Shown here one piece after another: positions 1-28,564 of a stretch of 28,564 nt of DNA. The DNA comes from a virus. The notes beneath the pieces were generated by a model, which worked only from the letters and a program-made list of their open reading frames with translations, was not told the origin of the DNA and ran no database searches. The position numbers and the translations under genes are program-made. Numbering within the stretch: the stretch's first letter is position 1; each line of letters opens with the position of its first letter. Location of the stretch: the IMG/VR virus record IMGVR_UViG_3300034375_000081, positions 1-28,564 of that record; one strand, written 5' to 3'.

Positions 1-1
1 A

Positions 2-658
2 GGTGCGCTGATTACATCTACCTCTGGTGATGCACAGCACCCAACTGCTGGTGAGCTTGATGGTGAATTTTTGAAAGTGAATCACTTGGACGCTACTGAC
101 TTTGGTTCATTAGGATCTGCTGACTCAGCTTCAACAGCCTACGCAACTGGTGACTCAATTCCATTGGCTCCACGTTTGCCAGGTGCAACTGCACTGTCAT
201 CTGCAACTGTCTCACCTTTGACAGTTATTGCACGTATGGCTCGTCAGATGGACACAGCTAACGTTGAGGCACGAGGGAGATGGATCGTTGTTGACCCAGT
301 GTTCGTAGAGATGCTCAAAGACGAAGACAGTCGCATGTTGAACGCCGATTTCGGTGGTGCTGGCTTGCAAAATGGTCTTGTCTTGAACAACTTGCACGGC
401 TTCCGTGTATACGTTTCAAACTCGCTACCTGCTAAGGGTACTGGCGCTGGCACTTCTGGTGCTTTGGCTCAAGACGCCAACTTTGGTGTTATCTTGGCTG
501 GTCAGGATGATGCTGTTGCTTCTGCTGAGCAGATCAACAACGTGGAAAACTATCGTGATCCAGATTCATTCGCTGACATCGTGCGCGGTATGCACCTTTA
601 CGGTCGCAAAATTCTTCGCCCACAAGCGTTGGTCACTGCAGCATACAACGCTGCTTAA
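2..658 (+). CDS. Major capsid protein, C-terminal part (5' end outside window)
   Basis: The reading frame is open from base 2 with no start in view, so only the last 218 residues of the capsid gene are present. The visible part has features common in HK97-fold podovirus capsids: a segment beginning RWIVVDPVFVEML, a following NLHGFRVYVSNSLP segment, and the ending YGRKILRPQALVTAAYNAA. An internal TTG at 71 could be read as a start, but the frame runs upstream of it without a stop and the protein is clearly longer. Codons here favour C-ending forms (AAC, GAC, TTC, CGC/CGT) more than in the fibre genes downstream, as expected of a very highly expressed virion protein. A strong hairpin follows 14 nt after the stop, as for the T7 capsid gene. 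The capsid role is family recognition, not proof. Confidence 0.85.
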   Translation, partial: GALITSTSGDAQHPTAGELDGEFLKVNHLDATDFGSLGSADSASTAYATGDSIPLAPRLPGATALSSATVSPLTVIARMARQMDTANVEARGRWIVVDPVFVEMLKDEDSRMLNADFGGAGLQNGLVLNNLHGFRVYVSNSLPAKGTGAGTSGALAQDANFGVILAGQDDAVASAEQINNVENYRDPDSFADIVRGMHLYGRKILRPQALVTAAYNAA

Positions 659-672
659 TTAATGTTATACTT

Positions 673-703
673 AGGGGCTGGCTACATGCTGGCCCCTTTG
701 TGC
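673..703 (+). terminator. Hairpin terminator after the capsid gene
   Basis: AGGGGCUGGC (673-682) pairs with GCUGGCCCCU (688-697) around the 5-nt loop UACAU, with two G-U wobbles in a 10-bp stem. It is followed by a short, interrupted U-rich stretch (TTTGTGCTTATT). The position directly behind the capsid gene parallels the T7 late terminator. The U-tract is weak, so partial read-through into the downstream tail genes is likely. No clear promoter was seen between the hairpin and the next start at 725. Confidence 0.75.
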
Positions 704-724
704 TTATTATAAGGGATACCCTCA

Positions 725-1162
725 ATGGCTATTACTACAGCAATGTGCAACACGTTTAAGCAAGAGCTACTTGGCGGTGTTCACGATCTTGATACAGACT
801 CATTAAAATTAGCTCTAATTAAAGCTTCACCATCAGGTACGTATGGTGCAGCTACTACTAACTATTCAGATGTTACTGGTAACTCAGATGAAGCATCAGG
901 AACAAACTACACTGCAGGTGGTCAGGTACTAGACGGTGCCTCTATTACTTTAGATGGTAGCACAGCTATTGTTGACTTTACTGACGAAGTATTCCAAAAT
1001 GTTACTATCTCTACAGATGGTTGTATTATTTACAATACTGCACAGGCTAACAAAGCAATAGCAGTTATTGACTTTGGCGGTACAGTTAGCGCAACAGCAG
1101 GTGATTTGACTATTGAGTTTCCTGCAGCAGCAGCGGCTACAGCAGTAATCCGTATTGCATAA
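725..1162 (+). CDS. Putative small virion protein, 145 aa
   Basis: Function is not known from the sequence. The protein begins MAITTAMCNTFKQELLGG and is rich in Thr, Ala, Gly and Asp. It has alternating hydrophobic/polar stretches suggesting an all-beta fold and ends in an Ala-rich segment followed by VIRIA. No signal peptide or membrane segment is visible. Proteins with this N-terminus (a short helix, then LKLALI) recur next to capsid and fibre genes in marine phages, so a capsid decoration or fibre-associated role is plausible. It lies between the capsid terminator and the first fibre gene. AAGGGA at about 711-716 acts as ribosome binding site upstream of the ATG at 725. Confidence 0.7.
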   Translation: MAITTAMCNTFKQELLGGVHDLDTDSLKLALIKASPSGTYGAATTNYSDVTGNSDEASGTNYTAGGQVLDGASITLDGSTAIVDFTDEVFQNVTISTDGCIIYNTAQANKAIAVIDFGGTVSATAGDLTIEFPAAAAATAVIRIA

Positions 1163-1184
1163 GATACTTTAAGGATACCTATCC

Positions 1185-3914
1185 ATGACAATTAAGTTTG
1201 CAAATCGTGTAAAAGTAAATACATCTACTACAGGAACAGGTACTATAACACTTGGTTCTGCAGTAGGTGGGTTTCAAACTTTTGCTCAAGGTGGTATCCT
1301 TAATGGTAACTCAGTACGCTACACAATTATTAATGGTAACAACTGGGAAGTAGGCACAGGAGTCTACACCCATAGCGGAACCACTATGTCAAGATCCTAT
1401 GAGGAAAGCTCTACAGGGTCTTTACTTAATTTAGTAGGTGAATCAGAAGTATTTATTACTACGTCTGCTACAGATATTGAAAACTTAGGTAATCGCTCTA
1501 TTGATTATTTTTACTTTACTGCTACATCTGGTCAAACAGCATTTACAGGTAATGATGATAATAGCAACCAACTAGCATTTTTTGAAGATAACGTATTAGT
1601 ATTTCTTAACGGTATTGTCTTAGAAGGTGGCGGTACAGATTACAGTGTTTCAGGTGGTGATACTGTTACTCTTAGTACAGGTGCTACTGTTTCAGATGAG
1701 TTAAATATTGTAGCGTTTAAGTCTTTTACTGTAGCTGATGCTGTACCTAAATCTACTGGTGGTCAGTTTGATGCTAACGTAGACTTTGCTGCAGGTATTG
1801 ACGTTACAGGTAATATTACTGTTACTGGTACGGTAGATGGTAGAGACGTAGCTACAGACGGTACTAAGCTTGATGGGATAGAGGCTGCTGCAACTGCAGA
1901 CCAGACTGCTGCAGAAATACGTAGTTTAGTTGAATCTGCTACAGATAGTAATGTGTTTACGGATGCTGATCATTCTAAATTAGATGGTATAGAAGCATCT
2001 GCTACGGCAGATCAGACAGGCGCAGAAATAAAAGCTTTGTACGAAGCAGAAGCTAATGCTTACACAGATACTAAAGATACTAAGCTGTCAGGTATTGAAA
2101 CAGGTGCTACAGCAGATCAGACTGCTGCAGAGATTCGTGTTCTTGTAGAGTCAGCTACAGACAGTAACGTTTTTACTGACGCTGATCATAGTAAGCTTAA
2201 CGCTATTGAAGCAGGGGCAACTGGTGATCAAACTAACGCTGAAATCAGGGCGGCGGTAGAAGCAGCCACAGACAGTAATGTTTTTACAGACGCAGACCAT
2301 ACTAAACTAAATGGTATTGAAGCTAGTGCAGATGTAACAGATACTACTAATGTAACTGCTGCTGGTGCCTTAATGGATAGCGAGGTTACTAACCTAGCAC
2401 AAGTTAAAGCATTTGATAGCTCTGACTATGCTACAGCCGCACAAGGTGCTACTGCTGATGCTGCACTGCCTAAAGCTGGCGGCACTATGACGGGTAATAT
2501 TAATTTAGGAGACAACGACAAAGCCATCTTTGGCGCTGGGTCTGACCTCAGCATTTATCATGACAGTGTAACAAACAACAGCTATATCGCAGAGACTGGC
2601 ATTGGCGATTTAGTTCTTCAGGGTGCCAATATTCGCCTTGAGAATACGTCTGGTAATTATTATGTACGGGCGTACAACGGTGGTGCTGTTAATCTGTACC
2701 ACAACAACTCCCAAAAACTCGCCACCACCAGCACAGGTATTGACGTAACAGGCAACGCCACCTTTGCAGATAATGGTAAAGCCATCTTCGGCGCAGGGTC
2801 TGACCTACAGATTTACCATAGTGGAGCAGCTAGTTTTATCTCAGACCAAGGCACTGGAAACTTAAAAGTTTTAGCTCAAGATTTTGCAGTAAATAACCCT
2901 GCCGATAGCGCAAATATGATTACTGCTGAAGTTGGTGGGGCGGTAACTGCTTTTTACGACGGAGGCATCAAACTCGCCACCACCAGCACAGGGGTTTCAA
3001 TTAGTGGCAATATCGCAGCAAGCGGAACCATTGATGGTCGTGACGTTGCGGCTGATGGCACAAAGCTAGATGGCATAGAAGCTTCTGCTAATGTTACAGA
3101 TAGTGCAAACGTAGGCACTTCTCTTACTGGCTTCCCTACTAATACGGACGCAACAGGTTCAGATCTTATTCCTGTATATGATGTGTCTGCTAGTAGATGG
3201 GAAAAGCAAACAATTACCAATGCGGCATTGCAAGGCCCAACTGGGCCTACGGGTCCAACAGGCCCAGCGGGGGCTAATGGTGCTACCGGGCCTACAGGCC
3301 CAACTGGTCCAGCGGGGGCTGATGGTGATGATGGTTCTACTGGACCTACGGGGCCGACAGGACCAACAGGACCAGCAGGAGCTAACGGTGCTACAGGTCC
3401 AATAGGTCCAGCAGGTCCAACTGGCCCTACTGGGGCAACGGGTCCAGCAGGTGCTGATGGGAATGATGGCGCTACTGGACCTACGGGGCCGACAGGACCA
3501 GCGGGATCTAACGGTGCTACTGGTCCAATAGGACCAATAGGACCAACTGGCAATACAGGACCAACTGGAAATACAGGCCCAACTGGCGGTACAGGACCAA
3601 CTGGGCCTACAGGTCCAACTGGACCAACTGGTCCGACTGGATCTGCCCCTTCTACAGCCTACGGTGCAGTAGGTACTTATGTTTTTGCTCACTGGCTTAA
3701 CGCAGGTTCAAAAACTCAAGGTACTACTGTGAGTGGCTCTTCTCTTTACCCAGCTAACGGCTATGGCAACTCAGATGTCGTTGCGGGGTACTATACTGGC
3801 GGAGGTTCATTGTCGGGCACATGGCGTCTTATGGGGGCACTGGGTTATTACAGCGGCACCATTTCGATTAATCGTGTTGACTTTCGAGTTTCCGTTTTTG
3901 TGAGGATTTCCTAA
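1185..3914 (+). CDS. Tail fibre 1 with collagen-like Gly-X-Y tract
   Basis: A 909-aa modular fibre. Residues 1-105 form an N-terminal domain ([13 protein letters not shown]...) of the kind that attaches many marine phage fibres. Residues about 225-385 carry repeats built on [18 protein letters not shown]. Residues about 440-615 hold two copies of a module with [10 protein letters not shown] and LATTSTG motifs. Residues 684-821 are 46 consecutive Gly-X-Y triplets, mostly GPT, with proline only at X. Residues 822-909 are a globular tip ending SVFVRIS. The role is adsorption to the host surface, with the tip as the likely receptor-binding part. The start follows AAGGATA at 1171. The stop overlaps the chaperone start (TAATG), indicating coupled expression. 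Codon use changes over about 2500-3030, suggesting a recombined module. Confidence 0.9.
1858..2340 (+). repeat. LDGIEA/ATADQT protein repeats in fibre 1
   Basis: Degenerate tandem units with the core [33 protein letters not shown]. The DH motif recurs at 1968, 2184 and 2295. The 111-nt spacing of the last pair is one 37-residue unit; the 216-nt gap contains one variant unit ([14 protein letters not shown]). The DNA copies differ mainly at silent positions, so the protein pattern is better conserved than the DNA. Confidence 0.85.
2509..3021 (+). repeat. Duplicated [10 protein letters not shown] module in fibre 1
   Basis: Two related modules. Each begins D(N/-)[14 protein letters not shown] and ends KLATTSTG followed by a short (V)TGN or SGN turn. 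They are near-identical at the ends and unrelated in the middle. C-ending codons (GCC, ACC, AAC, CTC) are more frequent here than in the flanking parts of the same gene. Confidence 0.7.
3234..3647 (+). repeat. Collagen-like tract of fibre 1 (46 Gly-X-Y triplets)
   Basis: Forty-six uninterrupted triplets. GPT dominates, with [24 protein letters not shown] and a final GSA. Proline occurs only in the X position and threonine dominates Y. Charged GAD/GDD/GND clusters recur at intervals. A collagen-like triple helix is expected, matching the trimeric state of tail fibres. Confidence 0.95.
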
Positions 3915-4330
3915 TGAGAATTACAATCACACAAGTCCGTAATGCGGCATCACTTCAAGCTGATAACCTTCGCATGGATGTTGAGATCAACCACCCAGAC
4001 TATGGTTGGATACCTTATACTGTAGACCCCTCTGATACAGATGAAACTATCGACAATGATGCTGTCATGTCTTTAATTGGTAACAGTTTTGAACCATATA
4101 TTGCGCCAACTCAAGACGAGCTTGATGCAGAAGCGGCAATAGATGTTAGATTTGCGAGAGATGCTAAATTGGCAAACGATGTTGACCCAATAGTATCTAA
4201 TCCTTTGCGATGGAATGAGCTTACTGATGCTCAACGTACATCATGGACCCAGTACAGGACAGACTTACTTAATATTCCCCAGCAAGCAGGGTTTCCACAT
4301 GATGTAACTTGGCCTACGAGGCCAACATAA
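3914..4330 (+). CDS. Tail fibre assembly chaperone 1 (Phage_tail_APC-like)
   Basis: A 138-aa protein with the layout of phage tail assembly chaperones. The N-terminal part (ITITQVRNAASLQADNLRMD... GWIPYTVDPSDTD) is unusual. The C-terminal half has the family signature: a charged helix (VRFARDAKLANDVD), then NPLRW, then W-TQYRTDLLNIPQQAGFP, ending in WPTRP. These proteins help fibre folding or trimer assembly and usually sit directly after the fibre they serve. Here the ATG overlaps the fibre 1 stop (TAATG). It is about three quarters identical to the second copy at 6768-7184 (35 differences in 138 by direct comparison), so each fibre has its own partner. It could also be a structural fibre cap. 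Confidence 0.8.
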   Translation: MRITITQVRNAASLQADNLRMDVEINHPDYGWIPYTVDPSDTDETIDNDAVMSLIGNSFEPYIAPTQDELDAEAAIDVRFARDAKLANDVDPIVSNPLRWNELTDAQRTSWTQYRTDLLNIPQQAGFPHDVTWPTRPT

Positions 4331-4354
4331 AAAAACACACAATAAGGATAACTT

Positions 4355-4903
4355 ATGAACAACATAAGACAAAACTGGCAGCTATTTTCTGCTGCACTAT
4401 CAGAAGATATAGTAGACAATATTGTAAAGCAAGCTGGTGAAACAGCAGAAGCTTCTACCTTTAATAGTAGTGGTGCAGATATACGGAAGAGTAAAGTAGC
4501 TTGGCTTACAAATAATAAACCAGTATTAGATTTACTTTATGACTTTGTAGACATAGCAAATAAAAATGCTTTTAATTCCCATATTTATAAAAAAGCTGAC
4601 ATACAGTTTACAGAATACTTAGGCTCAGAAGGCGGTCACTACTCTTGGCACCACGATATTGATTGGAACCGCAATGACGGTTTAGATCGTAAGCTATCTG
4701 TAACTGTACAACTCTCTCATGTAGATGAATATGAAGGTGGTGACTTTTCTTTTAGCGAGTGCACATCACCTGACCCAGTAGTAAGTAAACAAAAGGGTAC
4801 AGTATTAGTATTTCCTTCATACTTACAACATGCAGTACAACCCGTAACGAGTGGAACACGAAGAAGTTTAGTAGCTTGGTTTGAAGGCCCAAAGTGGGTT
4901 TAA
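4355..4903 (+). CDS. 2-oxoglutarate/Fe(II)-dependent oxygenase (P4H/PKHD-like)
   Basis: A 182-aa protein with a full double-stranded beta-helix oxygenase core. The iron ligands are H99 and D101 (in YSWHHDID) and H159 (in LQHAVQPV). The 2-oxoglutarate-binding arginine is R169 or R170 in SGTRRSLVAWF. An EGGDFSF turn and a GTVLVFPSYLQH strand sit where the prolyl-4-hydroxylase superfamily has them. It would hydroxylate a protein side chain (or less likely a nucleic acid) using O2 and 2-oxoglutarate, and no catalytic residue is missing. It stands between two collagen-like fibre/chaperone cassettes, separated from them by only 24 and 17 nt, which suggests that the fibres are its substrate. Its start has AAGGATA at 4344. 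The chemistry is well supported; the substrate is inference. Confidence 0.9.
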   Translation: MNNIRQNWQLFSAALSEDIVDNIVKQAGETAEASTFNSSGADIRKSKVAWLTNNKPVLDLLYDFVDIANKNAFNSHIYKKADIQFTEYLGSEGGHYSWHHDIDWNRNDGLDRKLSVTVQLSHVDEYEGGDFSFSECTSPDPVVSKQKGTVLVFPSYLQHAVQPVTSGTRRSLVAWFEGPKWV

Positions 4904-4920
4904 CTAAATAGGATACGTAG

Positions 4921-6768
4921 ATGACCAGTAAGGCAAGAGAGTTAGCAGATCTTTTAGATTCTAGCGGTAACATTAAAGCAAAATCAGGTAGGACTACACA
5001 GGGTCGTAACTTGGCTAATGATGGTACTAAGTTAGACGGTATTGAAGCTAATGCTACTGCAGATCAAACGCACTCAGAAATTCGTGCCTTAATTGTTGCT
5101 GGTAGTGATACTAACGTTTTCACTGACGCTGATCATACTAAGCTAGATGGTATTGAAAGTGGGGCTACTGCTGACCAAACAGATGCAGAAATAAGGGCAG
5201 CAGTAGAAGCAGCTACAGATAGTAATGTCTTCACTGATGCTGACCATGCTAAACTTAACGCTATTGAGGCGGGTGCTACTGCTGACCAAACAAATGCTGA
5301 GATTAGAGCAGCAGTAGAAGCGGCTACAGATTCTAACGTTTTCACTGATGCAGATCACTCTAAGCTAGATGGTATAGAAGCAGGTGCTACTGCTGACCAG
5401 ACTAAAGCTGATATTGATGCACTAAACATTGATGCAGATACTTTAGATGGTAAGCAACTAGCTACTATTGAATCTGAGTATCAGTCTTATGCAGATACTG
5501 CAGCAGCTAACGTAGTTGACTCAGCACCTGCTGCACTTAACACACTTAACGAATTAGCTGCAGCATTAGGCGACGATGCTAACTTTGCTACAACTACAGC
5601 AACTAGCTTAGGAGAAAAACTACCTAAGTCTGGTGGTCAAATGACTGGTAACATTACTATGTCAGGATCACAAACTGTAGACGGTAGAGACTTATCTGTA
5701 GATGGTGCAAAGCTGGATGGCATAGAAAGCGGTGCTACTGCTGACCAAAGCGCTGCAGAAATAAGATCATTAGTAGAAAGCGCATCTGATAGTAATGTGT
5801 TTACTGATGCAGATCATAGTAAATTAAATGGAATTGAAGCGTCAGCTAATGTTACAGATAGTGCGAATGTAGGTTCGTCTCTTACAGGGTTTCCTACCAA
5901 TACAGATGCAGTATCTAGTGATTTAATTCCAGTGTATGATGTTAGTGCAAGCAGATGGGAAAAGCAGACTATTGCTAATGCAGCTTTGGTTGGACCTACA
6001 GGACCGACTGGTCCTACGGGCGCTACTGGACCTACGGGTCCACAAGGAGCAACAGGCCCAACAGGAGCTACTGGCGCTGCAGGTTCAGACGGTGATGATG
6101 GAGCTACTGGGCCTACGGGGCCAACTGGACCAGCGGGTAACAATGGTGCTACTGGACCAGCGGGTAACAATGGTGCTACTGGACCAACGGGGCCGCAAGG
6201 ACCACAGGGCGGCACTGGGCCTACTGGTCCTACTGGGCCTACGGGGCCAACTGGACCTACTCCTAACCATCAATGGTCAGGTTACTCTTTACGTTTTTAT
6301 AACGGATCTTCTTGGGGTAGCTATGTAAATTTAAGAGGTGCTACAGGTGCTACTGGACCAACGGGGCCGCAAGGACCACAGGGCGGTACTGGTCCGACAG
6401 GACCAACAGGACCACAGGGCGGCACTGGTCCGACAGGACCAACAGGACCACAAGGAAACTCTGTTACTGGTCCAACTGGTCCTACTGGACCGCAAGGACC
6501 AACAGGTAGCACAGGTCCAACTGGTGCAACAGGCCCTGCTGGGCCAACCAACACAGGGTATGCTCAAGTTGGCACTTATGCACTTCTTGGGGATAACAAC
6601 GGATCACCTCTTACCGCTGGGTCCACTATAGCTGGTTCAAGCCTTGATAAGTCTTATTCAGTTTACAACTTTCAGTATACGAACATAAGTCCCCCGTCAG
6701 GGACATGGCGCGCTATGGGCTATAACGGCAGTAGTGTAGCGGGAACACTATTTGTGAGGATTTCATAA
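4921..6768 (+). CDS. Tail fibre 2 with interrupted collagen-like tracts
   Basis: A 615-aa fibre paralogous to fibre 1 but with a different, shorter N-terminus ([20 protein letters not shown]). LDGIEA/ATADQT repeats run from about residue 34 to 170, with another copy at about 260-305. A segment nearly identical in protein to fibre 1 ([17 protein letters not shown]) leads into 30 Gly-X-Y triplets (358-447). A 25-residue W-rich insert with [14 protein letters not shown] follows, then 23 more triplets broken once by Val-Thr (473-543). The tip ends SGTWRAMG...LFVRIS like fibre 1. It likely forms a trimeric adhesin. The stop overlaps the second chaperone (TAATG). The upstream ribosome site is AGGATA at about 4911. 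The absence of the fibre 1 N-terminal domain suggests a different attachment point on the virion. Confidence 0.88.
5020..5410 (+). repeat. 37-residue LDGIEA/ATADQT repeats in fibre 2
   Basis: The DADH motif recurs at 5131, 5242 and 5353, exactly 111 nt (37 residues) apart. Each unit reads roughly [37 protein letters not shown]. An additional diverged unit lies at about 5700-5845. The same unit occurs in fibre 1. Confidence 0.88.
5992..6549 (+). repeat. Two collagen-like tracts of fibre 2 around a W-rich insert
   Basis: The first block, 5992-6261, has 30 Gly-X-Y triplets, mostly GPT with GPQ, GAT, GNN and GGT. An insert at 6262-6336 encodes 25 residues rich in W, Y and S. The second block, 6337-6549, has 23 triplets broken once by a Val-Thr pair after GNS. 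Proline is found only at X. The DNA itself is repetitive (ggaccaacagg-type units) and is a plausible recombination site with fibre 1. Confidence 0.93.
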
Positions 6769-7184
6769 TGAGCATTACAATCACACAAATCCGTAACGCG
6801 GCATCACTACAGTCTGACAACCTTCGTATGGACGTAGAGATTAACCACCCTAACTACGGTTGGATACCCTACACGGTAGACCCTGCTGACACTGACACAA
6901 CCATCGACAACGATGCTGTCATGGCTCTGATTGGTTCTAACTTCACCGCATATGTAGCCCCGACACAGGCTGAATTAGACGCAGAAGCTGCGGAGCAGGT
7001 TCGTGCTGAACGTGACGGTAAGCTGGTTGAAGAGGTTGACCCTATCGTAACCAACCCTCTGCGTTGGGCTGACTTGACCGCAGCAAAGCAAGCTGAGTGG
7101 ACACAGTATCGCACTGACCTTCTTAACATCACAGACCAAGCGGGCTTTCCGCACAATGTAATTTGGCCTACTAAACCTGCATGA
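6768..7184 (+). CDS. Tail fibre assembly chaperone 2 (Phage_tail_APC-like)
   Basis: A paralogue of the 3914-4330 product with the same 138-aa length. The N-terminal 52 residues are nearly identical. Differences concentrate in the middle (56-63 and 76-110), the charged helix and the segment around the conserved NPLRW. The C-terminal signature TQYRTDLLNITDQAGFPHN ending WPTKP is kept. The ATG overlaps the stop of fibre 2 (TAATG). C-ending codons are more frequent than in copy 1 (ACC, AAC, GAC, ATC), so the copies differ strongly at silent sites although the proteins are about 75% identical. It probably assists folding of fibre 2 specifically. Confidence 0.8.
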   Translation: MSITITQIRNAASLQSDNLRMDVEINHPNYGWIPYTVDPADTDTTIDNDAVMALIGSNFTAYVAPTQAELDAEAAEQVRAERDGKLVEEVDPIVTNPLRWADLTAAKQAEWTQYRTDLLNITDQAGFPHNVIWPTKPA

Positions 7185-7221
7185 ATGTGCAACCGTAATA
7201 AATTTAAGGTACTTATAAAAC

Positions 7222-8085
7222 ATGTTTGGTTTTACACCATTAGCAACTACTACTTTAGCATCCTCTGTATCAGGTGTTTCTGCAGAAGTACCTATTACAG
7301 GTGTAGTTGCTACGGGTGCAGTCTCTACTGTTGTAGAACATGTTACTGAGCGCCTTGCTAGTGTAACTGCTACAGGTGCAATAGGTACACCTTCTATAAA
7401 CCCTGACGAAGTTACAAACTCTGTAAGTGCTACAACAGCCGTAGGCACAGTAACTGTAAATATATCTGAATTAATTGCTAGTGTAGCAGCCACAGGTACA
7501 GTAGTAACTGTAGGGTTTGATGCTAAAGCTAATCAGACACTAGCATCTGTGAGCGCTACAGGATCTATTGAACCAGTTTCTGTTGGTGGCTTTGAAGTTG
7601 ACGTATCTGAAAACTTACTATCTGTTTCTGCTACAGGTGTAGTAGGTAGTCTAAAAGTTAATATATCTGAGTTACTAAATAGCGTAACTGCTACAGGTAC
7701 AATAACAAATGTAATACCATCTGGTGATGCTAATCAAACACTTGTAGGTGTATCAGCATCTGGTGCAGTTGAAGCCGTTAGCTTTGATGGCTTTGAAATT
7801 GATATATCTGAAAAAGTATTATCTGTTTCAGCTACAGGTACAGTAGCAAATGTAAAAGCAAATATAACAGAGATACTCAATAGTGTAGCTGCTAATACAA
7901 ATGTAGGAAGCGTAGTTGCTACAGGAGTTACACTACAGTTTGATATAAATGCATTTGATAAAGATAGAGTTATTTATGCAGTAGCAGTACCAAGAGAAAA
8001 CGTAGTACATATTAGACCAGATAATAGAACCATTGTGATTAATGAAATAAGTAGGATTAATCAAACAATTAGAGTTGCAGCCTAA
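7222..8085 (+). CDS. Repeat-rich putative virion protein, 287 aa
   Basis: No catalytic motif is visible. Residues about 10-235 are short beta-type repeats built on SVSATGxVxxV, alternating with segments such as VNISELLNSV. A larger 67-residue unit, beginning ANQTL-VSASG and containing GFEVDVSE, is present twice (from about 7528 and 7729, 201 nt apart). The last ~45 residues switch to a charged strand-rich tail (DKDRVIYAVAVPRENVVHIRPDNRTIVI) of a kind seen at the ends of marine phage structural proteins. The gene lies between the fibre cassettes and the tail-tube genes. A fibre-like or tail-decorating role is likely but unproven. A weak AAGG lies upstream of the ATG. Confidence 0.7.
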   Translation: MFGFTPLATTTLASSVSGVSAEVPITGVVATGAVSTVVEHVTERLASVTATGAIGTPSINPDEVTNSVSATTAVGTVTVNISELIASVAATGTVVTVGFDAKANQTLASVSATGSIEPVSVGGFEVDVSENLLSVSATGVVGSLKVNISELLNSVTATGTITNVIPSGDANQTLVGVSASGAVEAVSFDGFEIDISEKVLSVSATGTVANVKANITEILNSVAANTNVGSVVATGVTLQFDINAFDKDRVIYAVAVPRENVVHIRPDNRTIVINEISRINQTIRVAA

Positions 8086-8095
8086 AGGATAACAA

Positions 8096-8413
8096 ATGTC
8101 ATATAAGTGGCCTGATAAAGATAAAGATGAATTGCTTGACTATAGCATTGATTGGTCACGCTTTTTAGGTACAGATACTATCTCTGCAGTTACGTGGTTT
8201 ATAGATGCTGCAGATGGTACTAAAACAGAAGTTAGTGCAACAGATGTTGTTGATGGATTACAGTTTGTGCAGGGTACATATACTAATACTGTTGCTACAA
8301 TTAGATTAAGTTTAGGTACTAATAATAAACGTTATAAGATTACGTGTAAGATAACTACAGTAGGTGCACTACAGTATGAGCGTTCTGTGTTGCTGCGCGT
8401 AAGGGAGAAGTAA
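8096..8413 (+). CDS. Putative fibre-tail adaptor protein, 105 aa
   Basis: A small protein beginning MSYKWPDKDKDELLDYSIDWSRFLG. It has one predicted beta-sandwich-like domain (TISAVTWFIDAADGTKTEV ... YKITCKITTVGALQYERSVLLRV). The DELLDYSIDWS-LG-DTI-V-W pattern matches a small family annotated in phages as fibre-tail adaptor, and its place just before the tail tubular A-like gene agrees. It would connect fibres to the tail tube. The start has AAGGATA at 8085, and the stop is 1 nt from the next ATG. The name comes from memory of the family, so confidence is moderate. Confidence 0.6.
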   Translation: MSYKWPDKDKDELLDYSIDWSRFLGTDTISAVTWFIDAADGTKTEVSATDVVDGLQFVQGTYTNTVATIRLSLGTNNKRYKITCKITTVGALQYERSVLLRVREK

Positions 8414-8414
8414 T

Positions 8415-9104
8415 ATGGCATACGATTATCTTGGATTAGTTAATGATGTAAATCGTAGGCTTAATGAAGTAGAATTAACCTCTGCTAACTTTGCTTCTAC
8501 TACAGGTTTTTATAGTTTTGCTAAGGACGCAGTAAACTCTTCTATTCGCCACATTCAACAAGAAGAGTACGAGTGGCCTTGGAATCATGTAGAGCAGGAA
8601 GAGGTACTACTTGCTGGTGAGGTTCGTTATAGCTTCCCATATGATGCTAAGACTATCAATATGAACAGCTTTCGCATTAAGAGAAATGAGAGTTTAAGTG
8701 TAGATACTGTTAAACTTAAAGTACTTAGCTATGAAGAATATCTTGACAAATATGCTGATTATGAGTATAACTCTAACACTAGCGTAAGATCTGTACCCTC
8801 TTTTATTGTAAGAGCACCTAGTAGGGAGCTACTGGTAGTACCAGCCCCAGACAAGGCATACGAATTAGTTTATGAATATTACACAACTGGTTTTGATTTA
8901 GAGCTACACTCTGATGTACCTAATCTCCCCGAAATGTACAAATATGTAATTGTTGATGGTGCTATGTATTATGTCTATCAGTTTAGAGGTGACATGCAAG
9001 CAGCACAATTAGCGATGCAAAAGTTTGAGCAGGGAATTAAACAATTACGTAGCATACACATAAACCGTACTGAATATGTACGTGATCGAAGAGTATCCTT
9101 CTAA
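8415..9104 (+). CDS. Tail tubular protein A-like (T7 gp11-type adaptor)
   Basis: A 229-aa protein, close in length to T7 gp11 (196 aa). It starts with a helical MAYDYLGLVNDVNRRLNEVEL segment. The centre has an aromatic EEYEWPWNHVEQEEVLL segment and an RYSFPYDAKTI strand. The C-terminal half has the family-typical order: parallel strands (FIVRAPSRELLVVPAPDKAYELVYEYY), an LPEMYKYVIVDGAMYYVY helix and a final helix. It forms the ring joining portal and tail nozzle through which DNA passes. The stop overlaps the next gene by 1 nt (TAATG), the usual pairing of the two tail-tube proteins. Confidence 0.8.
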   Translation: MAYDYLGLVNDVNRRLNEVELTSANFASTTGFYSFAKDAVNSSIRHIQQEEYEWPWNHVEQEEVLLAGEVRYSFPYDAKTINMNSFRIKRNESLSVDTVKLKVLSYEEYLDKYADYEYNSNTSVRSVPSFIVRAPSRELLVVPAPDKAYELVYEYYTTGFDLELHSDVPNLPEMYKYVIVDGAMYYVYQFRGDMQAAQLAMQKFEQGIKQLRSIHINRTEYVRDRRVSF

Positions 9105-10651
9105 TGGCAACACAATGGCAGACATTTCCTATAGAGTTTAGAGGTGGTCTTATCTCTAATCTCAGCCCTTTGCAGCACGGTACAAATGCTGTCGGGTCTG
9201 CCACTATATTACAAAATTTTGAAGCTAATAAAGAGGGTGGTTATTCCAAGATAAGAGGCTATACGAAATATAGCTCAACAACTGTACCTGGATCTGGCCC
9301 GATACTTGCCCTTAAAGTTATTAGCTCTGGTAGGGTTGTAGCTGCACGTAAGAATGGTAGCAATCAAACACAGTATTACTATAGTACAGGTTCTTCTTGG
9401 ACTAGCATGGCTACTAGCGTTGGTACTAATGGAGGTAAAGTTAGGCATATTTTATATAACTTAGAGGGTGATGATAAAGTTATATTTGTTGATGGTACTA
9501 ACTACCCAGCTATATATAATACATCAGGTAATTCTACTACCTTTATGACATCCTCTAATAGCACAGATGTGTTGGGTGCAGAACATGTAGCTGTATTTAA
9601 AAACACCGCCTTCTATGCTAAAGGTAATAATATATACTTTACTGCGCCTTTTACTGTAGATGACTTTAGTGTTGCTAATGGTGCAGGTTCTATAAATGTA
9701 GCAAATGATGTTACAGGCTTAGCAGTATTTCGTGATCAGCTTATTATATTTACCTCTGATACAATTAAGCGCTTAACTGGTAGTAGCTCCGCTGACTTTA
9801 CTGTGTCACCTATTACAGATCGTATTGGCTGTATAAACGGTGATACTATTCAAGAGGTTGGTGGTGACATTATGTACCTCGCCCCTGATGGTATTAGATT
9901 ACTGAGTGCTACTGACCGTATTGGTGACTTTGCTTTGGATGTAGCTTCTAATCAAATAGCCAAAGATGCTAATATCTTTTTAAATCAAACATCTAGCTTT
10001 TGCTCTGTCTTGTTTAAAGAAAAAGCCCAGTACAGAATATTTGCGTATGTACAATCAGAGCAAGATGATGCAGCTAAAGGTCTTATAGCTACAAAGTTTA
10101 TATCTCAGGGTGCTGCAGGTATAGCTTGGTCAACTACTAAAGGCATTAAAGCATTTGTAGCAGATAGCAGATACACAGGAACATCAGAGACTGTAGCTTT
10201 TGCTAATGAGGATGGTTACGTCTATACTATGGATACAGGCTCAGACTTTGATGGTGGTGCTATAGAGGCTATCTACGAATCACCTTTCATGCCTATAAGT
10301 GACCCACAGGTACGTAAGACTTTCTATAAAATGACTCTTTACGCTGAGCCTACAGGTAGCATGAGCTTAGACTTAAACTTAAAGTATGATTTTGCTTCTG
10401 CCTCTAACACTAAAGTAGTGCAGCCAGCTACACAGCAGATCTCTGGTACAGGTGCATCTGTATTTTTATTTGGTGCATCTGATGCTGTATTTAATACAGC
10501 TACATTTGGTGGTGAGCTTGATAAAATATATGACACTAATGTTATTGGTTCAGGTAAAACAGTAGCATTGAGACTAGAAGATCTTTCAACTAATCCTACT
10601 TTTACACTCGACACGGCTTTGTTAGAATATAGCCAAGAAGATAGACAATAA
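9104..10651 (+). CDS. Tail tube/nozzle protein, beta-propeller-like (T7 gp12/P22 gp10-type)
   Basis: A 515-aa protein with almost entirely short beta strands and turns. It opens WQTFPIEFRGGLISNLSPLQHG, a typical start for this class, followed by ILQNFEANKEGGYSKIRGY. Later come repeated blade-like units (VFKNTAFYAKGNNIYFTAP; LAVFRDQLIIFTSDTIKRL; IMYLAPDGIRLLSATDRIG). The length is nearer P22 gp10 (472 aa) than T7 gp12 (794 aa). It follows the gp11-like gene with a TAATG overlap, so a distal tail-tube role is well supported by order. Sequence alone does not settle which of the two families it belongs to. Confidence 0.7.
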   Translation: MATQWQTFPIEFRGGLISNLSPLQHGTNAVGSATILQNFEANKEGGYSKIRGYTKYSSTTVPGSGPILALKVISSGRVVAARKNGSNQTQYYYSTGSSWTSMATSVGTNGGKVRHILYNLEGDDKVIFVDGTNYPAIYNTSGNSTTFMTSSNSTDVLGAEHVAVFKNTAFYAKGNNIYFTAPFTVDDFSVANGAGSINVANDVTGLAVFRDQLIIFTSDTIKRLTGSSSADFTVSPITDRIGCINGDTIQEVGGDIMYLAPDGIRLLSATDRIGDFALDVASNQIAKDANIFLNQTSSFCSVLFKEKAQYRIFAYVQSEQDDAAKGLIATKFISQGAAGIAWSTTKGIKAFVADSRYTGTSETVAFANEDGYVYTMDTGSDFDGGAIEAIYESPFMPISDPQVRKTFYKMTLYAEPTGSMSLDLNLKYDFASASNTKVVQPATQQISGTGASVFLFGASDAVFNTATFGGELDKIYDTNVIGSGKTVALRLEDLSTNPTFTLDTALLEYSQEDRQ

Positions 10652-10660
10652 GGAAACGAC

Positions 10661-12277
10661 ATGGCAGGTTATACAAGACAGGATACTGCAAACAACATTG
10701 CCAACGGTAACGTTATTGATGCAGATGATTTTGACGCAGAGTACAATGCAGTAGAAAATGCTTTTAATGCATCAACAGGCCATAAACATGATGGTACTGC
10801 TGGTGAGGGTGCACCTATAACTAAGGTTGGCCCAAGCCAAGACCTTATTGTGTCGGGTAGTAATGTATTACCTAAAACAACAAATACCTTAGATCTAGGC
10901 TCGACAGGTGCAAAGTTTAAGGATAGTTTCTTTGATGGCACTGTAACAACGGATGATCTTGCTGTAACGGGTGGCTCTGTTCTTACTGGTAACGCTACTG
11001 TAGGCGGTACACTAGGTGTGACAGGGGCTACAACACTGTCTAGTACAGCAGCCATTACAGGCAATACTACAGTAGGTGGTACATTAGGGGTTACAGGTGC
11101 ATCTACATTAGATAGTGCTGCAGTTACCAATAACGCTACAGTGGGCGGTACTCTTGGTGTTACTGGTAATAGTACTATTGGTGGTACTCTTGGTGTGACA
11201 GGGCAGATTACAGGAGACATTACAGGTGCAGTAACAGGTAATGCATCTACTGCAACTGCATTACAAACTGCAAGAAGCATTACTATTGATGGTGATGTAG
11301 ATGCTAGTGCTACTAATTTTGATGGTACAGGCAACATTACTCTTACTACAACTTTGGATACAGTAAACTCTGATGTAGGCTCATTTGGTAGCTCTACAGC
11401 TATTCCTGTTGTTACTGTAAACGGTAAGGGTTTAGTCACTGGTGTAAGCACTGCTTCTATTACTACTGCATTAACTGTAGGTGCTGATAGTGGTTCTGAC
11501 GATAGTGTTGCTTTAGCTACAGACACTTTAAACTTTGTTGGTACAGCTAATGAAATTGAGACTGCAGTAAGCAACAACCAGATTCAAATCGGTTTACCTA
11601 GTGCCGTTACAGTAGGTAGCCTTACTACATCAGGTGATGTTATTGTAGGTGGTGACTTAACTGTATCAGGCACCACTACTACAGTAAACACTGAGACTAT
11701 TAACTTAGCTGACAATCAAATCTTATTAAACTCCAATGAGACAGGTACTCCATCACAGAACGGTGGTATTGAAATTGAACGCGGTACATCCGCTAACAAA
11801 ACGCTTGTATGGAATGAGACAAGTGATAAGTGGACTGTAGGCAGTGAAACATTTGTAGCAGGTACATTTGAAGGAAACCTTACAGGGGCTGTTACTGGTA
11901 ATGCATCTACTGCCACAGCCTTAGCCACATCACGTACTATTAGTCTTACAGGAGATGTTTCAGGTAGTGCTTCTTTTAACGGTACAGGTAATGCTACTAT
12001 TACCGCAACTGTAGCGGATGATAGTCATAATCACGTTATATCTAACATTGACGGATTACAAACAGAGATTGACACTAAAGCAGAGTTAGCAGGATCTAGT
12101 GGTCAAGCTTTTTCTGCTTCAACTATGAATGCAACAACTATTGATTTAGGTGACTGGACAATTACTCAATCTGGTTCTGATTTAAAATTTGCTTATCAAG
12201 GCACAGACAGACTTAAACTAACAAGTGCAGGTGCGCTTACTGTAGAAAACGATGTAACAGCATTTGGTAACGCATAA
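10661..12277 (+). CDS. Tail fibre 3 (no collagen tract)
   Basis: A 538-aa fibre. Residues 1-55 (VIDADDFDAEYNAVENAFNA...GHKHDGT) match the attachment end of many podovirus and siphovirus fibres. Residues about 105-185 carry four TVGGTLGVTG-type repeats. Two copies of a GDITGAVTGNASTATAL - GDV - DGTGN module follow (about 187-228 and 406-448). Between them is a segment with VGGDLTVSGTTTTVNTETI, and the end is a short DWTITQSGSDLKFAYQGTDRL tail. The stop overlaps the ATG of the Gly-rich protein at 12277 (TAATG), suggesting co-expression with a separate tip protein. The start has AAGGA at 10650. Confidence 0.83.
   Translation: MAGYTRQDTANNIANGNVIDADDFDAEYNAVENAFNASTGHKHDGTAGEGAPITKVGPSQDLIVSGSNVLPKTTNTLDLGSTGAKFKDSFFDGTVTTDDLAVTGGSVLTGNATVGGTLGVTGATTLSSTAAITGNTTVGGTLGVTGASTLDSAAVTNNATVGGTLGVTGNSTIGGTLGVTGQITGDITGAVTGNASTATALQTARSITIDGDVDASATNFDGTGNITLTTTLDTVNSDVGSFGSSTAIPVVTVNGKGLVTGVSTASITTALTVGADSGSDDSVALATDTLNFVGTANEIETAVSNNQIQIGLPSAVTVGSLTTSGDVIVGGDLTVSGTTTTVNTETINLADNQILLNSNETGTPSQNGGIEIERGTSANKTLVWNETSDKWTVGSETFVAGTFEGNLTGAVTGNASTATALATSRTISLTGDVSGSASFNGTGNATITATVADDSHNHVISNIDGLQTEIDTKAELAGSSGQAFSASTMNATTIDLGDWTITQSGSDLKFAYQGTDRLKLTSAGALTVENDVTAFGNA
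10985..11210 (+). repeat. TVGGTLGVTG repeats in fibre 3
   Basis: Four units of (N)xT(V/I)GGTLGVTG separated by short variable linkers such as ATTLSSTAAITG and ASTLDSAAVTN. The DNA copies differ at silent positions (ggcggtacactaggtgtg, ggtggtacattaggggtt, and so on). Confidence 0.85.
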
Positions 12278-13344
12278 TGACAATAACCTCATTAGATAAC
12301 TTTGGTCACGCTTCTGGCTCAATATCTATGAGTGAGTTGCGTGACTACTATGGTCAGACTGGTGCTGTATCTCTTAACGCAAATTTAAACGGTGGTACAA
12401 ATCCTGTTCCTGATGATTTGCCAGCGTCAGGTACTACTACTTCTTTTTCTAATTATCGTAGTAAGAATAGAATACTAAGAAAGAAAGGTCTTACCGTACT
12501 CAGCTTTTCTCTACTGGGTAGCACTTGGACTCCTATTAACTCTGGTTGTGTTCAATATAATATTTATGTTGTAGGTGGTGGTGGTTCTGGTGGTGGGCAT
12601 TCTACTGATTCTGGTCGTGAAAAAGTTGCCTCTGGTGGCGGCGGTGGTGGTACAGCTTTCCGTAGATACTCCGTACAAGATCACAGTATAACTTCTGCAA
12701 CAGTTAGCTGGGGAACACAGGCTGCAGGAGTTTCATATCCTGCAAGCTCTGGAACCCAAATCAGTGGTAATAATGGTGCTGATATTAGTTTTAATCCTAA
12801 TGGATCAGGTGCTACTATTTCTGCTACTGGTGGGTCAAGAGGCTTTGGTGGTAGGCAGGGCTTACTTACAGACACCGTAACATCAACATTGCCAGTAGGT
12901 GAAAACTCTACTGCTGCAACTCAGGGTGCTTGGGGGCAGTGTTCTTCTTCTGTGGGTGGTACAGGGTCTGGTGGAGAAAGTAATTACACTGGTGGTATTG
13001 GTACTGGTTTTAATATAGGCGGTGATTCCTCAATTGCTTCTGGTGGGGGTGGCCCTAGCTTTGGTTCAGGCGCTCCTAATGGAGAGACTGTTTCTGCTGG
13101 GGGTTATCTTAAAGGTGCTACAACAAACGCTCCTACATATCCTACTGAATGGGGTACTGATATAGCTAATGACCAATTTTTAGGTGGTGCAGGGGTACAA
13201 CACTCAAGTGGCGCAGCAGGAGCATCAGACGCTGGTGGTTTTGGGTCAGGTTCTGGTGGGTCTGCATCTGAGTCAGGCGCAGGATCTACGGGGGCTGGCG
13301 GGGGTGCTGCTATTATAACTACTTACTACGAGGTAAACACATGA
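12277..13344 (+). CDS. Glycine-rich adhesin-like tail protein
   Basis: A 355-aa protein. The N-terminal ~65 residues hold a segment common in marine phage fibre proteins (ISMSELRDYYGQTGAVSLNAN). From about residue 70 it is a glycine-rich domain: a strand (LTVLSFSLLG), then IYVVGGGGSGGG, SGGGGGGTAFRR, ASGGGGPSFGSG and GAGGGAAIITTYYEV, with variable Ser/Thr/Asn loops between. The layout resembles glycine-rich domains of phage tail proteins and, more loosely, the polyglycine-sandwich tip of T-even gp38, which also follows a long-fibre gene. It is probably a receptor-binding tip for fibre 3, to which it is coupled (TAATG). It has one cysteine at 91 and one at 222. Confidence 0.7.
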   Translation: MTITSLDNFGHASGSISMSELRDYYGQTGAVSLNANLNGGTNPVPDDLPASGTTTSFSNYRSKNRILRKKGLTVLSFSLLGSTWTPINSGCVQYNIYVVGGGGSGGGHSTDSGREKVASGGGGGGTAFRRYSVQDHSITSATVSWGTQAAGVSYPASSGTQISGNNGADISFNPNGSGATISATGGSRGFGGRQGLLTDTVTSTLPVGENSTAATQGAWGQCSSSVGGTGSGGESNYTGGIGTGFNIGGDSSIASGGGGPSFGSGAPNGETVSAGGYLKGATTNAPTYPTEWGTDIANDQFLGGAGVQHSSGAAGASDAGGFGSGSGGSASESGAGSTGAGGGAAIITTYYEVNT

Positions 13345-13589
13345 CCTCATTAACGCCAGAACAACTAGAAGCTATGATGGATAGGGCCGCTAAGAAGGGT
13401 GCTAGACAAGCCTTGTGCGACTTAGGATTGGCTGATTTAGATGCAGCTAGTGATATTAAAGAATTACGTAGTCTATTAGACTCATGGCGTGATACAAAGA
13501 AAAGTATATGGAAAACACTCGTACAATTAGGTACAGTTGCAGTACTGACATTCATAGCTACTGCTGTGTGGATGCAAGTAGGCAAGTAA
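13341..13589 (+). CDS. Small membrane protein, DUF6127-like; holin candidate
   Basis: An 82-aa protein. The N-terminal helix (LTPEQLEAMMDRAAKKGARQAL) and the segment DAASDIKELRSLLDSWRDTKKS are typical of DUF6127 proteins found in phages. Residues 56-77 (IWKTLVQLGTVAVLTFIATAVW) form one hydrophobic transmembrane helix near the C-terminus. A single-span protein of this size could be a holin or holin regulator, but some relatives are simply membrane-anchored virion proteins. The ATG overlaps the previous stop by 4 nt (ATGA). No endolysin lies directly beside it. Confidence 0.65.
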   Translation: MTSLTPEQLEAMMDRAAKKGARQALCDLGLADLDAASDIKELRSLLDSWRDTKKSIWKTLVQLGTVAVLTFIATAVWMQVGK

Positions 13590-13600
13590 GGATAAGATAG

Positions 13601-16051
13601 ATGGCTAAACGTTTTGCAGGATTTACACCAGAGCAGCTAGGTAGAATTGATCCTAGCCTTAAAGGTATGCAGTCTGATGAGCAAGAAAAGATCATTGCAG
13701 CTAACCCTGCCTTAGCAGCCCGTGTAGGTAAAATGACACAAATGGCACAGAAGCGTATAGGTATGGCAGAAGGTGGTTTTGTTGATCTGGAATCGCGTTT
13801 AAGTGCCCAACGTAGGGGTTTCTCAGGTGCTGGGCAGGTGCCACCGCAACAATTCTTAGTGCAAGACCCTTTTCAAAGACCATACGGTATAACCCCTAGA
13901 CCGGGATCTGACTATCTCGCAGACGCGCTTCGTCCTACAATAGGTCAATTACCTACAACAATGCCAGTTAAAGAGAATTTTGCAGCAGCTATACCACCTC
14001 ACTCACATGGTGGTGGCGGTGAGATTCTACCAAGCGGAAATATAGCTGGCGGTAATAACCCTGCACCCAATCAACAACCACAGGATTTAAAGTCTGTTTT
14101 TGAAAAACAAAAAGAGCTAGACATGGGTTTCGCTCAGATTGATATGGAAGCACAGACTAAGAAAGATGCGCTTCAAGAAGCTCTTACAATGAGATATGGT
14201 TTCGCTGTTGGTGGTGTTGTGGGGGGCAATGCTGCAGATATTGCAGTTGCCGCAGCAGATCTTAAAAGAAAACAGGACGCTGAGGATGAAGAAAAAAAGA
14301 AAAAAGATGAAGAAGCTTCCACTGATCCTGTAGATGATAAAGAGGATAAGCCTGACCCAATGTCTGAGGCAGGTAAAGCTGCTGCTGAGCTAACTAAAAC
14401 TGCTCTAGAAAGCCCTGAGACTTTAGTGAAAGATACAGAAGTTAAAGAGACTACAGAAGAGCAAAAAGAAGCTGGTGAAATTGCAGAAGGCACAGGTGAG
14501 GCTGCTACTGTAGATGAAGCTGCTGCTACTGTTGCTACACCTGCTGCTGCAGTTACAGCACCTGTAAAAACACCTGCTGCTACTGTTCTTCCTGAGACTG
14601 TTTCTGCAGAAGTAAGTGATACACTCAAGAAGCTAGAAGCTGCTACAGGTAAGCCAAGCTCTGATGCATTAGCAGAAGCTGCTACCATGTCACCAGAGAA
14701 GCTAAAAAGTTTAGGTCTTACTGTTGAGCAGATTGAACAAGCTCGCCGTGTAGAAGGTGCACCTACTCGTAAGGTAGAAGCTGGTGAGATGATTGAAGGC
14801 TCCACAGTAGATATGGAGCGCGTGAAGAAAGAAGTAAACTTTGAGGCAGCTACAGGTGCACCATCAACTGATGCTACTGTACAAGGACAGCTAACTGGCT
14901 TGATGGAAGACTTTGAGGGTGCTGCTCCCCCTGCATGGGCTGCAGGTGCTATGAGGGCAGCGGCTGCACGTATGGCTAGTCGTGGACTGTCATCTTCATC
15001 TATGGCTGGACAAGCTATCGTACAGGCTGCAATGGAGAGTGCTATTCCTATAGCCTCTCAAGATGCTAAGACTGTTGCAAGCTTTGAAATGCAGAACCTG
15101 TCAAACAGGCAGCAGACTGCTATGTTCGCTGCACAGCAACGTGCACAGTTTCTAGGCTTAGAGTTTAACCAAGAGTTTCAAGCTCGTGTAACTAACGCAG
15201 CTAAGATCTCTGACATTGCCAATATGAATTTTAGTGCAGAGCAACAGATTGCGCTAGAGAATGCTCGTATGGCACAGACTGTTGATATAACAAACCTTAA
15301 CGCTAAGAATGCTAAGATCATGGCTGATGCTGCAGCTATGTCACAGGTAGACATGGCTAACCTCAACAACCGCCAACAAGCTAACATACAAGCTGCTAAT
15401 GCATTCCTACAGATGGATATGGCTAACCTGTCCAATGAGCAGCAGACTACTATGTTTGCAGCACAGGCGCAGATCAATGCTATGCTTTCTGATCAAGCTG
15501 CAGAGAATGCTGCTCGACAGTTTAACGCTTCTAGTGAGAACCAAGTAAACCAATTCTTTGCTGATCTAGGAGCACGAGTACAACTTGCTAATGCTGACCA
15601 AGCTAATGCCATGTCACGATTCAATGCAGGTGAAGCTAATGCCTTAGCACAGTTTAACACAGCACAGGCTAATCAGCGTGAACAGTTTAACGCTACAAAC
15701 CGTTTAGTCGTAGCACAGGCTAATGCTCAATGGGCACAAGCATACACGACAGCAGATAATGCAGCTATCAATGAAGCAAACCGTTTAGATGCACAGCGTC
15801 AAGGGCAGATGACATTGAATGCGTATAATGCTACAATTCAAACGTACCGTGATTTGATGAGTTTTGCTAATACTACAGCAAACAATGATGCAGATCGTGC
15901 TACTTCAATTATGGTGGCTAAGATACAAGCAGATGCAGCAAAGTATGGCGCAGATAAAGCAGCACAGGCGGCAGCGTCATCAGCGGCAGCGGAAAAGACT
16001 TCTGGTTTCTGGAGTGCTGTTGGTGCTTGGGCTGGTAGCGCATTCGGATAA
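13601..16051 (+). CDS. Large alanine-rich internal virion/ejection protein
   Basis: An 816-aa protein. The N-terminal ~50 residues are helical, followed by an AEGGFVDLESRL segment common in marine phage virion proteins and a Pro/Gln/Gly-rich stretch. Residues 210-340 are charged and Ala/Thr/Pro low-complexity. A conserved-looking core (AWAAGAMRAAAARMASRGLS) leads into about 300 residues of helical repeats around NLxNxQQ, MDMANLSNEQQT and AQFNTAQANQ. The protein ends in a hydrophobic SGFWSAVGAWAGSAFG tail. Such repeat-helical proteins in marine podoviruses sit with tail and lysozyme genes and are considered internal or ejected with DNA. That role is inference. The start has AAGGATA at 13588. 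Confidence 0.75.
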   Translation: MAKRFAGFTPEQLGRIDPSLKGMQSDEQEKIIAANPALAARVGKMTQMAQKRIGMAEGGFVDLESRLSAQRRGFSGAGQVPPQQFLVQDPFQRPYGITPRPGSDYLADALRPTIGQLPTTMPVKENFAAAIPPHSHGGGGEILPSGNIAGGNNPAPNQQPQDLKSVFEKQKELDMGFAQIDMEAQTKKDALQEALTMRYGFAVGGVVGGNAADIAVAAADLKRKQDAEDEEKKKKDEEASTDPVDDKEDKPDPMSEAGKAAAELTKTALESPETLVKDTEVKETTEEQKEAGEIAEGTGEAATVDEAAATVATPAAAVTAPVKTPAATVLPETVSAEVSDTLKKLEAATGKPSSDALAEAATMSPEKLKSLGLTVEQIEQARRVEGAPTRKVEAGEMIEGSTVDMERVKKEVNFEAATGAPSTDATVQGQLTGLMEDFEGAAPPAWAAGAMRAAAARMASRGLSSSSMAGQAIVQAAMESAIPIASQDAKTVASFEMQNLSNRQQTAMFAAQQRAQFLGLEFNQEFQARVTNAAKISDIANMNFSAEQQIALENARMAQTVDITNLNAKNAKIMADAAAMSQVDMANLNNRQQANIQAANAFLQMDMANLSNEQQTTMFAAQAQINAMLSDQAAENAARQFNASSENQVNQFFADLGARVQLANADQANAMSRFNAGEANALAQFNTAQANQREQFNATNRLVVAQANAQWAQAYTTADNAAINEANRLDAQRQGQMTLNAYNATIQTYRDLMSFANTTANNDADRATSIMVAKIQADAAKYGADKAAQAAASSAAAEKTSGFWSAVGAWAGSAFG

Positions 16052-16061
16052 GGATAATATA

Positions 16062-17324
16062 ATGGCTAATCAATACCGCTTTCTACCTGACTTTAGTGTC
16101 TTTGAGAATGATGAACAGAATGATGTATCAACAGAAGATACAGGCTCTTCTATCATGTCTCGTAATAGGCAGGTTGATACAGATACGTCAGGTACAGGTG
16201 GAGACTTTCTAGAGCGTTTCTACCAGAACCTTCGTGGTGCGTTTAAGGATGATGATAAGTTTAAACAAACGTTTATGTCTGAGAAACGCCCTAAGCCTGA
16301 TATATCTGAGCTACGATCTTATGTTGACAGGGTAAAAGGCTCCAGTGATATTGAAGATGCGCTACTTGAAGCAACAGGCATGTATAATCCCGGTATGGCA
16401 TCTGATGATAACTCAATGACTATTAAAGATGCATCAGACGGTATTACTGTACCTAAGCAACCAGATGTTATGGTAGATGAGTTATCTTCTGGCTTAGGGT
16501 CATACCTACGTAACCGCGCCAACAAAGGTTCGTCTTTTGTAGGTGAGGGTGTACAGATGGCTAGTGCAGGGTCTTTATCTGTAGAGGATATGGATTTAGC
16601 TAGAATGATGGCGGGTCAAACCATGAGGAAAGAAGCTGCTGAGATGGGCTTACCTGTGGTTGACATGGAAGAAGAAGCTAAGAAAAGCGCTGTAGAGGCA
16701 GCAAGGGAGAGAGCTAAGAAAGGTATCACGCAATCTAAAGGTGCACCTCAAGGGCTTATGTCTCCTGTTGCTTCTGACCCTAGAGTAGACACGGCAGCTA
16801 GTGGCTTAAATGAGGATGACCCACTAGGGCGTGTAAGACCAAAAGCTAGACCAGAGGTAGCGACAGATTTTAATTTTAAAGATACAAGTATAAAATTAGT
16901 TTCTGATTTAATGCGAGACTTTAATCTTAATAAAACACAGGCCGCTGCCCTTGTGGGAAACTTAGCTTGGGAATCGGATAACTATCAAGGTATGCAAGAG
17001 TATAAACCTACAGTAAAAGGTAGCAGAGGGGGTTATGGGTTTGCTCAGTGGACAGGCGCAAGAAGAAGAATGTTTGAGTCGTGGGCTAAAGAAAACGAAT
17101 TAGATCCAAACAGCTATGAAGCCAACTATGGGTTTTTAAAATTTGAGCTATCTCGTGCTAATGATGAAATAGGTAGCATGGGTGTAAACACTATAAAAAA
17201 GTTAAAAAAGACTAAAGATTTAGATACCGCAACAAGTGTAGTTATGAACGAATATTTGAGACCGGGAATCCCACACGAAGAAAAACGTAGAGAACGTTCC
17301 TCACAGGTTTTGGGTTTACTTTAG
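16062..17324 (+). CDS. Virion protein with C-terminal phage tail lysozyme domain
   Basis: A 420-aa protein. The frame stays open upstream to 15864, but the start at 16062 is chosen because AAGGATA at 16050 precedes it and the earlier part overlaps the previous gene. Residues 1-270 look disordered and contain GAPQGLMSP and RPKARPE motifs. From residue 274 to the end is a helical domain matching the tail-tip lysozyme type: DLMRDFNLNKTQAAALVGNLAWESD, with E304 as probable catalytic acid, then GGYGFAQWTGARRRMFESWA and a C-terminal helical part. It would cut peptidoglycan locally during DNA entry, as T7 gp16 does with its own domain. It could instead act in lysis, since no separate endolysin is in the window. 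Confidence 0.82.
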   Translation: MANQYRFLPDFSVFENDEQNDVSTEDTGSSIMSRNRQVDTDTSGTGGDFLERFYQNLRGAFKDDDKFKQTFMSEKRPKPDISELRSYVDRVKGSSDIEDALLEATGMYNPGMASDDNSMTIKDASDGITVPKQPDVMVDELSSGLGSYLRNRANKGSSFVGEGVQMASAGSLSVEDMDLARMMAGQTMRKEAAEMGLPVVDMEEEAKKSAVEAARERAKKGITQSKGAPQGLMSPVASDPRVDTAASGLNEDDPLGRVRPKARPEVATDFNFKDTSIKLVSDLMRDFNLNKTQAAALVGNLAWESDNYQGMQEYKPTVKGSRGGYGFAQWTGARRRMFESWAKENELDPNSYEANYGFLKFELSRANDEIGSMGVNTIKKLKKTKDLDTATSVVMNEYLRPGIPHEEKRRERSSQVLGLL

Positions 17325-17325
17325 T

Positions 17326-17769
17326 ATGTTTGGCTTACCCCTAGAATTACTGACTATGCTCTTCTCAACAGTGTTGGGGGGAGTAATGTCTATATGGGGC
17401 CAGAGCATGAAGAACAAGCAAGAGCAGAATAAGATGATGCTCGCTAATGCTCAGTTTAATGCAGATCAAGTCAACCGCGCTAGGGATGCAGGTAAGACAG
17501 ATAAGCACTTTGCATGGACACGTAGGATTATAGCTCTATCTGCTGTGTTCTCTATTATAGTGTTGCCTAAGCTGGTGGCAGTATGGTATCCTGACGTAAG
17601 CGTTATTGTAGGGTACACAGAAGTACAGGGCGGCTTCCTTAACTGGTTGTTTGGCCCTGCAGAAGCAACCCAATGGAAGTACGCTAACGGCTTCGTAATA
17701 ACACCCCTAGACACACATATCGTATCAGCCATTGTAGGATTGTACTTTGGCGCTGGATTTACAAAGTAA
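17326..17769 (+). CDS. Three-segment membrane protein; holin-like candidate
   Basis: A 147-aa protein with three hydrophobic segments: about 4-25 (LELLTMLFSTVLGGVMSIW), 66-88 (RRIIALSAVFSIIVLPKLVAVW) and 131-145 (HIVSAIVGLYFGAGF). Between the first two is a charged helix (MKNKQEQNKMMLANAQF). The ATG is 2 nt after the stop of the lysozyme-domain gene and has no good ribosome site, so translation is probably coupled. Three-span proteins beside a muralytic gene are classic holin candidates, and a 3-TM holin family is known from gene-transfer agents. Marine phages keep this type inside the internal-virion-protein cluster, so a structural membrane-channel role during ejection is equally possible. 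Confidence 0.7.
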   Translation: MFGLPLELLTMLFSTVLGGVMSIWGQSMKNKQEQNKMMLANAQFNADQVNRARDAGKTDKHFAWTRRIIALSAVFSIIVLPKLVAVWYPDVSVIVGYTEVQGGFLNWLFGPAEATQWKYANGFVITPLDTHIVSAIVGLYFGAGFTK

Positions 17770-17778
17770 GGCATAAAG

Positions 17779-18348
17779 ATGACAAACTTATTTCAAGGGC
17801 CAATTCCAGGTCAATCTCTGACAGATGAACCACGTAACCATGCATGGGAAAACCCACCTGAGATGGATACAATGGAAGAAGCTGTTATGTACTATATTGA
17901 TAAGCTTTCTAATGAAGACTCAATGGATGATCTAGCCCTATTGTTTGACCTTGGTGCTAACATACAGGACGTTACAGAGACGCTACTTATCATGGGTACT
18001 ATGAAAGGGTTGCACACTGTTGATGTACAGATGCTGGCTGCACCTATCGTAGGAGCCTATATAAAAGCCCTTATGGTGCCTTATGGTGTTGAGACACCTG
18101 AGACAGCCGTAGACCCAGAAAAGCTACGCACAGAGCGTCAGAAACGCCGCTTAGATGTAATCATTGCAGACGCTATAGAGAAGAGCGTTAAGTCTGGTGA
18201 GGATGAAGGAACAGAGATGCTTCGTGGTATGCAGGATGCTGTAGAAGAAGAACCAGAAGCAGCAGCAATAGAACAGCCTATGGATGAAGCCCCAGAGGAG
18301 CCTATGGTTGAAGGTGAAACACCGCAAGGTCTTATGGCGCGAGGATAA
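17779..18348 (+). CDS. Acidic protein of unknown function, 189 aa
   Basis: No recognised domain. The N-terminal part is Pro-rich (FQGPIPGQSLTDEPRNHAWENPP). A helical middle (EEAVMYYIDKLSNEDSMDDLALLF; LLIMGTMKGLHTVDVQMLAAPIVGAYIKALM) is followed by a charged helix (LRTERQKRRLDVIIADAIEKS) and a very acidic tail. It ends GETPQGLMARG, echoing GAPQGLMSP in the neighbouring lysozyme-domain protein. Its constant place between putative ejection proteins suggests it is packaged with them or helps assemble them. It starts 9 nt after the previous stop with AAGGCATAA upstream. Confidence 0.65.
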   Translation: MTNLFQGPIPGQSLTDEPRNHAWENPPEMDTMEEAVMYYIDKLSNEDSMDDLALLFDLGANIQDVTETLLIMGTMKGLHTVDVQMLAAPIVGAYIKALMVPYGVETPETAVDPEKLRTERQKRRLDVIIADAIEKSVKSGEDEGTEMLRGMQDAVEEEPEAAAIEQPMDEAPEEPMVEGETPQGLMARG

Positions 18349-18353
18349 TAGAT

Positions 18354-20393
18354 ATGAGTGAAGCAGCACAGGCATTTCTGACAGGGTTTTTCAAAACATC
18401 TGCAGAGAACATTCAAAGACGTAAGAAAAAAGCAGAAGATTACATGGATGATCTTCGTGAGAATCAGGCTGCGTATCAAGCTAAAGCTGACTTGAAGATT
18501 AAAGCACGTAATAATGCTGAAACCCTTACAAAGAAAATCATTAGTAAGGGCGGCACAAAAGAAATGGTTAAAGCTGCTTATGCAGAGAATGGCTTAGATG
18601 GGTTGTCTACTTTAGATGGTGTTTTGTCTAAAGGTATAGCAAGTCAAGGCATAGACTTTGTGAAGAACAACGCTGATATATTTGCTGCCACTACTCTTGA
18701 TCCCGCTATGACGGGTGTGACTATACAAGATATGCTTGATGAAGGTTTTGGCATTGGTAAGTACACCACAGGAGATTACAAACGTCCTGAGTCTAACTGG
18801 TGGGATCGTACAACTGGGCGTACTGCTATGGATGATGTTCGCTTCAAGTTAGACCAAGAAGAGGTCTATGAAGGTATGAGCTTGTTTGATCTAAAACAAA
18901 TGGCGTCATCTTCTGCGTATAATAAAGTAGGCGGTAACTCTTACCTTACTTACCTGTCTCCTAACTTGTTTGGTGAGGATGATGTAGCCAGTGCACGTAT
19001 AGATTTTCAGTCTACAGTAAATGCTAATGATGCCTTTCAATTAGTACAGGATGAGATAGAAGCTATAGAAGAAGAAATTATTACACATAAAAAGGCAGCA
19101 GAACGTGGTGTAGAAGGTGCAATGTCTGATCTTCTAATAGCCCAAGATAAATTAGAAAAAGCAGAAAATAAAAAACTACAAGTTTTAAATGAGCAGTTTG
19201 TACCCTATGTCCAAGACCAAGCTGCAGCTTACTATGGTGAAACTTTTGTGAAGCGCATGGGTAATCAGTACGACAACATCGTTGGTGTTCCGGGTTGGAC
19301 TGCAGCGACTTTAGGTGGCGCAATAGAGGAAGAATCTTCTTTAGCCCCGCTTTCTGTAGCCAAACGCCCTAGAGCTAGACCTAGTACAGAAAGCCTGAGT
19401 GATGTTAGCTCGCCTACTGGACTTCAAACTAATACAGATCAACCTAAAGCACCCTCTATTCCAGAGGTAGATCAACCAGTAGAAACTGTTAAGATTGTCA
19501 ACCAGAATAACGCTCCTATCCCTGTACAAACCCAGGACATGGAAGGCTTACCCTTCTCGTTAGAGCCTGATGCAGTAACATTTACTGTAGACACTGATTC
19601 TGTAATAAATCACCCAGTAACTATCTTTGAAGATGGTGATGGTAATATGCGGGTGTTTAACCATCAGACAGATGAAACCCTTAGTGTAGCTATGTCAGAT
19701 TATGTATTAGCTTCTCCAGAAATGCAGGAAGAGATACAAACAAACCCTGATGCTAAACCTATCTTAGAGAGTAAGGCCTTTGTAGAGCAACCTATAAACC
19801 TTAGTGACAGAGGTACTAGCCCTCGTGATACAGCAGCTATCAATCTGACTAAAATCAATAAATGGAAAAAGTCTATGTCAGATGTTACTCTGGCAGAGTG
19901 GAAAGAAATGTCTCGTAAGGAGCGTGTAGCTGCAGGTCTACCACCACGCCCTCTTGATATGTGGTCTGTAGGAGCAGGGGCATTTAAAGATGTAGTGCAA
20001 CCAGTTGTAATAAGCCCTGCAGAGGAAGAGGCTAGAGTTATTGCATCAGATCCTTTGGATGTACCAAATGCAAAGCCACCTAGTACGCCACTACAAGGTT
20101 TAGGTGATAGGCCAAGAAAACCTAAAGCAGGTTTTGATGACCCTGACGTATCTACTTCAACGCCTGTAAGAGATAAAATGGGCTTCTTTATGAAGTATGA
20201 CGATCAAATGCTAGAGGCTATGGAAGAGTTTGGTATCACGAAAGATGATCCTATTTCAGAAGTTAAAGAAGCACTAGCTGCTTGGTTTGAAGAAAACTCT
20301 GGTAACGCAGAGCTTGTAGCTGACTCTACTTATATGGACCTAGACAACGCTGCCAGTATTATTTTGCAAGCCCTTAATATGATGGAAGAGTAA
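18354..20393 (+). CDS. Putative internal virion protein, 679 aa
   Basis: It begins with a basic helical region (FFKTSAENIQRRKKKAEDYM). Residues about 220-275 form a probable coiled coil (QDEIEAIEEEIITHKKAAERG... DLLIAQDKLEKAENKKLQ). From about 325 it is mostly Pro/Ser/Thr-rich linker with AKRPRARPSTES and DRPRKPKAG motifs, and it ends in a helical acidic region (AALAAWFEEN-type, ILQALNMMEE). No enzyme motif was seen. The start follows GAGGATAATAGAT at 18341, 5 nt after the previous stop. The next gene begins 1 nt after its stop. By size and position it is a candidate for one of the stacked ejection proteins of podoviruses. Confidence 0.65.
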   Translation: MSEAAQAFLTGFFKTSAENIQRRKKKAEDYMDDLRENQAAYQAKADLKIKARNNAETLTKKIISKGGTKEMVKAAYAENGLDGLSTLDGVLSKGIASQGIDFVKNNADIFAATTLDPAMTGVTIQDMLDEGFGIGKYTTGDYKRPESNWWDRTTGRTAMDDVRFKLDQEEVYEGMSLFDLKQMASSSAYNKVGGNSYLTYLSPNLFGEDDVASARIDFQSTVNANDAFQLVQDEIEAIEEEIITHKKAAERGVEGAMSDLLIAQDKLEKAENKKLQVLNEQFVPYVQDQAAAYYGETFVKRMGNQYDNIVGVPGWTAATLGGAIEEESSLAPLSVAKRPRARPSTESLSDVSSPTGLQTNTDQPKAPSIPEVDQPVETVKIVNQNNAPIPVQTQDMEGLPFSLEPDAVTFTVDTDSVINHPVTIFEDGDGNMRVFNHQTDETLSVAMSDYVLASPEMQEEIQTNPDAKPILESKAFVEQPINLSDRGTSPRDTAAINLTKINKWKKSMSDVTLAEWKEMSRKERVAAGLPPRPLDMWSVGAGAFKDVVQPVVISPAEEEARVIASDPLDVPNAKPPSTPLQGLGDRPRKPKAGFDDPDVSTSTPVRDKMGFFMKYDDQMLEAMEEFGITKDDPISEVKEALAAWFEENSGNAELVADSTYMDLDNAASIILQALNMMEE

Positions 20394-20394
20394 T

Positions 20395-23300
20395 ATGAGT
20401 GTTTCTTTACAGGATATACTGGATAGGCAGAAAAAAGAAGAGGCTACCACTGCTACTACTGCTGTAGAGCCTAAGCCAAAAGGCGTTTCTTTAGAGGACA
20501 TTCTAGCTAGAAGAGATGCTGCTCAAGATACAAACGTCAAGCAAGGTAAACTAAAGAAAGACGATCTAAAAAAGTCTGCCAATGCTGCTAAGATACGTGA
20601 CTACATGATGTCTAGGTTTGGCTATCAGTACCGTGATGGTGGTGCGTATGATGATGATAAACTTGTAGAACAGTTTTTTGATCATATGAGAGCGTTCAAT
20701 ACAAACGTTGTATCTACTGCAAGTGAGGCTAGATTTGTATCTAAGGCAACAGAGTTAGATAAAGTAAAAGCAAAGCAAGCATATGACCTGTACGATCAAA
20801 CAGGTAGTGTGTTTGTAAATGACGGGGTGCTTGGGGCTGTAGATGGTATAAAGGATTACATCTTTGCTGCAGCTAAAGACCCATCAAACTATCTTGGTTT
20901 ATTGACAGGTGGTATAACTAAAGCGGCTGGCTTTGGTATTACCCAAGGGGGAAAGCAAGCAGTTAAGCTATCCGTAGCTAAGGCTACACAGGAAGCCCTT
21001 AAAAAGGGTGCCTCTCGTGAAGCAGCAGAGAAGATTGGTAAAGAGGCGGGAGAGGCTGCTTTAAATCATGCTCTGTCTATAGGGGCTAAGAATCCTGCAG
21101 CTAAAAAGATTATGCGAGAGACAGCAAGGCGGGAGAGAGATCTTGCGCTACGCCGTGCTAGACTACAGGCTCGACAGCAAGCTAAACAAGAGATAACAGA
21201 AGGCGCAGCTAAGAAATCTTTGTATGCTACAGCAGCAACAGACACAGGCCTAGCAGTGCTGCAGGATCTACAGATTCAGAATCTTATGATTGATGTAGAG
21301 TCACAGGATGAGTACAGCTTGTTACAAACAGGTTTTAGCTCACTCTTTGGTGTGGTTGCTCCTGGTGCCCAAATAGTTGCAGGTAAAATGAAGGGTAAGT
21401 CTGGTTACGCAGATCTAGGATTAGAAGGTGAGTTAGCTGCTATGCGTGAGAAACGCACTAAGCCAGTAACAATAAAGCTAACTAACTCTCAAATAGATGA
21501 CGTAACAGCAGACATCAAAAAGAATGTTCGTAGCTGGAAAGAGAAAGTTGAAGCTGGCAGAGACATGTTCAGTAGAAACATCACAGACACAGATGTATTC
21601 TCTCAGATTATCTTAGGCTCTAATGGTAAAGGTACAGTAGACGGTTTAGCTTTTCAGTTAGCTAAGTCTGGGCACAAGCTGCCCAATAACGTTACTATAT
21701 CTGACGCCCTAAGTAACATTGTGCCACAGCTTCCAGAAGATGAGCTAACAGAGATAAACAAACTGTTGAAGATTACAGGTATTACTTTAGGTGACGCCAC
21801 TAGCTCACAGAAGAACCTGCAGGACTTAGTGGCATTTGAAGCAAGTCGTGGTGGCACCACACTAAACATAATGAGCCAAGCAGCTAAGATAGTAAATGGT
21901 ACTCTACTACACGGTGAAACTATTATCAGTGAAGCATCAGGTGAGATCTTAAAGAAGGAAGGCGAGAAAGCTAAACGTGCACAGCCTTTCGCTTATGGTC
22001 AAAACCTGTGGCGTAGAATGCTTGTATCATCAACATCTACAACTGCAGTCAACGTTGCTGGCTTTGCACAGTATGCTACTGTATCAACCCTAGCTGATGT
22101 TCTTAATGGTTATGGTCACATTGCTTTGAGCATGACACAGAAGGGGCAGAAAGCTGTTGAGACACGTAGACGCGGTAGAGTATACCTAGATATGCAAGCG
22201 CAGAAGATGCGTAATTTGTTAGATCCCTACACTACACATGACGCATATATGGCTTTCCTTGGTCAACACAAAGACGTAAGCAAAATACTCTTTGAAACGG
22301 TGTCAGGTGGTGTAGAGCGTACTGGTAAGCGTTATGGTATAGACACAACTAAAGGTGTAGCCAAGAAGCTTGAGACTATTGCAGATGCTGCGACAAAGAT
22401 ATCTGGTGTACGTATTCAAGATAGCTTTACTAAGTCACAGATGTTTATGGGTGAGCTAGATAAGTATGTACGGCTCAAGCACAATAAAGATCTTATGACT
22501 GTTCTCAAAGAAGGTGATACAGCACTCATTGATAATGACGTTATTGGTGGTGCCCTAGATCAAACATTACGCTCAGTTTTCTCTAAAGATTACACAGCAC
22601 AGGATAACTTCTTAGGGCTGGCAGCAAAACAAATTGAGAACCTTTCTAACATTCCTGTAGTAGGTACTATCCTACCCTTTGGGCGGTTCTTTAATAACGT
22701 TATAGCTACAGGCTATCAGTGGTCAGCAGGTGGAGCCATTGATATGGCAAGTGCTCTGGTACGTGGTGCTGCTAAAAAGGGCGAAGACGTAGACATGCTA
22801 AAGCCTACAGAGGCATTTGCTAGAACGCTGGTTGCATACTCTACTGCAGGTCTAGCTATAGCTTATGATGAAGAGCGTAGAAAGAAAGGCTTAGGCGTTT
22901 ACGAAGTTGAATCGGGAGCAGGTAATGTAATTGACATGAAGAGCCAATTCCCGGCCTCTATGTTTTTACTTGCTGGGCGTATACTGGGTATCAGAAAAGA
23001 TGGAGACGTTGTACCATCAGAGCTTGTAACAGAATTAGGTAAGCAGATGGCAATAGGCCAGTTTGCTTCTGATGCACAGTTTGGTAATGATCTTAACTCT
23101 ATTGTAGACTTCTTCCTTAACATGGAAGGTGATGTAGATTACTTGAAGGCTGGGTTTGGATCAGGAATAACAAAAGCTGGTGGTAATTACTTATCAGGTT
23201 ATACCCGTCCACTAGACACACTAAACAAGCTTGTAGGGTTTGCAACTGAAACAGACACAGCTAAAGATGTACGTCAGTCTCAGGGTATAGATACACTGTC

Positions 23301-23931
23301 ACAATCTTCTCTTAAATATGTAGATAACCTAGCAGAAGTATTTATTGATGCTATTGATAATGCTAAAGGTGATTTAAATGATAAAACAAAGAATACCCTT
23401 ACAGGCGAAGAGCTACGTGTAGGTATACGTGAAGGTGAGGTATATGATCCCAACCCACTTGCTAAAGTTTTAGGTGTGACTATTAAGCAAACTCGTACTG
23501 CAGCAGAAGAGTTATACTCTGTGGCTGAGATGGCACCGTGGACTGCAGGGGAGAGATCTGAGATTGCTGGATATGATAAAGTCTTTAATAAAGTATTTGC
23601 GCCTCTGTTAGAGAGGGAGTCAAGGATGCTGTTAGCTGACCCTAAGTTTAAGAAGGCTAACTTACAGCAAAGACGTACTATGGTATCTGACAGGCTGACT
23701 AAGATACGTGCAGATGTAAAGTCTTACTTAGAGGCAAGCTCAGACTCTGATACAATCATTCAGAGTTTACGTAGAAAAGCATCAGCTACTGGCAATAGAA
23801 ACTCTAAAGCAGAAGCAAAGAGGTTTATGAAGAGCAAGGGAGCTACAACAAATATTAGAGACATGAATTATAATGAATTGTACATGTATCTAAACTACCT
23901 AGACTACCACGATCAAGTCTACAAGGAATAG
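20395..23931 (+). CDS. Giant internal virion/ejection protein, 1178 aa
   Basis: The largest gene in the window and the last in the virion arm. The N-terminus has a duplicated linear motif, VSLQDILDR at 3-11 and VSLEDILAR at 31-39, joined by a Thr/Ala/Pro-rich linker. A conserved-looking helical region with IRDYMMSRFGYQYRDGG follows, then a glycine-rich amphipathic stretch (YLGLLTGGITKAAGFGITQGG). Long charged helices (RRERDLALRRARLQARQQAKQE) and many further helices fill the rest. It lacks the lysozyme motif, which here sits in the 16062-17324 product. Size and terminal position match T7 gp16-like DNA-ejection proteins, so a trans-envelope channel role is likely by analogy. The start is preceded by GGAAGAG. 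Confidence 0.72.
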   Translation: MSVSLQDILDRQKKEEATTATTAVEPKPKGVSLEDILARRDAAQDTNVKQGKLKKDDLKKSANAAKIRDYMMSRFGYQYRDGGAYDDDKLVEQFFDHMRAFNTNVVSTASEARFVSKATELDKVKAKQAYDLYDQTGSVFVNDGVLGAVDGIKDYIFAAAKDPSNYLGLLTGGITKAAGFGITQGGKQAVKLSVAKATQEALKKGASREAAEKIGKEAGEAALNHALSIGAKNPAAKKIMRETARRERDLALRRARLQARQQAKQEITEGAAKKSLYATAATDTGLAVLQDLQIQNLMIDVESQDEYSLLQTGFSSLFGVVAPGAQIVAGKMKGKSGYADLGLEGELAAMREKRTKPVTIKLTNSQIDDVTADIKKNVRSWKEKVEAGRDMFSRNITDTDVFSQIILGSNGKGTVDGLAFQLAKSGHKLPNNVTISDALSNIVPQLPEDELTEINKLLKITGITLGDATSSQKNLQDLVAFEASRGGTTLNIMSQAAKIVNGTLLHGETIISEASGEILKKEGEKAKRAQPFAYGQNLWRRMLVSSTSTTAVNVAGFAQYATVSTLADVLNGYGHIALSMTQKGQKAVETRRRGRVYLDMQAQKMRNLLDPYTTHDAYMAFLGQHKDVSKILFETVSGGVERTGKRYGIDTTKGVAKKLETIADAATKISGVRIQDSFTKSQMFMGELDKYVRLKHNKDLMTVLKEGDTALIDNDVIGGALDQTLRSVFSKDYTAQDNFLGLAAKQIENLSNIPVVGTILPFGRFFNNVIATGYQWSAGGAIDMASALVRGAAKKGEDVDMLKPTEAFARTLVAYSTAGLAIAYDEERRKKGLGVYEVESGAGNVIDMKSQFPASMFLLAGRILGIRKDGDVVPSELVTELGKQMAIGQFASDAQFGNDLNSIVDFFLNMEGDVDYLKAGFGSGITKAGGNYLSGYTRPLDTLNKLVGFATETDTAKDVRQSQGIDTLSQSSLKYVDNLAEVFIDAIDNAKGDLNDKTKNTLTGEELRVGIREGEVYDPNPLAKVLGVTIKQTRTAAEELYSVAEMAPWTAGERSEIAGYDKVFNKVFAPLLERESRMLLADPKFKKANLQQRRTMVSDRLTKIRADVKSYLEASSDSDTIIQSLRRKASATGNRNSKAEAKRFMKSKGATTNIRDMNYNELYMYLNYLDYHDQVYKE

Positions 23932-23934
23932 CAG

Positions 23935-23970
23935 AGGGGGCGCACTAAGCGCCCCTTTCTTTATTTAATA
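23935..23970. terminator. Hairpin terminator between converging gene arms
   Basis: GGGGGCGC (23936-23943) pairs with GCGCCCCT (23949-23956) around loop ACTAA, with an outer A23935-T23957 pair. On the + strand it is followed by TTTCTTTATTT, a good intrinsic terminator for the virion arm. The minus-strand operon ends at 23961, at the hairpin edge. The minus-strand 3' side has only a weak U-tract (CTCTGC), so termination of that operon is probably less efficient. Confidence 0.85.
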
Positions 23971-24164
23971 CCATACTTTTCAGCAGCGAGCTTAGCCCAC
24001 ATCTGTGACTCAGTAAGTCGCTCTAAAGCGTTCTCCTTTTCATCACAGTGATGTAGGTTTCTGTTATAGTGCACTTCTAATCCTGTTGCCTGTGTTATAA
24101 GGTCAGCCTTAAAAAGATTAGTCTTTGTGTCCATGTATGCCTTGGCTTCTCGTTCTAGTTTCAC
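23961..24164 (-). CDS. Small protein of unknown function, 67 aa (GTG start)
   Basis: A charged, mostly helical product beginning MKLEREAKAYMDTKTNLFKAD and ending WAKLAAEKYGIK. No motif or membrane segment is seen. The GTG start is supported by AAGGAAT placed 6-10 nt upstream, overlapping the stop of the preceding gene (TAAGGAATACCCGTG). The spacing of 9 nt to that gene makes it the last gene of the minus-strand operon. Its stop abuts the shared terminator hairpin. Function cannot be inferred. Confidence 0.6.
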   Translation of the reverse strand: MKLEREAKAYMDTKTNLFKADLITQATGLEVHYNRNLHHCDEKENALERLTESQMWAKLAAEKYGIK

Positions 24165-24173
24165 GGGTATTCC

Positions 24174-24362
24174 TTATGCACTTTCTGGTACTTGAAAGCA
24201 GTAAGTATTTGCTGATGACTCTGGTGTAGGTCTAGTACTCATTAATCTGTTTTCCATTTCAACAGCTAACTCATTACAAGAATGGACATCCATAAACAAA
24301 CCATCAAAAGCTTGCACTTTTATTTGCCCTTCAAACATCATAATGAGTACTAAAACATACAT
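24174..24362 (-). CDS. Small hydrophobic-start protein of unknown function, 62 aa
   Basis: The first ten residues (MYVLVLIMMF) are hydrophobic, too short for a certain transmembrane helix but possibly a weak export signal. The rest holds a pair of cysteines (HSCNELAVEM and NTYCFQVP) and an ENRLMSTRP segment. Small phage proteins of this shape, with a hydrophobic start and two spaced cysteines, are frequent in marine phages without assigned function. The ATG overlaps the stop of the 39-aa gene upstream (TAATG), supporting that it is translated. Confidence 0.6.
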   Translation of the reverse strand: MYVLVLIMMFEGQIKVQAFDGLFMDVHSCNELAVEMENRLMSTRPTPESSANTYCFQVPESA

Positions 24363-24481
24363 TAGAACCAGCCTTTGACTTGCTCAATGATGGCAGGGCC
24401 ATGCTCACTAGCAAGAATAACAACCTCACCAATAGCAGCCATACCAATAGTAGCAACAGCAATAAATTCAAAACCTGTCAT
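24362..24481 (-). CDS. Very small membrane-type protein, 39 aa
   Basis: A 39-codon frame with sequence MTGFEFIAVATIGMAAIGEV followed by a short hydrophilic end finishing KGWF. Residues 4-24 are strongly hydrophobic, so a single membrane span is likely. A strong ribosome site, AAGGAGAA, lies 5 nt upstream, inside the last codons of glutaredoxin. The start is 1 nt from the glutaredoxin stop and its own stop overlaps the next ATG (TAATG). The perfect ribosome site and packing support a real gene despite its length. It might be a holin-like or inner-membrane peptide; nothing more can be said. Confidence 0.65.
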   Translation of the reverse strand: MTGFEFIAVATIGMAAIGEVVILASEHGPAIIEQVKGWF

Positions 24482-24482
24482 A

Positions 24483-24713
24483 TCATTCTCCTTTCAAGAG
24501 TTTTTTCAGGTCTGAGTAACCACCTATGTGATTACCTTCTATATCCCATATTTGGGGTACAGTCTTTATACCTGACTTCTTAAATAAGTCAAGTAACCAC
24601 TTAGAGTCATTGAGAGAGTAGTACTGAACAGCAATACCACTATCCCTCAATAAACCCATAGCTTTGGAGCAGTGAGGGCAGTCAAGCCGCCCCACTAATG
24701 TATACACACTCAT
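24483..24713 (-). CDS. grx: Glutaredoxin
   Basis: A 76-aa thioredoxin-fold protein. The redox pair is C12-P-H-C15 in RLDCPHCSKAM, the cis-proline loop is TVPQIW (P53), and the glycine pair is GG (64-65) in HIGGYSDL. This is the complete glutaredoxin signature at usual phage size. It would return electrons (from glutathione or a host reductase) to the ribonucleotide reductase encoded just upstream. The two genes overlap by 4 nt (ATGA), so they are translated together. CPHC rather than CPYC at the active site is a small variation that may affect redox potential. Confidence 0.93.
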   Translation of the reverse strand: MSVYTLVGRLDCPHCSKAMGLLRDSGIAVQYYSLNDSKWLLDLFKKSGIKTVPQIWDIEGNHIGGYSDLKKLLKGE

Positions 24714-26605
24714 GTCAGATCTACCAACTCACAGGAATCACCCGTACACGCCATAGTCTGACTACCTGCAGTATTGTCTTCGCTTTCGTACTCAGTAAGC
24801 TCTGACCAAGCAATGCTGGTAGGCATCTTAGCTAAAAGCTCTTCGTACTTTTCCTTGGTGCAGTCCTGATAAGGTGCTTGCTGATATGTGTGATCCGTAT
24901 GCGGTAAGAATGACACACCAGACATCTCATCAAAGTGCCTATACACAAATGCACCCACTTCCATCCACTCAGCATCCCGTACTGAGATTGTCACACTTGG
25001 CTTATGTTCACACCAATGTCGCTGATACGTAAGCCACAACTCTAGCTGCTCAATGGCTGTCATATCATTACGTGTAACCGCATTATCAGGTGACTTTATA
25101 GGAAAGCTAAATACTGTAGTAGTGTCACCCTTCATTACACAAGGCTCATTAGGAATGCCTTTGTCTTTCATAAACTGTGTTAGCGGATCTTTATTATCAC
25201 CGCGCACAGTACGGATATAATAGGCACTGTGGCGAGCATGTATGCCACTGGCGCTATCCACCAATTGTGATACCGTGCCCGAAGGTTTGACGCATGTAAT
25301 TGCTGCAGATACAGGTATATTAAGCATACCAGCAAATTCAGCGTTAGTATTAACAGCCACACTACGTAAATGCTCAAGAGTCTGCTCCAATCCTTGATTC
25401 TTAGGTGTCATTAGAGGATTATCCATAACACCTGTAAGTGATACGCCAAGTAAGCGCTCTTCTTCTGTGTTCTTCTGCCATACTTTACGCAAGTAAGGAA
25501 ACTTAGTGTAAGTAGACTGTACTGTACCAAGAATAGTAGCCAGACGTACCTTACGCTCTAAGTCATCAATAGTATCTGTAGCACGTACAACAACTTCCGT
25601 TAAGTTGCAGAATTGATACGGGCGTAAGCTTATCTCAGAACATGGATTGCAACCAAACTCATGGTTAGGGTCACGGCGTCCGTGCTTGACTGCTAGATCA
25701 ACACAGGCTTGACGGTTGAACACTCCACGCTCACCTGATTTAGATGCTACAAGGGCTGTCCACTCACGCATGAATGTCTCCATGTCAGGCTTCTCTGTGT
25801 ACCCTACACTGTTGTTAGCTAAGGCTCTCCACGGCGCTGTTTCCCACCACTGACCTGACTTAGCGTGGCGCATACGGTCATCACTCAGGTTAGACAAACT
25901 AATCATAGCACTACGGCGAACACCACCTACGACAACGATCTGACCAATGAAGCACATAAGATCATGGCACTCAATGCTAGATAGCTTACGTCCTTGTGCA
26001 GCTTTGAAGGTTGAGATAGCAAAGTTAAATAATTCAACTAAGGGCGCTGGGCCACTTGCTCTACCACCAAACGTTTTAAGCCTAGAACCTGCAGGACGTA
26101 CCAATCCAATATCCCACTGAGGGATTTCACCAGCCCAAAGGAGTGCCAACAATTGTCTGAAAGCTTTAGCCCAACCTTCCTTACTGTCTTTGACAACGAT
26201 TGTAGTCTCACTATCGAAGAGTTGAGGTATTTCAGGGAGCTTACTAACGTACTGTCTCTCGACGCTGAAACCGACACCAGTACCACACAAGAGGATGTAC
26301 ATAGCCTCATCGAAGGACTTAGGGTCATCTACGGGTAGATAGCTGCAGTTATAGCCAGCAGTGTTATCTCTATCTAAAGCTGGGCCAGCAGTCATCAGCG
26401 CTCGCATAGAGGGCATGATGTCTGTGTTAAGTATAGCAGACTCAATCTCTCTGCAAATCTTAGGGTCTAGCAGTGAATTAACTACATTGATCATGTAGCG
26501 CTCTACTGTGTCTGTCCAAAACTCACGCCCGTAACCATCATAGTATTTGGCATAACGTGATTTGTGTATAAATGTCTGGTAGTCTGTTGGTAGTAGGTTG
26601 CTCAT
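24710..26605 (-). CDS. nrdJ: Ribonucleotide reductase, class II (adenosylcobalamin-dependent), monomeric type
   Basis: A 631-aa enzyme converting ribonucleotides (triphosphates in the Lactobacillus relative) to deoxyribonucleotides. It aligns by motif with the Lactobacillus leichmannii enzyme: C87 (GYNCSY) corresponds to C119. NPCSEISLRPYQFCN gives radical cysteine C322, E324 and partner C333, with the same 2- and 11-residue spacing as C408/E410/C419. The C-terminal C620-x4-C625 is the electron-relay pair. It is about 100 residues shorter than the Lactobacillus protein (739 aa), so a regulatory part may be reduced. No R2 gene is needed, but vitamin B12 is. An internal AGGAGA precedes the ATG, which overlaps the MazG stop by 4 nt. 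It makes dNTPs for phage replication from host RNA precursors. Confidence 0.95.
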   Translation of the reverse strand: MSNLLPTDYQTFIHKSRYAKYYDGYGREFWTDTVERYMINVVNSLLDPKICREIESAILNTDIMPSMRALMTAGPALDRDNTAGYNCSYLPVDDPKSFDEAMYILLCGTGVGFSVERQYVSKLPEIPQLFDSETTIVVKDSKEGWAKAFRQLLALLWAGEIPQWDIGLVRPAGSRLKTFGGRASGPAPLVELFNFAISTFKAAQGRKLSSIECHDLMCFIGQIVVVGGVRRSAMISLSNLSDDRMRHAKSGQWWETAPWRALANNSVGYTEKPDMETFMREWTALVASKSGERGVFNRQACVDLAVKHGRRDPNHEFGCNPCSEISLRPYQFCNLTEVVVRATDTIDDLERKVRLATILGTVQSTYTKFPYLRKVWQKNTEEERLLGVSLTGVMDNPLMTPKNQGLEQTLEHLRSVAVNTNAEFAGMLNIPVSAAITCVKPSGTVSQLVDSASGIHARHSAYYIRTVRGDNKDPLTQFMKDKGIPNEPCVMKGDTTTVFSFPIKSPDNAVTRNDMTAIEQLELWLTYQRHWCEHKPSVTISVRDAEWMEVGAFVYRHFDEMSGVSFLPHTDHTYQQAPYQDCTKEKYEELLAKMPTSIAWSELTEYESEDNTAGSQTMACTGDSCELVDLT

Positions 26606-26988
26606 CTATTGTCTCCTGAACCCTTTAGCTTTCCGCGCTGTTCTCTGTCATCCAGCTTTGCCATATTCATTTCCATAGTCTTCTTTAAGTTACCGCCAAA
26701 GATGTTTGATAATGCAACAACGTAGAACAGTACATCCCCCAACTCTTTCAGTACATCTTCATCACTAAACTTACCTTTGTCACGAAACAGTTTCTTTATC
26801 TTTTCTGCAACCTCACCTGATTCCCCTACAAGACCCAAAGTGTTTTCTACTAATCTTTCTCGCCCCTTAGTAAAAACTTTGTCTTCTACAAATTGGCTGT
26901 AGAAACGTAGTGGGTCATTATCCCAATCAGGGCTGTTCTGAAACATGTCAAAGTAACCAAATGCTTCTAAATCTGTCTCGTTAATCAT
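26602..26988 (-). CDS. mazG: MazG-like nucleoside triphosphate pyrophosphohydrolase
   Basis: A 128-aa protein with the all-helical MazG fold signature: GLVGESGEVAEKIKK gives E56-x-x-E59, and KELGDVLFYV gives E82-x-x-D85, the four metal-binding acids. An extra ~45-residue N-terminal part (FGYFDMFQNSPDW) is common in marine phage versions. The enzyme cleaves (d)NTPs to monophosphates plus pyrophosphate. In phages it may sanitise the pool or alter host stress nucleotides; sequence does not decide. A perfect AAGGAG lies upstream within the preceding 57-aa gene, which it overlaps by 3 nt (26985-26988 ATGA junction). Confidence 0.92.
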   Translation of the reverse strand: MINETDLEAFGYFDMFQNSPDWDNDPLRFYSQFVEDKVFTKGRERLVENTLGLVGESGEVAEKIKKLFRDKGKFSDEDVLKELGDVLFYVVALSNIFGGNLKKTMEMNMAKLDDREQRGKLKGSGDNR

Positions 26989-27158
26989 TGCCGCTCCTTA
27001 ACTATTAAATTTCTTATAGATACATCATCTACATCATACATAATATTTGTTATTAGGTCATATACGTCTTCTTGATGATGCTCGTCAGATGAAGATAGAA
27101 TGTTGTTTTCTTCATCTACGTTTAACATAAACATAACACTGAATGTCTTGTCGTTCAT
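26985..27158 (-). CDS. Small acidic protein of unknown function, 57 aa
   Basis: The frame between DUF3310 and MazG begins MNDKTFSVMFMLNVDEENNI. It is very acidic in the middle (DEHHQEDVYD; YDVDDVS) and ends RNLIVKERQ. Both junctions are ATGA overlaps: its ATG overlaps the DUF3310 stop and its TGA overlaps the MazG start. AAGAGAA lies just upstream. The gap-filling, doubly overlapping layout is strong evidence that it is translated. No fold or function is recognised. A role with DNA- or nucleotide-metabolism proteins is suggested only by the neighbours. Confidence 0.72.
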   Translation of the reverse strand: MNDKTFSVMFMLNVDEENNILSSSDEHHQEDVYDLITNIMYDVDDVSIRNLIVKERQ

Positions 27159-27382
27159 TTGTGATTCTCTTTGTAGTTATCTATTAGCCAACCTAAGTAT
27201 ACCTGCGCCTTCTCTAAGTCTTCTAGGCCATTCTTATACTCGTGACGCCAAACATATTTCAGTACATTACCAGCCATGTATGCGCTTGTACCGTCCATCT
27301 TACAGGTCATAGCACGTATAGCTTCTATACACTCTATCCCAGCTTGGTTATAGTGTACGGGTTTATTTACAGGATCTGCCAT
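27155..27382 (-). CDS. DUF3310 protein
   Basis: A 75-aa protein with the DUF3310 signature: DPVNKPVHYNQAGIECIEAI at the start, and GNVLKYVWRHEYKNGLEDLEKAQVYL at the end. The same domain is part of T7 gp1.7, a nucleotide kinase, but the small stand-alone form lacks any visible kinase motif, so enzymatic activity should not be assumed. It sits in an operon of nucleotide genes. The ATG overlaps the previous stop (TAATG) with AAGGAAG upstream. Confidence 0.88.
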   Translation of the reverse strand: MADPVNKPVHYNQAGIECIEAIRAMTCKMDGTSAYMAGNVLKYVWRHEYKNGLEDLEKAQVYLGWLIDNYKENHK

Positions 27383-27753
27383 TAAGCGCTTCCTTGTGTT
27401 TTAGTGAATGCGTTAAGGGTATACACATTACCTTTTTTGCTGTAAAGATCTTTCTTTTCTTCTTCTGATACTTCTCTTTCAGCAGCAGCATATTGTTCAG
27501 GAAAAATATCTTTTAGCATAACCTGTTTATACTCAACAAGCTCTTCCTCAAAATCAGGGTAATCCGATAGAAAGGTTAGAGACGCCGCCATAGATAGCGC
27601 AGCATCGAAAGCGGCATGTGCGGCTGGCATAGGTGCAGATGAGATAGCCCCAAAGGCTAAACCTGTAGCTAACTCAAGTGTCCAATTACCATCTTCGTCC
27701 ATTATAGGTTTTACAATAACAGCAACTTCATCATCTTTTACTTCGTAAGACAT
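27382..27753 (-). CDS. Protein of unknown function, 123 aa
   Basis: No recognised domain. The N-terminal part is strand-like (YEVKDDEVAVIVKPIMDEDG NWTLELATGL). A small-residue helix (SAPMPAAHAAFDAALSMAASL) follows, then an acidic helical part and a short basic end. The ATG at 27753 is preferred to the GTG at 27756, because AGGA then stands 7 nt upstream; the ATG also overlaps the endonuclease stop by 1 nt (TGATG). The A-rich helix is amphipathic, not a membrane span. Located with nuclease and nucleotide genes, it may be an accessory protein; this is only context. Confidence 0.65.
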   Translation of the reverse strand: MSYEVKDDEVAVIVKPIMDEDGNWTLELATGLAFGAISSAPMPAAHAAFDAALSMAASLTFLSDYPDFEEELVEYKQVMLKDIFPEQYAAAEREVSEEEKKDLYSKKGNVYTLNAFTKTQGSA

Positions 27754-28187
27754 CACTTCTTCCTTTGTGTTTTGAGTGCTACTCTTTCGCTTTTACAGCG
27801 TCTGCCTCTTTCTTCTAGCCACTCTACAGGTATTAACCTATGTGACCACAAGAAGCCATATTTATCACACCAGTTATAGTAGCGAGATTTGGCTCCTTTA
27901 TACAGCTTGGCATTAGAGTTACTAAATACAAAGCGTATGTCTAATTCTGGATGCTGTTCCTTTATTGCTAAGTGTTTTCGTCTATCTTCACTATCAAAGA
28001 TACCTTTTGTTTCAATGAAGATACCATTGTCTAACTCAAAGTCAGGTGTGTATGTACGATAGCGCAGGTCTTCCCATTCTATCTTTATTTTTTCATACAG
28101 CACCTTCTTCTGATGCTTTTTAAGAAATGCAGCGGCCTCTCTTTCAAGGCCACTACGATACCTTCTGGTATTATGGTTTCTAGGCAT
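27753..28187 (-). CDS. Endonuclease I (T7 gp3-like Holliday junction resolvase)
   Basis: A 144-aa PD-(D/E)XK nuclease. Active-site residues align with T7 gp3: E15 (SGLEREAA), D49 (YTPDFEL), E59 and K61 (FIETKG), with the same 10 and 2 residue spacing as D55/E65/K67. The segment EDRRKHLAIKEQHPELDIRFVF and the tail around KSRYYNWCDKYGF are typical of the family. It resolves branched replication and recombination DNA and, in T7, helps degrade host DNA. Its ATG overlaps the end of the Cas4-like nuclease by 8 nt. Confidence 0.93.
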   Translation of the reverse strand: MPRNHNTRRYRSGLEREAAAFLKKHQKKVLYEKIKIEWEDLRYRTYTPDFELDNGIFIETKGIFDSEDRRKHLAIKEQHPELDIRFVFSNSNAKLYKGAKSRYYNWCDKYGFLWSHRLIPVEWLEERGRRCKSERVALKTQRKK

Positions 28188-28563
28188 TAATGTAGTCTAC
28201 CATAGGTGGGTTCTTAGCTTTTGATGATCTAGCAGGTTCTGTACTTAAAGTGGGCCAGCACTTGTGTTTAAATGCACAAAAGCTACACTCCGTACCTAGC
28301 TTCTTAAAGCCTGTCTTCTTTTTATAGAACGTTTCTTCAATTGGCTCAAAGCAACGCTCAAAAGGCTGGTCTTGGTCAATATAATCAACTGTATCTTGGA
28401 TATCGTCTAAAACAGATTGTTTATCTACCTCAGAGGCTGAGACATACTTAAACTCACCATTAGCTTTGTTGATAACCCACCAGCCACCAACACCCTTACC
28501 TGCACCCTCTGCGTAGCCTACAAGCTGTGGAATATACCCAAAGCTATCACCACTCTCTAGTGC
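28180..28563 (-). CDS. Cas4/RecB-like PD-(D/E)XK exonuclease with Fe-S cluster, C-terminal part
   Basis: The gene runs off the window, leaving the last 127 residues. Visible: a QLVGY motif (the Q-x3-Y motif III of RecB/Cas4 nucleases), GKGVGGWWVINKANGEF strands, and a C-terminal cysteine cluster, CSFC-x5-C (ECSFCAFKHKCWP) plus an earlier ERCFEP cysteine, as in the Fe-S-binding Cas4/AddB type. The catalytic D, E and K motifs lie upstream, outside the window. In phages this family usually serves as the recombination or host-DNA-degrading exonuclease and is not part of a CRISPR system; no cas1 or array is seen. The stop overlaps the endonuclease I start by 8 nt. Confidence 0.85.
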   Translation of the reverse strand, partial: ALESGDSFGYIPQLVGYAEGAGKGVGGWWVINKANGEFKYVSASEVDKQSVLDDIQDTVDYIDQDQPFERCFEPIEETFYKKKTGFKKLGTECSFCAFKHKCWPTLSTEPARSSKAKNPPMVDYINA

Positions 28564-28564
28564 A

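What the first reader, a model, noticed from the sequence alone, without database searches (positions are those of the whole stretch)
3914..6768. Prolyl-hydroxylase-like oxygenase sits between two collagen-like fibre cassettes
The order is fibre 1 (46 Gly-X-Y triplets), chaperone, 2OG/Fe(II) oxygenase with intact H99/D101/H159/R169, fibre 2 (53 triplets), chaperone. P4H-family enzymes hydroxylate proline in proteins, and collagen is their classical substrate. A phage that modifies its own adhesins after translation would be unusual. Caution: all prolines are in X (GPT, GPA, GPQ, GPI), never in Y where classical P4H acts. The substrate could be X-proline, threonine or asparagine, another virion or host protein, or the link could be accidental.
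Basis: partly seen in the sequence, partly recalled or inferred. Interest (0 to 1): 0.72.

Follow-up and report, generated by a model that had tools for sequence, protein, structure and literature searches.

The report
Phage enzyme likely modifies collagen tail fibres
A sea-water bacterial virus carries, beside its two collagen-like tail fibres, an enzyme of the kind that hydroxylates proline in animal collagen, and comparison with many relatives suggests that this enzyme, and in some relatives a second collagen-type enzyme, modifies the virus's own fibres.

Summary
In detail: fibre 1 (46 Gly-X-Y triplets), chaperone, 2OG/Fe(II) oxygenase with H99/D101/H159/R169, fibre 2 (53 triplets), chaperone; 63 prolines in X, none in Y. 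The link looks non-accidental. Of 80 viral loci fetched by the oxygenase alone, 69 have a Gly-X-Y run within 5 kb (71 if broken runs count; the other 9 are cut within 925 bases upstream). Of 115 motif-fetched phage 2OG loci, 2 do. In 9 of 14 sphingomonad-type loci a homologue neighbours a collagen-like lipoprotein. AlphaFold places the enzyme nearest to prolyl hydroxylases. Many relatives (not the window) carry a second gene: a procollagen-lysine-type enzyme (GT25 + PLOD glycosyltransferase + 2OG). Enzymes and neighbouring fibre sequence match. Prolyl-type only: X-Pro 62-83% per cluster, Y-Lys about 0. Both: X-Pro 13-61%, Y-Lys 11-44%. PLOD-like only: X-Pro 0-9%, Y-Lys 21-38%. Best reading: phages mature collagen tail fibres with collagen-type enzymes; the window has the proline-only version, acting on X-proline. 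Nothing was measured chemically; supported independent contrasts are few (5, all agreeing); SAR116-type homologues lack collagen; most GPT-pattern fibres lack the enzyme nearby.

The parts
1185..3914 (+). collagen-like tail fibre 1, 909 aa
   Evidence: PF01391 2.4e-18; PHROG tail fibre families
3234..3647 (+). Gly-X-Y run of fibre 1: 46 triplets, 29 X-Pro, 0 Y-Pro
3914..4330 (+). tail fibre assembly chaperone 1, 138 aa
   Evidence: PF16778 1.1e-11; phrog_4628 3.7e-28
4355..4903 (+). prolyl-hydroxylase-like 2OG/Fe(II) oxygenase, 182 aa
   Evidence: PF13640 1.3e-15; AlphaFold pLDDT 93.6; nearest folds are prolyl hydroxylases
4649..4657 (+). Fe-binding H99 and D101 codons
   Evidence: role by family knowledge
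4829..4831 (+). Fe-binding H159 codon
   Evidence: role by family knowledge
4859..4861 (+). 2OG-binding R169 codon
   Evidence: role by family knowledge
4921..6768 (+). collagen-like tail fibre 2, 615 aa
   Evidence: PF01391 9.2e-18
5992..6261 (+). Gly-X-Y run 1 of fibre 2: 30 triplets, 18 X-Pro
6337..6462 (+). Gly-X-Y run 2 of fibre 2: 14 triplets, 9 X-Pro
6469..6549 (+). Gly-X-Y run 3 of fibre 2: 9 triplets, 7 X-Pro
6768..7184 (+). tail fibre assembly chaperone 2, 138 aa, 75% identical to chaperone 1
   Evidence: PF16778 5.2e-12

Best explanation
The oxygenase is a phage-encoded, prolyl-4-hydroxylase-like Fe(II)/2-oxoglutarate enzyme that hydroxylates X-position proline (mostly Gly-Pro-Thr) in the collagen-like shafts of the phage's own tail fibres, most likely while the chains are unfolded and before they trimerise, so that the triple helix is more stable. 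It is the simplest form of a wider phage system. In many relatives a second, procollagen-lysine-type enzyme (galactosyltransferase-like GT25, PLOD-type glycosyltransferase and lysyl-hydroxylase-like domain in one chain) is encoded just downstream and would hydroxylate and glycosylate Lys in the Y position. Shown here: gene linkage, predicted fold, conserved catalytic residues, purifying selection, and the match between enzymes present and residues present in the neighbouring fibre. Inferred: the chemical reaction, which carbon is hydroxylated (4-Hyp or 3-Hyp), timing, and the stabilising effect.
For: (1) Linkage: of 80 oxygenase-fetched viral loci 69 have a run of 8 or more triplets within 5 kb, 71 with broken runs, upstream in 68 of 69, median 855 bases; unbiased 2OG loci 2 of 115. 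(2) Same-lineage control: of 37 adaptor-fetched loci with at least 4.5 kb upstream, oxygenase+collagen 6, neither 29, collagen only 2, oxygenase only 0; Fisher p 1.2e-5 (the 6 include near-identical genomes). (3) Different backgrounds: different head and terminase families among linked contigs, T4-like cyanophages S-CAM9 and S-PRM1, sphingomonad-type chromosomes beside a collagen-like lipoprotein in 9 of 14 loci. (4) Fold: best VIA matches are the viral collagen prolyl hydroxylase 5c5t (Z 17.8) and P. putida P4H 4iw3 (Z 17.7). (5) In the clade, PLOD-like gene present in 24 loci/13 clusters with Y-Lys 0.11-0.44, absent in 59 loci/15 clusters with Y-Lys 0-0.01. Scan chosen on the PLOD-like gene alone: X-Pro 0.13-0.51 in 22 loci/8 clusters with the prolyl-type gene, 0-0.09 in 33 loci/8 clusters without. 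(6) GC and background Pro/Lys use do not explain the separation.
Against: No chemical evidence. Gains and losses are few: on trees PLOD changes 7 times (3 supported pairs) and the prolyl-type gene 3 times (2 supported pairs); all 5 agree, but neither sign test can reach 0.05. X-Pro does not need the enzyme: of 120 loci drawn by a (GPT)4 pattern 97 have a run and no 2OG in the stretch held, 16 have both, 7 have no run, and collagen without the enzyme in the window's own lineage has 42% X-Pro (L151/L160). SAR116-type chromosomal homologues (44-50% identical) have no PF01391 match in their genomes, several of which are single-cell or metagenome assemblies. L692, L709 and L724 carry an oxygenase plus PLOD-like gene without Gly-X-Y within 5 kb, and L481 (clade member) has none in the stretch held. 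By sequence the nearest solved proteins are PKHD-type hydroxylases.
Confidence: 0.74

Rival explanations
1. The oxygenase does act on the collagen-like fibre but on another residue, for example Thr in Y or Asn/Asp in X or Y, giving a hydroxylated side chain that may be a glycosylation site.
For: Y-Thr is the commonest Y residue in the window's fibres (65 of 99); linked fibres have more Y-Thr than unbiased phage collagens (cluster median 0.62 against 0.14).
Against: Where the oxygenase is absent and only the PLOD-like gene is present, Y-Thr stays at 26-59% while X-Pro falls to 0-9%. Sphingomonad partners vary in Y (Thr, Ser, Gly, Ala) but keep Pro in X (where the search asked for at least half X-Pro). 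The fold is nearest to prolyl hydroxylases.
Confidence: 0.12
2. It modifies a host protein, for example elongation factor Tu as the P. putida prolyl hydroxylase does, or another virion protein, as a host-takeover gene parked in the fibre region.
For: The P. putida P4H-EF-Tu complex is the top Foldseek hit; PHROG class is 'moron, auxiliary metabolic gene and host takeover'; SAR116-type chromosomal homologues have no collagen partner.
Against: Linkage to collagen-like genes in different phage backbones and in sphingomonad-type chromosomes, and the match with fibre composition.
Confidence: 0.08
3. Hitch-hiking: fibre cassettes move as blocks and the oxygenase is a passenger without work on the fibre.
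For: Only a handful of independent gains and losses are supported; fibre and oxygenase come and go together in the adaptor lineage.
Against: Purifying selection, repeated association in unrelated genomes, and composition that follows the enzymes.
Confidence: 0.05

Closest known systems
vCPH, collagen prolyl hydroxylase of Paramecium bursaria Chlorella virus 1 (PDB 5c5t)
   Same: Small stand-alone viral 2OG prolyl hydroxylase; best VIA match (Z 17.8, rmsd 2.6, 159 aligned).
   Different: 23% identity over the aligned part; an algal virus, not a tailed phage; I did not test whether its gene lies beside a collagen-like fibre.
Bacillus anthracis P4H
   Same: Bacterial prolyl hydroxylase acting on collagen-like peptides, X and Y prolines (review passage PMC8968730).
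   Different: Cellular enzyme with Y preferred on (PPG)n; here partner fibres have Pro almost only in X.
PKHD-type hydroxylases (YbiX/PiuC, 3dkq, 9ghl)
   Same: Closest by sequence among solved structures (3dkq 1e-05).
   Different: Far below the NCBIfam equivalog cut-offs (best 54.3 bits against 143); VIA Z 15.9 against 17.8 for vCPH.
Human LH3/PLOD3, COLGALT1 and Mimivirus L230/R699 (for the gene next door in relatives, not in the window)
   Same: S-CAM9 protein: PLOD GT region to LH3 5.5e-33, GT25 region to COLGALT1 1.2e-19, C-terminal region to Mimivirus lysyl hydroxylase 1.3e-8; L075 model to LH3 by Foldseek 2.2e-26.
   Different: In the phage protein GT25 precedes the PLOD GT and 2OG domains in one chain of about 600 aa; found beside phage tail fibres.
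Collagen-like phage fibres (PF01391; E. coli prophage collagens of PMC3368898)
   Same: Gly-X-Y shaft in a phage protein.
   Different: That paper states that bacteria and viruses lack the prolyl hydroxylases needed for Y-Pro (passage read); here a hydroxylase-like gene is part of the cassette.

Membership tests
Prolyl 4-hydroxylase-type 2OG oxygenase | HxD...H iron triad and basic 2OG-binding residue | tested here: met
   H99, D101, H159, R169; conserved in 64 aligned sequences
Prolyl 4-hydroxylase-type 2OG oxygenase | jelly-roll fold closest to prolyl hydroxylases | tested here: met
   margin over PKHD-type structures is small (Z 17.8 against 15.9)
Prolyl 4-hydroxylase-type 2OG oxygenase | curated profile PF13640 above its cut-off | tested here: met
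   58.6 bits, cut-off 27; PF13640 covers more than prolyl hydroxylases
Prolyl 4-hydroxylase-type 2OG oxygenase | hydroxylates peptidyl proline | not testable with these tools
   needs biochemistry
Collagen-modifying enzyme | substrate is a collagen-like protein | tested here: inconclusive
   indirect: linkage and composition match; no direct assay
PKHD-type hydroxylase (YbiX/PiuC) | NCBIfam PRK05467 equivalog cut-off | tested here: not met
   best 54.3 bits against 143
Collagen-like tail fibre | long Gly-X-Y run in a tail fibre followed by an assembly chaperone | tested here: met
PLOD/LH3-type multifunctional enzyme (gene next door in relatives) | GT25, PLOD GT and C-terminal 2OG domain in one protein | tested here: met
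   10 of 10 proteins scanned (nine clade loci and L293) show all three; GT25 and PLOD GT above their cut-offs, the 2OG domain weak (E 0.005 to 5e-7, above its Pfam cut-off in 3 of 10). In the S-CAM9 protein PF13640 is not listed at E 0.01 but the region matches Mimivirus lysyl hydroxylase
PLOD/LH3-type multifunctional enzyme (gene next door in relatives) | present in the window | tested here: not met
   oxygenase and fibre 2 are 17 bases apart and the ORF list has no such gene beside them

The most novel reading that the evidence does not exclude
Tailed phages carry a modular, animal-like collagen maturation pathway (an X-proline hydroxylase and a one-chain lysyl hydroxylase/galactosyl-/glucosyltransferase) next to the fibres that it processes, in prolyl-only, lysyl-only and combined versions, and the fibre's Gly-X-Y code has co-evolved with the enzymes present. 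Virions would carry hydroxyproline and glycosylated hydroxylysine.
Probability: 0.62. Interest if true: 0.95.

Novelty: new variant of a known kind. Interest (0 to 1): 0.9.

Why it matters
Prolyl 4-hydroxylase is named among the abundant viral auxiliary genes of Baltic Sea water, and that paper says its use by viruses 'remains cryptic' (PMC9301287, passages read). This work gives one subclade of phage 2OG genes a specific, testable job: maturing the phage's own adhesins. If true it contradicts the statement that bacteria and viruses lack collagen prolyl hydroxylases (PMC3368898, passage), offers small enzymes for hydroxylated or glycosylated recombinant collagen, and shows that PHROG family 61, named only '2OG-Fe(II) oxygenase', contains a procollagen-lysine-type enzyme. 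Phage isolates with these genes exist, so it can be settled by mass spectrometry.

Tried and rejected
Considered and rejected: (a) that the oxygenase is any phage 2OG gene that happens to lie near tail genes: the motif-selected 2OG set rarely has collagen nearby (2 of 115 newly fetched loci). The scan also listed four loci that collagen scans had already fetched (L167, L196, L289, L396); three of these have a run within 5 kb and they are not in the 2 of 115. (b) That GC content or overall Pro/Lys use drives fibre composition: background Pro 3.8-4.0% and Lys 4.5-5.0% in all three groups, and the separation holds within the shared GC range; GC does correlate with X-Pro (rho 0.53). (c) Promoters and terminators: promoter-like matches not above shuffles (13 found, mean 16.2), terminator-like 9 against 5.0; nothing used. 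(d) Whole-record PF13640 in GPT-type against Lys/Gln-type collagen contigs: 22 of 100 against 10 of 100 over the cut-off (100 of 120 and 100 of 116 loci held); a weak contrast, and records are fragments.

Rows dropped and limits of the counts: oxygenase fragments under 140 aa were left out of the tree, which removed L028. L691 was left out of the X-Pro comparison because its 29 triplets are Gly-rich and not collagen-like. Twenty-four of 80 PLOD loci had no run of the required size: five have at least 5 kb upstream (L692, L709, L724, L732, L757; L732 has 28 triplets in short runs), the other 19 at most 2634 bases. L055 was lost to a filter but has 181 triplets, Y-Lys 0.29. L016 and L026 failed the 8-triplet filter but hold blocks of 5-6 mostly GPT triplets. 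In the 115-member clade set some contigs enter twice (oxygenase and adaptor fetches; GenBank and IMG/VR copies of cyanophages), and the window itself is in it twice (as window and as L001, which my script labelled 'adaptor'), so cluster counts are the ones to weigh. Thirteen of the 115 come from the GPT-pattern scan, which selects for X-Pro but not for Y-Lys. Trees were rooted at the midpoint. The prolyl-type gene was called at 130 bits or more of a clade profile; clade members score at least 163, but the highest-scoring 2OG protein outside the clade scores 221. The 22 loci used as 'with' score 228 or more; the exceptions L692, L709 and L724 score 196-216 and may not belong to the clade. In the adaptor control three further loci (L116, L118, L149) hold weak hits to other 2OG families without collagen. 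Composition of the sphingomonad runs includes antisense runs and is not used; one search is.

Recalled, from no call: that 4-hydroxyproline in X with Thr in Y stabilises model triple helices (Baechinger group) and that worm cuticle collagens carry Hyp in X; searches did not bring these papers. The novelty remark rests, whose lists were capped (25 of 98 shown; 15 of 36 shown).


Full report
WHAT IS THERE. The window is a 28,564-base viral record. Its tail structure protein is 77.5% identical to that of Roseobacter phage CRP-207 and 34% to that of Puniceispirillum phage HMO-2011, so I place it among HMO-2011-type podoviruses (inference). Genes run fibre 1 (1185-3914), chaperone (3914-4330), oxygenase (4355-4903), fibre 2 (4921-6768), chaperone (6768-7184), all on the plus strand; two neighbours overlap by one base and the gaps are at most 24 bases, with AGGA-like sites before the first chaperone, the oxygenase and fibre 2. 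Fibre 1 has 46 and fibre 2 has 53 Gly-X-Y triplets. Of 99 X residues 63 are Pro; of 99 Y residues 65 are Thr, none Pro, none Lys. Pfam calls are above their cut-offs for the five genes. The chaperones are 75% identical.

THE ENZYME. H99, D101, H159 and R169 are present and conserved among relatives. dN/dS is 0.05-0.13 in five comparisons. The AlphaFold model (mean pLDDT 93.6) has as best VIA matches the Chlorella-virus collagen prolyl hydroxylase 5c5t (Z 17.8) and P. putida P4H (4iw3 17.7), followed by PHD enzymes and algal P4H; the PKHD-type 3dkq comes at 15.9 (Foldseek). By sequence the nearest solved proteins are PKHD-type (3dkq, 1e-05), but the NCBIfam PKHD models are far from their cut-offs.

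IT TRAVELS WITH COLLAGEN. A scan of viral contigs with the oxygenase alone gave 80 loci (the best 80 of 228). Sixty-nine have a run of at least 8 Gly-X-Y triplets within 5 kb; L016 and L026 add broken runs, making 71; the nine without have at most 925 bases upstream of the gene. In the 69, the nearest same-strand run lies at a median of 855 bases, upstream in 68. Controls: (i) a motif scan for phage 2OG genes gave 115 newly fetched loci with a 2OG domain, of which 2 have a run within 5 kb by the same criterion, one of them (L454) in the window's clade; (ii) of 79 newly fetched loci drawn by the neighbouring adaptor protein, 6 hold the oxygenase and all 6 have collagen; 3 have collagen alone and 70 neither. 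With at least 4.5 kb upstream the table is 6 both, 0 oxygenase only, 2 collagen only, 29 neither, Fisher p 1.2e-5. The 6 include near-identical genomes, so they are not 6 independent cases. On a tree of 340 2OG clusters the window falls in a 36-cluster clade (support 0.95) of which 32 clusters have collagen within 5 kb, 3 lie at contig edges and 1 (L481) has none; some of these clusters were fetched by a collagen pattern. Linked contigs differ in head and terminase families and include T4-like cyanophages such as S-CAM9 and S-PRM1, where a Gly-X-Y run lies about 2.1 kb upstream of the oxygenase.

BACTERIAL COUSINS. A scan of one genome per species gave 49 loci. In 11 of 14 sphingomonad-type loci the contig also holds a protein with a lipoprotein-like start (my reading) and a GP[T/S/G/A] collagen domain; in 9 the run begins 441-1092 bases after the oxygenase on the same strand. 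The other two are L657 (about 10 kb away) and L658 (opposite strand); L660, L661 and L664 show none in the stretch held. In a further genome of the same family one of two copies lies next to a PF01391 protein. Against this, SAR116-type genomes carry a solitary homologue (44-50% identical) and no PF01391 match; overall 26 of 48 genomes have a match, 23 over the cut-off. These homologues branch among the phage enzymes.

A SECOND ENZYME IN RELATIVES. L481, the clade member without Gly-X-Y, led to the next finding: the overlapping gene is GT25 plus PLOD glycosyltransferase (PF25342 3.1e-61). The same kind of gene, about 600 aa with a C-terminal 2OG domain, follows the oxygenase in S-CAM9, S-PRM1 and other relatives. 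Against solved structures the S-CAM9 protein matches COLGALT1 (1.2e-19), LH3 (5.5e-33) and Mimivirus lysyl hydroxylase (1.3e-8) over successive parts. Its L075 homologue, modelled at mean pLDDT 83.8 but with uncertain domain packing (pTM 0.45), matches LH3 and Mimivirus R699 and L230. PHROG family 61, to whose C-terminal part the window enzyme also aligns, is this protein, annotated only as '2OG-Fe(II) oxygenase'. Eleven GenBank phage records hold it at E below 1e-20; where annotated, it is 'hypothetical protein' or '2OG-Fe(II) oxygenase'. The window lacks it.

ENZYMES AND FIBRE SEQUENCE MATCH. Within the clade, loci with the PLOD-like gene and a run (24 loci, 13 clusters) have Y-Lys 0.11-0.44; loci without it, with a run and at least 1.8 kb downstream (59 loci, 15 clusters) have 0-0.01. 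I then ran a scan chosen on the PLOD-like gene alone (80 loci, the best of 520). Fifty-six have a run; 55 of these have Y-Lys of at least 0.10, the exception (L691) not being collagen-like. With the prolyl-type gene (22 loci, 8 clusters) X-Pro is 0.13-0.51; without it (33 loci, 8 clusters) 0-0.09. In the prolyl-only clusters X-Pro is 0.62-0.83. The three states thus form a double dissociation. GC and background use of Pro and Lys do not account for it. The number of independent events is small: PLOD changes 7 times on the oxygenase tree and Y-Lys 7 times, 3 of 3 supported pairs agree; the oxygenase changes 3 times on the PLOD tree and X-Pro 3 times, 2 of 2 agree. Compared with phage collagens from an unbiased Gly-spacing scan without a 2OG gene (46 loci), linked fibres (21 clusters, collagen-selected sets left out) have more X-Pro (median 0.64 against 0.38) and GPT (0.45 against 0.02) and less Y-Pro (0.01 against 0.09).

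HOW IT MOST LIKELY WORKS. Late in infection fibre, chaperone and oxygenase are made together from one operon (inferred from spacing). The oxygenase uses Fe(II), 2OG and O2 to hydroxylate X-prolines of GPT triplets in the unfolded shaft (inferred); hydroxylated shafts trimerise into a more stable triple helix (inferred; model-peptide support is recalled only). Where the PLOD-like gene is present, Y-Lys is hydroxylated and glycosylated (inferred). The proposed X specificity differs from animal collagen P4H but has a precedent in B. anthracis P4H, which modifies X and Y (PMC8968730, passages read).

WHAT SPEAKS AGAINST. No chemistry was done. Most GPT-pattern fibres have no 2OG gene in the stretch held (97 of 113 with a run), so hydroxylation cannot be required for X-Pro collagen. 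SAR116-type homologues need another substrate. Three oxygenase-plus-PLOD loci lie in a different operon without Gly-X-Y within 5 kb, and L481 has none in the stretch held.

PRIOR WORK SEEN. PMC9301287 (abstract and passages): P4HA abundant in Baltic viruses, use 'remains cryptic'. PMC3368898 (passages): bacteria and viruses lack collagen prolyl hydroxylases. PMC7029224 (passages): collagen repeats in pelagimyophage structural genes. PMC2984593 (passage): an oxygenase among conserved cyanophage genes. PMC9611531 (passages): viral P4H transcripts in Lake Baikal. Among the papers listed (two lists capped) I saw none whose title, abstract start or read passages link a phage oxygenase to its own collagen-like fibre by genome evidence; PMC9301287 comes nearest, noting that collagen can be part of viral tail fibres. 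Subscription journals are mostly not held.

VERDICT. A real and functional-looking pairing: a new variant of a known kind (collagen modification, known in animals and in algal and amoebal giant viruses), in a setting, tailed-phage adhesins, where my searches found no earlier report.

Noticed in passing
L400:8561-10402 (S-CAM9), L022:2387-4174, L075:10519-12276, L164:2801-4621 (-): Procollagen-lysine-type enzyme (GT25 + PLOD GT + 2OG) in phages, annotated as hypothetical protein or 2OG-Fe(II) oxygenase.
   Followed up: yes
L646, L649, L650, L651, L652, L653, L655, L656, L662 (downstream of the oxygenase homologue): Conserved sphingomonad-type protein with a lipoprotein-like start and a GP[T/S/G/A] collagen domain beside an oxygenase homologue.
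   Followed up: partly
L631-L635, L641-L643: SAR116-type chromosomal homologues of the oxygenase in genomes without a PF01391 match; substrate unknown.
   Followed up: partly
L692, L709, L724, L757, L762: PLOD-like genes (with an oxygenase in the first three) in a different operon without Gly-X-Y nearby; neighbours include a protein with a cysteine motif that looks radical-SAM-like (recalled motif) and another of about 180-190 aa.
   Followed up: no
L300:3352-5736 (-), L367:2939-5224: ORFs of 795 and 762 aa with a C-terminal 2OG domain and another N-terminal part, in contigs fetched by a Lys/Gln-type collagen pattern.
   Followed up: no
L398, L401, L402 (RefSeq cyanophage and pelagiphage records): 2OG-domain genes annotated as ferrochelatase (L398, L401) or DNA endonuclease (L402), perhaps carried over from PHROG names 3531 and 2297.
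   Followed up: no
L682:7926-9695 (Roseobacter phage CRP-6 gp58): PLOD-like gene without the prolyl-type gene in the stretch held of a phage isolate; fibre X-Pro 0.06, Y-Lys 0.26.
   Followed up: yes
window 24483-28187 (-): B12-dependent ribonucleotide-reductase-like gene, glutaredoxin, MazG domain and phage endonuclease I in one stretch.
   Followed up: no
window 1185-3914 and 4921-6768: Both fibres share repeated '[17 protein letters not shown]' units before the collagen part, so the fibres look like duplicated or recombining modules.
   Followed up: no
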